Source of the DNA: Candidatus Zhuqueibacterota bacterium
Lineage (GTDB): Bacteria > Zhuqueibacterota > Zhuqueibacteria > Residuimicrobiales > Krinioviventaceae
Assembly: GCA_016934825.1 (NCBI GenBank)
Contig: JAFGSB010000140.1
Span: 62,001-126,000 of the forward strand
Length of the DNA: 64,000 nt
Reading direction: 5' to 3'
The notes under the pieces are model-generated. The model was not told where the DNA came from and did no database searches. It worked only from the letters and a program-made list of their open reading frames with translations. The first letter of the stretch is position 1, and every line of letters starts with the position of its first letter. Positions 1 through 64,000 of the stretch are shown piece by piece. Both the position numbers and the translations under genes were made by a program.

Positions 1-303
1 CAGGTTCTCTACACACCTTCCGACAACCCGGGTGTTGAGGCTTTATACCCGTGCCTGTCTCTGGACAGCTCGGAAGTGTACATGAACCACAAATTCATCG
101 ACGGCCGCGAAAAAACCGTGCTATGCGGTATAAAATTCCTGGATGAACGAAACGGACAGCTATTTATGCAGGACCGGGGAGCCTGGATTAAAGACCAGGG
201 CAAAGGCAAAATTTTTTATTTTCAACCGGGACACCGGCCGGAAGATTATAAAAACAATATTGTTTCACAAATGATATTGAATGCCATCGAATGGGTAAGA
301 TAA
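1..303 (+). CDS. ThuA-like domain protein, C-terminal fragment (5' truncated by window edge)
   Basis: Frame 1 is open from base 1 to the stop at 303; C-terminal ...GKGKIFYFQPGHRPEDYKNNIVSQMILNAIEWVR resembles the ThuA/trehalose-utilisation domain end. Confidence 0.75.
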   Translation, partial: QVLYTPSDNPGVEALYPCLSLDSSEVYMNHKFIDGREKTVLCGIKFLDERNGQLFMQDRGAWIKDQGKGKIFYFQPGHRPEDYKNNIVSQMILNAIEWVR

Positions 304-595
304 ATTATAAAGTATAACTCTTAAATTCCCGTGTTCACGATATCGAAAAACAGATCGTTTTCTAAAAAGACTGCTCTCTTTTTGTCTATTTTAAAACAAC
401 ATTGTTGATTTTTTCCCCATATCATCATATCACCCGCATTTACTGCCGGTTCGGCAAGATTATTGTAACAAATGTGTTGTTCGCGATCAGGGGGAAAAAT
501 GTTATTAAAAATTGAATTCTATGTGTAATTTTTTTATCTTTATAATAATCAGTTTATTATTAAAAGGATTTTATTCACGGATTTTTATCAAAATC

Positions 596-2992
596 ATGAA
601 AAAAAGTAGATTTAAAATACTCTTGGCATCGGTAATCTTTATATCATTCCACATTTCTGTAAACGCTAATGGGAATCCCGATAAACTTGATTTCCGGTTA
701 TCGCGTCTGTTATGGGAACATGAAAATCCAACAGTCGGCAAACTTTTTAAGGTTGTTGACGATCATAACCTGCTGAGGGTCTCCATTCGCTTCCAAACCC
801 TGCCGGCTGACGAGACTATTCATGAAATGGAATTACAGGGAATCCGGTTTGATTACCTGAATAACAAAATACTGCATATCGGCAGAATTTATGAAGCGTA
901 TGTCCCCATCGACAGACTCGGGTTGTTGACATCATCCCAAAATATCCTGAATATTGAATCCGCCGATTATACAAATCATTTACACACCATAAATGTCAGC
1001 AACGGGGAAATTCAGGCAAGACAAACCTGGGATTATCCGGACGACAAGGGTCATTTTTTAACCGGCCGGGGTATTACGATTGCCATAAACGACGATCCCG
1101 CGGATATCTTTCACCCGGCTTTCTGGCGGGCCGACGGGGATACTTTCAAATGGATAGATACAAATGCCAATAATAAATTCGATAACGGTGTTGACGGCGT
1201 CGATCTCAATTTAAACAACGCCGTAGAATCAAATGAAATTCTTGCTTTTTTTAAGGCTCCTGTAAACGATATCTGGGATATCTTTCCCGGTGATTATTCG
1301 GAATATCGCCCGGACATGGATTGGCTGTACAATGACGTCAATAAAAACAATATCCGTGATTTTGGACCGAAGAATGGTTTTACGGAATCCGATCCGACAT
1401 ACGGTGAACAAATATTTGTTTGTATCGATCAGAATCAAAACAACGCGCTTGATACGGACGAGCCGCTCATCGCTTTAAAAACCTGTAAAATCAAAGCAAT
1501 CTATGCAAATTTCGGATGGGATTATGAAAATTATCAATGGATTTACAGGACACTGCTTCGCGGACAGGATTTAATCGAACTCCCGAAATATACGACCCAT
1601 GCAACCGCGGTTGCCGGGATTCTGGCCGCCGGGTGTCGGGGTGTGCATAAATTTACGGGGATCGCTCCGGACGCCGATATCATCATTGGTCCACCGGCCT
1701 GGGCAAGGGAAATGAAAGCCGATATTATTTTGTACGAAAGCGGTGTGTTTATTAACAAATTTTTAGACGGTTCATCTAATGAAGAAGAAGCCGTCGATTC
1801 ATTGGCCGCAGCCGGGATCATTCAGGTTCTTCCGGCTGGAAATTTAAAAAATGTCCGCCGCCATTTTCATAGTGAAATCGCGCCGAGGGATTCCATCAGT
1901 GTGCGGATACTCAGCCCGGCCCCACAGTTTAATCCGGGCAATCCGTATCTGGTCTCATTACTCTGGCGCAATCCAGAAAACAGCCCGGAAATCTCTATCG
2001 TCTCACCGGAAAATGATCTGTTTAAAATTTCCGGTTTGGGAACGGATTTTTCTCTTGATGATTTTAATATCTGGTCTCAGTACAGTATTTCGTCTCGAAA
2101 AACAGCCAAAATGGATATCGGAGTGTACCGGGCCAGCGGTATCAGCGGAACATGGCATTTAAAAATGAGAAATAAACATGATTCGCCGCAAATTATTGAC
2201 GGATATATTTTTGACGGACCCTACAGCTTTCAAAACGGTTCTGTTTTTGGCGATTTTGTATCACAATCCACAACGATTATGGCGCCGGCAACGGCGGACA
2301 GCGCCGTTGCCGTTGGCTCCTACAACACCAGGGATCTGAACGGCACAATAGGGGATTTGAGTGATTATAGCAGCATCGGCCCCAGAGTTGACGGTAAACA
2401 AATTTTAGATATTTGTGCTCCCGGCAACGTCATATTTACAACCAACTGTCATAATCCTGATAATAGCAATTTAGGCGGATATTGGGGCGTTTCAGGGACA
2501 AGCTTTTCGGCGCCACATGCCGCGGGCGCCATCACTCTATTATTACAATTGGATTCGGCCATGACAACCCAAAAGCTTGTAAAAATTCTGCAACAGGGAG
2601 CCAATCATGATAATTATACCGGCAGTACGCCGAACAACTCCTGGGGAGGCGGAAAATTAAGAATTTTGAACTCTTTGCAATTATTACCGCAGTTTAAGGA
2701 CAAAAAAAAGGAATCCGAAATATTTCCGGAGGATTTTATCTTGTATCCAAATTATCCGAATCCTTTTAATCATTTCACCATTATCAATTTTTCAATACCA
2801 AAATCCACTTTAGTGAATATTCAAATTTTTAATATAAACGGACAACTGTTAAAAACGCTGTTTAACGGACCGCTGCCGGCAGGGGATCACTCCTTGCGCT
2901 GGGACGCAACATTATTCTCTTCGGGGATATACTTTATTAAAATGAAAGCCGGAGATTACAAAAGCATTTCAAAATGTACCCTGCTAAAGTAA
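596..2992 (+). CDS. Secreted S8 (subtilisin-like) serine peptidase with C-terminal T9SS type A / FlgD-like sorting domain
   Basis: ORF 512-2992; the ATG at 596 gives a good signal peptide (MKKSRFKILLASVIFISFHISVNA). Motifs: ITIAINDDPADIFHP (Asp), TTHATAVAGILAAG (His), GVSGTSFSAPHAAGA (Ser). C-terminus FILYPNYPNPFNHFTIINFSIPK...SGIYFIKMKAGDYKSISKCTLLK. Confidence 0.9.
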   Translation: MKKSRFKILLASVIFISFHISVNANGNPDKLDFRLSRLLWEHENPTVGKLFKVVDDHNLLRVSIRFQTLPADETIHEMELQGIRFDYLNNKILHIGRIYEAYVPIDRLGLLTSSQNILNIESADYTNHLHTINVSNGEIQARQTWDYPDDKGHFLTGRGITIAINDDPADIFHPAFWRADGDTFKWIDTNANNKFDNGVDGVDLNLNNAVESNEILAFFKAPVNDIWDIFPGDYSEYRPDMDWLYNDVNKNNIRDFGPKNGFTESDPTYGEQIFVCIDQNQNNALDTDEPLIALKTCKIKAIYANFGWDYENYQWIYRTLLRGQDLIELPKYTTHATAVAGILAAGCRGVHKFTGIAPDADIIIGPPAWAREMKADIILYESGVFINKFLDGSSNEEEAVDSLAAAGIIQVLPAGNLKNVRRHFHSEIAPRDSISVRILSPAPQFNPGNPYLVSLLWRNPENSPEISIVSPENDLFKISGLGTDFSLDDFNIWSQYSISSRKTAKMDIGVYRASGISGTWHLKMRNKHDSPQIIDGYIFDGPYSFQNGSVFGDFVSQSTTIMAPATADSAVAVGSYNTRDLNGTIGDLSDYSSIGPRVDGKQILDICAPGNVIFTTNCHNPDNSNLGGYWGVSGTSFSAPHAAGAITLLLQLDSAMTTQKLVKILQQGANHDNYTGSTPNNSWGGGKLRILNSLQLLPQFKDKKKESEIFPEDFILYPNYPNPFNHFTIINFSIPKSTLVNIQIFNINGQLLKTLFNGPLPAGDHSLRWDATLFSSGIYFIKMKAGDYKSISKCTLLK

Positions 2993-3263
2993 ACTGCCGC
3001 AAATTAAAAATATTTTCCAATTTTACTGAAACAGTTTTATATATTTTATCGTAACTATATAATAGAATATTATAAATATTTCCCTGAACAAATAAAAAAC
3101 CGAATGTTTTATTGTAAATGATTTATTTCCCCTGTTCATGCAGACTTTTTAAGTGAATGTTTGTCTAATTATTGTAGTTACTGTTCATAAAGGGTATGTG
3201 CAGATTTATCCGCACACTCTGGTTAATAATTAAATCATTATTAATAAATATTATCGGGGTAAT

Positions 3264-5507
3264 ATGCAGAGCTACAAAATATTTATTATATCATTTACCA
3301 TAGTTATATGTTTATTTTGTTTTACCCCCTGCAAAGCCGAGTTCAACAGCGGTGATTCTCTGCAAAAAATACCTCATCGTGTTCCCAAGGTAAATGCAAA
3401 CGCCAAAATCGATGCTGTCCTGGATGAACCTTTCTGGAATGAAGCGCTTGTTGTCCATGCCAATATCGAAGTGCGTCCCGGGGAGAATATTCCGGCTCCG
3501 GTAAAAACGGAAGCCCTCATCGTATATAATGATAACCATATCTATGCCGGGTTCCGGTGTTACGATCCGGAACCGGAAAAAATCCGCGCACATTTTACCG
3601 ACCGGGATGATATATGGAGTGACGACTGGATATTAATTCTGTTTGACACATTTAACGACAGCCGCCGTACATATGATTTCTGCTGCAATCCATTCGGCAT
3701 TCAGGCGGATATGATTGAAAGTACTTCCGGCGGGGGCGGTTCCTGGGACGCCATATGGGAATCGCACGGCCGGATCACCGAGGAGGGATACGTTGTTGAA
3801 ATGGCCATTCCGTTCAGTTCTCTCGGTTTTCAGCGCTCCGCTGCCGACCAGATTTGGGGATTTGATGTGGTCCGCAGTTATCCCCGTAATGTACGCCATC
3901 ACATCGGCGCTTTCCCCCGTGACAGGAACAACAATTGTTACATGTGCCAGGCGGAAAAATTCATCGGTTTTGCCGGCGCCAAGCCCGGTAAAGATATTGA
4001 GTTTGATCCGACCTTATCGGCGCTTTCCAGCTCGGAACGTGAAGACGATATCCATACTCCGATGGTACGCAAGGAACAAAATCTGGATCCCGGGATTACG
4101 GCGCGGTGGGGATTCACGCCGAATCTTACGTTAGGAACAACCATTAATCCCGATTTTTCCCAGGTGGAAGCCGATGTGCAACAACTGGATATTAACAGGC
4201 AATTTGCGATATATTATCCGGAAAAACGACCCTTTTTCCTGGAGGGTGCGGACTATTTTCAAACCCGAATAACCGCGGTTTATACGCGCACGCTTGCTGA
4301 TCCGCGTATGGGTATCAAGATCAGCGGCAAAGAAGGACCGCATACGATCGGCTTTTTCTCAGTCCAGGATGAAATCACAAATCTTTTATTCCCCGGCAGT
4401 GAAGGCTACGATAACGAATCACTGGCAAAACGAAATACCGGTACGGTTCTCCGTTATAAAAGAGATATAGGAAAATCCTCCAATCTCGGTCTTCTGATCA
4501 CGGACCGCGAAGGCAATCAATATTACAACCGTTTGGGCGGCGTGGATGGAATATTAAAATTCACACAAAAAGATCAAATCAGCTTTCAGGCGTTGAAATC
4601 CAGCACCAAATATCCGGAAATTACAAGTAAAGATTTCGAGCAGCCGGTGAATGAATTCAAAAGTTCCGCTATGGATATTTTCTATGTCCATGATACCCGT
4701 AACTTTAATGTATATAGCATATACAGACAGATCAATCCGGGGTTCCGTGCGGATATGGGTTTTCTCTCCCAGGCGGGCTACAGATACAATGAGACCGGTG
4801 GAACCCTTAAATGGCAGCGGGACCCGGGAAGCTGGTTCACCTGGATTGAATGGTACGTCAGTTATGACCTGCGGCGTGATTTTTACTACCGTCCCCTTCA
4901 TAAAGCCTACACAAGCAGGGTTAATTACGAGGGACCTTTTCAATCGAATATCGGCCTTTACGGTGAGTATGGAAGAGATTGTTATGAAGGCAGGGAATAC
5001 CGGGCCAACTTTTTGATTTTTTGGAGTTCTTTTGTGCCTGCGGGATTCCTTGAATTTTATATACAGGGACGAGCAGGAGACCAGATTGACTATTCAAACA
5101 ACAGACCGGGCAAAGTGCTGCAGTTCATTCCCGAAATAGAGTTCAAGTACGGTCTGCATCTCAATATTCTCCTGGCGCAGACATATGAGCATCTTAATGT
5201 TGCACCGGGGCGTCTTTATACTGCCAATATCAGTCGTTTGCGGCTTGTCTATCAATTTAACAAACGTACATTTTTGAGAACCATTCTTCAATACTGTGTT
5301 TATGACAGAAATGTAAATTTGTATTATGATGAAGAATCGCCAAAAGAAAAAAACTTGTTTACCCAAATCCTTTTTTCCTACAAGATCAACCCGCAAACAG
5401 TACTTTTCCTGGGCTATTCCGACAACCATTACGGAGACCACATTGATCCCCTCACACAAACCAACCGTACTTTTTTCGCAAAAATAGGCTATGCCTGGAG
5501 AATATAA
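3264..5507 (+). CDS. CBM9-like N-terminal domain plus DUF5916-type outer-membrane beta-barrel protein
   Basis: Signal peptide; KIDAVLDEPFWNEALVV (CBM9-like); NPDFSQVEADVQQLDINRQFAIYYPEKRPFFLEGADYF is typical of DUF5916 proteins; terminal aromatic beta-strand FFAKIGYAWRI. Confidence 0.85.
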   Translation: MQSYKIFIISFTIVICLFCFTPCKAEFNSGDSLQKIPHRVPKVNANAKIDAVLDEPFWNEALVVHANIEVRPGENIPAPVKTEALIVYNDNHIYAGFRCYDPEPEKIRAHFTDRDDIWSDDWILILFDTFNDSRRTYDFCCNPFGIQADMIESTSGGGGSWDAIWESHGRITEEGYVVEMAIPFSSLGFQRSAADQIWGFDVVRSYPRNVRHHIGAFPRDRNNNCYMCQAEKFIGFAGAKPGKDIEFDPTLSALSSSEREDDIHTPMVRKEQNLDPGITARWGFTPNLTLGTTINPDFSQVEADVQQLDINRQFAIYYPEKRPFFLEGADYFQTRITAVYTRTLADPRMGIKISGKEGPHTIGFFSVQDEITNLLFPGSEGYDNESLAKRNTGTVLRYKRDIGKSSNLGLLITDREGNQYYNRLGGVDGILKFTQKDQISFQALKSSTKYPEITSKDFEQPVNEFKSSAMDIFYVHDTRNFNVYSIYRQINPGFRADMGFLSQAGYRYNETGGTLKWQRDPGSWFTWIEWYVSYDLRRDFYYRPLHKAYTSRVNYEGPFQSNIGLYGEYGRDCYEGREYRANFLIFWSSFVPAGFLEFYIQGRAGDQIDYSNNRPGKVLQFIPEIEFKYGLHLNILLAQTYEHLNVAPGRLYTANISRLRLVYQFNKRTFLRTILQYCVYDRNVNLYYDEESPKEKNLFTQILFSYKINPQTVLFLGYSDNHYGDHIDPLTQTNRTFFAKIGYAWRI

Positions 5508-5723
5508 AAATAATATTTTCCTCTAATATTTTTCTCCTGTGCTCTATCACGACCAAAACAGAATACATTCAATAACTGCTTAATTCGGAAATAAATAACA
5601 GCAACAAATGGTTCAATTTGTTATTGATAAATTTTTTTGTTGCATATTATTGGAAATAATGATTATTTATAACCGATTCGTTTTGTTATAATTTTTATAA
5701 TTTAACAGCTCAGGGAGCAGGGA

Positions 5724-6458
5724 ATGAAAAGAATCATATTAATAATTTGTATCATATTCTTTTTTTTCGTCTTTACCCATGCGGGAGAAAAACTGGAATC
5801 CGATACAATCAAGACAAGTGATGGTGATCTGAAAATGACCTTTGTGGGACATGGCACGCTTTTATTCGAATTCAATAATATGGTCATTCATATTGATCCC
5901 GTTAACAGTTACGCCAGTTATGATTCTATGCCCAAAGCGGATATTATACTCATCACCCATGAACACGGCGACCATTTGAGTAAAGAAACTATAGATCAAA
6001 TCAGCACAGATAAAACAAAATATGTCCTGACCCGGATATGTGCGGACCAGCTTGGCAAAGGTACTGTTATGAAGAACGGCGATTCTAAAGAAATTAACGG
6101 CCTGTTAATCGAAGCGGTCCCGGCATATAATATTGTCCATAAAAGGAACAACGGCGAACCTTATCATCCCAAAGGGAACGGCAACGGTTATGTTTTACAC
6201 TTTGGCGACAAAAAAATATATGTTGCCGGGGATACGGAAAATATCCCCGAGATGACCAATCTGAAAGATATCTATTGCGCATTTTTGCCTATGAACCTGC
6301 CGTACACCATGTCGCCGGAAATGGCAGCCGATGCGGCGAAAAAAATCCGGCCAAAAATTTTATATCCCTATCATTATGGCGATACGGACACAAACGAACT
6401 GGTTAAATTATTGGCAAAAGATAAAGATATCGAAATTCGAATCCGTCAGTTACAATAA
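5724..6458 (+). CDS. Secreted MBL-fold metal-dependent hydrolase (UlaG-like)
   Basis: Signal peptide then GHGTLLFEF, ILITHEHGDHLS (HxHxDH), VAGDTEN, YPYHYGDTDT. Confidence 0.88.
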   Translation: MKRIILIICIIFFFFVFTHAGEKLESDTIKTSDGDLKMTFVGHGTLLFEFNNMVIHIDPVNSYASYDSMPKADIILITHEHGDHLSKETIDQISTDKTKYVLTRICADQLGKGTVMKNGDSKEINGLLIEAVPAYNIVHKRNNGEPYHPKGNGNGYVLHFGDKKIYVAGDTENIPEMTNLKDIYCAFLPMNLPYTMSPEMAADAAKKIRPKILYPYHYGDTDTNELVKLLAKDKDIEIRIRQLQ

Positions 6459-6484
6459 CATGTAAAAAAAACATCGGAGCAGGT

Positions 6485-7393
6485 ATGCCGAAACAAAACA
6501 TGTCCCGCAAAGAGTTTATCAAAAAAACCTCAGGCCTGGTTGCGGCCGGATTATTGTCTCCCGCTTTCGGGGAGGCGGAACCGCAGTTCCGGATTTTGGG
6601 CAGGTCCGGTATCAAAGTGACGGTGCTCGGTTTTGGCGCTTCCCGTACTATGGAACCATCTTTGTTAAAAAGCGCCCTGGATACAGGTATCAATTTTCTG
6701 GATACGGGCCGCGGGTATTCCAATGGTCAAAACGAGGTCATGGTCGGGAATGTCATTAAAGAATTTCGCAAAAATGTTGTTGTACAATCCAAAGTCGACA
6801 TTAACGTCAGGGAAAAGGGGGACAGGCTTAAAACATCCGCCGTGACCAAAAAAATCAAACAAATGATGGAAACCTCTTTAAACGAAAGTCTGCAGGCATT
6901 ACAGACCGATTATATAGACACCCTGTTAATTCACGGCGCAGAATCGGAAGACATCATAAATCACGAAGCAGTACAAACATTTTTTACAGATGCGAAAAAA
7001 AGCGGCAAGATCAGGGCCTGCGGATTTTCAAGCCATGAAAACCAGGTCGCTTTGTTAAAGGCCAACAATAAAAGTAAATTTTACGATGTAGTTATGGTGC
7101 CGTATAATCACAAAGGTTCTTATGTACATTCCCGATCCGGACGGTTTAATGAATGGGATCAACCCGCCCTGGAAGAAGAGATGAGAATTGCCGAAAAAAA
7201 TAATATTGCGATCATAGCTATGAAAACCTGTTCCGGCGGAACGTATTCCCCTTCGCCCGGTATTACACCCTCGTTCGCGGAAGGGCTGAAATGGATTTTA
7301 CGGCACAGCTATATACGTTCCATAGCCGTTGCAATGGGGAATATGGATGAAATCAACGAAAACATAAAGGTCATGTATAAAGGAAAAAAATGA
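6485..7393 (+). CDS. Aldo/keto reductase family protein with Tat-like leader
   Basis: SRKEFIKKTSGLVAAGLLSPAF leader; FRILGRSGIKVTVLGFGASRT; INFLDTGRGYSNGQNEVMVG; DYIDTLLIHGAESE. Confidence 0.88.
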   Translation: MPKQNMSRKEFIKKTSGLVAAGLLSPAFGEAEPQFRILGRSGIKVTVLGFGASRTMEPSLLKSALDTGINFLDTGRGYSNGQNEVMVGNVIKEFRKNVVVQSKVDINVREKGDRLKTSAVTKKIKQMMETSLNESLQALQTDYIDTLLIHGAESEDIINHEAVQTFFTDAKKSGKIRACGFSSHENQVALLKANNKSKFYDVVMVPYNHKGSYVHSRSGRFNEWDQPALEEEMRIAEKNNIAIIAMKTCSGGTYSPSPGITPSFAEGLKWILRHSYIRSIAVAMGNMDEINENIKVMYKGKK

Positions 7394-8268
7394 AACGTTC
7401 AATTTTAATATTTGTTCTTCTTTTTTTGATATGCGCCGGGATTAACAGCTTTGCCAAAGAGTTAGCCGAATTGATCCCTTCGGCTGACGAATTAGACCCG
7501 GTTATCGTTTCCTCGGAACCGGAATATTATAATCAGGACAATCTGTGGGATTACATAAACGGCGGCGCCCCGGCCTATATTGCCTATGGGTTTGAACAGG
7601 TCGTTACTTTGGTGGTTATGAATCCGGACAGCGTGGAAATGGTGGTTGATATTTATGATATGGCCGACAGCCTGAACGCGTTCGGTATTTACTCGCAGGA
7701 AAAATCGTCAAAGGGGAAACCGGTTACTTTTGGCAGTAACGGAATGCAGTACAATAACGCGATTTATTTCTGGCAGGACAGGTATTATGTTAAATTAATC
7801 GCTTATGAAACATCCGCAAGGGCAAACGAATTCCTGATACAAATCGCCGATATCATGTCACGTAAAATTCCTTCCGGAGGTTCCATACCCGCTTTGTTTT
7901 CCGCGTTTCCGGTCAATAACAAAATACCGAACAGCGAAAAATTCACTCGTCAGGATGTCCTGGGAATGCAGTATCTGTATAACGGATACAGCGCAGAATA
8001 TGATCATGACGGAGAAAAATATTATATTTTCCTTATACAGTGCGCCAACGGGGACGACGCCATCGAAAAATTTGAAAAGTTACGTCTCGATAAAAACGGG
8101 ACAAATACATTATTTGATTTTGCCGACCCGACCTTTGCCGGAACGGACAGCTATTATGGCAATATCCTGTTTGCGCAAAAAGGAATATATATGATCGGGG
8201 TACTGGGAAAAATTGAAAATTCACAAGGGGAAAAAATATTGAGTGAGGTCACTTCTGTTATAGAGTAA
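7390..8268 (+). CDS. DUF6599-like secreted protein
   Basis: Start overlaps the previous stop (ATGA). Signal peptide; YYNQDNLWDYINGGAPAYIAYGFEQVV motif seen in DUF6599-type proteins. Confidence 0.65.
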   Translation: MKRSILIFVLLFLICAGINSFAKELAELIPSADELDPVIVSSEPEYYNQDNLWDYINGGAPAYIAYGFEQVVTLVVMNPDSVEMVVDIYDMADSLNAFGIYSQEKSSKGKPVTFGSNGMQYNNAIYFWQDRYYVKLIAYETSARANEFLIQIADIMSRKIPSGGSIPALFSAFPVNNKIPNSEKFTRQDVLGMQYLYNGYSAEYDHDGEKYYIFLIQCANGDDAIEKFEKLRLDKNGTNTLFDFADPTFAGTDSYYGNILFAQKGIYMIGVLGKIENSQGEKILSEVTSVIE

Positions 8269-8300
8269 AAAAACTTGCTGTGATTTCACTTTTCACTTGC

Positions 8301-8316
8301 TGGCATTGAATTTGCA
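8301..8316 (+). promoter_or_regulatory. Candidate sigma-54 (RpoN) -24/-12 promoter
   Basis: TGGCATTGAATTTGCA: GG (8302-8303) and GC (8314-8315) separated by exactly 10 nt; matches TGGCA-N6-TTGCA. Lies about 200 nt upstream of the CDS at 8520. Confidence 0.7.
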
Positions 8317-8519
8317 TGGTTTTTAATCAATACTGCAGTTTAATTCTTCTAATTTCTGCATTGTGTGGTGGTTTTGTTTATTGGTGGATGGGTTGGGTTT
8401 TCTGTTCCGGTTGTAAACTCTAACTCAAAAAATTACAAACTGTGATGTGTCTGAATTGCCGGGGAGGTAATTTAAATCATATTACTATTTCTTTTCATTA
8501 ACGTTAGGAGGTTATAGCT

Positions 8520-9317
8520 ATGAAAAAGCTATCACTGTTGTTAATCCTGGCAGTTATGGTATCCGTAATGGTGTTCAGCTGCCAAAAATCTCCGATGGGT
8601 ATTCAAGCCCTTGGAAACGATGATATGAGTAATATTACCAAAAAGCCCGATAATCCCGGAAAACCCGATAATCCCGGCAAATCGGGGAAAAACGGAAGTG
8701 GTTGTATATCAATTAAAGACGGATCATTAACGTATCCCCCCGGTCACTTTCTTGAAGGACAACCTCTTGAACTCGGCTATGATGATTATGGTTATAATTA
8801 TCATGCGCATATATTTAACGGATTATATGTAAACGCATATCTCGGAGCCGCCGGATTCCCGCCATATACGGGCGATGCGGGCGCTTATGAGCAGGAAAAT
8901 CCGGGCGTTGTTATGCTCCCGGCATGGGATGCGGATTTACGTGATATCAAACTGGTTATGAAATGGAACAACGCGTGGCTCTCGAATACCGATTGTGACG
9001 GTGACGGTCTTTTGGACAGACATCCCGGAACCGTTTCATATATCAACTCCGGCGCGCGTTTAACAAATCATTTAACCTGGGAAGATGAACTGGGCAGTCA
9101 TGAATCATACAGAAAAATCGTTGCCGCGCCGGGTGACGCGTATCAAGACGGCGGTTTTTGGTACCTTTCGGATGGTACAGTACTCGGCGAAATTTTATGG
9201 AATTCATTTGTTATCGTAGAAGAAGAAAATAGCGGCGAAGGCACAGCCGATGTCAGACCGGCATCTCCGCAGCTTGATGTCTATAATGAAGAACCGGGTT
9301 CCGGGGCACCGTGTTAA
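8520..9317 (+). CDS. Hypothetical lipoprotein with PDNPGK repeats
   Basis: RBS-like aggagg upstream; lipobox VMVFSC; KKPDNPGKPDNPGKSGK repeats; YNYHAHIFNGLYVNAYLGAAGFPPYTGD; DCDGDGLLDRHPG. Confidence 0.8.
   Translation: MKKLSLLLILAVMVSVMVFSCQKSPMGIQALGNDDMSNITKKPDNPGKPDNPGKSGKNGSGCISIKDGSLTYPPGHFLEGQPLELGYDDYGYNYHAHIFNGLYVNAYLGAAGFPPYTGDAGAYEQENPGVVMLPAWDADLRDIKLVMKWNNAWLSNTDCDGDGLLDRHPGTVSYINSGARLTNHLTWEDELGSHESYRKIVAAPGDAYQDGGFWYLSDGTVLGEILWNSFVIVEEENSGEGTADVRPASPQLDVYNEEPGSGAPC
8641..8690 (+). repeat. Short in-frame tandem repeat encoding KPDNPGK
   Basis: AAAAAGCCCGATAATCCCGG / AAAACCCGATAATCCCGG, 18-nt period, just after the lipobox region. Confidence 0.8.
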
Positions 9318-9322
9318 ATTTT

Positions 9323-9350
9323 GCCCGGGTTTATCCCGGGCTTTTTTTTT
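9323..9350 (+). terminator. Rho-independent terminator
   Basis: GCCCGGG-TTTAT-CCCGGGC followed by TTTTTTTTT, directly after the stop at 9317. Confidence 0.9.
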
Positions 9351-9557
9351 GAAAATCAGAATTATAAAAAATTTTGCTCAATATGTGTATACATTGTGCC
9401 CCATATGTTTTCGTGTTTTGTGTCAATTTTGTCACAATGTATTGCCGAAATTGATTAATTTTTCTACATGATTTTTATTATTTATATACCGGTTCCGAAT
9501 TTTTAAAAAATGTCCCATCAGGGTATCAATTACTTTTGAAAAAAAAATATATATAAA

Positions 9558-9592
9558 AACCCTCTTGTCGATTTTTACTCGACAAGAGGGTT
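9558..9592 (-). terminator. Rho-independent terminator downstream of ferritin
   Basis: 14-bp perfect stem AACCCTCTTGTCGA / TCGACAAGAGGGTT; the minus strand continues into a T-rich tract. Confidence 0.85.
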
Positions 9593-9622
9593 ATGCCCGC
9601 TGATAAAAAGCAAAAAAATTAT

Positions 9623-10114
9623 CTATTCACCGCGTTTACCCAACTGCGCGTCAAGCATCAGTATTGCGTGTCCGGCTTCTCCAATCAATTTCAACTTGGC
9701 AACAATAGCGTCCATAGTTGCCTCTTCTTCAACCTGTTCGGTCACGAACCAGTTTAAAAACGCCCTGGTCGCATGATCATTTTCCTTTATGGCCTGGTCC
9801 ACAAGTTTATTAATACTTGCCGTAATGAATTTTTCATGTTTCAAAGACATTTCAAAAATTTCAAGAGCCCCTTTGTAATCTGCCTGCGGTTTTTCCAGGG
9901 CTTCCAGGACAACTCTGCCGCCCTGTTCGTTCACATAATTATAAATTTTCATTGCGTGCTCAAGTTCTTCCCCGGCCTGTGCTTTCATAAATGCGGCCAT
10001 GCCGTCAAAATTTTCACTTTCAAAATATGCCGCCATTGCAAAATAAAGATATGCGGAGTATGTTTCTTTATTAATCTGTCCGTTTAATGCTTTTTCCATT
10101 TCTTTTGAAATCAT
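9623..10114 (-). CDS. ftnA: Non-heme ferritin
   Basis: MISKEMEKALNGQINKETYSAYLYFAMAAYFESENFDGMAAFMKAQAGEELEHAMKIYNYV with ferritin diiron residues; EEEATMDAIVAKLKLIGE. Confidence 0.95.
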   Translation of the reverse strand: MISKEMEKALNGQINKETYSAYLYFAMAAYFESENFDGMAAFMKAQAGEELEHAMKIYNYVNEQGGRVVLEALEKPQADYKGALEIFEMSLKHEKFITASINKLVDQAIKENDHATRAFLNWFVTEQVEEEATMDAIVAKLKLIGEAGHAILMLDAQLGKRGE

Positions 10115-10307
10115 TTTTAACTCCTTTAATTCTGATGATTCATTATGCGAAATTTATTTTATCACATAAAGTATTATTTTTTATTTTTTCTACTTTATTT
10201 AACAAAAAACTGTTTATTTTATTTCAGGAATTTAAAAAATGAAATTATTTTATGTAAATTTTTAATATAAAAAACCTTTGAGGACCCATTTACCTCATGA
10301 ACTAAAA

Positions 10308-11150
10308 TTAAATCCACTCTTCCCTTAATATTTCTCCCTCCAGACTGACGATATAATTTTTAACCGGCACTTTCCGCTCAGCCGATTCAACCGCCTGCAG
10401 GGCAAGAGAGAGCAGACCACCGCAGCACGGGACCTGCATGGTCATGACCGTCAGGGTATTTATTTCGGCCATGTCGATTAATGCAATCAATTTATCGAGA
10501 TAAACCTGCCTGCCGTCGTCCAGTTTCGGACAGGCAATGGCCAGTTTTTTCCCTTTTAAATAATCGTTATGAAAATCTCCCATACTAAAAGCCACACAAT
10601 CCGCTGCCAAAAGCAGATCGGCGTTCCGGTAATGCGGTGCGGTTGGCGATATCAAATGCATTTGAATGGGCCAGTGCGATAACTGCGAAGGCCGCTGTCC
10701 CTGCACCGGAATAGTATCGGAGGTTTTATTCGCCAATTCCATATTACGGGAACCGGGGCATCCCGCAAAATGTTGATCGTTCATTTTTGTCTCCTCGTTA
10801 TCCGCAATATTGATATGTCGTTCTTTTAAATATTCCATTGCCTGGTTCAGGAACACGGTCTCTCCATGATCCCTTAAATGCTTTATATGCGCAAGTATTG
10901 TATTTTTACCCTGTTTTACGATGTTCTCCATAACTTTTATTTCATCATATGGTTCGGACTCCCTTTCTTCTATGGTAATCGCTCCCTCCGGACAAAATCC
11001 CAGACAGGCCCCGAGACCATCGCAAAACAGATCGCTCACCAGGCGCGCTTTACCGTCAATTAGCTGGATTGCGCCTTCCGGACATTCGGGTATACACAAT
11101 CCGCAGCCGGTACATATAGCTTCGTCTATTTTTATAATTTTTCTTTTCAT
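10308..11150 (-). CDS. 4Fe-4S binding protein (two N-terminal ferredoxin-type clusters, Cys-containing C-terminal domain)
   Basis: ICTGCGLCIPECPEGAI and CDGLGACLGFCPEGAI; C-terminal VPCCGG. Confidence 0.9.
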   Translation of the reverse strand: MKRKIIKIDEAICTGCGLCIPECPEGAIQLIDGKARLVSDLFCDGLGACLGFCPEGAITIEERESEPYDEIKVMENIVKQGKNTILAHIKHLRDHGETVFLNQAMEYLKERHINIADNEETKMNDQHFAGCPGSRNMELANKTSDTIPVQGQRPSQLSHWPIQMHLISPTAPHYRNADLLLAADCVAFSMGDFHNDYLKGKKLAIACPKLDDGRQVYLDKLIALIDMAEINTLTVMTMQVPCCGGLLSLALQAVESAERKVPVKNYIVSLEGEILREEWI

Positions 11151-11221
11151 AATCCTCTTTCCTTTATCATTTCTTCATCGCTGTTATGGGAAAAATATAA
11201 TACAAAAATGCGGCAACCGCC

Positions 11222-11235
11222 TTGATTCGGATCAA
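11222..11235. promoter_or_regulatory. FNR/CRP-family operator (TTGAT-N4-ATCAA)
   Basis: TTGATTCGGATCAA, extended palindrome CTTGATTCGGATCAAG at 11221-11236, in the divergent intergenic region between the 4Fe-4S gene and the Crp/Fnr gene. Confidence 0.8.
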
Positions 11236-11309
11236 GTGAAATGTTTTTTTATTTCAGATTTGTTTTTATTTGAATATATTAACCCGTCAATCATTACCCG
11301 GACTAAACA

Positions 11310-11978
11310 ATGACTTCAGAACTTTTATACACAATTGAACAAAATCTAAGAAAAGCTGCATTTTTCAAAGATATCTCGGACAAAAGCAGAAAAGCGCTGG
11401 CGGAAATTTGTATCCCAAAAAATATTAACAAAAAACAGATCCTGTTCACTGAAGGCGAAACGGGGCATTCGATTTATTTTTGCGTGAGCGGCAATATCCA
11501 GTTATACAAAACCACCGGCGAAGGACGAGAGATCGTCATTAAAACCATCAAACCGGGAGAAATTTTTGCAGAGGTCATATTATTCGAGGAAAGTAAATAC
11601 CCGGTCTCCGCGCTTTCGCTTGCCGCCGGACAGGTTTATGTGATACCCAAAAAACAAATTTTTTGTCTGCTGAACAATGAAGATTTCAGGAATGATTTCA
11701 TCAGCATGTTGATGAAAAAGCAGCGATACCTCGCCAACCAGATAAAATACCTGACCCTGCATGATGTTGAAGAACGGCTGTTTTTGTTTCTGAAGGAACA
11801 ATACGGAAGACAAAAAGAAATAAAGCCTTCTCTGTCCAAAAAGGACATTGCCGCGGCAATCGGAACGACCCCGGAATCACTGTCACGGTTATTAATGCGA
11901 TTAAAACAGGAAAACAAATTAAAGTGGGAAGAAAAAATAATCAAAATCAATCCCACAGTCTGGCAGAACCTGGATTGA
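11310..11978 (+). CDS. Crp/Fnr family transcriptional regulator
   Basis: Cyclic-nucleotide-binding-like domain FTEGETGHSIYFCVSGNIQLYKTTGEGREIVIKTIKPGEIFAEVILFEESKYPVSA; C-terminal HTH IAAAIGTTPESLSRLLMRLKQE. Confidence 0.93.
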   Translation: MTSELLYTIEQNLRKAAFFKDISDKSRKALAEICIPKNINKKQILFTEGETGHSIYFCVSGNIQLYKTTGEGREIVIKTIKPGEIFAEVILFEESKYPVSALSLAAGQVYVIPKKQIFCLLNNEDFRNDFISMLMKKQRYLANQIKYLTLHDVEERLFLFLKEQYGRQKEIKPSLSKKDIAAAIGTTPESLSRLLMRLKQENKLKWEEKIIKINPTVWQNLD

Positions 11979-11983
11979 TATAA

Positions 11984-12009
11984 AAATGCCTCATTTTCAT
12001 GAGGCATTT
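11984..12009. terminator. Bidirectional hairpin terminator between convergent genes
   Basis: AAATGCCTCA-TTTTCA-TGAGGCATTT, followed by T-rich sequence on both strands. Confidence 0.8.
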
Positions 12010-12012
12010 CTT

Positions 12013-12414
12013 TTATACGTTTACCGTTTGTGTTTCGGTTTTTAAATTCGCATATACTTTTATGTCCGGAGGCGACACCAGATGTTTTTTGACCGCGCAC
12101 AAATCTGCCGCGCGTATTACCGCTTCTTTATATTTTACCGGGAAATCTTCCGGTAAATTTATATCCAAAGTAATATTGCTGATCATGCGTGTAACGGGGT
12201 CCCTCTCCATTTTTTGTATAATTTCAATATTTTCCGCCGATATACCTCTTTGATCACAAAAATTTTTTACATAAATTCCGGCACAGGTCCCGATCGACGC
12301 CAGGAACAAAGCAAAAGGCGGCGGGGCCGTACCATCCTGATTGGTTACGATATTCAGGTTTCCGTATTCCGCATCGACTCGTGAGGCGCCGGGAAATTTT
12401 ATTTTCAGTTCCAT
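12013..12414 (-). CDS. OsmC family protein
   Basis: DGTAPPPFALFLASIGTCAGIYVKNFCDQRGI with the OsmC redox Cys pair. Confidence 0.88.
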   Translation of the reverse strand: MELKIKFPGASRVDAEYGNLNIVTNQDGTAPPPFALFLASIGTCAGIYVKNFCDQRGISAENIEIIQKMERDPVTRMISNITLDINLPEDFPVKYKEAVIRAADLCAVKKHLVSPPDIKVYANLKTETQTVNV

Positions 12415-12480
12415 TTTCGCTCCATATTATTACCGTGGTATTTTTTTTATTATTAATTTGATGAATTTGAATGTAAAAGG

Positions 12481-13401
12481 ATGCAGACAGGCATGGACTT
12501 TATTTATGAAATCCCCAAACCGTTTTCTTTTGAAGCGACCGTAAAGACACACGGCTGGTTTCAGCTTACCCCTTTTTACTGGGACAACCAGGCCAAAATT
12601 TTGCGATGGGCGGTCGGTCTCGATTCGACAAATCCAGTTTTGATTTCGGTCAGTGAAGATAACGACCATAACCAAACATCGACAAAACTTTTATTTACAG
12701 GTTCCTTTCCCGATGACGGCATAAAAGATATCATCATCCGGAAATTCCGGCACATCTTTAATCTGAATATGGACCTGACCGGTTTTTACAAAATCTGTTC
12801 CCGCTATCCCATACTACAAAAAGTGCCGCAACTTGGCATGGGTCGGATCATGCGCTGCGAATCCGTATTCGAAGATGTTTTCAAAAGCATTTGCGGCACG
12901 AATGTTCAGTGGAAACAGGCCGTAACAATGATCAATAACATCGCCCGTCTGGGTACGCCCGTACCGGGCAGTGACCTGCGTTTATTTCCTTCTCCGGAAC
13001 AAATCCTTGACGCCGGGGAACAATTTCTTAAAGAAACCGGCCGGGTCGGTTACAGGAGCGGTTATCTAATCGACCTGTGTCAGCGGTCCTTACAGCACGA
13101 TCAAATGCTGACACAAATTGAAAACGGATCGCTGTCATATAATGAATTGAACAAGTACTTTTTAAGTTTTAAGGGGATCGGTAAAATTACCGCCCGATAT
13201 CTGTGCGCCCTATACGGAAAATACGATGAACTGGCAGTGGACAGCCTGGTGATATCCTATATGACAAAAACACATTTCAAAGGCATTAAACCCACCGCCA
13301 AAAAGGTGGAAGATTTTTACTCCGAATTCGGTTCCTGGAAATATCTTGCCTACTGGATGGAGTTTATCATCAATAAAGGATGGAACCCGGATGCCGGATA
13401 A
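12481..13401 (+). CDS. AlkA-like DNA glycosylase (HhH-GPD superfamily)
   Basis: HhH segment YFLSFKGIGKITARYLCALYGKYDELAVDS; FEDVFKSICGTNVQWKQAVTMINNIA. Confidence 0.8.
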   Translation: MQTGMDFIYEIPKPFSFEATVKTHGWFQLTPFYWDNQAKILRWAVGLDSTNPVLISVSEDNDHNQTSTKLLFTGSFPDDGIKDIIIRKFRHIFNLNMDLTGFYKICSRYPILQKVPQLGMGRIMRCESVFEDVFKSICGTNVQWKQAVTMINNIARLGTPVPGSDLRLFPSPEQILDAGEQFLKETGRVGYRSGYLIDLCQRSLQHDQMLTQIENGSLSYNELNKYFLSFKGIGKITARYLCALYGKYDELAVDSLVISYMTKTHFKGIKPTAKKVEDFYSEFGSWKYLAYWMEFIINKGWNPDAG

Positions 13402-13951
13402 AGAGTTAAAAGCCCTGAAAAATTTAATTCAGTTTCATATAAAAAATCATCAGTTCCTGACTGAACAGGATGTATACAAATTGCTTTACCAGGGTATAAT
13501 GGGCCCGAAACATTTACTCGGGAATCCCAAAGCAGCGAAACGGTATTTACAGCAGGAATGGGATTCCGTATTACCTGTTAGGGAAGAGTTTTTATTTGAG
13601 CCGGTTTCGACGGATGGACTTGTGTTTCGGATCAATATTCGACCCTGTAAACACATTACCGGCAATTATCATATACTCTGGGATGCCTTATATCAATCAG
13701 CTTTCAGGTTTGAGGAAAATCATGAATTTTTTATTACAACATGGCGAAATTTTTATCAACTTGTTCTGGAAAGCAAACTGCCTTTTTCTATAAAAAAAAT
13801 TGACGAACTGAACGGCGGAGCCAAAAAAAATAACTATCCTGCCATGCATCATTCAAAGGAATATAATACGGCCAACAAACCGGCTTACCGGGTAGTGATC
13901 AAAAAAGAACTTGAAAAGCTAATAGAGTTGACAACCCCTAAAAAACAATAA
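13391..13951 (+). CDS. Hypothetical protein
   Basis: ATG at 13391 overlaps the end of the preceding glycosylase by 11 nt; MPDKELKALKNLIQFH...MGPKHLLGNPKAAKRYLQQEW. No family assigned. Confidence 0.7.
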   Translation: MPDKELKALKNLIQFHIKNHQFLTEQDVYKLLYQGIMGPKHLLGNPKAAKRYLQQEWDSVLPVREEFLFEPVSTDGLVFRINIRPCKHITGNYHILWDALYQSAFRFEENHEFFITTWRNFYQLVLESKLPFSIKKIDELNGGAKKNNYPAMHHSKEYNTANKPAYRVVIKKELEKLIELTTPKKQ

Positions 13952-13968
13952 TATTTACAGGAACATAA

Positions 13969-14427
13969 ATGAACAAAGTTGAAGCTTATAAATGGGCCGC
14001 AAAACGGATTCGGGCTCAGGTATTGAGGAATATTGACAGGACAGCCACACTGGGAAATACATCGGCTATTTTAAAAGAATATTTTCCCGGCTTTTTTTGG
14101 GTTGGATTTTATTTTGTGAACACGGACCATCTTCTGTTAGGCCCATTTCAGGGGCCGCCGGCCTGTATTAAATTAAATCTCCGACAGGGGGTATGCGCAA
14201 ATTGTGTAGAGAAAAAGGAAACCGTCATAGTGCCTAATGTTCATGAATTCCCGGGACATGTCCCCTGCAGCGACCGGTCAAATTCCGAAATCGTCGTACC
14301 GGTCTTTGATAAAAACAAAAACATCAGGGCCATTCTGGATATTGACAGCGAAAAGTTCAATGACTTTGACGAAACCGACGCAAAAGGTCTTGAAGCTGTA
14401 GCTGCCCTGCTGTCGGAAATTATGTAA
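13969..14427 (+). CDS. GAF-domain free methionine-(R)-sulfoxide reductase-like protein
   Basis: GVCANCVEKKETVIVPNVHEFPGHVPCSDRSNSEIVVPVFDKNKNIRAILDIDSEKFNDFDETD matches the fRMsr GAF pattern with conserved Cys positions. Confidence 0.85.
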   Translation: MNKVEAYKWAAKRIRAQVLRNIDRTATLGNTSAILKEYFPGFFWVGFYFVNTDHLLLGPFQGPPACIKLNLRQGVCANCVEKKETVIVPNVHEFPGHVPCSDRSNSEIVVPVFDKNKNIRAILDIDSEKFNDFDETDAKGLEAVAALLSEIM

Positions 14428-14561
14428 ACGGGCCGTATTGTTGGCGGTTCGTATTTGACCCGTTTGATTTATTCTTCAATATAAAATTTTTGTAATTTTG
14501 CCAATTTATCTTTAAATTATCCGTAATCGAATGAATAATAAATTATATGAAAGGCACATGA

Positions 14562-15545
14562 ATGCCCGTTTTTAAAGTAGGATTGATCGGGGTAGGCAAG
14601 CTGGGTGAATATCATTGCAACGCGTTATCCCAGTTAAAAGATGCGGAACTGACAGGTATATACGATATAGAGTCCGACAGGAAAAAACAGGTCGCGGATA
14701 AATATAATTGCCGGGCATTTGAATCGGTTGAAGAATTAATCAAGACGTCAGAAATTATCGGTATAATCGTCCCGACAACGCGTCATTTGGAGACGGCAAA
14801 ACAGGCGCTTGCCGCCGGCAAGCCCGTTTTTGTGGAAAAACCCATCGCCAGTTCAATAGCCGAAGCGGAAGAAATGGTCAGCCTGGCCGCAGAGCGGAAT
14901 GTTCCCCTGCAAACGGGTCATATCGAACGTTTTAATCCGGCCATCAGGGCGCTCAATAATTTTGACCTGCACCCTATGTTCATCGAATCACATCGCCTGG
15001 CGCCCTTTGATCCGCGGGGCACTGATGTGGCCGTTATTCTTGACCTGATGATACACGATATTGATATTATATTGAGCCTGGTTAAAAGCAAGGTAGCGGA
15101 AATTCATGCCAACGGCGTTGCGATCGTCTCGGGTGAAATAGATATAGCCAACGCGCGAATACAATTTGAAAACGGGTGTGTGGCAAACGTCACCGCCAGC
15201 CGTATATCGCAGAGAAAAATGCGCAAGATGCGCCTGTTTCAAAAAGATTCCTACATCTCGATCGATTTCCTGCAGAGACTGACGGAATTATTTCAGATTG
15301 TCGATGAAAGCAATTTTGTTCCCAATACAATGAGTCTCGGACAAATCGAAAAAGGCAAACATAAGAGGAACATAATTTACACTCAGCCGCAACCACCGGA
15401 CGAGGACGCGATGCAGGCGGAATGGAAAAGCTTTTTCCATGCGATTGAAACAGGCGGCACTCCGGTTGTCAGCGGACAGGACGGTCTTGAAGCTCTAAAA
15501 ATAGCCACAGAAATAACAGAGATCATAAAAAATCAAAAAATATAG
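14562..15545 (+). CDS. Gfo/Idh/MocA family oxidoreductase (GnnA-like candidate)
   Basis: GLIGVGKLGEYHCNAL (Rossmann), AAGKPVFVEKPIA (EKP motif); two genes upstream of lpxB. Confidence 0.9.
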   Translation: MPVFKVGLIGVGKLGEYHCNALSQLKDAELTGIYDIESDRKKQVADKYNCRAFESVEELIKTSEIIGIIVPTTRHLETAKQALAAGKPVFVEKPIASSIAEAEEMVSLAAERNVPLQTGHIERFNPAIRALNNFDLHPMFIESHRLAPFDPRGTDVAVILDLMIHDIDIILSLVKSKVAEIHANGVAIVSGEIDIANARIQFENGCVANVTASRISQRKMRKMRLFQKDSYISIDFLQRLTELFQIVDESNFVPNTMSLGQIEKGKHKRNIIYTQPQPPDEDAMQAEWKSFFHAIETGGTPVVSGQDGLEALKIATEITEIIKNQKI

Positions 15546-15554
15546 GAACATACT

Positions 15555-16127
15555 TTGATAAGCAGAGAATTCTTTTTTAAATACAGAAGTTTCACACCCA
15601 TTCCCCTCATCTTGATAGCGCTTGTTTTTGCCAATATCACGATATATTCGTTTATAGCCGGATTTCTGATCGCGTTCTCCGGAGAGGTCATCAGGCTCTG
15701 GTCGGTCCGGTATGCCGGGAAAGCAACGCGTACAACCGGTGAAGTCGGGGCCGATGTACTGGTCACGACCGGCCCTTATGGTCATACAAGAAATCCGTTA
15801 TATCTTGGAAATTTTTTATTAAGCTTCGGTATGCTGTTTATCGCATGGCCGTTGATGCCCTGGTTTATTATGGTCTATTTGGCCCTGTTTTTCGTTCAGT
15901 ACGGCGCAATTATTTCACTGGAGGAGGATTTCCTGAAACAAAAATTCGGCGCCGTTTATACGGAATATATGCAAAATGTACCCCGCTTCCTGCCTCGTTT
16001 AAACAATTGGGGAAAAGGCGACAGAGAGCCGACCCCTCTGAAGAGAGCCTTGCGAACGGAACGCAATACATTACAAAGTTTTACCGCCGTGACCGTTTTA
16101 ATGCTGCTGCGATGGATATTATTTTGA
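15555..16127 (+). CDS. Isoprenylcysteine carboxyl methyltransferase family protein (TTG start)
   Basis: TTGPYGHTRNPLYLGNFLLSFGMLF and SLEEDFLKQKFGAVYTEYMQNVPRFLP are ICMT/PEMT-like signatures. Confidence 0.85.
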   Translation: MISREFFFKYRSFTPIPLILIALVFANITIYSFIAGFLIAFSGEVIRLWSVRYAGKATRTTGEVGADVLVTTGPYGHTRNPLYLGNFLLSFGMLFIAWPLMPWFIMVYLALFFVQYGAIISLEEDFLKQKFGAVYTEYMQNVPRFLPRLNNWGKGDREPTPLKRALRTERNTLQSFTAVTVLMLLRWILF

Positions 16128-16134
16128 GGAAACC

Positions 16135-17277
16135 ATGTCCACAAAAATCATGATTTTAGCGGGTGAAGCGTCGGGAGATCTGCATGGCGGTGAACTGGTA
16201 AAAGAATTGTTCAAAGCCGAACCAAATCTTGAAATTTTCGGCGTCGGGGGTGATAAAATGCGGCAGGCCGGAATGGAACTCTATTATCATGTTGATCAAC
16301 TGGCATATATCGGTTTCTGGGAAGTCATCAAACACTATTTTTATTTTCGCCGGATTTTTTTTCACTTGCTTGAAGAACTGGATAAACGCCGCCCGGATAT
16401 TGTGGTGTTGATCGACTACCCGGGATTCAATTTGAAATTTGCCAGGCAGGCGCATAAAAAGGGCGTAAATATATTTTATTTCATCGCACCCCAGGTGTGG
16501 GCATGGGCGCAGGGCCGCGCCAAAAAAATGGCCAAATATATCCATCACCTTGCCGTTATTTTCGATTTTGAGGTCCCGTTTTTTAAAAAATACGGCATTA
16601 AAACGACGTTTGTCGGCCATCCTTTAATGGATGGTTTGAAAACAACGATGGATAAACAGACGTTTTGCCAACATTTCGACATGAATCCCGATACTCCCCT
16701 GCTGGCGTTACTGCCGGGCAGTAGAAAACAGGAAATTGAATTTCTTTTACCGGTCATGCTAAAAGCGGCGACAGCGCTTAAAAAGCAACATGGTGATTTG
16801 CAGATAGCCGTCAGTAAGGCGGCAACAATCCGGGAAGAAAATTTTAATTCTTATCTGAAAGAATTCCCGGATGTTCGGATTATCGAAAACAAAACCTACG
16901 ACCTGATGAAACACGCCACCGCCGCATTCGTCGCCTCGGGTACGGCCACCCTGGAAACAGCATGCTTTGAAACCCCGTTTGTCATTGCGTACAGGGTATC
17001 TCCGCTGTCATATTTAATCGGTAAAATGCTTGTAAAAATTCATCATATCGGCCTGGCTAATATCGTCGCCGGGGAGCTGGTAGCAAAGGAATATATTCAA
17101 CAGGGGCTGACCGTAGAAAATGTAAAGCCGGAACTCGAAAAACTATTGTATGATACAAATTACCGGGTTACCAGAATCAACAAGCTTAAAAAAGTAAAAC
17201 AAAAATTAGGCGCACCGGGCGCAGCCGGAAAAACCGCGCTCCTCATTTTGGACCAGTTAAAAACAAACCGGACATAA
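16135..17277 (+). CDS. lpxB: Lipid-A-disaccharide synthase
   Basis: ILAGEASGDLHGGELVKEL; FGVGGDKMRQAGMEL; YFIAPQVWAWAQGRAKKM; LLALLPGSRKQEIEFLLP; ASGTATLETA. Confidence 0.97.
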   Translation: MSTKIMILAGEASGDLHGGELVKELFKAEPNLEIFGVGGDKMRQAGMELYYHVDQLAYIGFWEVIKHYFYFRRIFFHLLEELDKRRPDIVVLIDYPGFNLKFARQAHKKGVNIFYFIAPQVWAWAQGRAKKMAKYIHHLAVIFDFEVPFFKKYGIKTTFVGHPLMDGLKTTMDKQTFCQHFDMNPDTPLLALLPGSRKQEIEFLLPVMLKAATALKKQHGDLQIAVSKAATIREENFNSYLKEFPDVRIIENKTYDLMKHATAAFVASGTATLETACFETPFVIAYRVSPLSYLIGKMLVKIHHIGLANIVAGELVAKEYIQQGLTVENVKPELEKLLYDTNYRVTRINKLKKVKQKLGAPGAAGKTALLILDQLKTNRT

Positions 17278-17300
17278 AGAATAAATCCGAACAACGTGAT

Positions 17301-17954
17301 ATGAAAAAAAAGGACTTAATATCATACATTGCTGTTAAACTTGCCTGGCTGTTAATTTTAGTTTTGGGTCAAACAGGTTTTAAAAAAGTCTTAAATCGTA
17401 ATTATTTGAATTTTTCTAAAAAGAGCGGTTTGCCAATCATGTACGTTGTGTGGCACGGAACCATGCTGCTGCCGTTATTCGCACATCGGAACGAAAAGGT
17501 CGTCGCAATGGTCAGCGAACACGATGACGGCGAAATAATCGCGCAAACCATTCTGCGCCTGGGCTATCAAACCGTACGCGGTTCCAGTACAAGAGGGGGT
17601 ACAAATGCGTACCGCAAGATGCTGCAAAAATTGAAACAAGGTCATAACTGCACCATTTTACCGGACGGCCCAACCGGTCCTCGGCACGTTTTCAAAAAAG
17701 GGGCCATGCTGCTGGCGCAGCGAAGCGGCGCTATAATACAGCCGCTCACTTTTTCAGCACGAAAACCGATTTCATTAAAAACCTGGGATAAATTCACTCT
17801 GTGGTATCCGTTTACGCAGATTTGCCTGGCTTACGGAAAACCGATGCAACTGCCCCGCACTTTGGACCCTAAAGCACTTGAATCATACAGAACGGAAATC
17901 GAAAACAGGATGATCGCCTTACAGGAGGAGGCGGATGACTTTATTCGAAAATAA
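17301..17954 (+). CDS. Lysophospholipid acyltransferase family protein (DUF374)
   Basis: MYVVWHGTMLLPLFAHR; TILPDGPTGPRHVFKKGAMLLAQRSGAIIQPLTF. Confidence 0.9.
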   Translation: MKKKDLISYIAVKLAWLLILVLGQTGFKKVLNRNYLNFSKKSGLPIMYVVWHGTMLLPLFAHRNEKVVAMVSEHDDGEIIAQTILRLGYQTVRGSSTRGGTNAYRKMLQKLKQGHNCTILPDGPTGPRHVFKKGAMLLAQRSGAIIQPLTFSARKPISLKTWDKFTLWYPFTQICLAYGKPMQLPRTLDPKALESYRTEIENRMIALQEEADDFIRK

Positions 17955-19011
17955 ATGGCCGGCAATTTTATTATGGCCGTTTTCAATAATTTACGGTGCA
18001 ATCACGGTCATTCGTAATTTACTCTTTGATACAGGTATTTTACCTACGGTGAAAATTGACTGCCCGGTCATCAGCGTCGGAAATATAACCGTTGGCGGTA
18101 CGGGTAAAACCCCGACCGTGATTACAATTGCCGAATGGTTACTGGAAAAAGGCTTCAAAGTGTCAATTATCAGCAGAGGGTATGCAAGAGAATCAAAGGA
18201 TTGTGTAATTGTTTCGGATGGAAAGGGCAGGATATCCCCGGTGAAAGAAGGCGGCGATGAGCCGGTGCTTTTAGCGAAGAAATTACCCGGGGTTGCCGTT
18301 TTGGTCGACAGGAACAGGGTCCGCGCCGCTCAACTCGCCCTGCGAAAATTTTCACCGGACGTGATCATTCTGGATGACGGTTTTCAGCACCGCCGGATTT
18401 ACAGGGACTTGGATATCGTCACCATAAATAAGGAAAAACTGTTCGGCAACAATTTTTTATTGCCAGCCGGTCCGCTGCGTGAATTCAGGTTCAATCTTCA
18501 GAGAACCAATATTGTATGGATGAACGGCAATACAGGTATCGAAACCATACCGCGTCTCCCGAAACAAATAAAATCGAAACCTTTTATTTACGCCAAATAT
18601 ACACCGGTAAAACTGACCGACGTGAACGGAAACAAGTCCAAACCTGAATTACAATCCGTTCCGGTTGTTGCTTTTTCAGGATTGGGCAACCCGGACAGCT
18701 TTAAACAGACATTGCATGACCTGGGCGCCCGGATAAAAGCTTTTATCAAATTCAAAGATCATCATTTTTATACGGAAAAAGATATTTTAGGGATAGAGGA
18801 AACTTTTAAAAACAGTTCCGCAAAGTACATATTGACAACAGAAAAAGACTGGGTAAAATTACCGCTTAATTTTTCCATATCCGCACAGTGGAAATATCTT
18901 TCAATAAAAATAGAACCGCTAAACCGGAATGACCTGCAAAAAATTTTAATCTTTAAACAAATCAGGAACCGGATTAACATCAAAAAAAATAATAAAACAT
19001 TAAACGAATAA
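17935..19011 (+). CDS. lpxK: Tetraacyldisaccharide 4'-kinase
   Basis: CPVISVGNITVGGTGKTPTVITIAEWL Walker A; VIILDDGFQHRRIYRDLDIV. Confidence 0.96.
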   Translation: MTLFENKWPAILLWPFSIIYGAITVIRNLLFDTGILPTVKIDCPVISVGNITVGGTGKTPTVITIAEWLLEKGFKVSIISRGYARESKDCVIVSDGKGRISPVKEGGDEPVLLAKKLPGVAVLVDRNRVRAAQLALRKFSPDVIILDDGFQHRRIYRDLDIVTINKEKLFGNNFLLPAGPLREFRFNLQRTNIVWMNGNTGIETIPRLPKQIKSKPFIYAKYTPVKLTDVNGNKSKPELQSVPVVAFSGLGNPDSFKQTLHDLGARIKAFIKFKDHHFYTEKDILGIEETFKNSSAKYILTTEKDWVKLPLNFSISAQWKYLSIKIEPLNRNDLQKILIFKQIRNRINIKKNNKTLNE

Positions 19012-19149
19012 TAATGTATGCGGGATTAACCGGTCACTGGTGATTAAAACATAGTGTCTCAAAATCGAACAAATAACTTGAATTTTTCATAAGTTTTTGG
19101 TAAAATATATAAATATTATCAGATTGTCCATATCTTTGGAGAATTTACC

Positions 19150-20538
19150 GTGAATGAAAATGTAAGCAAACCCGTTATCCTCATTGTTGATGATGATAAA
19201 AATATTTGCAAAATGATTGAAGCGACTCTGCACAAAGAGAAAAAATATGAAATCCGCACGGCTTTGAATGGCGAAGCCTGTATGAATATCATACGGGAAG
19301 AAACGCCGGATCTGGCGCTTTTGGATATTCAAATGCCCGGAATGGACGGTCTTGAAACTTTAAAACAAATCAAGGAAGAAGATTCAAGAATTCAGGTGGT
19401 CATGATGACCGCTCACGGCACAATTGAACGCGCGGTTACATCAATGAAATCCGGCGCATATGACTTTCTGACCAAACCGTTCGCAAGGGACCGTCTTATT
19501 GTTACGGTTGACAACGCTTTGATGAATTCCTCCCTGCGAAAAGAAGTTGATGAACTTCGTACCGAACTTAAAGGGAAATATTCATTCGGCAACATTATCG
19601 GTCAGAGCGGAGGAATCCAGGACGTATTCAAAGCATTAAGTAAGGTAGTGGATAGCAATGTTACCGTACTTATTCAGGGAGAAAGCGGTACCGGCAAAGA
19701 ATTAATCGCCCGGGCGACACATTTTTTGTCCAAGTCACGCGCGGACAAACCCTTTGTCGCTGTCAATTGTTCGGCATTACCTGAATCGTTACTTGAAAGT
19801 GAACTGTTTGGACATGAAAAAGGCTCCTTCACCGGCGCGGCCGGGAAAAGGATAGGAAAATTCGAACAGGCAAACGGCGGCACAATATTCCTCGACGAAA
19901 TCGGGCTCATGTCGCCGGCCACTCAGGCCAAAATCTTGAGAATTCTGCAGGAACGGGAATTTGAACGTGTCGGCGGGAACGAATTGATCAAGGTAAGCGT
20001 CAGGATCATTTCGGCGACAAACAAAGACCTTGAAGAAGAAATGAAAAATGGAAATTTCAGGGAAGATTTGTATTACCGGCTATCGGTTTTCCCCATTAAA
20101 CTTCCCCCGCTTCGGGACAGAAAGGAAGATATCCCGTTGCTGGCCACACACTTTAGAAAAAAGTATAGCGAACAGGAAGGCAAAAATATTGAGGATATAA
20201 ATCCGGATGCTTTGGAGTTGCTGATGAACTATAACTGGCCCGGGAATGTGCGGGAATTGGAAAACGCAATCGAACGGGCTGTTGTGCTGTCGTCGGACAA
20301 AGAGATCACTCCCAAAGATTTGCCGCAGGCCGTTCGTTCCATAGGCGAGAAACAAATATATGAATCTGATAACACCCTGGCAAGCTGGATTGAAAAATTG
20401 GAACAAGAGGCCCTCAGACAGGCCCTGCTGGAATGTGAGGGAAATATTTCCAAGACAGCTAAAAAACTGGGTATCGGCAGAGCGACAATCTATCGTAAAG
20501 CGAAAAAATATGGCCTGACTATGATCACAAATAATTAA
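19150..20538 (+). CDS. Sigma-54-dependent NtrC-type response regulator
   Basis: Receiver with intact Asp (LALLDIQMPGMDG); AAA+ GESGTGKELIARATH; GSFTGA loop; GGTIFLDEI; C-terminal Fis-type HTH GNISKTAKKLGIGRATIYRKAKKYGL. Confidence 0.97.
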   Translation: MNENVSKPVILIVDDDKNICKMIEATLHKEKKYEIRTALNGEACMNIIREETPDLALLDIQMPGMDGLETLKQIKEEDSRIQVVMMTAHGTIERAVTSMKSGAYDFLTKPFARDRLIVTVDNALMNSSLRKEVDELRTELKGKYSFGNIIGQSGGIQDVFKALSKVVDSNVTVLIQGESGTGKELIARATHFLSKSRADKPFVAVNCSALPESLLESELFGHEKGSFTGAAGKRIGKFEQANGGTIFLDEIGLMSPATQAKILRILQEREFERVGGNELIKVSVRIISATNKDLEEEMKNGNFREDLYYRLSVFPIKLPPLRDRKEDIPLLATHFRKKYSEQEGKNIEDINPDALELLMNYNWPGNVRELENAIERAVVLSSDKEITPKDLPQAVRSIGEKQIYESDNTLASWIEKLEQEALRQALLECEGNISKTAKKLGIGRATIYRKAKKYGLTMITNN

Positions 20539-20765
20539 TATATTTTACACAGGGGGATTCCGGCTTTTTTTCTTTCCTTCCATCCGAAAACCCGCTTTTT
20601 TATAACATGACTTCAAAACCATGCAATTTTACCGTTTTTTTAAATATGTTCCAGTCTAAAACAATGTTCCAGCCTGTCACAAAAATGAAATGGGTTTCCC
20701 TTTAATACAAAAAACTCAATTCAATAAAAACAATATCTTAAGCGTCCTTTGCGCGGTTATATTAA

Positions 20766-20781
20766 TGGTATACCTTTTGCG
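20766..20781 (+). promoter_or_regulatory. Weak candidate sigma-54 promoter upstream of 20853
   Basis: TGGTATACCTTTTGCG keeps GG-N10-GC spacing but departs from TGGCAC/TTGCW at several positions. Confidence 0.35.
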
Positions 20782-20852
20782 TTCCATAATAACAAATCGA
20801 AAAATCTGCATGGATAAGAAATTTAATTTGGTATTAATATAAATTCAAAGAT

Positions 20853-21935
20853 ATGAACAATAACACACTTACTCAAACATTGGCAGATATTTGCAACGGA
20901 ACTTATCGCCAGGCTCAACTGATTCAATTTATTGAATTAACAAAAAAAATCTCGTTAGGGTATTTGCGATACCAGGAAGTTATCGGGAAACGCATCTCCG
21001 GCGAGAGAGTAGAGACCAAAGACGAACTTGAAGATCTCGCACTGGATTGTGTTGCGGAATTATTCAGTGGCGATGGAAACGGGAACTTTCCTCAACTCGT
21101 TAAATATTATACACCCTTTCTGGGAATACAAAATATCGACGATACAGAAATTTTGGCCCTGACCAGGAGATTGGTTGTCCGTAAAACAAAGCAAGAGTTG
21201 TCCCGGATTTTTCGGGAACGGGATCCCGAAGGGGCAAAAATTGTGCGGAATATAAAAGTTGCTATACGAAGTTCCGAAAAACTGGAAATTTTCCGTGACC
21301 TGGGCAAGGAATTTGTTTTTTATAAGAACGGGATTAATATCAATAAAGACACCGTAATTGATGTGGATAGCATTTCGTCTTATCTCAGAAAAGCTTCTTC
21401 TCCCATACCCGAAGATGTTCTGCATACGCGTTTTATTGATGTTTTCAGCCCGAAAGACTCCATTTCAAGCGCTCTAAAAAAACTTTTAAAAACAATATAC
21501 GGACTTGAAGATTATCAAAATTTTTTACCCATGGATGTTATTGTCAAACTTATCCGCAAAACCAAATTTGAAGGCTTGCGCGATAAATTAAACGGAGATG
21601 ATTCGGTACCCACGCCATTGGACCAATTGGAGACCCAGGAAATAGAAGGCTATATAAAAATTGTCATGCAGCAAATTCAGCGAAAAATTGACAAACTATA
21701 TATAAAATCGGGTAAAATAACTGCTGCCAAAGCCAAAATATATAATTGCGCCTTACATGATGTGCTTTACGATCTTTTACATAAAAAAGACAGTTCATCC
21801 TATTACAGGAACTTGAAATATTATTTACCCCAATTGACACAAATTCAATATAGAAAGGAAGAAAGAACTATTTTTGAATACCTTGCCAAGGTTGCCAAAA
21901 AAAATTTTCGCGGTCATCTTAAAGCCTTATTATAA
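20853..21935 (+). CDS. Hypothetical protein, possibly a divergent sigma-factor-like protein
   Basis: Long ORF with no confident family; N-terminal third KDELEDLALDCVAELF...FPQLVKYYTPF...TRRLVVRKTKQELSRIFRERDPEGAKIVRNIKVAI vaguely resembles sigma region 2. Confidence 0.75.
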   Translation: MNNNTLTQTLADICNGTYRQAQLIQFIELTKKISLGYLRYQEVIGKRISGERVETKDELEDLALDCVAELFSGDGNGNFPQLVKYYTPFLGIQNIDDTEILALTRRLVVRKTKQELSRIFRERDPEGAKIVRNIKVAIRSSEKLEIFRDLGKEFVFYKNGININKDTVIDVDSISSYLRKASSPIPEDVLHTRFIDVFSPKDSISSALKKLLKTIYGLEDYQNFLPMDVIVKLIRKTKFEGLRDKLNGDDSVPTPLDQLETQEIEGYIKIVMQQIQRKIDKLYIKSGKITAAKAKIYNCALHDVLYDLLHKKDSSSYYRNLKYYLPQLTQIQYRKEERTIFEYLAKVAKKNFRGHLKALL

Positions 21936-22003
21936 ATTTACGTAATTTTTAATTATTGCCTGTATGTTATGTTATAATAAAATTAATAATTAAAATAAAA
22001 TAC

Positions 22004-22654
22004 AACATGACATACTTAAATTCTTATGATGATTGCCCCGAGTCAATGGAGCTGGAGCTTCAATTTTTACAGAACGATCTTAACCGGGTATTAAAAGAGA
22101 ATCCTCAACATCATTTGTTTGACTGTCCGATTTGTCAAAAATATTTGAATGAACTGGATGGGATATACGAATCTATTTCTGCTGAATTATCATATCCTGT
22201 TTCAAATAAAGTACTTGATTTTGCCTGTAGTATTTCAACACTGCAGCTTCAAAAAGGGCAATTCATATGTAAACCGGTCATAAAAAAAACTCAAAAAATC
22301 GCCGTTGAGTATCAACTTGTCTTAGTGTTCTCAAAAAAAGAAAATAAGAACTTTTGCGATTATGATTTCAAAAATCATCATGACAGCAACATGTATATAA
22401 GGGTTGTATCGGACCCGGCCTGGAATAAACTGTTATTATTTTTCAAACACAAAGACCAAATAAATTATTCACACTATTCTTTTACAATTCCAGGTATCAT
22501 CGAGAGAGCAAACATCTCAACAAACGGAACGGCTGTTATTCCCTTTATTCAAATAAAAAATTTAAACAACAAATCAATTTTCTTTTATAAAAAGAACAAA
22601 AAAACAAACAACAAAAATTTACTCAGGAAATTTCAAGAAAGTATAATCATTTGA
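22004..22654 (+). CDS. Hypothetical protein with an HxxxxCxxC segment (putative Zn-binding / anti-sigma-like)
   Basis: ORF 21956-22654; internal ATG near 22007 (MTYLNSYDDCPESMELELQFL) is a likely alternative start. Contains HHLFDCPICQKYLNELDGIY. Confidence 0.65.
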   Translation, partial: NMTYLNSYDDCPESMELELQFLQNDLNRVLKENPQHHLFDCPICQKYLNELDGIYESISAELSYPVSNKVLDFACSISTLQLQKGQFICKPVIKKTQKIAVEYQLVLVFSKKENKNFCDYDFKNHHDSNMYIRVVSDPAWNKLLLFFKHKDQINYSHYSFTIPGIIERANISTNGTAVIPFIQIKNLNNKSIFFYKKNKKTNNKNLLRKFQESIII

Positions 22655-22695
22655 TTATGAAACCTGTATCCCATCATAAAAATTTTTTTCGATAT

Positions 22696-22722
22696 AAAGC
22701 CGGATTTTCTCCGGCTTTTTTC
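22696..22722 (+). terminator. Rho-independent terminator
   Basis: AAAGCCGGA-TTTTC-TCCGGCTTT followed by TTCTTTTCC. Confidence 0.85.
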
Positions 22723-22842
22723 TTTTCCAAAAATAAAAATACCTTGACTTGCTCTGAATTTTTAAATAACTTTTTATCTAATAATTAGTATAAAATGAAT
22801 AATTTACTTTTTTTATTAGTCCTGGACTATTTAAGAGTTAAT

Positions 22843-24657
22843 ATGAATCGGCGTTCAATACTGATAATTGATAAAGACCCAAACAATCAAAAAGTTTTAC
22901 AAAACAATTTCATTGAATCCGGGTATGAAGTAGATGTGGCTGCCGATAACAGTGAAGCATTGAAACTTTTACAATTGAAACCGTTTGACGCTGTTCTTTC
23001 TGAACTTGCCGCGCCCGGCATTGACGGTTTTAATTTATTGGAAAATACACAAAAAGCTTCATTGAACGTCAATATACCGGTTGTATTTCTGACCCAGAAA
23101 AATGATATCTGGAACCGTGTAAAAAGTCTGAAACTTGGCGCGAAAGATTATATTGTAAAACCGATCCATGTAAAAGAACTCATTGCGCGGTTAAACATGC
23201 TCCTTTCCAGGATTGAACGTAAATCCACTGAAGAAAACATTATTAAAAAGAAATTTGCCGGTAAATTAAAGGATATTTCTCTTTTTGATTTGATCAAAGT
23301 TTTTGGTCTCGAAAAAAAAACAGGTGTTTTAAGTTTAATAAATGAAAATGGTTTTTCCGGCCAGATATTTTTTGAAAACGGCAACATTATTAATGCCGGT
23401 ACATTAGCATTCAAAGGTGTGGATGCCGTTTATAAAATGATGACCTGGGATAGAGGCCGATTTTCCATGCATTTCTGTGACATCGATGTAATAGACGAAA
23501 TAAAAGTCAGTAATTTGGCAATTTTATTGCAAGGAGCAATGAGAATGGAAAAACGTGAAGAAATATTAAAACAACTTCCTTCTCTTGATACTGTTCTAAC
23601 GACGACTTCCAATTTCAAAAAAATAACATCAAAACAGGATCTGGCCAGCAACTTGCAATATTTTTTAGAACTGTTTGACGGGAAGCGTACACTGAAGCAG
23701 ATAATCAATGACAGCCAGGAAGATGAAATAACGACATTAAAACGAATCCTGCAATTAAATCAATTGGGATTTTTAACTATTGTCAAAGAAAAATCCGCTC
23801 ATGTACCCGCAGCCCGGGAAGAAGAAATTGAATCATCCGAATATGAAGATAGTGCGGATTCATTATTCAAGAATATTATTAATGAAACGGATTCTGAATC
23901 CATAAATGTAAAAATTTCCAATTTTTATCAGGAACCGGTTAAAAAGGTTGAAAAAGTCATCCCGGATCAGAAATCAAAAGCCGATGAAACAAAGCATGAA
24001 ACTCAAAAACCCGCCTCCGCCCCTGTCAGGCAGGCTCATATAACTCCCAAAACACAAACATGGGCTGCACAGAAAAAAATCACAACCGGCCAATTAAAAA
24101 CCGTAGAATCGTCAAAGGTCGAAACGCTGACTGAAAAAAAACAACCTGTATCTCCTCATCAAAAAGCAAAAGGAACAATATTAATCTTAGGAACGGATAA
24201 TTCTGTTCGAAAAAATATCGTGGAAAATTTAATTGTGGGACGGGCTATTGAGTCTCGGGTCGATCTGCCGAATGTATCGGAAATTTATTTTGGTACGGCC
24301 CGTTTCAAAGGAGAACAATACTTAAACATCACCACCTTTTCCATGGAAAAAGAATTCACGCCTTTATTAGAGTATTTTGCACCCTCTACATTGGGATATA
24401 TTTTACTGATCGATATTAAAAACGCAAACTGGAATTATTTTCAGTATCTTTTGAATGTGCTCAGGGGAAAACTTTCCGTTCCCTCTGTTATCGTCATCTC
24501 AAATAAAACATCGGATTCAAATGAGCCGAGTATCGATGATATTCGTTCAAAATTATTATTAAAAAATAATCAAAAAATTGTATTCTGTTCAAATTTTGAC
24601 AAACCGAATTCAAAAAAACTTATTTTTTCATTGTTTAAAAATTACTTTAAAAAATAA
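22843..24657 (+). CDS. Pseudo-receiver + PATAN (DUF4388) + degenerate small-GTPase-like domain fusion
   Basis: ORF from 22795, likely start ATG 22843. Receiver SILIIDKDPNNQKVL...FDAVLSELAAPGIDGFNLL...YIVKPIHV; PATAN FAGKLKDISLFDLIKVFGLEKKTGVLSLINENGFSGQIFFENGNIINA; C-terminal KGTILILGTDNSVRKNIVENLIVG...YILLIDIKNANW...PSVIVISNKTSD. Confidence 0.85.
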   Translation: MNRRSILIIDKDPNNQKVLQNNFIESGYEVDVAADNSEALKLLQLKPFDAVLSELAAPGIDGFNLLENTQKASLNVNIPVVFLTQKNDIWNRVKSLKLGAKDYIVKPIHVKELIARLNMLLSRIERKSTEENIIKKKFAGKLKDISLFDLIKVFGLEKKTGVLSLINENGFSGQIFFENGNIINAGTLAFKGVDAVYKMMTWDRGRFSMHFCDIDVIDEIKVSNLAILLQGAMRMEKREEILKQLPSLDTVLTTTSNFKKITSKQDLASNLQYFLELFDGKRTLKQIINDSQEDEITTLKRILQLNQLGFLTIVKEKSAHVPAAREEEIESSEYEDSADSLFKNIINETDSESINVKISNFYQEPVKKVEKVIPDQKSKADETKHETQKPASAPVRQAHITPKTQTWAAQKKITTGQLKTVESSKVETLTEKKQPVSPHQKAKGTILILGTDNSVRKNIVENLIVGRAIESRVDLPNVSEIYFGTARFKGEQYLNITTFSMEKEFTPLLEYFAPSTLGYILLIDIKNANWNYFQYLLNVLRGKLSVPSVIVISNKTSDSNEPSIDDIRSKLLLKNNQKIVFCSNFDKPNSKKLIFSLFKNYFKK

Positions 24658-24697
24658 ATTTTTTTTGCTGATAACATATTTCTAATTTACTTTATTT

Positions 24698-25915
24698 ATG
24701 CTTTCATTTAATAACAAACAAAAATTCAAAGTTCTTATAGTAGACAGTGAAGGCGCGGGAGTAGAACAACTCATCAAAAATTTAATTGAAACCAACCTGG
24801 ACGTTATACATATTAAAGACGGACAAAAGGCCTGTGAATACTGTCTTACGAACCAGCCCCATATAATTATTACCGAACTGGATTTGCCCCTTGTCAACGG
24901 AGTCCAGTTCTTCCGTCAGCTTAAAAGCAATTTTATTACCAGCCATATTCCGATTATCGTCACGACAAAAGAAACAAAATTGGAAGACCGTATTAAAAGC
25001 ATGGAAATTGGAATTGATGACTATATTGAAAAACCTTATGCCCCCGAAGAGATTGTTGCCCGTGTTCATTTACTGTTAAATGAAATAAAGATTATAGAAA
25101 AGAACCGTCGGATTATCAATCATGGTTTTAAAGGGAACCTGGAAGAAATGACTGTAGTTGACCTTTTAAAAACCATGGAACTCAGCCGCATGTCCGGAAT
25201 TATTTATTTGTCCCGCGGCTATAAAGAAGGACAAATATTCATCGACAAGGGAGTTATTGTTGACGCTTTTATCGACGGCTTTGAACCTGAACAGGCTTTA
25301 ACGCACATGTTAACATGGCTAAAAGGCATCTTTTGGGTTTCAATCCAGAATATCGACCGAACCAGGATGATCAATGAAAACAATACGACAATCATTTCCA
25401 AGGGCACAAAACTTATTCAAAAATGGAAAGACCTTACCCGGCAATTACCTCCTTTAAATACGCCGGTAAAAGCCATTCAACCGGATGAAAATAAAAACAT
25501 TACAAATCCGGAAAAACAAATGCTGGACCAATATGCGGAACCGAATACAATTATGCATGGGATTGAAAAAAGTAAAATGGACGATCTGCATGCATTGGAA
25601 CTCATTAAATCATTATTGCAAAAAGGACTGCTTGTAACAAAGCCGTCATCACACCAGGTCAAAGATCCGTTTGCCCAAATCGTTTTCGATCACATGAATA
25701 GAGAAAATAATAACGAAGAGACTTTTACAAAAATAACTTCGTTTTTTAAACGGGAAAACAACCCGCAAAAGCCGTATCTGACCGAAGCGGGTTATAATAT
25801 AGACAGGACAAAAGGCCAAAATGATCCGGCTCCCCGACATTCCAAAACACCTTATAAAGTCTTTTTATCAAAAAAAGATTTACAATTAATCAAAACAGCT
25901 ATAAACAGATCATAA
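24698..25915 (+). CDS. Pseudo-receiver + PATAN (DUF4388) protein, paralogue of 22843-24657 without the GTPase-like domain
   Basis: FKVLIVDSEGAGVEQL...HIIITELDLPLVNGVQFFRQL...DYIEKPYAPEEIVARVHLLL; FKGNLEEMTVVDLLKTMELSRMSGIIYLSRGYKEGQIFIDKGVIVDAF. Confidence 0.85.
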   Translation: MLSFNNKQKFKVLIVDSEGAGVEQLIKNLIETNLDVIHIKDGQKACEYCLTNQPHIIITELDLPLVNGVQFFRQLKSNFITSHIPIIVTTKETKLEDRIKSMEIGIDDYIEKPYAPEEIVARVHLLLNEIKIIEKNRRIINHGFKGNLEEMTVVDLLKTMELSRMSGIIYLSRGYKEGQIFIDKGVIVDAFIDGFEPEQALTHMLTWLKGIFWVSIQNIDRTRMINENNTTIISKGTKLIQKWKDLTRQLPPLNTPVKAIQPDENKNITNPEKQMLDQYAEPNTIMHGIEKSKMDDLHALELIKSLLQKGLLVTKPSSHQVKDPFAQIVFDHMNRENNNEETFTKITSFFKRENNPQKPYLTEAGYNIDRTKGQNDPAPRHSKTPYKVFLSKKDLQLIKTAINRS

Positions 25916-25928
25916 ATACCTAATTACT

Positions 25929-26441
25929 ATGCTCGAATTCGAAACAAAAAAAGTTTCACAAAAAATCGGGGAAATACTGATCGTTGGTTCCCCGGATTCA
26001 TCCCAATCCTCTTTTCTTTATTATACTTGTCCGAAGGTCATGAAGTCCGACCAGGATATCATATTTGGTAATCTGGAGATCGAAAACAACTTTAACCTTT
26101 TTCTTTACGGAATAAGTTCAAACGGCAGTCAAAATAATATCGCCTGGGACCTGATTGCTCGAAAAATGCTGGGTTATATTATCGTATTTTACTGGTTTGA
26201 TGAAAAATCGTTTGAAACAGCCAAAAAAAATATAGATTTTCTCAGCACCAGATTCGACGCGCCAATGATTATTGCCGCCGATATTATGGACAAACCTATA
26301 CCCGTAAAAAAATCAATTGTCAATCCTTTTATTTCATTATCAAACAAGGATAAATTTACATTTTTTAACAGCACATCAGCCGATAGTGTTAAATCAGTAT
26401 TAATTTCATTGATCGACGTGGTCAGCGAGTACGCAAATTAA
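25929..26441 (+). CDS. Stand-alone degenerate small-GTPase-like protein
   Basis: Starts 13 nt after the stop of the PATAN gene; IGEILIVGSPDSSQSSFLYYTCPK...LGYIIVFYWFDEKSFETAKKNIDFLSTRFDAPMIIAADIMD follows the small-GTPase strand order but lacks GxxxxGK[ST]. Confidence 0.65.
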   Translation: MLEFETKKVSQKIGEILIVGSPDSSQSSFLYYTCPKVMKSDQDIIFGNLEIENNFNLFLYGISSNGSQNNIAWDLIARKMLGYIIVFYWFDEKSFETAKKNIDFLSTRFDAPMIIAADIMDKPIPVKKSIVNPFISLSNKDKFTFFNSTSADSVKSVLISLIDVVSEYAN

Positions 26442-26463
26442 CAGGAATTATAAAGTTACTGGT

Positions 26464-26811
26464 ATGATATCAACACCCAAAACAGGTCTTAAAACAACCA
26501 TTAAACTGGAAATAATGAAAAGGATAATTAAAAATCATCCCGTCAGTCTGTTAATTGATGAATTGAAACCACAGGAAATTATCCAGGTCCATCAGTTTGT
26601 ACTGGAAAAGGCGATAGAAATTGGTAAATGTGTAAAAGGAGAATCGTTTACCAAAAAGGATATTACAAAACATCTCGAGCCGTTAAACCTGGAAAAAATT
26701 GATGACTCACAGCTGGACAGCACTAATAAAAATTTGCTATTTGCACTTGAAAAAACAAAAAAACAGATTGATACAATCAGTCAAATTGTACGGGAGTATG
26801 CTCTAAGTTAA
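26464..26811 (+). CDS. Small hypothetical protein, last gene of the PATAN operon
   Basis: 115-aa ORF 22 nt after 26441, followed by a strong terminator. Confidence 0.7.
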   Translation: MISTPKTGLKTTIKLEIMKRIIKNHPVSLLIDELKPQEIIQVHQFVLEKAIEIGKCVKGESFTKKDITKHLEPLNLEKIDDSQLDSTNKNLLFALEKTKKQIDTISQIVREYALS

Positions 26812-26913
26812 TCTGATAGAGAATTACAAACCTCATCCGAAAGCTCTTAAAAAAACAGATAAAAGAAAATTTTTCTCCAAATTATATTTTTAAAATAAAT
26901 AATACTTCTTTGA

Positions 26914-26949
26914 GCCACAGAAAGAATTTACGTCTGTGGCTTGTTTTTA
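26914..26949 (+). terminator. Rho-independent terminator
   Basis: GCCACAGA-AAGAATTTACG-TCTGTGGC followed by TTGTTTTT. Confidence 0.85.
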
Positions 26950-26969
26950 TGATTTCATAAAGAACAAAT

Positions 26970-27890
26970 ATGAATTATCGGTCCAAGTATATTTTAATTT
27001 TGCTGTTCTGCTTTATTTTTTGTCTACATCATGCGCGGGCAAAACAGAGTAATAGTCAAGCAGGATTCCTGCTGCTTGAAAAAAATGACATTCGAATTAT
27101 TTATTCTCCCGCGGACTCTGCTTATGCAAAACAGGCTTTGAATATTATTGGTAAATATCTTGAAGAAATTACCGCCGATCTGCTGATAACAGAGCGAAAC
27201 ACTATAAATGTTTATATTGCCCCGACACGAAGAAATTTCCGCGACTTTCTAAGAGGACAATTACCCGACTGGACCGGCGCTTTCGCCGCTCCTTCGGAAA
27301 ACACCATGTATATCCGGTCACCGCGCTGGGATCAGGACAATGTTTTTTCTACCACGCTCATTCACGAACTTTTTCATTTACTTTTACATCAAAAAATGGG
27401 GCTTACCGAAATACCACGCTGGATGAACGAAGGATTGGCCATCTTTTACTCCGGCGATAATAAATGGATCATGAGCACGGCTATGTCCAAAGCGCTGGCA
27501 ACCCGTTCCCTGATCCCGTTGTCACAAATTGACAATGTCCTTAAATTTCATTCCGCGAAAGCGGAACTTGCCTACCAGGAAAGCTACTCAGCCGTTCAAT
27601 ATCTGCTGGCCACTTATGATATAGACGCGGTTCTGTATATACTGAATGGTCTGAAATCAAATTTAAGTCTGGATGATTGTTTCAAAAATGCAACCGGAAG
27701 TTCTTTTCGCGATTTTGAACTGGAATGGATAAACTATATTAAAAAGCATTATAAATGGACCTGGATATCCGAATTTGATAATTATATCTGGATTTTAATT
27801 ATTGTACTCTTTTTGCTTGCGGGAATACTCATTCGATTAAGAAACCGGCAAAAACTGCGGGAATGGCAAAACGAAACAGAGTCTGAATAA
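26970..27890 (+). CDS. Peptidase MA family (gluzincin-like) metallohydrolase with C-terminal TM
   Basis: TTLIHELFHLLLHQKMGLTEIPRWMNEGLAIFYSG (HExxH plus downstream Glu); C-terminal YIWILIIVLFLLAGILIRL. Confidence 0.87.
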   Translation: MNYRSKYILILLFCFIFCLHHARAKQSNSQAGFLLLEKNDIRIIYSPADSAYAKQALNIIGKYLEEITADLLITERNTINVYIAPTRRNFRDFLRGQLPDWTGAFAAPSENTMYIRSPRWDQDNVFSTTLIHELFHLLLHQKMGLTEIPRWMNEGLAIFYSGDNKWIMSTAMSKALATRSLIPLSQIDNVLKFHSAKAELAYQESYSAVQYLLATYDIDAVLYILNGLKSNLSLDDCFKNATGSSFRDFELEWINYIKKHYKWTWISEFDNYIWILIIVLFLLAGILIRLRNRQKLREWQNETESE

Positions 27891-27930
27891 AACTTTTGTA
27901 TAAATTCCTGTAATTGTTTATATTATTGGC

Positions 27931-28818
27931 ATGAAAAAATTACAAAATCATATCGAATATTATTTGACCAGGTTAGTCAGTTCTTTTATTTTAATTCTGC
28001 CGTTAAAATGGGCCTTAACCTTCGGTAAAGGGATTGGACTTTTTGTTTATTATATCGTCCCGATTCGTAAAAAAGTGTCTGTGCAAAATTTAACAAGTGT
28101 ATTCCCGGACAAAACAAAAAAAGAAATCAACATCATCGCCCGAGACACCTATGTGAATTTCGGACAGACTATTATAGAATTCATGCGTTATCCCAGGATA
28201 ACAAAAGATTTTTTACACAAACATATAAAGTTTATAAATAAAGAAATTCTGCTTGATGCGCACGCTGCCGGTAAAGGAGCGTTATGTATGAGCGGACATT
28301 TCGGCAATTGGGAAATTATGGCCGCGGCGATCCAGGCTCTTGGGATTCAAATGATCGGCGTGGCAAAGGAACAACGTAATAAACGGATTGACAAACTGAT
28401 AATTGATTTTCGAACTCTTTTGGGTGTAGAATCGATGCAGTTGGGCATGGCATTACGCGGCGTGTTAAAGGCACTCAAAGCCAATAAATTTGTCGCAATG
28501 GTTGCTGATCAGGACGCCCACAGAGCGGGCATTTTTGTAGACTTTTTAGGCAGACCTTCATCAACAGCGACAGGCCCGGCAATTTTTGCATTAAAAACCG
28601 GTGTACCGCTAATTTTCGGCAGCGCCGTTCGTAACAAAAACGGTTGTCATACGGTTTACTTAAAAAAAATCGATTTTAGCGATCTTGAAGGCGGAGCGAC
28701 CGAGGAGAATATACGAATTTTAACACAGCGGCATGCTGCGGTTCTGGAAGAGAGTATTAAAAAATGGCCGGATCATTGGTTCTGGATGCACAAGAGATGG
28801 AAAACCAAACCCGTATAA
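27931..28818 (+). CDS. LpxL/HtrB-like lysophospholipid acyltransferase
   Basis: MSGHFGNWEIMAAA (HxxxxE-type motif); VADQDAHRAGIFVDFLGRPSSTATGPAIFALKTGVPLIFG; WFWMHKRWKTKP. Confidence 0.93.
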   Translation: MKKLQNHIEYYLTRLVSSFILILPLKWALTFGKGIGLFVYYIVPIRKKVSVQNLTSVFPDKTKKEINIIARDTYVNFGQTIIEFMRYPRITKDFLHKHIKFINKEILLDAHAAGKGALCMSGHFGNWEIMAAAIQALGIQMIGVAKEQRNKRIDKLIIDFRTLLGVESMQLGMALRGVLKALKANKFVAMVADQDAHRAGIFVDFLGRPSSTATGPAIFALKTGVPLIFGSAVRNKNGCHTVYLKKIDFSDLEGGATEENIRILTQRHAAVLEESIKKWPDHWFWMHKRWKTKPV

Positions 28819-28845
28819 AATTTATTTTTTGTAAAATTTTTCTTT

Positions 28846-29883
28846 ATGCAATTAAAAAAAATTCTTATAATTCAAACAGCTTTTATTGGAGATGTTATTC
28901 TGACCACCCCGCTTCTGAAGGGGGTAAAAAACGCTTACAAAAAAACGCAAATTCACATAATTGTTATTCCGGCAACAAAAAATTTACTTGGCAAAAATCC
29001 TTTTGTTGATAAAATTATAGTTTATGATAAAAGAAAGGACGATAAAGGATTAAAAGGTTTTATCCGTCTTGTCCGTCAATTGAAAAAAGAAAAATATGAT
29101 ATTGTTCTTTCTCCGCACCGCTCGATGAGGAGCGCACTGATTGCGCTTTTAACGGGCGCGAAAAAAAGGATCGGTTTTAACACAAGTGCAGGATCATTTT
29201 TATATACGGATAAAATTCATTATATTCAGACTATTCATGAAATCGACAGGAACCTGTCACTTGTTGAAGCTCTGGAAACGACAATTTCCGATCGACAGCC
29301 AAAGGTTTTTGTAGATCATCAGGATATTGAATCAGTCAAACAGCTATTAGCAACTGAAAAGATTGATACAAACAACCCTCTGATTGCCGTCGCACCGGGT
29401 TCCGTATGGTTTACAAAAAAATGGCCGGATGAATATTTTAAAGAACTGGTTAAAAAATTAGCCGGAGAAGGATATACAGTATTTTTAATCGGAGGAGACG
29501 CGGACGAACCGGATTGCCGGCACATTGTACAGGCTGCGAACGGTTCCGTTTACAACCTGGCAGGTAAACTGACGCTGAGAGAATCGGCCGCCCTTTTAAA
29601 AAAATGTAAGGTGCTGGTCAGCAATGACAGCGGCGCTTTGCATCTGGCGGTCGCGGCGGGCACTCATGTTATCGCTATTTTTGGACCGACCGTCCCGGCT
29701 TTTGGTTTTTATCCTTATGGAGAAAACCATACCATTATTGAACAAACTCTCGACTGCAGGCCATGTGGAATTCATGGCGGCCCAAAATGCCCGATCGGGA
29801 CTCATGAATGTATGAAAGCGATTAAACCATTAACCGTATTTCAATCGGTTCTTAAATATACTGACCCGGACAACAAACAATGA
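28846..29883 (+). CDS. waaF: Glycosyltransferase family 9 (lipopolysaccharide heptosyltransferase II-like)
   Basis: ILIIQTAFIGDVILTTPLLKGVK; VAPGSVWFTKKWPDEYFKELVKKL; VSNDSGALHLAVAAGTHVIAIFGPT. Confidence 0.88.
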   Translation: MQLKKILIIQTAFIGDVILTTPLLKGVKNAYKKTQIHIIVIPATKNLLGKNPFVDKIIVYDKRKDDKGLKGFIRLVRQLKKEKYDIVLSPHRSMRSALIALLTGAKKRIGFNTSAGSFLYTDKIHYIQTIHEIDRNLSLVEALETTISDRQPKVFVDHQDIESVKQLLATEKIDTNNPLIAVAPGSVWFTKKWPDEYFKELVKKLAGEGYTVFLIGGDADEPDCRHIVQAANGSVYNLAGKLTLRESAALLKKCKVLVSNDSGALHLAVAAGTHVIAIFGPTVPAFGFYPYGENHTIIEQTLDCRPCGIHGGPKCPIGTHECMKAIKPLTVFQSVLKYTDPDNKQ

Positions 29884-30521
29884 ATAATGTAATTAAAATT
29901 AATCATATTACCCCCGAACACAATTTAATTTCCAATGCTGCCGGAATATTACAAAAAGGCGGTGTTATTGGTTATCCGACGGAAACCGTATACGGAATTG
30001 GCTGTAACGCTTTTGATGAAAAAGCGGTAAATCGAATTTATGACCTCAAACACCGGGATAAAAGCAACGCTCTGATTATAATTGCTGCGGATATTATCCA
30101 AATCAGCGATATTGTGGAAAGTATCCCCGATCCGGCAGAAAAATTAATCGAAAATTTCTGGCCAGGTCCGTTAACCATCGTATTTGAAATTTCCAAATCG
30201 TTAAAAGAATTTCCCTTTGGCAAATCAAAAACTATTGCCATTCGTATCCCCGACAGCCCCATTTGTCTTTCGCTCTTAAAAGTATCAGGATTCCCGATTG
30301 TCTCGACAAGCGCCAACATTACCGGTCAACCAGCGGCATCAAAAGCCTCGGAAGTTTTTAATTATTTCGGCAATCAGCTCGATTTGATTATAGACGGCGG
30401 AGAAACACCCTCACATAAACCGTCCACTGTTATTGATATCACCAAAACTCCGGCCCGGTTAATCAGGGAAGGCGCGATTACTCCCCTGGAAATCAGCACT
30501 GTCATTGACATAAATTATTAA
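29880..30521 (+). CDS. tsaC: L-threonylcarbamoyladenylate synthase (YrdC/Sua5 family)
   Basis: GGVIGYPTETVYGIGCNAFDEKAVNRIYDLKHRDKSNALIIIA; PGPLTIVFE; TSANITGQPAASKASEV. Confidence 0.94.
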   Translation: MNNVIKINHITPEHNLISNAAGILQKGGVIGYPTETVYGIGCNAFDEKAVNRIYDLKHRDKSNALIIIAADIIQISDIVESIPDPAEKLIENFWPGPLTIVFEISKSLKEFPFGKSKTIAIRIPDSPICLSLLKVSGFPIVSTSANITGQPAASKASEVFNYFGNQLDLIIDGGETPSHKPSTVIDITKTPARLIREGAITPLEISTVIDINY

Positions 30522-30530
30522 TATTAAAAT

Positions 30531-31544
30531 TTGGATACCAGCAGAATAAAACGATTTTTAGTCATCCGCACGGACCGTATTGGGGACGTTATATTATCCA
30601 CGCCGGTTTTAACCGAGATTAAAAATAATTTCGATTCTTCATTTACCGCAATGATGCTTAATCCCTATACAAAAGATGTTGTTTCCGGGCACCCCGATGT
30701 GGATAAAATTATCATTGACGACATGAATGGCATACATAAGGGTTTCAGCGGGTTAAAAAAACTGGCCGCAGAATTGAAAAAATACCGGTTCGATGCCGCA
30801 CTTTTGCTGCACCCGACGCCCAGGCTGGCATTGTTATGTTTTCTGGCCGGGATTCCTCTCAGGGTCGGCACCGGTTATCGTTATTATTCGTTTTTATTTA
30901 ACAAAAAAATTTACCAGCACCGGAAAACAAGCGGCAGGCATGAACTGGACCTGAACCTGGATTTCGTATCCGCAACTGGAGTACAGCCCGGTAAAATTAT
31001 TTTTAAATTTTTTATTCCGGATGAGGCGGAACAAAAAATCGATATGCTTTTAAGGGAAAATAACATTACCGGTCAATTTGTTGTTTTGCATCCCGGTTCC
31101 GGTGGTTCCGCCCTAGATTGGCCGCCGGAAAGTTTCGGACAGTTGGCCGCGCAAATTCAAAACAAATTAAAACTCCCGGTTGTTGCTACGGGTTCAGCCG
31201 CGGAATCCGAATTAATCGATTTAATCGAAAAGCAGACGAAAAACATACTCCGCCTGGAAGGACAGTTAAATATCAAGGAACTTGCCGCTTTACTTAAAAA
31301 ATCGTCGCTGGTTGTTGCAAACAGTACCGGGCCGTTGCACCTTGCCGTTGCAGTGGGCACGGATGTTATTGGTTTGTACTGTACAAAAACTGCCTGCGGG
31401 CCGGACAGGTGGGGACCTTACCGGCGTACGGATTCGGTTATCGCACCGCCGGAAAACGCTGAATATGAAAAAGACAATAATCCAATGCAGTTGATAACGG
31501 TTGAGCAGGTATTTCAAATGACCCGAAAAAAATTGTCAATTTGA
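30531..31544 (+). CDS. Glycosyltransferase family 9 protein (TTG start)
   Basis: FLVIRTDRIGDVILSTPVLTEIKNNF; VVLHPGSGGSALDWPPESFGQLA; VVANSTGPLHLAVAVGTDVIGLYC. Confidence 0.92.
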   Translation: MDTSRIKRFLVIRTDRIGDVILSTPVLTEIKNNFDSSFTAMMLNPYTKDVVSGHPDVDKIIIDDMNGIHKGFSGLKKLAAELKKYRFDAALLLHPTPRLALLCFLAGIPLRVGTGYRYYSFLFNKKIYQHRKTSGRHELDLNLDFVSATGVQPGKIIFKFFIPDEAEQKIDMLLRENNITGQFVVLHPGSGGSALDWPPESFGQLAAQIQNKLKLPVVATGSAAESELIDLIEKQTKNILRLEGQLNIKELAALLKKSSLVVANSTGPLHLAVAVGTDVIGLYCTKTACGPDRWGPYRRTDSVIAPPENAEYEKDNNPMQLITVEQVFQMTRKKLSI

Positions 31545-31789
31545 TATGGCCGGAGTAAAAAACTGCTTTTGGATGTTTAATAGATACAACAGTGCAACCA
31601 AAAAATATCCTGAAAATGCAGGAATGTAAAAAAACCCATAGTTACTCAAATTTTCAGGTCTTCCGGAATTTAAAATAATTAAAATACACTCATTGGTGTG
31701 ATAAAAATTTTTTATGCAAGAACACATGTAACATTACACAGGCTTATTTTATTAATTGTAAATGCATCACAAATCAACCAGGAAATAAG

Positions 31790-32209
31790 ATGGAAAACTG
31801 GAAGGACAAACTAAAAACGCTGGAACAGGAAGGGCTTTCGATAATAGTTGAAAAGAACGGTAAAATTGTATTTCAATCATACGATCCCATGCTGAAACCT
31901 TTATTTACGTGTTTAAATGAGAATAAAGAGTTATTAAACGATTCAATTGTTTTTGATAAAATTGTCGGCCGGGCCGCGGCTTACCTGTGTATAATTGGCC
32001 GGGTCAAAGAGATTTATACACCCCTGGCGAGCGAATCCGCTATGAAAGTATTGGACGAAAATAATATTAAAACAGGGGCATTAAAAACAATACCTTTGAT
32101 TAAAAACAGAGATAATTCCGATATGTGCCCGATGGAAAAATTGGCTCTGTCCTGTAAAACACCGCAGGAATTTTATAAAAAGCTTGCGGAAAAGTTGTCT
32201 CAAAAATGA
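31790..32209 (+). CDS. DUF1893 domain-containing protein
   Basis: DKIVGRAAAYLCIIGRVKEIYTPLASESAMKVLDENNIKTGALKTIPLIKNRDNSDMCPMEKLALSC matches the DUF1893 pattern. Confidence 0.85.
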   Translation: MENWKDKLKTLEQEGLSIIVEKNGKIVFQSYDPMLKPLFTCLNENKELLNDSIVFDKIVGRAAAYLCIIGRVKEIYTPLASESAMKVLDENNIKTGALKTIPLIKNRDNSDMCPMEKLALSCKTPQEFYKKLAEKLSQK

Positions 32210-32210
32210 C

Positions 32211-33203
32211 CTACAACGGCAAAATCCATATATTCCTGAACTGTACAGGATTGCCATGATCCTGCAGCATTAATCCTCCGGGGACCTTTTCATCATTTAT
32301 CATGGAAGCCCGAGTCGGGCCGGGTATTGAGACATTACTGTGAATCAATATCCCGTTGTGTTTTACCGTTATCACCGCGTCCTTTATCTTGTTCCCGTTT
32401 TGATCAAACCGGGGTTCAAAAAAAGTAATATCAAAAGTCTGCCATTCACCGGGCGGCAGACAGGCATTTTTCAACGGAGCGGCCACTTTATAAATAGCCC
32501 CGCAATAATCGTCTTTAGGTGCGAGCCCAAAACTGTCAAGGATTTGCACCTCGTATTTGCCCTGTAAGTAAACTCCGCTGTTACCTCTGGCCTGGCCGGT
32601 TTTGTCCGGCATCAAAGGTGTTATGAATTCCACATGAACCTGCTGATCTCCGAATGTCTGTTTACTGATAATATCCCCTTTGGTCACTTCCATAGCGCCG
32701 TCTATCGTCATTTTCCACTCGGCCCTTTTTTCGTTTTTCAACTCCCATGCCTCCAGATCCACACCATCAAATAAAACAACCGCTCCTTCGGGAGGCTTCG
32801 AACCCAAAGTGGAAGACTTTATAAAAACTTTTTTTAGTTCAAATGTTCCCGTTGCTTCATAACCCGAAAATGTTCCATCCATAAACGAATCGGTAATCCG
32901 GCCCTCTATATCATAGGAGCCGCCCATATCCGGGCCCAAATCAATTTTTCCATTGAAAGTCATTTCGCCGCCGGTTTTTGTACCATAAAACCGTATTTGT
33001 GGGGCATTTTCAGGGATATTCCCGATTGTTATCATTACTATACAGGAATCGTTCGCCCCGGCAATGACCTGCGCAAACAATGTGTCGGAGTTTCCGTCCA
33101 GTGTTGTATATGATCCCCGGTAATTACCATAATCCGAATCTCCGGCATACAATAAAGTCACAAACAGGAACGACAATAAAACAACATAATACGATTGTTT
33201 CAT
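32211..33203 (-). CDS. DUF1080 (3-keto-disaccharide hydrolase-like) secreted protein
   Basis: PPEGAVVLFDGVDLEAWELKNEKRAEWKMTIDGAMEVTKGDIISKQTFGDQQVHVEFITP...RGNSGVYLQGKYEVQILDSFG; signal peptide. Confidence 0.92.
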   Translation of the reverse strand: MKQSYYVVLLSFLFVTLLYAGDSDYGNYRGSYTTLDGNSDTLFAQVIAGANDSCIVMITIGNIPENAPQIRFYGTKTGGEMTFNGKIDLGPDMGGSYDIEGRITDSFMDGTFSGYEATGTFELKKVFIKSSTLGSKPPEGAVVLFDGVDLEAWELKNEKRAEWKMTIDGAMEVTKGDIISKQTFGDQQVHVEFITPLMPDKTGQARGNSGVYLQGKYEVQILDSFGLAPKDDYCGAIYKVAAPLKNACLPPGEWQTFDITFFEPRFDQNGNKIKDAVITVKHNGILIHSNVSIPGPTRASMINDEKVPGGLMLQDHGNPVQFRNIWILPL

Positions 33204-33237
33204 AGCACATATCTCCTGTAAATTAAAATGAACTTGA

Positions 33238-34155
33238 TTATTTTATAAACATGACTTCGCGTTGCAACTCGATATTAAATTTTTCAAGTACACGGTCCCT
33301 GAGAATTTTTTCCAGTTCAAGCACATCCCGGGCGGAAGCGTGACCCCTGTTATAAAAAATATTCGCATGTTTTATATGAACACCAGCGTCGCCGACAACC
33401 GTTTGTTTACTGTCTACTGCGTCAAGATAAAAAGCGGCGGGGACCGGATTCCCGTGTTCATCTTTTAAATTCTTAAAAAATGATCCGGCGGTGGAAATAC
33501 TCCAATGCGGCAATTTTTTATAACGTATGCCCCTTATCTCCCGTACTTTTCGAAGGATCTGGTTATAATCTCCCTTTTTAAATTTTAAATCCGCTTCCAA
33601 AACGATACAATTGTTCTCCTTGAGATCGGAATGCCGGTAGGCAAATTGAAAAAAATCATTTCCCACTTTTTTTACACAACCGTCCCCGGTCAGGACGCGT
33701 GCGCACTGCAGGCATTCACCGATATTTTTCCCGTATGCCCCGGCGTTACCATAAATCGCGCCGCCCACCGTTCCGGGAATTCCGGAAGAAAACTCGAATC
33801 CGGTCAAACTTTCGGCAATACAAATTCTGTTCACCCCGGACAGCGGGACGCCGCTTTCAACTCGTATGGTGGTTTCATCTAAAAGGCGGATACCGTTCAT
33901 ATTATTGATTACGACTAATCCCCTGAATCCCTCATCGGCAAAAAAAACATTTGTCCCGTGCCCAAGAACAAGGAACCGGACATGTGCGTCCTTACAGATG
34001 TGATACAATTCGATAAATTTCTGCTGATCCTTTATGACTGTGAGGTAATCGGCATTTCCGCCAATTTTTATATTGGTATAAAAGGCAAGAGATTCATTCC
34101 GCAAAATATTAAATTTTGAAATGATCTCTTTATGCAAATATCCAGTTTTCGTCAC
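33238..34155 (-). CDS. murB: UDP-N-acetylmuramate dehydrogenase
   Basis: NTNVFFADEGFRGLVV-type FAD site; GFEFSSGIPGTVGGAIYGNAGAYGKNIGE; GSFFKNLKD. Confidence 0.95.
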   Translation of the reverse strand: MTKTGYLHKEIISKFNILRNESLAFYTNIKIGGNADYLTVIKDQQKFIELYHICKDAHVRFLVLGHGTNVFFADEGFRGLVVINNMNGIRLLDETTIRVESGVPLSGVNRICIAESLTGFEFSSGIPGTVGGAIYGNAGAYGKNIGECLQCARVLTGDGCVKKVGNDFFQFAYRHSDLKENNCIVLEADLKFKKGDYNQILRKVREIRGIRYKKLPHWSISTAGSFFKNLKDEHGNPVPAAFYLDAVDSKQTVVGDAGVHIKHANIFYNRGHASARDVLELEKILRDRVLEKFNIELQREVMFIK

Positions 34156-35435
34156 TCTTCAACCCGAGTTATATCCGCTCCCAATCCCTGTAATTTGTGT
34201 TCCAGATCCTCATAACCCCTGTCGATTTGCCTGATATTATAAATGGAACTCTCTCCCTTTGCGCACAGGGCGGCTATGATGAGAGCCATACCGGCCCTAA
34301 TATCCGGACTTTGCAAGTTAGTCCCATATAATTTTGAAGGACCGACAATTACCGCGCGATGAGGATCGCATAGAACAATGCGCGCGCCCATGGAGATCAA
34401 ATAATCCACAAAAAACATGCGCCCGTCATACATTTTTTCGAAAATCAGGACCGTTCCCTCCGCCTGTGTTGCGGCGACAATGACGATGCTCATCAAATCC
34501 GAAGGGAACGCAGGCCAGGTGCCGTCATCGATTTTGGGAATATCGCCGGCAAAATCCGGCTGTATCTGCAGCTTTTGCCCGCCGGGGACAACTATTTTTT
34601 TGTTTTGTATATGGTATTCGAGGCCCAGCTTTTTAAAAGTTGAACGGGTCACGCACAGATCATCCGGATTGATATTATTGATCGTAATTTCAGAATTCGT
34701 AATCGCGGCAAGGACGATATACCCGCCCGCTTCCAGATAATCCGGCCCGATCGTGTGGTTCGTACCATACAATTTTTCGACTCCTTCGATTTCCAGAATA
34801 TTTGTGCCGATTCCGGTGATTCTTGCTCCCATTTTATTCAGTAATTTTGCCAGTCCCGTTACATGCGGTTCACATGCCGCGTTTCTAATTATTGTTTTCC
34901 CTTTCGCCACAACCGCCGCCATAAGCGCATTTTCAGTGGCGGTAACGGACTGTTCATCAAGGAAAATATCCTGTCCGGTTAATTCCGATCTTTCGAATAC
35001 ATACTTTTTATCGACCACCGAAACCCGCGCGCCCAGACTTTTAAAGGCAAAAAAATGTGCGTCCAGCCGCCTCCGTCCAATCACATCGCCGCCGGGCGGC
35101 GGCAGCACAACCCGCCGGTAACGCGTTATCAGGGGACCGGCCAATAAAAGCGCCGCCCGCAAGGTTGCACACTTTTGCTCATCCATCTCTTCATGTTTAA
35201 TATTTTTACATTGTATTTCCAGTTCATTACGAGCGATTTCCCGAATGGTTGCACCCTGGCTTTTCATGATGTCCAGCATAGTCTCCACATCGCCAATCCG
35301 CGGGACGTTTTTCAGTATTATCGGCTCGTCGGTCAGCAAACTGGCCGCTATCGCGGGCAGCGCTTCATTTTTATTACCGGAAACCGTAACGGAACCGGAT
35401 AATTTTTTACCGCCCCGTATAAAAAATTTTTCCAT
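34152..35435 (-). CDS. murA: UDP-N-acetylglucosamine 1-carboxyvinyltransferase
   Basis: GGKKLSGSVTVSGNKNEALPAIAASLLTDEPIILKNVPRIGDVETM; KCATLRAALLLAGPLI; LEAGGYIVLAAIT. Confidence 0.96.
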   Translation of the reverse strand: MEKFFIRGGKKLSGSVTVSGNKNEALPAIAASLLTDEPIILKNVPRIGDVETMLDIMKSQGATIREIARNELEIQCKNIKHEEMDEQKCATLRAALLLAGPLITRYRRVVLPPPGGDVIGRRRLDAHFFAFKSLGARVSVVDKKYVFERSELTGQDIFLDEQSVTATENALMAAVVAKGKTIIRNAACEPHVTGLAKLLNKMGARITGIGTNILEIEGVEKLYGTNHTIGPDYLEAGGYIVLAAITNSEITINNINPDDLCVTRSTFKKLGLEYHIQNKKIVVPGGQKLQIQPDFAGDIPKIDDGTWPAFPSDLMSIVIVAATQAEGTVLIFEKMYDGRMFFVDYLISMGARIVLCDPHRAVIVGPSKLYGTNLQSPDIRAGMALIIAALCAKGESSIYNIRQIDRGYEDLEHKLQGLGADITRVEE

Positions 35436-35464
35436 TATTTAATAATTAATCCTTATCCTTTGGG

Positions 35465-36646
35465 TCATGAATTGAGAAAAAACAGATTATGGATTTCCTC
35501 TGTTATTTTATCACTATTATTTAGCGGTACAAGAACTTTTAAGTATAATTCACCATTTATAACATCACTATATTCGACGTTTAATTCGTTTAACTTTGTA
35601 AAAAACCGACAGGCGGTGGTTGTTCCGATGTTGATTCCGGCGCCAATGAGCGATAAAACGGCGCATTGTCTATCAATTGAAAAAGTTTGCGCCGTCCTTT
35701 CAATGATCTTTTGTGCCGCTGACACGTCGCTTTGCGACACACCGATGAGTGCCGATCCGTTGACATACTGCCAGATTTTCAAAGGTACTTTATCACAGGA
35801 AAATAAAATCGGATATCTTAATCCGTCTTCCTGATTTACGGAAACACGAAACAGAACAATGTCTTTATCGTTCACAACAGAGGCAACACACCCTTTATTT
35901 AATTTTTCATCGGTGACTATGGTGCCGATTTGTCCGGTAAAAGTGGAGCCCAGGGAAAGCTGAACATGATGACGCCCGGCAAACTCAACGGCCGCTTTGT
36001 GCAGCATTCTGGCCCCGGCGGCCGCCATCTCCAGGGCAATATTATAATCGATCCGGTCTATCCGTTTGGCAAGCGTGATCATTTTGGGATCTGCGGTATA
36101 AATACCATCAATATCGGACATGATCTCACAACACTCGGCATTGAGCGATGCGGCAACGGCAACAGCCGTCGTGTCGGAACCTCCCCTTCCCAAAGTGGTA
36201 ATTTCTTTATTTACAGAGACGCCCTGAAATCCGGCAATGACCACAATTTTGTCCTCGTTCAACGCTTCATACAACCGGTGTCCTTTTACTTCAAGCACCC
36301 GTGCATTGGTGTGATTGTCGTCCGTAATGAGCCCGATCTGGCTGCCGGTATAACTGACTGCCTGGTATTTCCCGGTTGCATTTATTGCCAAAGCCAACAA
36401 CGAAATCGAAATGCGTTCCCCGACCGATAACAGCATGTCCATTTCCCTTTTATCCGGATTCCTGTTCACGGCATGGGCCATTTTTACAAATTCATCCGTT
36501 GTCTTACCCATGGCGGAAACAACGACCACCATATTCACGCCGCTGTCTTTTCTTTTTACAATATTTTCCGCGACATGTTTTATATATTCCGGATTGGCCA
36601 GCGAGCTTCCGCCGTATTTTTGCACTACAATCGGTTTGTTATTCAT
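35465..36646 (-). CDS. lysC: Aspartate kinase
   Basis: VVQKYGGSSLANPEYIKHVAENI; ITTLGRGGSDTTAVAVAASLNAECCEIMSDIDGIYTADPK; C-terminal ACT-like region. Confidence 0.95.
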   Translation of the reverse strand: MNNKPIVVQKYGGSSLANPEYIKHVAENIVKRKDSGVNMVVVVSAMGKTTDEFVKMAHAVNRNPDKREMDMLLSVGERISISLLALAINATGKYQAVSYTGSQIGLITDDNHTNARVLEVKGHRLYEALNEDKIVVIAGFQGVSVNKEITTLGRGGSDTTAVAVAASLNAECCEIMSDIDGIYTADPKMITLAKRIDRIDYNIALEMAAAGARMLHKAAVEFAGRHHVQLSLGSTFTGQIGTIVTDEKLNKGCVASVVNDKDIVLFRVSVNQEDGLRYPILFSCDKVPLKIWQYVNGSALIGVSQSDVSAAQKIIERTAQTFSIDRQCAVLSLIGAGINIGTTTACRFFTKLNELNVEYSDVINGELYLKVLVPLNNSDKITEEIHNLFFLNS

Positions 36647-36673
36647 ATACCTAAAATTTGTAAATCCTTATAT

Positions 36674-38149
36674 TCAATTGTGATAGTGATTTTTAAGATA
36701 TTCTTTGATGATCTCACGTTCATTAAAATAAAATTTTTTCTCTTTTATTTCCATATAATTTTCATGCCCTTTGCCGGCAAGCAACACTGTATCCCCCGGT
36801 TTTGTTTTTGACAGTGCAAATTCAATTGCAGCTTTCCGGTCAGGGATAATTTTATGTTTTTTCCCGGGGATTATCCCGGCTTTAATATCATGAATAATTG
36901 ATGAAATATCCTCATTCCGCGGATTATCGGAAGTAACCACCGTTAATTTCGACATTTCCGATGCAATGCCGCCCATCAAAGCACGTTTGGACCTGTCCCG
37001 GTTGCCGTCACATCCCAGAACGGTGATAATATCGTTTCCGAATTGCTCTGTTATCGTAATCAGCGTTTTTTTAAGGGCATCAGGGGTATGGGCGTAATCA
37101 ATAATGATATGATAGTCCTGATCAAAATTTACCGTCTCAAAACGGCCCCTTATACTCTCTACACTTTCAATCCCCTGCTTAATAATATCCCTATCTATAT
37201 TATTCGCGATACCGAAAGCAACGGCGGCCAATATATTTTCACAATTAAACAGGCCGGGCAGTTTCGATTTAATAAAAATATCGCCGTCGGGCGTTTTTAT
37301 ATCGATTGTCGATCCGTCGGGAAACAAATCAATTTTTTGAGCATAAATATCTGTCCGGGATTCGTCAAGTGAATACGTTAGAATCGTATCTGTCGCCGTC
37401 CGTTTTACCAATTTATCATAAAACGGATTATCGTAATTGATAATGGCCAGACTGTTTTGATTAAGATTCTCAAAGAGTCCGGCCTTGGTATTGAAATAAT
37501 TCTGTATGGTCCCATGATAATCCAAATGGTCATGGGTAATATTCGTAAAAATGGCATGACTGAAATTTAAACCGTCAACCCTGTATTGTTTTATCGCATG
37601 GCTCGTAACCTCCATAACACAATGACTGACATTGTTTTTTACCATGTGTGAAAACAAATGATGTAATGTGATGGGTTCCGGAGTGGTCAGTCCGCTGCCG
37701 ATGTTTCGCTGCCCGATCAGATATTCAATCGTGCCGATCAGTCCTGTTTTCTTGCCGTGTTTCTCAAGTATTGATTTTATGAGTATCGCGGTGGTCGTTT
37801 TGCCGTTAGTTCCGGTTATTCCGGTCAGAGTCAATCTGTCAGCCGGATTTTTGTTATAATTCGACGCAATAAGGGGTAATCCGGCGCGGGTATTTTTCAA
37901 TTGTATCGCTGTAATATTTTGATCGAATTTTTTAAATGTCCTGTCTTGTAATATAATACATTCAACACCTTTTTTTATCGCTTCGGCGATAAAATTATGG
38001 CCGTCAACACGGTAACCTTTAATGGCAATATAAAGGTCGCCTTTTTTTAAATTGCGCGAATCGACTTGAATTTGATTTACCGGTGTGTTCAATTCGCCGT
38101 TTAACAGGTTATATTCTACCCCTGATAAAAGTGACTTTAATAACGGCAT
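36674..38149 (-). CDS. murE: UDP-MurNAc-L-Ala-D-Glu--meso-DAP ligase
   Basis: TGITGTNGKTTTAILIKSIL; MEVTSHAIKQYRVDGLNFSHAIFTNITHDHLDYHGT; DNPR specificity motif (VVTSDNPRNED). Confidence 0.95.
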   Translation of the reverse strand: MPLLKSLLSGVEYNLLNGELNTPVNQIQVDSRNLKKGDLYIAIKGYRVDGHNFIAEAIKKGVECIILQDRTFKKFDQNITAIQLKNTRAGLPLIASNYNKNPADRLTLTGITGTNGKTTTAILIKSILEKHGKKTGLIGTIEYLIGQRNIGSGLTTPEPITLHHLFSHMVKNNVSHCVMEVTSHAIKQYRVDGLNFSHAIFTNITHDHLDYHGTIQNYFNTKAGLFENLNQNSLAIINYDNPFYDKLVKRTATDTILTYSLDESRTDIYAQKIDLFPDGSTIDIKTPDGDIFIKSKLPGLFNCENILAAVAFGIANNIDRDIIKQGIESVESIRGRFETVNFDQDYHIIIDYAHTPDALKKTLITITEQFGNDIITVLGCDGNRDRSKRALMGGIASEMSKLTVVTSDNPRNEDISSIIHDIKAGIIPGKKHKIIPDRKAAIEFALSKTKPGDTVLLAGKGHENYMEIKEKKFYFNEREIIKEYLKNHYHN

Positions 38150-38289
38150 AAATAAAATTGATTTGCCTGATGACTAAATTTTATGACTTTTCTGATTCAA
38201 TTTTTAAGATAGTTACATTTCAATTAAAGGTCAACAATATTTATAATGTGCGTTCAGGTAATAAATACTCTATATTAAGTATATACACA

Positions 38290-38315
38290 AAAGCCTCACA
38301 CATGAGTGAGGCTTT
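38290..38315 (-). terminator. Hairpin terminator downstream of the 38330-39514 CDS
   Basis: AAAGCCTCAC-ACATGA-GTGAGGCTTT. Confidence 0.7.
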
Positions 38316-38329
38316 GATGATGTCTAAAA

Positions 38330-39514
38330 TTATTGATCCTGTTTCTCCGAATCCGGCGGCACGTCCTCCTTGCCTTCAAGTATCCTCTTCAGCCTTTCCA
38401 GTTCTTTTTCCGCTTTTTCTCTTTCTTCTTTGATCCGCTTCAATTCCTGTTCGGCTGATTCCGTATCCTTTTTTTCTTTGATGATTTGCTCAAATACTTC
38501 GCGCCGTGTTTCGGCTTTTCGCATGAGAATGTCACGTTCCTTTATTTGATAAACCGACGTGGGCAGTACAACAAATTTAGCGCCTACATTAATTCGCCAG
38601 GAACTGTAATTCGGCAAATCATGACGGGATGCCCTTGGTCCGACAGTATCATCTTTATCACCGGAAATTCTGATGTCGCCGGAAACGATAAAATCCAGCC
38701 ACCTGTACGGTTTATATTTAATACTGGCATTCAGATAAGTGTAATTTTCTCGGCTTGCGGCAAGAGAGGGAGGCTTTTGTATCCAACTGATACCGTAAAT
38801 TTCCAGTCCGTAATTAAAACTTTCGGTTGGCAATTCCACGCCGACAGCGTACCGGAATGCCTGACTGGGGTCAAGAACGCTTTTTACTTTTTTTAAATCA
38901 TTGGAAAGCAACGAATCGGGCGCCAGACTTTGCCCGACATCATTATGATTCCAGTAACCCAGATTCAAATGGGCATTCAGACCGTCTTCAGGAAAAAGCC
39001 GGTCAAGAGCATAACTGGCAAGTGCGGTAAAGCCCCATTCTGCGGACCCGACTGTATAATCTTCAAACACGACATTATGTTTTTCACCCGTTGGAAAGCG
39101 GGTTGCAAGTTCCACACCAATTTTAAAAGGACTTTCTTTTACGCCATAAGATCCGATTTTCAAACCAATAAATGTATCCCATGGATATTCATCATATTCA
39201 CCCTGGTTAATGTCCTGATATAAAATGGGGGTGATATTAAAACTAAAATGTTCACTGATGCCGTAATTAACGGCTATTAATCCCTGAACATCCCAATAGG
39301 TCACTGCTGTTTTCTCTTCCTGGGCCTCATTTTCACTTTCCGATACTTTTCCCCAGAAACGGGTATGTGGAAAGACCGTTAAATAACCTTTTTTGGCAAC
39401 CCACGCCGCCTTTGTATGAGTAAGACCCAACCCGCTGTTAATCTCGACGGCTCCGGCAATTTCCGCAAACATAAAAAATATAAACAACAAACACACTCGA
39501 GTGAAAAATTTCAT
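38330..39514 (-). CDS. Predicted outer-membrane beta-barrel protein with C-terminal charged coiled coil
   Basis: ORF 38330-39583; likely start MKFFTRVCLLFIFFMFAEIAGA at 39514. Repeated aromatic beta-strands, then EQIIKEKKDTESAEQELKRIKEEREKAEKELERLKRILEGKED. Confidence 0.8.
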   Translation of the reverse strand: MKFFTRVCLLFIFFMFAEIAGAVEINSGLGLTHTKAAWVAKKGYLTVFPHTRFWGKVSESENEAQEEKTAVTYWDVQGLIAVNYGISEHFSFNITPILYQDINQGEYDEYPWDTFIGLKIGSYGVKESPFKIGVELATRFPTGEKHNVVFEDYTVGSAEWGFTALASYALDRLFPEDGLNAHLNLGYWNHNDVGQSLAPDSLLSNDLKKVKSVLDPSQAFRYAVGVELPTESFNYGLEIYGISWIQKPPSLAASRENYTYLNASIKYKPYRWLDFIVSGDIRISGDKDDTVGPRASRHDLPNYSSWRINVGAKFVVLPTSVYQIKERDILMRKAETRREVFEQIIKEKKDTESAEQELKRIKEEREKAEKELERLKRILEGKEDVPPDSEKQDQ

Positions 39515-39917
39515 CTTTATTCTCCACATAACTATATACTTTTTTAATAATTGCCACATGCGCCCGCCAAACTGACGCCTCAACCTGATCTGAATTACCC
39601 GTACAATATAATTATGATAATTTTATTCTTATAAACAAATCCAAAAATATTTTACTTCAAAAAACAGATTAGATTTAATTTCAAGGTTGACATGCCCGGA
39701 TTTGACCGCGCACGAGTGAACAAATGTAATAATTTCCAACAAATAATCAATACAAAATTAAACTATTAGTAAAACATAGTACATTCAACAACAATGTTTC
39801 ACGTAAAAAATTTTTATTCTGAAAAATCCGCAATTTTAATCACGATGTGAAAAATATAAAATTATTAAATATTATTCAAGTCAATAAAATTCTATACTGC
39901 TTTATATAAACACTCGT

Positions 39918-40961
39918 TTATCTCAAATTGATCGAGCAGCTTATTCTATGCACATCATCCAGTTGATTGGTCACAAAAGCATAATCGACCACAAATTTCC
40001 AAAAATAGAGACCAGCCCCCGAGGTTATGCCGTAAGCGTTTTTCCCTACCCGGACAGCCAGACCTTTAATTAAAAACTCTGCGCCGTAAAATACATTTCT
40101 GTCATATTTTCGATACCGGGACCAATAAAATTTGATCTGGGCGTTTGAAAATCCCAATAACTGCTGATAGTGTAAACCCAACAGGACAGATCGCCTGATC
40201 CGATCTTCCGTTTTGGTGTCCCAAATAATCGGTGTCTGCGTAATATCTGAAGAAGACAATCCCACGGCAAAATCACCCAAATATTTTTTATCGAACAGGG
40301 TTCCAAAATTCACTTTTATCATTGCGCCGATATCAATACCCATTCCGGAGGCCTTTGATTGATACAATTTTTGCCGCACTAATTTAAAATTCATACCAAA
40401 AGGAATTTCAATCGGCAATTCATCATACATCCAGCCAACCGGAATGTTCTTTTTCAGGGCTTTGGCAAAAGAAATGTAATAAACATCCTCAACATCTTCA
40501 AAATATCCCAGCGCCTCGCCGTCCATTTGTAATTCCGGATTGCTGTTTCTTTCCGCAAACGATGCTCCTTTGGGATCAGGGTAAATCGGGATATCATCGA
40601 CTGAAAACCGGGTCCAGTTAAAAGCAATGGTTCCGCCACCCGGAAGCGGGTAGGCAATCCCGGCATAATTATAATGCGCCAAAGGATCGCTGAAACTTTC
40701 AAAAGTCGGCGCATACATTAAACTTATCACCGGTTTCTCTACATATGCCAGCGCGGAGGGATTATAATGAAATAATTCCGCACCGCCTGTCATGGCCCCG
40801 GCGGCGCCGCCAAGCGCCAGCGGCCGAGCGCCCACACCAAGTTCCATGGATGCTCCGGCATATTTACCGTCGGCATATCCGTTTGTAAAACACGCCAAAA
40901 AAACGATTATATAAAGATTCCTGAAAATGTTATAAAACTTTTGTTTCATATTGTTTTTCAT
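39918..40961 (-). CDS. porV: PorV/PorQ family outer-membrane protein
   Basis: YAGASMELGVGARPLALGGAAGAMTGGAELFHYNPSALAYVEKPVISLMY; beta-barrel; directly downstream of porU. Confidence 0.87.
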   Translation of the reverse strand: MKNNMKQKFYNIFRNLYIIVFLACFTNGYADGKYAGASMELGVGARPLALGGAAGAMTGGAELFHYNPSALAYVEKPVISLMYAPTFESFSDPLAHYNYAGIAYPLPGGGTIAFNWTRFSVDDIPIYPDPKGASFAERNSNPELQMDGEALGYFEDVEDVYYISFAKALKKNIPVGWMYDELPIEIPFGMNFKLVRQKLYQSKASGMGIDIGAMIKVNFGTLFDKKYLGDFAVGLSSSDITQTPIIWDTKTEDRIRRSVLLGLHYQQLLGFSNAQIKFYWSRYRKYDRNVFYGAEFLIKGLAVRVGKNAYGITSGAGLYFWKFVVDYAFVTNQLDDVHRISCSINLR

Positions 40962-40973
40962 ATAAATAATTGT

Positions 40974-43900
40974 TTATTTTATTTTTGCCATTTTCCCGGT
41001 CACTTTTTTTGTTTTCCCTTCCGCCGTTGCGGTTAACCGGTAAAAGTACACTCCGTTGGCAATATCATTTCCATCCTTATCCCGGCAGTCCCAGTTAATC
41101 TCATGATAATCCGCGCTCAACGGGTTCGGATCACCGCTCAGTTCCCGGGGGTCAATCTCACGAATGAGCCGCCCGGAAGCGGTATAAATTTTCAAACTGA
41201 TATTCTGAACAGGGATCGTCAGAACGTATGCGAATAAAGTATTATCGATAAACGGATTCGGATAATTACCGAGCATTTTTATTTCAAATTCGTTTGTGGT
41301 TTTAAAAATATAATCTTCAGAGTTAAAAATATTGCCGTTACAATCGGCGCACGATACGGTCAACGTATGCTGGCCTGTCGCAAACGTGGGTTCCAGTTTC
41401 AGGAAAACCTGATTTGCATCCGGCAATGAATCCGGCAGCGATATTTCACTGTTTTCCATTTGCTTGCCGTCAAGGGTCACATTAAAAAGATCTGAATGGA
41501 TATCAATGCCGTTCAGGTCCTGTAAATTGATCAGGATTTGCGGTTCCGGACTGATATATTTATTATTGGCATAAGGCTGGCCGTCGATCGAAAGCTGTAC
41601 TCTCGGCGGCTGCGTATCCCGGGTGGACAAAACCGCAACCGGCCCAGGATACATCAGATTTGCACGAATAAAGTTCTGCTGATGCACGCTGTTGATCCGA
41701 ATCCACTTTTTTGAAGTTGAAAAAAACTGATACAAATCATAATCCGCACCGGACGTGTCGAAATAAATTACTTTACTTTCCGGCAAATTAAATTTTATTT
41801 GAAAGGGTTTCAGTGTTTTACTGTTAATATTCGAAAACGCAATATCATAAAACTTTAGACTGTCGACAATAGCAAAATCCGGCTGATCAAGGACGGCTAT
41901 CTTTTTCATTTCCTTTACCCTGAGAACACTTTTTTGCGGCAATACATCGGGTCCCATAGTTATTGATAATGTTTCATCAATTTTCAGGGTATCCAGCACC
42001 GTTTGATTGACAACTATTCCCTTTGGGGGATCGTAATTAAAAGCGTCCGTCTTGTGTTTAAAAGAAAATGTATTGTTATATCGCGATATATCCTTATACG
42101 CTGAATCCGGATCGATGGCAATTTGAAACTGAAATGTACCGGGTTGAAGTGAAACCGGTATCTGGGATAATGTGAACGAATATGGGGCAATGTCAACGGT
42201 ATCTATCCCCAGACTAATCAGGTTGTCCTTATCCTGTAATTGAAAAACAACCGGGAGTTGATTGACCTGTGTATCACCATAATTTAAAATTTTTGTTTTT
42301 AATGTTAAAAATGTATCGCCTGAAAATTCGATAGAATTTTTGTCGATAGCCGGATCAGGACCTTTTTTCATTTGATAAACAAAATTTTGACTTTTGTAAA
42401 CCCGATCGTTATCGGTTTCGACAAAGAAAAAGTAATTGAGTTCATATCGGGGAAATAAAAGTTTCAAACACCGTTCGCTTTTATACCAGTCATTTCCCTC
42501 TGCAAGCATTTTCAAGGTGTCATTTAGACTTGTACACCAGACATTCTCCAAATTCATCCGGCTTGATATTTTAACATAAAAACGGATACTATCCTGCGCC
42601 GAATGTACGATCTTTGTTGAATCAAACACAATACCGTTTAAAGAAAAGGAAACAGCGCCATGAACCTGTTCCGTACCGATTGAATTCGCGCCATAAAACC
42701 GGATAAATCCCGAACCGGAATTCAAATCTTCCGGTATCGGAATTTCAGCCGAGCATATACCCCCGGTTATGGTAGTATTCTGTGTTTTGAGGTCAACTTT
42801 AATACTGTCGGCAAGATGAAAACCGGCTTGCCCATCGTTAAAGGGGGTACTACAACTCACTGTCAGGGTATCCCCGGGGAAAGGCGTCTGATTGTTTATT
42901 ATTACGGGAACTTTGTTTTCGGGCAATAAAATTCGTGTTGCCGGATCTCCCAACAAATGGTATTGATTAATTTCCGTTATAGTTTGCAAATATTTGTATT
43001 TTGCATAATAGAGCGTTTTCCCTGCAGATATAATTTCTCCGAGGGTCTGATCCGTATGATCGTACAAATAATTTAAAATTTCCTTTTCCAGGTAATAATC
43101 ATTTTGTACCCATCCGAACCCGCTTGCTCCAAGGACGGCAATAGCGCCTTCATTTTCCGTAAACAGCAGGGCATCTGCAAGGGATTCGCGTGAAGGAGAC
43201 TCAAAAGCGCCGGTAAAACAAGTCATACTCAGAATAAATGTCAACTTGCCCTGGCTGTAGATCTGAGTTGCATCCTCAATTCTTAACAAACCGTTATCCG
43301 CCCAAATCGCACCGCCGCCATGCCCGTGAAAAGTTATGACGGCGCATCCCTCGTTAAAATAATCAAGCAGGTCGAGCGTGCCGCCAAAGAAAGGATCGTT
43401 TTTCAGGGTTTGGTCTTTAAAAGTGAATAATCTGTTCACGTCAAAACGGGGCGGCGCTTTCAAAGCCAATTCTTCGCCCTGGTCCCTGAATTCCTTCCCG
43501 TTGCCGCCAATATATAGCAAACGATTCCGCCAATCACCGGACGGTGCGGCTGTTTCATAGTTAACTATTTTCGCGACCATTTGCTCAAGCTGAACCGGAT
43601 CACGTGCCGGCAGCCGACCGATATAAATGTCCGATATCTCATCGTCGCCGTCAATCAATGTATACCAGTAGTCGCTTGCAGCAGCCCCAAAACCGTATGT
43701 CTGCCGCATGTAAACAGGAACGAGGTCCAGTGTATCCGGTTCGCTGGTATATCTCACGTAACTCCCGTCACCGACCAGCAGTACATATTTCAACTGCGGG
43801 GACGCCCAATTGTTATATGCCCATCTTAAAAATTCTTTGATTGCATAAGGACTGGGTTTTCCATAATTGAATTCATCAAATATATCCTGAACATCAATTT

Positions 43901-45812
43901 TCAGGGTCCGGTATCCAAAGGATTGCCTTAATTGAACCAGTTCATCCAACGCCGGCGTGTTTACAAATCTGTTATGTGAAATGATAACATAGTCGGCGGC
44001 CAAATCCGTCGATTTCAAACGGGTTGGGACATCCGGTCTGATGGCAAGCGCTTTTAGCTTTGCTTTCGGACTGACGGCAATATATTCCGTTTGCTTTGAG
44101 CTGATATAATCGGCAAAACTGATTTGATAGGAGGTAAAACCTTTAAAATCGGTAGTTTCTGTAACTGTCCCTCCGACAATTTTATTGTGATTTAATTTAA
44201 AAATTTCAATGTTTTCGTCTTCAAAGCCGTCAATCCGGAATAAAAAATCGCCGGAATCATAGTCCGGTGGGATCGTGAATTTTAAAAAACCGTCCTGGGC
44301 GCGGTATAACCTGGGATAGGTTACTTCGAACCAGTTTAGCATAACGAAATCAAATTCCTGCGCGTCATTTTCATTAACGATCGTCAGAACATTGGTCCCG
44401 CTGGTCAGATCGGCGCCGGTAATCAACTGGTCATTCGTCATATTCAAATCAATATAATTTTGCTGAAACCAGCGTCCCTTAACGAAAAAATTCTTATTCA
44501 AATAGGCCGAAATATTATGAGATGTCGTATCCGTCACCGTTCTGCCGCACATTAACAACCGGCAGAGCACACCCAGTTTTGACTGCGGATCAGGATGCCA
44601 CAACTCGAATTCGTATTCTTCTTTCAAACCGGCTTTAATGCCGCCATCATAAAACCAGTGGTCTCTTATCGAGTCGGACTCTACGCTGCTTAACCGGTCA
44701 TAATAAACATCTGATTCCACATGAACTGTTTGATGAAAAGAAAACGGACTGTTATACTGTATTCCGGGGGTTTCGGAAACAAGCCCTTCTTCTTCACCCA
44801 TCCATTCCCCTTTTTGGCCTCCCCACGATAACCAGTAAACATTTGATTTCGAATAAGGATCAATATACAGATCAGTGCCGGTTTTTTTATAGGACTGCCG
44901 GTTATACTCTCCCCAGAATTCGAAATAATCATCCCTGTCAAATTGACCGTCATTCCAGCCTTTAACATATATCGGGACATTTTTGCCGTCAAGAGTCAGC
45001 TTTAAGGTTTTGAAATCGATGTCCCGTAAACGGAGCCCGGCCGCACTTAAATCCAAACCGCTGATGTGATAAAAGCCATCCTGATCGATTATTATTTTCC
45101 ATCTTTCGGTTTCTGATTGCTCCTTTTTCGCCAGGGGATACGGTCTTTGCTTTTTTTCTTTAAATTTTGTCTGCGAAAGGACCCCTAAATTGTTTATATA
45201 ATTCAAGTCATCCCTGCCGACAGGAACTTTTTCTTTGCTGCCTGTTACTTTAATCTCAAAAATAATTTCCGAGTTTACAATCAATTCATTTGCGCGGCTG
45301 TCAAAAGTACAGGGGAATAAATCGATACCCCACAGGTAATTCCCTCTGTAGGCGCCTTTATAATGTAATTCAACCGGCGATGTTACAGACCGGTTGTCAA
45401 GATCAACTGTTTTATTTACTATAAAAAAATCCATGTCGTCGGTTCCGACAGGTTTATCCAAACTGCAGGGTTTGGGCGGATTAACGGGTATGCGGTACCC
45501 TTTACTCGATAAAACAACAACTCCTGCCGTTTTACCGGCAAGATGAATCATTTCCGACTTGAACGGTAATTGATACAAATTATCCTGAACAAAAAAGGTC
45601 CCCTCCGGTAACGATATATCCGAATATAATTTATTGTCGATCACAACAGTTTTTATATCAGGTTGAGAAAACTGTGCGCTTATTCTGATGATATTTTCAG
45701 TTTGTTCAATAATTTTAATTGTTTGTTGAGCAGGTAACTGTGATGAAAAAACCCATAAACTGATGAAAAGCGGGATCATCCCTTTCAACGACAAAGTATC
45801 TCTTCCGTTCAT
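40974..45812 (-). CDS. porU: Type IX secretion system sortase PorU (C25 gingipain-like)
   Basis: C25 region YVIISHNRFVNTPALDELVQLRQSFGYRTLKIDVQDIFDEFNYG; YVLLVGDGSY; CAVITFHGHGGGAIW (His) and FILSMTCFTGAFESP (Cys); C-terminal FlgD-like NYPNPFIDNTLFAYVL. Confidence 0.93.
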   Translation of the reverse strand: MNGRDTLSLKGMIPLFISLWVFSSQLPAQQTIKIIEQTENIIRISAQFSQPDIKTVVIDNKLYSDISLPEGTFFVQDNLYQLPFKSEMIHLAGKTAGVVVLSSKGYRIPVNPPKPCSLDKPVGTDDMDFFIVNKTVDLDNRSVTSPVELHYKGAYRGNYLWGIDLFPCTFDSRANELIVNSEIIFEIKVTGSKEKVPVGRDDLNYINNLGVLSQTKFKEKKQRPYPLAKKEQSETERWKIIIDQDGFYHISGLDLSAAGLRLRDIDFKTLKLTLDGKNVPIYVKGWNDGQFDRDDYFEFWGEYNRQSYKKTGTDLYIDPYSKSNVYWLSWGGQKGEWMGEEEGLVSETPGIQYNSPFSFHQTVHVESDVYYDRLSSVESDSIRDHWFYDGGIKAGLKEEYEFELWHPDPQSKLGVLCRLLMCGRTVTDTTSHNISAYLNKNFFVKGRWFQQNYIDLNMTNDQLITGADLTSGTNVLTIVNENDAQEFDFVMLNWFEVTYPRLYRAQDGFLKFTIPPDYDSGDFLFRIDGFEDENIEIFKLNHNKIVGGTVTETTDFKGFTSYQISFADYISSKQTEYIAVSPKAKLKALAIRPDVPTRLKSTDLAADYVIISHNRFVNTPALDELVQLRQSFGYRTLKIDVQDIFDEFNYGKPSPYAIKEFLRWAYNNWASPQLKYVLLVGDGSYVRYTSEPDTLDLVPVYMRQTYGFGAAASDYWYTLIDGDDEISDIYIGRLPARDPVQLEQMVAKIVNYETAAPSGDWRNRLLYIGGNGKEFRDQGEELALKAPPRFDVNRLFTFKDQTLKNDPFFGGTLDLLDYFNEGCAVITFHGHGGGAIWADNGLLRIEDATQIYSQGKLTFILSMTCFTGAFESPSRESLADALLFTENEGAIAVLGASGFGWVQNDYYLEKEILNYLYDHTDQTLGEIISAGKTLYYAKYKYLQTITEINQYHLLGDPATRILLPENKVPVIINNQTPFPGDTLTVSCSTPFNDGQAGFHLADSIKVDLKTQNTTITGGICSAEIPIPEDLNSGSGFIRFYGANSIGTEQVHGAVSFSLNGIVFDSTKIVHSAQDSIRFYVKISSRMNLENVWCTSLNDTLKMLAEGNDWYKSERCLKLLFPRYELNYFFFVETDNDRVYKSQNFVYQMKKGPDPAIDKNSIEFSGDTFLTLKTKILNYGDTQVNQLPVVFQLQDKDNLISLGIDTVDIAPYSFTLSQIPVSLQPGTFQFQIAIDPDSAYKDISRYNNTFSFKHKTDAFNYDPPKGIVVNQTVLDTLKIDETLSITMGPDVLPQKSVLRVKEMKKIAVLDQPDFAIVDSLKFYDIAFSNINSKTLKPFQIKFNLPESKVIYFDTSGADYDLYQFFSTSKKWIRINSVHQQNFIRANLMYPGPVAVLSTRDTQPPRVQLSIDGQPYANNKYISPEPQILINLQDLNGIDIHSDLFNVTLDGKQMENSEISLPDSLPDANQVFLKLEPTFATGQHTLTVSCADCNGNIFNSEDYIFKTTNEFEIKMLGNYPNPFIDNTLFAYVLTIPVQNISLKIYTASGRLIREIDPRELSGDPNPLSADYHEINWDCRDKDGNDIANGVYFYRLTATAEGKTKKVTGKMAKIK

Positions 45813-45908
45813 ATTCTATAGGTATTAGAGTTAAATTATGGTTTAAATTTGAATAAATTAACGATTTATATAAAGTAAATCAACATAAATTTATTTTTAT
45901 GCATTGTT

Positions 45909-46571
45909 TCACTCTAAAAAAAGGATTGTTTTATCTTCCTGAATGATAAAATCTTTGGATTTGTAGGAAAGAACCTTGTCCCCAAAGCCCATTGCATTTA
46001 ACAAAACACCAAATATCTTATTCTGGCCGCTTTTCTTTGGTTTTTCTTTTTCTTCTGAATTCGGATTTCCGGATAACCAGTCGCTTAAATCCTGGTAGGT
46101 TTCCGCAGATACAGGCATAAAGGTCGTTTCAATACTGATATAATATTTGTTATTCGGTTCAAGTTCGGATATATCGATCAGGGGAAAATTATTCACCCTG
46201 GAACAAAATTCACGTACCGTCTCCACCTGGGTTGTCAGCCGGTTTTCGGTATCGGTAATAATTCGAAATTTATCCTCCCAATTATCATAATAAAGTTTTA
46301 TCGAAACAAACACTTCTGATGAAATGGCGCTGAACAGTTTTTTGCTTTTCCATAAACGAATATGATGCAGCACCTCCGACGTGAGCCCCCTTTCCAATCC
46401 CTGTATCGTATTATTACTAATTAAACCGTCAATATGATAACTTAAAACCAGGTTATTACTGTTAACCGTTAGACTGTCAACCATTATTTTTTTTTCGGCT
46501 GCCTGTACTGTAACCAAAAAAAATAACAGAATAAGAATGATAATATAAAAACAACGTATTATATATCTCAT
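45909..46571 (-). CDS. DUF4390-like secreted protein
   Basis: Signal peptide; VLSYHIDGLISNNTIQGLERGLTSEVLHHIRLWKSK; REFCSRVNNFPLIDISELEPNNKYYISI. Confidence 0.65.
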   Translation of the reverse strand: MRYIIRCFYIIILILLFFLVTVQAAEKKIMVDSLTVNSNNLVLSYHIDGLISNNTIQGLERGLTSEVLHHIRLWKSKKLFSAISSEVFVSIKLYYDNWEDKFRIITDTENRLTTQVETVREFCSRVNNFPLIDISELEPNNKYYISIETTFMPVSAETYQDLSDWLSGNPNSEEKEKPKKSGQNKIFGVLLNAMGFGDKVLSYKSKDFIIQEDKTILFLE

Positions 46572-46577
46572 AATGAA

Positions 46578-47438
46578 TTAATTTTTCAGACAATCAAAGG
46601 CCAGCCATTCGTCCCTGGCGATTATTTTTTCTGTTTTAAAATTATTTTTTAACAATCCGGCTTTTATTATTTGTTCTTCACTATCCAGAATACCGGACAA
46701 TACAAGCCGCCCTCCGGGAATCAACAATTCTCTAAAAAAAGGCAGGATTTCAATGATCTGATTCCGGTTAATATTTGCGACGATGATATCGAATCCTGTA
46801 AAACAAATACCCGATATTTGACCCGCAAAAAAATCACAGCTCTTCGTCACCCCGTTCTGTTCGGCATTCTTTTTTGCCGTATGGGAAGCAATCGGATCAA
46901 TATCAAAACCGCAAATCCATCTGGCGCCAAGCTTTGCCGCGGTTATGGCCAAAATGCCTGTTCCTGTTCCCGCATCCAGTAAAACTTTGTTCTTAACCGA
47001 GTTATCCAACAGTGTAATACACAGGGATGTGGTCGCGTGAGTTCCGGTCCCGAATGCCATTTCAGGGTCTATTTCAACGACTACCGGGGGCGCGTCCTCC
47101 GGTAATTTGCACCATGTCGGTTTTACAAGGATATGATCGGTTATTCGTAAAGGCGCGTAATGTTTCTTCCATTCACTGTTCCAATCTTTATCCGCAAATT
47201 CCGAGATAGTGAGCTCTGAATCGGATGTCGTAAATCCCATATCTTTCAATGATTGAATATACGACAAAACTTTTTCCTCCAGGACTGTCCGGTCTACAGT
47301 CGACGGAAAATACGAATGGATAAACTGATCCTGCTCGACAATTCCAACAGAACCCAAATCAAATAAAAAATTACATAAAGCATCCACAGTTTCAGGAGTG
47401 GAGGACACTATGACCTGAAACCAGTTTTTATTATCCAT
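46578..47438 (-). CDS. prmA: Ribosomal protein L11 methyltransferase
   Basis: DPEMAFGTGTHATTSLCITLL; LLDAGTGTGILAITAAKLGARWICGFDIDPIA; DIIVANINRNQIIEILPFF. Confidence 0.95.
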   Translation of the reverse strand: MDNKNWFQVIVSSTPETVDALCNFLFDLGSVGIVEQDQFIHSYFPSTVDRTVLEEKVLSYIQSLKDMGFTTSDSELTISEFADKDWNSEWKKHYAPLRITDHILVKPTWCKLPEDAPPVVVEIDPEMAFGTGTHATTSLCITLLDNSVKNKVLLDAGTGTGILAITAAKLGARWICGFDIDPIASHTAKKNAEQNGVTKSCDFFAGQISGICFTGFDIIVANINRNQIIEILPFFRELLIPGGRLVLSGILDSEEQIIKAGLLKNNFKTEKIIARDEWLAFDCLKN

Positions 47439-47535
47439 AAAGTATAATTTTCAAATTATAAATGAATGATTTAAATCACAAAAGGATATATCAGCTACGT
47501 TAATATAATAATAAAGTTTCTTGAAAAAGAGAAGT

Positions 47536-48441
47536 TTATTTTTGTTCGTAAATGATATGGGTCAACACTCGGCCGACTTTCCCAAGGCTTGAAGCGCTGC
47601 ATTTATCAGGAGTATCTTCAATCGTGTGCCAGTACGGGTAATCAAAATCTATAAGGTCGATACAGGGTATACCATTCTCCAGCAGGGGAATATGATCGTC
47701 GAATACCGAAAATTTAATTGTCGGAATAAATTCGGTTATCCCCAGTTGCGCGGCCTTATTCCAGACTAAATCCACAACTGGCGCGGCGTATTTTACGGAA
47801 AACTGCTCTTTATATATGGCCAGTTCCGCGTCTCCTATCATATCTATCAATATCCCAAAACGGGGAAAATACGTTGACCGAAACTCCCGGGCAAAGGCTT
47901 CGGACCCTTTTGCCCAGCTGCGGTCATTTCCATAATTTCCGGCGTCTTCAGCGTCAAACAAAACAATATCTACGCCAACATTTGGCTTTTGTATATGGAA
48001 CAAACGCGCCATTTCCAGCAATACGGCCACTCCCGAAGCGCCGTCGTTAGCCCCCAATACCGGCTTTATAATATTTTTTGGGTTCGGGTCTCTGTCAGCC
48101 CACGGGCGCGTATCCCAATGCGCACAGAGCAAAATACGTTCGCTTTTTTCCGGTTGAAACGCGGCAATGATATTGGTTGCCGAAACTGTTCGTACAGGCT
48201 CCCCGAACGAAAACATAAAAATTTGCGGGGTAACATTATCGGCATGACGCTGTAATGTTTGTATTAAATAATCTTTGCACTGTTGATGCCCTGTAGAACC
48301 GGGAACCCGCGGACCAAATTCACACTGCTTTTTTAAATAATTGTAGGCATTTTCATTATCAAAATCGGGAACGGACTGACTATTACACCCATTCAAGGTT
48401 AAAAAAATAAAAACACAAAACAATATTTTTATATTTTTCAT
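47536..48441 (-). CDS. M28 family lipoprotein, glutaminyl-peptide cyclotransferase-like
   Basis: Lipobox TLNGC; CEFGPRVPGSTGHQQCKDYL; ILLCAHWDTRPWADRDP; GANDGASGVAVLLEMARLF; DIVLFDAEDAG. Confidence 0.88.
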   Translation of the reverse strand: MKNIKILFCVFIFLTLNGCNSQSVPDFDNENAYNYLKKQCEFGPRVPGSTGHQQCKDYLIQTLQRHADNVTPQIFMFSFGEPVRTVSATNIIAAFQPEKSERILLCAHWDTRPWADRDPNPKNIIKPVLGANDGASGVAVLLEMARLFHIQKPNVGVDIVLFDAEDAGNYGNDRSWAKGSEAFAREFRSTYFPRFGILIDMIGDAELAIYKEQFSVKYAAPVVDLVWNKAAQLGITEFIPTIKFSVFDDHIPLLENGIPCIDLIDFDYPYWHTIEDTPDKCSASSLGKVGRVLTHIIYEQK

Positions 48442-48460
48442 TTTAAATTACCCGGTTCTT

Positions 48461-51400
48461 TTAATTACCTCTGATGGCAATATTTACATTTATCCCGAAT
48501 TCTTTATAGGATGTATCGCCCAGCATTTTATTATGTGTTTTCCCAATCTCAAAAAACATTCCTCCCTTGACCCGGTCGCTGAAACTGTAATTGATATCCG
48601 GTTTGAGGAGCCACTTGCTTGTTTCAGACTTGATCACAAACGGTTTGTCGTTTATACTGTCTTCCTGACGATTTCCTCCAGATGTAAAGGTAAGCGAAAT
48701 ATCAACATTGTTTTTCAATCTTTTGTTTCGTAAAAAGGGAAGCGGTATCCTGAAATCGCTTCTCTTGGAATAATTCGCCGTAATTGAAACATCCGAACTC
48801 AGGGTTTTCTTTACAGAATTACTGATTGACCTGTTAAAAACAGTTTTTTCTGATTTATTATACCGTACCGTCATCGATATCCCGTTTTTCATGGACATTG
48901 TAATGCCTATAAGCGGCCGGAAATTGGCGTCTTTGTCTTCTTTTGTCAGGTTTTCTTTATTATTAACAATTTCAAATGACTGGTTTGCCCGTCCGGAAAA
49001 ATTATGATCCAGGGAGACTCGTTGAAAAAATTTATTAACATAAGGAAATTTTTCAAGCCCACTCATACTGGCGGTCCATCCCGGGAACATCATATCCATC
49101 TTACCAAGTGTCAGCCAGCTTTCGGATCGTTGTCCGGTTGTAGTTTTTCCATTGGCATTCAAAGAGGACGAATTATCATACTTTAACCTGAAGCTGAAAT
49201 TTCTGCCGAACCTGAGTCCTGAAGATATGGACGAAGTAATGTTTTCACTTTGACTACCCCGATTAAAGTTAGTACCGGACGAACCGCCTCCCCCGGTTAT
49301 GGCATCCTCGAGACCCACTCCCGGGTCTTTAGTTAGACCGAACTGAAAATCCCGTTTCGGCATGCTCTTTATTCCATAAGTTGTATAATTATCCCTGTTG
49401 TTATAATTTATACTAAAGGGCTCAAATAAATTCAATAAACCGGAAAAAATACCCAGGACAGAAATATTGATTTTTTTCTTGTTTTCGTTTTGTTTATTAT
49501 CTTCGGGGTTAGCGCCCGGAGCGGGTCTTCCTGCCGGCGGCCGGCCGGATCTTCCCTTGCCGGTTCCCGGACGGTAGATGGCTTTGGCTAAAGTACCGAG
49601 ATTTAAATTCCCGTTGGCCTGCATGGTTCTGCTTTGTGTTGCGCTGCGGGGCGCCAGGGTCTGTTGACGGTTAAAACCATATTTAAACCCCGCCGTATAA
49701 CTCAGGTTTGTTGTGATCCAGGAAAAAATTTTTGGACTATACTTGACTTGCAAATTATTGTCAACACTTGTCAATAACCCAAGCTTCCAGTCCTGAAGTT
49801 GTGTTTTAAAACTATCTGCATTTACCCCGCGCATATCATGGATGTACGTTCGTTTGACATCATAGGACAATGCTTCGATAATTTTCATGCTAAAACCGTA
49901 ACTGCGGTTCAATATAAAAGAGCTGTTTTCCGAAAGCACTCCCGACCTCGTCATGGACTCATTCATATTCCGGCTCCCTGAGTGGGAAGTCGTGATCGTT
50001 TGCGGCGCATAATAAAGTTTCAAGTCCGACAACATTGTCAAAAACCTTGAATTACCCAGCCATTTAAACGGTCTTATATAAGTGTTCCGACCGAACGCCA
50101 GTCCCCACGTCATACTGCCCGATTCGGCAATTGTTTCGCCATACTCTGTCCGGGAATCGCTCCTGAAACTCTCATTCCGGCTGTAGTTCGCTTTTAGCTG
50201 GGACAGTATATGTTTCACAAAAAAGTTTTGTGAACGGGAAGTAATGCCAAAGGAAACACTCATACCCCGTTTTTCATTCACAGATTTTATCGAATCCAGT
50301 GTTGCCTGTGGCAGTTCATCCGTTACTTCAATATCCGTTCCCGGAATATATTTCGGGGTCGATTCGCTTTTGGAATAATTAAAACTGACAGGCAATGACA
50401 AGCCAAGTTTGGCCGGCAAGAACTTATCCAGTGAAACGTTGGTGTTAAAACTACCACTCATCTCGTTGTCGCCTGTACCAAATCTTTCGGCGACATTATG
50501 AAAGTCGGCGTCCCGTTTGTTTAACTCGGCATTAAACCGCACCAGGTCGGCAAGTGTAAAATCGAGCCGGCTTCGCATCGCGATACCCTTGTCCTTTTTT
50601 ACATTGGACAAACGCAACTCGTTCATGTACACCTCCCCGGTGAACGGCGCAAGGCTTCCCGCTTTGCCACCCAAATCATTATAACCTAAATTTTTGACAC
50701 CCGCGACCAGCATTCGTATATTCCTTAACGCGGGTTTTCCTTTGACGATCCATGATTTTCCGTTCCCCAAATCCTTATAAAGTATTTTTATACCTGCATT
50801 CTCGGGATCATCGTATGACGTATCTGCGGTCACTTTCATTTGAGACAACGCGATCAGATCGACTTCAATATTATTATATTTCCATCCCTCATATACGGGC
50901 TGCCTGATTTCATAATAATTATTCATATCGGAGCCCATTCTCAGGAAAAACTCTATTTTACTCGAATCCTGTGTGATATGCTGTCCATAGGTATCCTTAC
51001 CATATACAAACATTTTTAAGGTTTTATAATGAATATAATCCTGCGCCTCATAAAATGTTTTTTGCACAATGCCGGTATAACCGGGTTGTAATTCCTCGAC
51101 CTTTAATACCAGGGATTGTTCTTTGGCGATAACACGGGTAATCCGGTCAACTTCGCCCTGTACGCCGGGGGGAGCTTTATATTCAGGATTATCATGGGTG
51201 TTCACAACGGTAATTGTAACTGTCGAATCGTTATCCACATCAAAAGTTTCCGGTTTGTCGGGAGTGGAGACACCCAGTTCTTTCCAGTCGCTTCCCACCA
51301 GATTAATTTCCGCAATCTTTATGGTATGCTCTTCGGATTCTTCAAATCCGTCGACCCAGATCCGCATATATTCGATCAAAGACATATCAGGAACGCCGAC

Positions 51401-54400
51401 TTTTTTCATTAACGGCTCCGTGGCGTTTAACGGAATACGGTATTGTCTCCACCCATGGTCTTTTCCGGTCTCTTTTTCAATACTTTTCCCCGAAATATAC
51501 ATCGTATCCGGGTGGTCCCGGCTTAATGAAAACGAATATTCAAAATAATTATTGGACAGATCGACATCGCCGTTTCCGTTCAAATCCTCGGTATCCGGTT
51601 CCCGCAATTGGTTGGAATTCATATTTTTTTCCGTACCGTTCACATGCAGGTATTTCGCATCGCTTTCAGGAGCCTGGGAATTATAACTCCAATCGTCATT
51701 ACTGTAGGGTTCACCCCAGTCCTTTATACCGTCAAAATCCAAGTCCCAGAAATCGCCTCCTGCCGCCTCAGCTTTGGGTTCGCCGTTCCGCATGCCGTCC
51801 AGCCCGATATCTTCACCTTCATCCAGTAATCCGTTACGGATCCCGTTCGTCAATTTATCTTCGGTATCGTATTTTTGATTCGGAATAATATCCTCCGATA
51901 TCTGGCCAAGATCGACGTGCATGGTCCCGTCATAACCCTGCACCCAGATTTCCAGGAATTTGGATTCGGTTTGATTGGAATATCCTGATGAAAGCGCTTT
52001 TTGAATACCGTTCCACGATTCCTTGATATCGGCAATACTGTCCGCCGGTTCAAATTTCAGAACAAGAATATTTTGGGTCTGGTTTACGTTGGCATTGAGA
52101 TCGCGGTTCGGCCAGATATCACTGATCGGATACGGCACATAAGGCGTGTAGAAATAGAGATGTCCGCGGCTTTCCAGGGTTCTAATACTATAATCATATT
52201 TTCCGTCTGGAGGGGAACTATATTCCCAGCCCTGATGAACGATACTGATTGGCGTGATCCTTTTCGTGGCCTCAAAGTCGTCAATATAAGCCACGCCGTC
52301 ATTATCATCCGTGTTTTCGTTATTTCGGGTATTGGGATTGGGAATGATCTGGGCGAATTCCCCCTCAAACTTGATTGTGGAGGGCGCGCGCGTATCGACA
52401 AAAGGCAGAAAATTTGCTATTCTCGTCAGGAAAAACGGTTCGGCGGACAATGACGTATTCACGTCCCATACCATATTCCGCATCGGACCTTTGCCAACAC
52501 GTATTTTTTGATCTAATGTTCGTTCGTTCAGGTATAAAAATGTCATACCAATAAAACTGTCGTCCCACAATCCGTACTCGGCGCGTGCGCCCATTACGGT
52601 TTTTTTATCGATTTGGAAGAGCTGGTTACTTTCATACGATATGTCGAGATTGGAATTCGCCGTCAGCGCACCTTCATTCAGAATCCGCAGCCGCCCGGAA
52701 AAGTAGTCGATGGTGTAATCCGTTCCGCGTGCCAACCTGCTACCGTTCAGCGTAACCTCTTCCGAATTTTCTATCACATTCATACCCAGACTGTATTCGG
52801 AACTGCTTTTTTTGGAATTCACTTCAATAAAGAAATTACTTTGCGCGTTGATTACGCTTTGAACGGTGGTATCATATAATGCGGGGGCATAATACTCTTT
52901 CGGCAGCAATTTTGCAACTTCTTCATTAACAGGATCAAAAGGACGCAAATCCGGGAAAAATATTTCACCGGTGCTGAAATTAATCAAAGCCGGGTTATCA
53001 TCAATTAAATTGTCCGGGGTACTGTCTCCGGCAAGATTCTTTTTATCCAGGCCGAACAACTGCAGGTAGGTCATCTTTTTTCCGCCGACTTCAATGGTCT
53101 CCTGCGGTTCGCCGGATGGCGGTTTGTAAAAGATACGCATTTCAAAACCGTCTTTGGGCGTGCCCCGTCCGAAATCATATACGTTTTTCCACGCCAGGTT
53201 CCATGTATTATCCGCGGGACGGGGGTCTTTATTTTTCAGCATTTTTATAAATATCAATTTAGTCGAATCGGGATCAATTGATAATGTCCCCCGTTCCACA
53301 CCGGAGGTGTCCCGGTAAGCGATGGCCAACACTTCATTTTCGCTCAGCCTTTGCCGCATCCGGATATACCCGAGCTGTTCATGAATATCATAATCGACAT
53401 TTTTTTCCAGTCGTATGAAATTACCCTTGTAATGATCACGATCACTCAAATTAGTATCCGGGTCTGCAACGGTCAGTGTTGTATCATTAACCGGCACAAA
53501 AGCCACTCCCCTGACAGACTCTGTATAAATTGTCTGGTAATTGGGCCCGGATTTGTATACTTCAAATTCAGACAATTCATGCGCCGGGTCGTATGTGATA
53601 TTGCCGTCGGCAGTCCTCGTTAAATAATTTTGCCGGTAAACGTCAGATATAAAATAATATATCCCGCGTTTATACTGGTAATCCTCAATACGCGTTGCTT
53701 CTTCAGACGCGCCGCCCTTGAGTGATAATTTCTTTTTTTCGCCCTTTTCCTGGCTGGCGATAGCAGTTAATTTCAGGTTTCCGATCGTCGCCGCTGTTTT
53801 AATACCGAACAGACCGTTGCTTTTACCGCCAAATGTCACAAACTGCGTTCCGGGCAGTGATAATGTTATATTTCCCGCTTCAATGGACTGGATAACCTCG
53901 TCCTCATAACCTTCATACTGTAATCTGATGTTGTTATCAAAATCAAAAGTCCGTTCGGAATCCTGGTCAATACCGATGGTCACTTTATCCCCGATGTGGC
54001 CCTGCACACGAAATCGCTGGGTTTGTTCCATTTTAAAACTGTTATCGGAGCCGCGGTTGAGAGCGGATTTCACCTCGGAACGTTTTTCATTCCGGAACCC
54101 TCCCTTGATGTTAATTTCTCCACTCACATCCAGCCCGACCGTACCTCCCCCGAATATCTTCTGAAACGCCTTGCTTTTAATTTCAACCGGAATATCAATT
54201 CGAAATCCTCCGCTGCCCCGTGTTCCCTGAGATGTCTCCTCCAGTTTGCTTACGGTTGTTTGTATCCACATATCCTGCATTTTATAACTTTGCCTGGATC
54301 TAATATATTCATCCAGCGGTAAAAAATTGGCAAGCCGGAAATTCAAATCGCCCATTTTTTCCGTAAAATTAATATTCTCCCCCGTGGAATCTATCTCTAC

Positions 54401-54652
54401 GGTTCGTTTCAAATTTGAAAGTTTATTTTTTAAAATGGGAGTTCTTGATCCGTTCATATGCAGACCGAGGAAACGTTGTTCCTCAACAATATTTACCCGG
54501 GGATCGTAACAGTCGGGCATACGCATACCTATGCGTGAAAGCATCTCCGTTTGTGCGGATGCACCCAAAGATAAAAATATAACGGCTAACAATATGAACA
54601 ATACCACAGGCAACGAGGATATGTTCGTTACTGTCTTATAAAAAAAATTCAT
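48461..54652 (-). CDS. sprA: T9SS outer-membrane translocon SprA/Sov
   Basis: 2063-aa protein; FLGLHMNGSRTPILKNKLSNLKRTVEID; repeated SprA-type segments (FRIDIPVEIKSKAFQKIFGGGTVGLDVSGEINIKGG; APSTIKFEGEFAQIIPNPN; AYIDDFEATK); large beta-barrel. Confidence 0.93.
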   Translation of the reverse strand: MNFFYKTVTNISSLPVVLFILLAVIFLSLGASAQTEMLSRIGMRMPDCYDPRVNIVEEQRFLGLHMNGSRTPILKNKLSNLKRTVEIDSTGENINFTEKMGDLNFRLANFLPLDEYIRSRQSYKMQDMWIQTTVSKLEETSQGTRGSGGFRIDIPVEIKSKAFQKIFGGGTVGLDVSGEINIKGGFRNEKRSEVKSALNRGSDNSFKMEQTQRFRVQGHIGDKVTIGIDQDSERTFDFDNNIRLQYEGYEDEVIQSIEAGNITLSLPGTQFVTFGGKSNGLFGIKTAATIGNLKLTAIASQEKGEKKKLSLKGGASEEATRIEDYQYKRGIYYFISDVYRQNYLTRTADGNITYDPAHELSEFEVYKSGPNYQTIYTESVRGVAFVPVNDTTLTVADPDTNLSDRDHYKGNFIRLEKNVDYDIHEQLGYIRMRQRLSENEVLAIAYRDTSGVERGTLSIDPDSTKLIFIKMLKNKDPRPADNTWNLAWKNVYDFGRGTPKDGFEMRIFYKPPSGEPQETIEVGGKKMTYLQLFGLDKKNLAGDSTPDNLIDDNPALINFSTGEIFFPDLRPFDPVNEEVAKLLPKEYYAPALYDTTVQSVINAQSNFFIEVNSKKSSSEYSLGMNVIENSEEVTLNGSRLARGTDYTIDYFSGRLRILNEGALTANSNLDISYESNQLFQIDKKTVMGARAEYGLWDDSFIGMTFLYLNERTLDQKIRVGKGPMRNMVWDVNTSLSAEPFFLTRIANFLPFVDTRAPSTIKFEGEFAQIIPNPNTRNNENTDDNDGVAYIDDFEATKRITPISIVHQGWEYSSPPDGKYDYSIRTLESRGHLYFYTPYVPYPISDIWPNRDLNANVNQTQNILVLKFEPADSIADIKESWNGIQKALSSGYSNQTESKFLEIWVQGYDGTMHVDLGQISEDIIPNQKYDTEDKLTNGIRNGLLDEGEDIGLDGMRNGEPKAEAAGGDFWDLDFDGIKDWGEPYSNDDWSYNSQAPESDAKYLHVNGTEKNMNSNQLREPDTEDLNGNGDVDLSNNYFEYSFSLSRDHPDTMYISGKSIEKETGKDHGWRQYRIPLNATEPLMKKVGVPDMSLIEYMRIWVDGFEESEEHTIKIAEINLVGSDWKELGVSTPDKPETFDVDNDSTVTITVVNTHDNPEYKAPPGVQGEVDRITRVIAKEQSLVLKVEELQPGYTGIVQKTFYEAQDYIHYKTLKMFVYGKDTYGQHITQDSSKIEFFLRMGSDMNNYYEIRQPVYEGWKYNNIEVDLIALSQMKVTADTSYDDPENAGIKILYKDLGNGKSWIVKGKPALRNIRMLVAGVKNLGYNDLGGKAGSLAPFTGEVYMNELRLSNVKKDKGIAMRSRLDFTLADLVRFNAELNKRDADFHNVAERFGTGDNEMSGSFNTNVSLDKFLPAKLGLSLPVSFNYSKSESTPKYIPGTDIEVTDELPQATLDSIKSVNEKRGMSVSFGITSRSQNFFVKHILSQLKANYSRNESFRSDSRTEYGETIAESGSMTWGLAFGRNTYIRPFKWLGNSRFLTMLSDLKLYYAPQTITTSHSGSRNMNESMTRSGVLSENSSFILNRSYGFSMKIIEALSYDVKRTYIHDMRGVNADSFKTQLQDWKLGLLTSVDNNLQVKYSPKIFSWITTNLSYTAGFKYGFNRQQTLAPRSATQSRTMQANGNLNLGTLAKAIYRPGTGKGRSGRPPAGRPAPGANPEDNKQNENKKKINISVLGIFSGLLNLFEPFSINYNNRDNYTTYGIKSMPKRDFQFGLTKDPGVGLEDAITGGGGSSGTNFNRGSQSENITSSISSGLRFGRNFSFRLKYDNSSSLNANGKTTTGQRSESWLTLGKMDMMFPGWTASMSGLEKFPYVNKFFQRVSLDHNFSGRANQSFEIVNNKENLTKEDKDANFRPLIGITMSMKNGISMTVRYNKSEKTVFNRSISNSVKKTLSSDVSITANYSKRSDFRIPLPFLRNKRLKNNVDISLTFTSGGNRQEDSINDKPFVIKSETSKWLLKPDINYSFSDRVKGGMFFEIGKTHNKMLGDTSYKEFGINVNIAIRGN

Positions 54653-55096
54653 TAACTTTCAGGCGAGTCTTATAGTTAAGCAATATCACACAATTCTTAT
54701 TTTTTTAATAACTTACCGTAACCAACTATTTTCTATAATTCTCTCCCTTTAGTTAATTCAAATACCAATGCAGAATTAAAAATATGAAACCCCATAAGAA
54801 GCATAGTTGCCTGCGATAGAAATAATTCTGTCACGTTTACAAATTTTAATATTATAAATTGTAATGCTCAGCATAATTTCTTATATTTTATCGTTTTGTG
54901 ATTAAAAAAAGTTCCAATTAATTTAATAAATTTTATATATTCATGGTATATTTTTATTCAATTTAACCGGGTTTTTCCGGGCATTAATGATAAAATATAT
55001 GGATTTTTTAACATGATTCAAACAATTTATTTATAATTATCCGATAGAATCCGGTTGATTTCAAACACTTGCGGTTTTCTTTTTAAAGGTTAGAAT

Positions 55097-56539
55097 TTGT
55101 TTACTTTATGGCGTTACATAATTAAAGAGCATATCAGCCCATTTATATTTGCTATAAGCGTGATTACACTGGTCTTCCTGTTGAATTTGGTATTTCGCGA
55201 ATTAGGGCGAATATTAAGCAAAGGACTCGGATTCAGCCTCATCCTTGAGTTCTTTTTCCTGAACATGGCCTGGATTATTGCCCTGGCTGTGCCGATGGCC
55301 GTACTGGTCGCAACTTTGATGGCATTTGGACGGCTATCCGGGGACAGTGAAATTACCGCGATGAAAGCAGGCGGCGTCGGCATTCTGCATATGATTTTTC
55401 CGGTACTGGTCGTTTCCTTTTTTTTGGCCGGGTTCCTGGTGTGGTTCAATAATCATGTTTTACCGGATTTTAACCATCGCACCAGGTTACTTGCTTCCGA
55501 TATAGCCCGAAAACGCCCCACCATTAATCTGGAATCCGGAGTGGTAATGAAGGATATTCCGAATATTAATATTCTTGTACAGAAAATAAATGAGGCCCCC
55601 GACACGTCCTATGTGGAAACAGTATTTATTGAGGATAACAGAACGCAAAATAAAAGTAAATATATCTTTGCCAAAAAAGGAAAGATATATACCGATCCCA
55701 ATACCGGATATTTATTTCTGACATTGTATGAGGGTGAAATGCACGAATTGGACCTGGAAAAAATGGAACAATATACACGCCTAAGTTTCCCGGAACAAAA
55801 ATTATCGATACGGGTTCCAAATATGACGCTGGAACGAAGTGATAGTGAATACCGGGGCGACCGGGAAAAAAGTGCGCAAATGATGCGGGAGGAAGTGATA
55901 GAAAACAAAAAATTATTAAAAGAGCGTTATCAGAGAATCGATCAATTGATAACTATGTATTTTGACCGTCATTTACCCCTGACAACCCCTGCGGCAATGG
56001 AAAAAAACAATAATCGGGCAGAAAGAGAAATTTTTAAGGATATATCAAAATCAAGGGAGCGTGTCAGACAAAAATATATTGAAAAACTCCGGCAGGATAA
56101 TCTCCGCACGTTGCAGCAGGTGACCGCGGAATTGAACATAATCAAAAATTATGACCGAGCAAATTATACATTAATGGTTGAGGTGCATAAAAAATATTCC
56201 ATACCTTTTGCCTGTATTGTATTTGTTTTGATCGGCGCGCCGCTGGGTATAATGTCCCGAAAAGGGAATCTGGCAGTGGCCGGCGGGATCAGTTTCGGCT
56301 TTTTCCTGCTCTACTGGGCTTCGCTGATCGCCGGGGAGGAACTGGCGGACAACCAGTTCATCAGTCCTTTTATTGCCATGTGGCTTGCGGATATTATTGT
56401 CGGAATTGGCGGTATTTACCTCGTAATACATTCAATCCATGAATCCACTTTTATTAACTGGACATCCATTCAGGACTTTTTTAAAAAAATCCCTCTCCTG
56501 TTTAAAAATAAAACAAAATTTTATGAAAATATTAGATAA
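55097..56539 (+). CDS. LptF/LptG family permease (TTG start)
   Basis: LWRYIIKEHISPFIFAISVITLVFLLNLV; NMAWIIALAVPMAVLVATLMAFGRLSGDSEITAMKAGGVGI; C-terminal IVFVLIGAPLGIMSRKGNLAVAGGISFGFFLLYW. Confidence 0.93.
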   Translation: MFTLWRYIIKEHISPFIFAISVITLVFLLNLVFRELGRILSKGLGFSLILEFFFLNMAWIIALAVPMAVLVATLMAFGRLSGDSEITAMKAGGVGILHMIFPVLVVSFFLAGFLVWFNNHVLPDFNHRTRLLASDIARKRPTINLESGVVMKDIPNINILVQKINEAPDTSYVETVFIEDNRTQNKSKYIFAKKGKIYTDPNTGYLFLTLYEGEMHELDLEKMEQYTRLSFPEQKLSIRVPNMTLERSDSEYRGDREKSAQMMREEVIENKKLLKERYQRIDQLITMYFDRHLPLTTPAAMEKNNNRAEREIFKDISKSRERVRQKYIEKLRQDNLRTLQQVTAELNIIKNYDRANYTLMVEVHKKYSIPFACIVFVLIGAPLGIMSRKGNLAVAGGISFGFFLLYWASLIAGEELADNQFISPFIAMWLADIIVGIGGIYLVIHSIHESTFINWTSIQDFFKKIPLLFKNKTKFYENIR

Positions 56540-57599
56540 ATACATATCCAAAAAGTTTTTAGGCGTTGTCATATTTGCACTCATTGCATTTATTTCAATT
56601 TTTATTGTTGTCGATCTGGTTGAAAAACTGGATACTTTTATCAAACATGATGTCCCTAATTTTATCGTTTTTAAATTTTATCTTTATTCCATGCCCTTTA
56701 TAATCGTTATCACCCTGCCGGTGGCCATGCTATTGGCAAGTCTGTTCAGTATGGGCAACCTGGCGCGACGGAACGAGATCATCGCCATGAAATCATCTGG
56801 GTTGTCATTGTATCGTATTTTGTTGCCCCTGTTAATTATTTCATTTATTATCAGTACGGGCGCCCTGGTATTCGGAGAATATATAGTGCCCGGCGCCAGT
56901 GAAAAAAAAGAATTTATTACAGATGAGTTCCTTGAAAAAGAAAAAGAAAGCTGGCGAAAAAGAATAAACAACCTGTACATGCAGGATGATCAGGGCAGAC
57001 GTATAAGTATGCGGTATTTTCACGCGACCAAAGAGACAGGCTACGGAGTCAGTATTAAAAAATTTAGAGACCAGGATCTCGTTTTTCGTATAGATGCCAG
57101 AAAGATGGTATGGGAAGACAGCATCTGGGTACTCTATGACGGCTATGAGCGCACCTTTATCAATGAAATTGAAACGGCCGTTTCTTTCACGCAAAAAACA
57201 TTACACGACGAAAACCTGACGCCCAAAGATTTTTCCAAAGTGCTGAAAAGAGCTGAAGAAATGTCTTACAAGGAATTAAAAGCTTTTATTCAGGAAGTCA
57301 AAACAAATGGCGGCAACCCCGATCAATGGCTGGTAGATCTGAATCTTAAAGTCTCAGTACCCTTTGCCAGTTTTATCATCGTGCTGTTTGGCGCGCCGTT
57401 ATCTTCACGAAAACGCCGCGGCGGCGCAATGACCGGCTTTGGTATCAGCCTGGCGATTTGTTTTGTTTATTTCGGGATCGTGAAAACTTTTCAGGCCATG
57501 GGACATAACGGTCATATTCAGCCATTTCTTGCCGCCTGGATCGCAAATTTTATCTTTGGTTTTGGCGGAATAATAGCCCTTTATAAAGCGCCCAAATAA
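56523..57599 (+). CDS. LptF/LptG family permease
   Basis: ORF 56439-57599; start at MKILDKYISKKFLGVV (56523), 17-nt overlap with the upstream gene; ITLPVAMLLASLFSMGNLARRNEIIAMKSSGLSLYRI. Confidence 0.93.
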   Translation: MKILDKYISKKFLGVVIFALIAFISIFIVVDLVEKLDTFIKHDVPNFIVFKFYLYSMPFIIVITLPVAMLLASLFSMGNLARRNEIIAMKSSGLSLYRILLPLLIISFIISTGALVFGEYIVPGASEKKEFITDEFLEKEKESWRKRINNLYMQDDQGRRISMRYFHATKETGYGVSIKKFRDQDLVFRIDARKMVWEDSIWVLYDGYERTFINEIETAVSFTQKTLHDENLTPKDFSKVLKRAEEMSYKELKAFIQEVKTNGGNPDQWLVDLNLKVSVPFASFIIVLFGAPLSSRKRRGGAMTGFGISLAICFVYFGIVKTFQAMGHNGHIQPFLAAWIANFIFGFGGIIALYKAPK

Positions 57600-57612
57600 T
57601 TTTTATCCGATA

Positions 57613-58635
57613 TTAATAAAGACGTGACAATAATCTCTGTATGTTTTCCAGCTCGAGCAGTGAATCCGAATCCGACATATAATTTACTTTTCCCCCGCTT
57701 TTCGCCTGGTAAAAAACGGCATTCAAAAAATCTATCATTTCTTCCTTACTGATTAAAGGCTCGTATTCATAAATACGGTTGCGCCGGTTGGTTGGGCTCA
57801 TCTCGATACCGCTTTCACCTGTCAGGCCGAAAAATGTAAATTCATTCCGTGGAGACTTTATTTTTCTTTTTAACAAACCCCTGTCCGCCAGGTTTTCCAG
57901 AATATTATTCAGGTCGGCTGCCGTGATTTTAATACTGGTATCAAAACTTGCATAAATGCTTTGGTCCGTGGCCCGCTTTTTCTGCCAGATGATTTTTAAA
58001 GCTTCCAATTGCTTTTCACTGGGCAAAAAATCCATTCTCACCGGTTTATCCTCATCACGATCACCCAGCTTATCCCTGATAAAATTTGCTCCGTCATTCA
58101 ACAACTTTGGTATCGAAACGGTTGGCTTTGGGTAACCCATGCTTTTCTGATAAATTCTGTCCTCGACATTATCATAATTCTGTGTTCCTCCTTGAAGCTT
58201 TTTAAAGAGCCACAATGAATCGGGTAGAAAAAGACTGTCATTCTGGTGTACGGTATGGATTACTGATTTATCATATTCCGGTTTGGATAAAAATACAGTA
58301 TCGATAAGAAATAACCGGTTATGAGTAATCGGCCTTAAAGTGTCTTCGAGGATTTTACTGGCGGCAACTAAACTGTCCGGAGGTTTAAGTTCAATAAACT
58401 TTGAGGGTATATCCTCTTTATTTTCCATATTTATTTTGGGTTCTGTTTTTATATAATCAGGCCGCCCTGAGATTTCCGGGCGCTTTTCGGTGTCCAGGAC
58501 CACTTCCGGATCTTCTTCCAATATAAAATAAATAACTTCCCGGCCGGGTTCACCCACGTTAATATTCATGAATATAACCGTTAACAATGTATGTATAAAA
58601 AGTGATAAAAAAATCCAGGGGGCAAGGGATTTCAT
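57613..58635 (-). CDS. Membrane-anchored protein with C-terminal BlaI/MecI-like winged-helix segment
   Basis: N-terminal TM LAPWIFLSLFIHTLLTVIFMNI resembles a TonB-type anchor; C-terminal SEKQLEALKIIWQKKRATDQSIYASF...ADLNNILENLADRGLLKRKI resembles a BlaI-type wHTH. Confidence 0.75.
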   Translation of the reverse strand: MKSLAPWIFLSLFIHTLLTVIFMNINVGEPGREVIYFILEEDPEVVLDTEKRPEISGRPDYIKTEPKINMENKEDIPSKFIELKPPDSLVAASKILEDTLRPITHNRLFLIDTVFLSKPEYDKSVIHTVHQNDSLFLPDSLWLFKKLQGGTQNYDNVEDRIYQKSMGYPKPTVSIPKLLNDGANFIRDKLGDRDEDKPVRMDFLPSEKQLEALKIIWQKKRATDQSIYASFDTSIKITAADLNNILENLADRGLLKRKIKSPRNEFTFFGLTGESGIEMSPTNRRNRIYEYEPLISKEEMIDFLNAVFYQAKSGGKVNYMSDSDSLLELENIQRLLSRLY

Positions 58636-58898
58636 TGAATTGTCTCTTGATCATTATGAGTTTATTTATTCAATGTTTAAAAAGCGGCCAGGTTCCTGCA
58701 TTGAAAAAAAAAGTCCTTTATTCGACATTGACAAATCGCTTGATTTTTTATCATTTTAAATCTATTTTAACAAGATATAAATATATATCAGATTTTATCA
58801 ATATATTATTTTTCGCATTTCGGAATAATTAATTGTATATTAAGAATCATCGGTAATAATTCATTTTCAAAATCAGCTTAATTATATAAAAGGAAAAT

Positions 58899-59216
58899 AT
58901 GGAAGCGTTTATTATTGTACTGACTACATTCGGTTCAAAAGAAGAAGCGCAAAAAGTTACTGACAAGCTTTTAAAAGCCCGGCTCATTGCCTGTGCGAAT
59001 ATAATTGATAAAGTGGATTCCTTTTTTCACTGGCAGGGCAAAATTGAAAACGAACAGGAAGCTATCGCCATTTTAAAAACGCAAAAAAAACATCTGGATG
59101 AATTGTTCGAATGGATACAGACGCATCATTCATATAGCGTTCCGGAAATATTAGCCCTGCCGATTGTTCGAGGTTCCAGTGATTATCTTGCCTGGATAAA
59201 AGAGGAAACCTCCTGA
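58899..59216 (+). CDS. cutA: Divalent cation tolerance protein CutA
   Basis: TTFGSKEEAQKVTDKLLKARLIACANIIDKVDSFFHWQGKIENEQEAIAILKTQ...YSVPEILALPIVRGSSDYLAWI. Confidence 0.96.
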   Translation: MEAFIIVLTTFGSKEEAQKVTDKLLKARLIACANIIDKVDSFFHWQGKIENEQEAIAILKTQKKHLDELFEWIQTHHSYSVPEILALPIVRGSSDYLAWIKEETS

Positions 59217-59337
59217 GAATTGAAACATTTAATCCTTTGGTACAGTATCTATATTTTAACCGGAATCAAAATCGGAATCCGGTTGTCTAATATTTTAATT
59301 ACGTATCACTTTTGGAATTACCCGGACCTAAAACAAT

Positions 59338-60267
59338 TTGTTTCAAAAGCATCCTTATAAAACGACATTCGTTATATCAATAATTATACATCTTTTATTA
59401 TTATTGATTTACAGGCCTATAACGGGTATAGCGAATCTGTTCCCGCAACCGGTAACTCAAGACGCGGAAATCGAACCGCTTGTGTTTGAATTTGAAGAAC
59501 CCAGAGAACTGGTGGAAACCCCCGAAGAAGCGAGAGTAGAAAAACCCCCGGATAATGCTCAATTCTATTCGGATAAAAATGCCAGGGCTCAGGATCTGAT
59601 TGCTGCAAACGATCTGCCTTCCGGGCTTTCTTTTAGTGAAGGACAAACCGATTATAAAATTTTCGCCGGGGGAGGTGTGGCAGGCGAACAAATGGAAGCC
59701 CCGCAAAACGAACAACAGCAACAGGAAGACGGCCGGGAAAACAACAATTCGGAACAGTCTGAAAATCAATACAAAATTGAAAATGGTGATCTGCAAATTT
59801 CTCAACAGCAACAGGTATCCCCATATCAAAGACAACGTTTCAGTAAAGATTTGCTATACGGACGTAAGACGAATAGAAATTTGGGTGAAAATAATTTCAC
59901 GGATGACGTAAACTGGAACAATCAGGAATCCAGCGCGGAAGACGCAGGCGGTATTTCTCTCAGCACCTATGAGTGGAATTATGCCCCGTATTTATTGTAC
60001 CTGAAAAGACGGGTACGGGATCATGTTTACCCGCCGGCGGCGTTTTATCAATTGGGCGTTATTAACGGTGAAGTGATATTAAAATTTACCATCTTTAAAA
60101 ACGGTTCAATAACCGACCCGCAACTCATCACCAATAAAGGACACGATTCATTTATCTCGACAAGTATTAACGCAATAAAAGCCTCCAGTCCGTTTAAATA
60201 TTTACCCGATGATTTCCCTGAAAAAGAATTGGAAATAATCTGGACTTTTGTATATTCAATTTATTGA
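59338..60267 (+). CDS. tonB: Energy transducer TonB (TTG start), Gln-rich linker
   Basis: N-terminal TM; C-terminal LKRRVRDHVYPPAAFYQLGVINGEVILKFTIFKNGSITDPQLI; followed by exbB/exbD. Confidence 0.88.
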   Translation: MFQKHPYKTTFVISIIIHLLLLLIYRPITGIANLFPQPVTQDAEIEPLVFEFEEPRELVETPEEARVEKPPDNAQFYSDKNARAQDLIAANDLPSGLSFSEGQTDYKIFAGGGVAGEQMEAPQNEQQQQEDGRENNNSEQSENQYKIENGDLQISQQQQVSPYQRQRFSKDLLYGRKTNRNLGENNFTDDVNWNNQESSAEDAGGISLSTYEWNYAPYLLYLKRRVRDHVYPPAAFYQLGVINGEVILKFTIFKNGSITDPQLITNKGHDSFISTSINAIKASSPFKYLPDDFPEKELEIIWTFVYSIY

Positions 60268-60308
60268 TAAAATTCATTTTATGATTAGCAGAACAGGAAA
60301 AGGTTTTT

Positions 60309-60929
60309 ATGAGTGAAGCAATTACTTATTTATCTAAAGGCGGAATAATGATGATTCCGCTTTTATTATGTTCAATTATCGGTCTTATGATTGTCATTGA
60401 AAAAATGATCAGTTTGCGCCGGGACAAAATTCTTATACCTGAAATTATATCCGTCGTGGACTCTATAAACAGCAATCAGGATATAAAACTGGCGACAACG
60501 ATTTGTCAAAAAAACAAGGGGCCCCTTCCCAACATTATTTTGACGGGTTTGCATAACCAGCTTCTTCCCATGGAAGATATAAAAGAAATTATCAATGATG
60601 AGGGCCGCCAGCAGGTCAGGATTCTGGAAAGAGGGCTGCCCGTACTTGAAACGATCGCCGGAGTTTCGCCCTTGCTGGGTTTACTGGGTACCGTACTGGG
60701 TATGATCAGGGTTTTTAACGACATCATGATCCACGGTACCGGTAATGCGGACAAGCTGGCCGGCGGAATTTCCGAGGCATTAATTACAACGGCAACCGGT
60801 TTGTTTATTGGTATCCCTATGCTTATCGCTTTTAATTATTTTACAGACCGGGCGGAAAATTTTATCATGGATATTGAAAAATATTCTACACGATTACTGC
60901 AAAAAATAAATACCATCAATAACTCCTGA
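60309..60929 (+). CDS. exbB: MotA/TolQ/ExbB proton channel family protein
   Basis: ERGLPVLETIAGVSPLLGLLGTVLGMIRVFNDI; ISEALITTATGLFIGIPMLIAFNYF. Confidence 0.95.
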   Translation: MSEAITYLSKGGIMMIPLLLCSIIGLMIVIEKMISLRRDKILIPEIISVVDSINSNQDIKLATTICQKNKGPLPNIILTGLHNQLLPMEDIKEIINDEGRQQVRILERGLPVLETIAGVSPLLGLLGTVLGMIRVFNDIMIHGTGNADKLAGGISEALITTATGLFIGIPMLIAFNYFTDRAENFIMDIEKYSTRLLQKINTINNS

Positions 60930-60957
60930 AACGATCTTATTCATTCAATTTAAAAAT

Positions 60958-61362
60958 ATGCAATTTAAAGAGAAAAAAAAGAAATCTGTGGGCATCAACA
61001 TTACCAGTTTGATTGACGTAATGTTCATTCTGTTGATATTTTTTATGGTCTCCTCAAGTTTTATTGAACAATCGGGCATGAAACTGGAACTGCCCACTGT
61101 GAAAAGTCAGGAAGTCGCTCGGATTGAAAATCTGCTGATGTTTGTCTCAAAAGACGGCGATATCAAAATCGGTCAAAAATCCGTGCCAATGGACAGTCTG
61201 GCTTTTGAAATCGAAAGACTTGTACCGGAGATGAAAGAAAAAACCCTCATCTTAAAAGCGGACAAGGCAACGGAACACGGATTAATAATACAAATTATGG
61301 ATATCGCCAAAAGATCTGGATTGAAAAAAATTGTTATCGGCACACAATTTGAAGATTTATAA
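60958..61362 (+). CDS. exbD: Biopolymer transporter ExbD
   Basis: NITSLIDVMFILLIFFMVSSSFIEQSGMKLELPTVKS; LILKADKATEHGLIIQIMDIAKRSG. Confidence 0.95.
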   Translation: MQFKEKKKKSVGINITSLIDVMFILLIFFMVSSSFIEQSGMKLELPTVKSQEVARIENLLMFVSKDGDIKIGQKSVPMDSLAFEIERLVPEMKEKTLILKADKATEHGLIIQIMDIAKRSGLKKIVIGTQFEDL

Positions 61363-61378
61363 GAATCCAAAATTAAAA

Positions 61379-64000
61379 ATGCTCAATACAGTTTTATTCA
61401 TAGTTGTTTACATCTGTCATAAATCTATCTGCTTTTGTCGGTTTTTGAATGACAGGTTGTGTTATCGTCTTATATTATTATTTATACTGTTCCTGCCTTT
61501 AAAAAACATTTCCGCAACAGAAATTTTATCCGATTATTCAAATATGGATAACTGGCGCCTGATTGTCGGCAAAGGTGAATGGCAAAAGGACCCCGGTACA
61601 GGGGAAATGTGTCTAACCGTGACCGGCGAGCCGGGTTTGATTGAAAGTAATTACTGGATAATGAATTATCCGTTTAAACCGGATCATGAATATAAAATAT
61701 CCTGCAAGGTACGGAAATCAAGCGGTACATCCGGCGGACTGGTTCTTATCGGTTCGAATTTTGTTAATAGAGACGTAACGGCTGAAAAGAACTGGACCAC
61801 ATACGAATTTTATTTTTCCACACCATCGGAAGTGGATAACTGTTATCTGCGTTTCGGTCAGTGGCATGTAAACGGTACGATCTGGTTCAGGGATATCCAG
61901 GTTACCCCGGTGCAGCCCTTTTACAGCACCGTCGACGGTATTCAACTGGGCAGTGGTGAAACGATCGAAAACGGAATTTATAAAGTTCTTTATAATTTCA
62001 GAAATTTCGACACAAATTCTTCCAGATGCCTTATCGCGTTTAATTGTTACTTTAATACCAGCCGGTGGGATTTTAAACTGGGGAGTGTTGTTATTTTTAA
62101 ACATATGCTCGGTCGTTATGATGAAAGACAAACATCCGGACAACTTACGCTTAATGTCAATTATTACAGCGGAGGGAAATGCCTCATTGAAGCAAGCAGG
62201 GACGGAAAATTCTGGCTGGATGCGGGTACAATAGACAACACAGGCGAGTTCGATTTTAAAGTACCCGACAATCTTTATCCCGCGGAAATGATTTATGTCC
62301 GTTTAAGAACGTTTAGTATATCACCGAGAATTCAAATCAATAATTATCAGTATCAGGCGGACATACAAAACAGAACTCTTGATATATCGGGACAAACACA
62401 TTATGCGGATATACTTGAGGAATCCGAAGACTTTGATGTGCAAATCGGGGCTTTATTAACGGGTGGTCAGCAAAAAACCGTAATCCATATTACCAATAAT
62501 ATAAATAAATTACAAAATTTCAATATTGAAAACGGGAAAGACGGACGGGTCCTTCAAAACGGTATCGCCGTACTTCCCGGGAAAAAGATCAGTATTGAAT
62601 ATCCGGCGGACCTGCTGCTGCCGCAGGAGTTAGTTATAATATACCCCATCGACAACAAATCCTCAAAATACACCGCAAACCTTAATATGACGACAAATTA
62701 TCTGAAAAAAGCGGACTATGGCTATTTGATCGATACTGACGATAACGCTTCACTATGGTGGACGGATGCAACGCGTAAAATCGGCAGATTTCGTGACATA
62801 CCGCACGAGCAAAATCCGGTCATCGAGTTTTACTGCGCCGGAAATGAATATGAACCCGGACAGCTTGTTATCCGGGCGAACAAGGATATGGAAAATGTAT
62901 TCGCAAAATTAAGCCCGTTAACGCACGAAAACGGAACGAAATTGCCGCTCGAAACCGCTCAATTGCTGCTTGTCGATTATGTTAACATCCAAAATGTGAC
63001 CGACGCCGCCGGTTGTGCGGGCGACTGGCCGGACCCCCTGCTTCCCCTGAACAAGCCCTTTTTCGTTAAAAAAGGGGAAAATCAACCTATATGGATTTTG
63101 TTCAAAATTCCACAAAACGCTTTGCCCGGCGACTATCACAGCAGTATACAACTGAGTTGCGGAAACTGGCAGCAAAGCATTCCGATCCGGTTACATGTAT
63201 GGAATTTTAAACTTCCGGAAGAAACTCATCTGCAAACCGCTTTTGGGTTCAACGCGTCATTACTGAGGAGTTATCATCATTTCTCCAACACCGATAATTT
63301 GACAGACCTCCTTGACAAATATTTCAAAAATTTTGCCGAGCACCGGATATCCCCTTATGATCCGTTTATTCTGGGCAATATAAAAATGTCGGTCGACGAA
63401 AAAACATTGACAACCCGGCTGGATTTCGGCAAATTCGACGCACTCGGACATAAATACCTGAATCAAACCGGTTTTAATTCATTTCGATTGAATGTGCAGG
63501 GGCTGGGGAACGGTTCGTTTCACGGACGCAAAATCGGGCAAATCGGCTCATTCAGGCAGGGCAGCGCGGAATACGAAAAAATTATGACCGATTATTTGTC
63601 CCAACTTCAGGCTCACCTAAAAATACGCGGCTGGCTTGATAAAGCATATATTTACTGGTTTGATGAACCGGAGCCCAAAGATTATGACTATATCAAAGAA
63701 ACAATGGAGCTGATCCATAAAGCGGCGCCGAAATTGACGCGTATGCTGACGGAACAACCCGAACCCGATCTTTACGGTTGTGTCGATTTATGGTGCCCCA
63801 AAACCGATAACTATGACCACGAATTGGCCGAAATATGCCGTTCCCGGGGCGAAAAAATATGGTGGTATATATGTTCCAGTCCCAAAGAACCCTTTTGCAC
63901 TTTATTTATTGACCACTACGCGGTCGAACTCCGAACCTGGATATGGCAGTCCTGGAAATACGGCCTGGACGGGATTCTGATCTGGGGCACAAACTACTGG
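61379..64000 (+). CDS. Secreted GH123/DUF4091-like glycoside hydrolase (3' truncated by window edge)
   Basis: Not in the ORF track because there is no stop in the window; my frame reading from ATG 61379 is open to the edge where checked. VWNFKLPEETHLQTAFGFNAS; AYIYWFDEPEPKDYDYIKETMELIHKAAPKLTRMLTEQPEPDLYGCVDLWCPKTDNY. Confidence 0.85.
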   Translation, partial: MLNTVLFIVVYICHKSICFCRFLNDRLCYRLILLFILFLPLKNISATEILSDYSNMDNWRLIVGKGEWQKDPGTGEMCLTVTGEPGLIESNYWIMNYPFKPDHEYKISCKVRKSSGTSGGLVLIGSNFVNRDVTAEKNWTTYEFYFSTPSEVDNCYLRFGQWHVNGTIWFRDIQVTPVQPFYSTVDGIQLGSGETIENGIYKVLYNFRNFDTNSSRCLIAFNCYFNTSRWDFKLGSVVIFKHMLGRYDERQTSGQLTLNVNYYSGGKCLIEASRDGKFWLDAGTIDNTGEFDFKVPDNLYPAEMIYVRLRTFSISPRIQINNYQYQADIQNRTLDISGQTHYADILEESEDFDVQIGALLTGGQQKTVIHITNNINKLQNFNIENGKDGRVLQNGIAVLPGKKISIEYPADLLLPQELVIIYPIDNKSSKYTANLNMTTNYLKKADYGYLIDTDDNASLWWTDATRKIGRFRDIPHEQNPVIEFYCAGNEYEPGQLVIRANKDMENVFAKLSPLTHENGTKLPLETAQLLLVDYVNIQNVTDAAGCAGDWPDPLLPLNKPFFVKKGENQPIWILFKIPQNALPGDYHSSIQLSCGNWQQSIPIRLHVWNFKLPEETHLQTAFGFNASLLRSYHHFSNTDNLTDLLDKYFKNFAEHRISPYDPFILGNIKMSVDEKTLTTRLDFGKFDALGHKYLNQTGFNSFRLNVQGLGNGSFHGRKIGQIGSFRQGSAEYEKIMTDYLSQLQAHLKIRGWLDKAYIYWFDEPEPKDYDYIKETMELIHKAAPKLTRMLTEQPEPDLYGCVDLWCPKTDNYDHELAEICRSRGEKIWWYICSSPKEPFCTLFIDHYAVELRTWIWQSWKYGLDGILIWGTNYW

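Follow-up and report, generated by a model that had tools for sequence, protein, structure and literature searches.

A Predicted Exported Winged Helix of the BlaI/MecI Type, Carried on a TonB-Type Anchor in About Half of Its Family and Near-Core in the KSB1/Calditrichota Phylum

Why is a winged helix of the BlaI/MecI type found behind a membrane anchor resembling that of TonB? The question is raised by one gene in a 64,000-nucleotide stretch of DNA from a Candidatus Zhuqueibacterota bacterium (contig JAFGSB010000140.1, positions 62,001 to 126,000), which is called the window here. According to a preliminary description made from the sequence, the gene product consists of a single N-terminal transmembrane helix, a linker of about 170 residues, and a C-terminal winged helix, so that either the topology is inverted or the DNA-binding fold has been repurposed.

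Architecture of the Protein

The open reading frame claimed in that description was matched exactly, and its strand, which had not been given, is minus. The transmembrane helix, the linker, and the C-terminal stretch are all present as quoted, with a linker of about 180 residues. The gene and the parts of its product are as follows:

57613..58635, minus strand: whole gene, anchored and predicted exported winged-helix protein, 340 aa, ATG start
58564..58623, minus strand: N-terminal transmembrane helix, residues 5-24, helical in the AF2 model, with Ser11-x3-His15 inside
58510..58545, minus strand: D-box-like strand after the transmembrane helix, residues 31-42, GREVIYFILEED, flanked by Pro30 and Pro43
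58171..58563, minus strand: disordered linker, predicted periplasmic, residues 25-155 (AF2)
58069..58170, minus strand: helices preceding the winged helix, residues 156-189, including PTVSIPKLLNDGANFIRDKLG; AF2 helices 156-165 and 175-189
57616..58023, minus strand: BlaI/MecI-type winged helix and C-terminal helices, residues 205-340
57883..57921, minus strand: former recognition helix, lacking the canonical DNA-contact pattern, residues 239-251
57775..57858, minus strand: family-specific wing insert, SPxNEF...IEMSxxNRRN, residues 260-287

In the full-length AF2 model (mean pLDDT 74), disordered chain separates the N-terminal helix (residues 5-24) from a pair of helices, after which the winged helix begins at residue 207. 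In the linker (residues 25-155), pLDDT is mostly 42-69 and the chain is irregular except for one short helical turn.

Fold of the C-Terminal Domain

The C-terminal domain (140 residues) matched Pfam PF03965 (Penicillinase_R, cut-off 22.6 bits) with 25.3-25.4 bits and an E-value of about 2e-5, while the whole protein scored 21.5 bits, slightly below the cut-off; the same Pfam family was matched independently by 46 of 61 relatives. A profile made from 61 domains detected the BlaI/CopR/MecI structures (2k4b, 1.4e-5; 1p6r, 2.8e-5; MecI, 3e-4), and the AF2 model of the domain, built with the 61 relatives, reached a pLDDT of 88.9. When this model was compared with the PDB by Foldseek, the first 11 matches were all MecI or BlaI, with a probability of 1.00. 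The proposed BlaI/MecI-like winged helix is therefore borne out by PF03965, the family profile, AF2, and Foldseek, the last three of which rule out a chance resemblance to BlaI; the AlphaFold-type check suggested beforehand returned a winged helix and not another fold. No TonB_C domain was matched in the window protein, and a vWA fold was not found in its head, for which the best Foldseek matches are MecI and BlaI.

The best Foldseek match had a TMq of 0.56 and an rmsd of 8.3, suggesting that the C-terminal helices are probably placed differently from those of MecI and BlaI. Two helices follow the wing in the AF2 monomer, and they are weakly conserved across the family. Within the winged-helix domain, P205, Y228, P262, E278, N286, and Y291 are invariant in the family alignment.

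Recognition Helix and Wing

The heads of the family were aligned with 33 canonical rows, namely 32 BlaI proteins from the same genomes and the MecI repressor, whose sequence also served as a search query. The first half of the recognition helix reads A-E-D-L-N in the family and T-T-V-[KQR]-T in the canonical proteins, where T-T-x-[KQR]-T is near-invariant among the true BlaI proteins of these genomes. The mean charge of this half is -0.97 in the family versus +1.06 in the canonical set (p=1.6e-13, calculated over relatives that are not independent). Outside the recognition helix, the domain is more basic overall than canonical BlaI, including the wing (+3.9 versus +1.7) and the C-terminal helices (+2.2 versus -1.3). 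The wing is also longer by about 25 residues, with the pattern SPxNEF...IEMSxxNRRNRVYxY, which is absent from canonical BlaI and MecI.

Conservation has shifted as well. In the family, the wing insert (2.54 bits per column) is more conserved than the recognition helix (2.06), whereas the order is reversed in the canonical family, with the recognition helix as its most conserved part (2.96 bits). With the recognition-helix motif lost and the wing insert more conserved, it is well supported that the head would not be a usual operator binder, and the wing has probably taken over as its working surface.

Anchor or Signal Peptide

The N-termini of 61 relatives were typed by custom sequence criteria, not SignalP, with some start codons uncertain, giving 28 anchors, 28 signal peptides, and five truncated or unclear cases. 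A cleavage-like [ASG]Q directly behind the hydrophobic core was present in 21 of the 28 signal-peptide members, versus 7.4 expected from shuffles, and in one of the 28 anchored members. On the anchored side, the N-side flank is positive in all 28, as positive-inside charge predicts. Neither type of N-terminus occurred in any of the 32 canonical BlaI proteins from these genomes.

On a tree rooted with proteins of a second phylum (see below), the anchor and signal-peptide states change six times, and at least two of these changes are forced by well-supported branches. Such repeated switching indicates that export is what the family keeps. The family is predicted to be exported whichever N-terminus it carries, with the periplasmic location read from the sequence; export and repurposing, taken together, are well supported, and we hold them with high confidence.

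Motor-Binding Features of the Anchor

In the anchor of the window protein, Ser11-x3-His15 supplies the Ser and His of the SHLS motor-binding motif defined in PMC12215075; no more of the motif is kept, and Phe22 replaces Leu. SxxxH is present in 25 of the 28 anchored members and the His in all 28. A profile of the anchored N-termini matched the N-termini of neighbouring TonB proteins (probability 95%, E 2.4e-8), which confirms the TonB-like anchor of the preliminary description, while signal-peptide members, used as a control, gave a probability of 0.8%.

Right after the transmembrane helix, a phi-x-phi-x-phi strand resembling the D-box (described in PMC10907165), assigned by sequence pattern alone, is present in 23 of 28 anchored members versus 2.1 expected from the remaining linker, a count that drops to 15 of 28 when the search begins three residues later. 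It also occurs in 22 of 26 TonB neighbours and in five of 28 signal-peptide members. The Ser/His pair and the strand are both lost in signal-peptide members. With motor-binding features missing from that half, transmitting force cannot be what all family members do. The anchored members may nevertheless work in a TonB-like manner, and we somewhat favour their coupling to an ExbBD-type proton-driven motor.

Gene Neighbourhood

The gene lies near tonB-exbBD (59338-61362) and lptFG, as first described, and the following genes surround it:

58899..59216, plus strand: cutA, divergent neighbour, NCBIfam CutA 112 bits (cut-off 120)
59338..60267, plus strand: tonB-like gene with its own SxxxH anchor and TonB_C, PF03544 27.7 bits (cut-off 24.6)
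60309..60929, plus strand: exbB/tolQ-type motor gene, PF01618 113.6 bits
60958..61362, plus strand: exbD/tolR-type motor gene, PF02472 102.1 bits
55097-57599: lptF/lptG
48461-54652: sprA (SprA/Sov-type T9SS translocon gene), NCBIfam 932.7 bits

Divergent from the gene runs cutA-tonB-exbB-exbD, in some loci with a metallo-beta-lactamase-fold gene between cutA and tonB; the intergenic gap to cutA is 263 bp. The comparison of orthologue neighbourhoods that had been proposed was made over 56 typed loci. A divergent tonB was found upstream in 20 of 28 anchored versus six of 28 signal-peptide members, and cutA upstream in 27 of the 56 loci. As independent support for the anchor, tonB adjacency was set aside, because only two informative pairs lie on supported branches, and it is read as synteny only.

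On the convergent side, the window's own group has lptF/lptG and then sprA, and the SprA gene is kept beyond lptFG in the window's family. Elsewhere this side holds an epimerase, a serine-palmitoyltransferase-like gene (NCBIfam SerpalmtaseCFB 563 bits, cut-off 640), and a gene for a 374-aa GNAT protein (L044, L056, L057, L060, L073, and others), a group suggestive of sphingolipid (ceramide) synthesis. We also observed a conserved 92-aa protein with no Pfam match (L060:1970-2245), encoded beside zinc-ribbon, PTS EIIA, and ManC genes in at least 11 loci.

No M56/BlaR1 partner was recognised among the annotated neighbours or the recurrent neighbour families of the gene. As an internal contrast, three true BlaI genes are encoded in the genome of the window, in open frames of 127-138 aa, and every one of them has an M56/BlaR1 gene next to it. 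Two of these partners have unusual architectures: one M56/BlaR1-type protein is fused to Peptidase_M23 (L104:3-1475), and another carries CarboxypepD_reg and TonB_C (L105:1865-3343).

Distribution of the Family

A profile search of 388 genomes gave strong matches (at least 100 bits over the family profile) in 74 of 82 genomes of the KSB1/Calditrichota phylum; a search covering 99 genomes detected the protein in 74 of them. Being near-core in this phylum, the gene probably has a part in some basic process of the envelope. Named records of relatives, obtained by an 8-row alignment pattern search (12 named loci), are mostly from KSB1 and Calditrichota bacteria. A single-sequence search of the genome contigs with the window protein gave no match.

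Outside the phylum, matches at E<1e-6 were obtained in four of 306 genomes (G278, G253, G353, and G357). The match in G253 (L147) was rejected as a canonical BlaI protein carrying YTTV, and those in G353 and G357, short open frames of 143 and 139 aa, were put down as likely canonical by length. The protein in G278 (L146:1792-2781) was the one anchored relative that this search gave among the approximately 306 outside genomes, and it pointed to a second phylum (L146 and L149-L153), where an SxxxH anchor, a linker, and a winged helix are combined in five of six genomes. These second-phylum proteins have a similar helical segment before the domain, mostly lack the long wing insert, and have different gene neighbours. 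A combined profile searched against 386 genomes yielded no further phylum, and beyond these two phyla none was found among about 300 sampled genomes.

Possible Function

The explanation that we prefer, by a modest degree of confidence, is a periplasmic protein-binding winged helix that in anchored members is coupled to an ExbBD-type proton-driven motor. The exported BlaI/MecI-type domain would serve as a periplasmic module that binds protein or otherwise acts without operator binding; both this role and its partner are what we infer. In the window's genome and about half of the relatives, the module would hang on the TonB/TolA-type anchor via the disordered linker, the Ser-x3-His face of the anchor would dock on an ExbB/TolQ-type subunit, and the following strand would contact ExbD/TolR; the next-door (or a similar) motor could then pull on or position the winged helix against a cell-wall or outer-membrane partner. 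In the other half, where a signal peptide replaces the anchor, the domain would be untethered.

A protein-binding winged helix might instead be exported with no motor coupling, as a periplasmic scaffold, adaptor, or chaperone-like protein whose helix is a tether inherited from the adjacent tonB. The untethered half of the family agrees with this idea, as the shared function needs no motor, and the synteny is old and perhaps inherited. Yet anchored members retain the Ser/His pair in combination with the D-box-like strand, and a plain tether needs neither, so that we consider it unlikely, if still worth weighing. It seems hardly probable that the protein instead competes with or regulates the adjacent Ton system, taking the TonB site on ExbBD and modulating TonB while transmitting no force: the anchor type is indeed shared with the TonB next door, but this would account neither for the conserved C-terminal domain nor for the existence of free signal-peptide forms.

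Binding of nucleic acids or other polyanions through the basic wing, in DNA uptake, with extracellular DNA, or in contact with LPS or phospholipid, would be consistent with the more positive charge of the wing (NRRNR) and of the C-terminal helices relative to canonical BlaI, and with envelope-lipid genes among the neighbours. We regard it as improbable, as the recognition helix is now acidic, the recurrent neighbour families included no recognisable gene for competence or DNA uptake, and the residues most strongly conserved in the wing (S, P, E, N, N, Y) are atypical as a DNA-contact set. The inverted topology that had been put forward as one of two readings would give a membrane-anchored transcription factor, with a cytoplasmic winged helix repressing a neighbouring operon such as cutA-tonB-exbBD. 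Classical regulators are often divergently placed relative to their targets, and both the BlaI-type domain and the divergent intergenic region to cutA would fit. However, we reject the inverted topology on the strength of the signal peptides carried by half of the relatives, the positive-inside flank charge of all anchors, and the similarity of the anchor to TonB; moreover, the recognition-helix motif is lost, and the genome already has its true BlaI genes, each with an M56/BlaR1 gene. A cytoplasmic regulator is thus very improbable, and of the two readings, the repurposed winged helix stands, given that half of the family swaps the anchor for a signal peptide, the flank charge is positive inside, and DNA-contact residues are lost.

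Comparison with Known Systems

The BlaI/MecI/CopY repressors (PF03965) share with the window family the winged-helix fold, significant sequence similarity, and C-terminal helices after the wing. The window family differs in being exported, as predicted, in the replaced contact motif of the recognition helix, in the 25-residue wing insert, and in having no recognised M56/BlaR1 partner; by predicted location, recognition helix, and partner gene, it would not be a BlaI/MecI repressor. Winged helices are near-automatically read as DNA-binding regulators, and the family would be misannotated as "BlaI/MecI transcriptional regulator" despite its predicted export. A fold that normally switches genes off inside the cell, here predicted to lie on the outer side of the inner membrane, has probably exchanged DNA binding for a mechanical or binding role in the envelope. 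The term "periplasmic winged helix" and its variants were not found in the open-access literature searched; judging by their titles, three papers there that combine winged helices with TonB and ExbD concern copper, a genome, and Helicobacter regulators.

TonB/TolA transducers likewise have a single N-terminal helix with the SHLS Ser/His, a D-box-like strand, a disordered linker, and a globular C-terminal domain, and ExbB/ExbD genes are present in the window locus (60309-61362). Unlike them, the window family has a winged helix as its head, not TonB_C or TolA domain III, and half of it is anchorless. Judged by the C-terminal domain, it would not be a TonB/TolA member, though apparently built from BlaI and TonB parts. 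The BlaR1-type M56 protein with TonB_C in the same genome (L105) also unites the BlaI and TonB worlds, but there the sensor bears TonB_C and the BlaI protein is separate and canonical.

A parallel in design is the class of SHLS-anchored vWA transducers proposed, as a prediction, by Williams-Jones et al. 2025 (PMC12204202), in which tethered vWA forms resemble a free periplasmic protein (YfbK); the text of that paper makes no mention of winged helices. Both groups combine a TonB-type anchor and a linker with an unrelated C-terminal fold, and in both, tethered and free forms coexist, whereas the fold (winged helix here, vWA there), the phyla, and the neighbours differ. We tentatively suggest, as a possibility short of a favoured conclusion, that the window family adds one more class to the trans-envelope transducers driven by the proton-motive force, found in nearly all genomes of one phylum and also in a second. 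In this class, a DNA-binding repressor domain would have been exported, lost its operator-binding surface, and come to serve as the head with which a TonB-type arm binds its cargo. The candidate motor contact, at Ser11, His15, and the strand of residues 31-42, can be tested directly, as can the wing insert of the head, and the family would extend the 2025 vWA idea, in that TonB/TolA-type anchors bear quite different heads.
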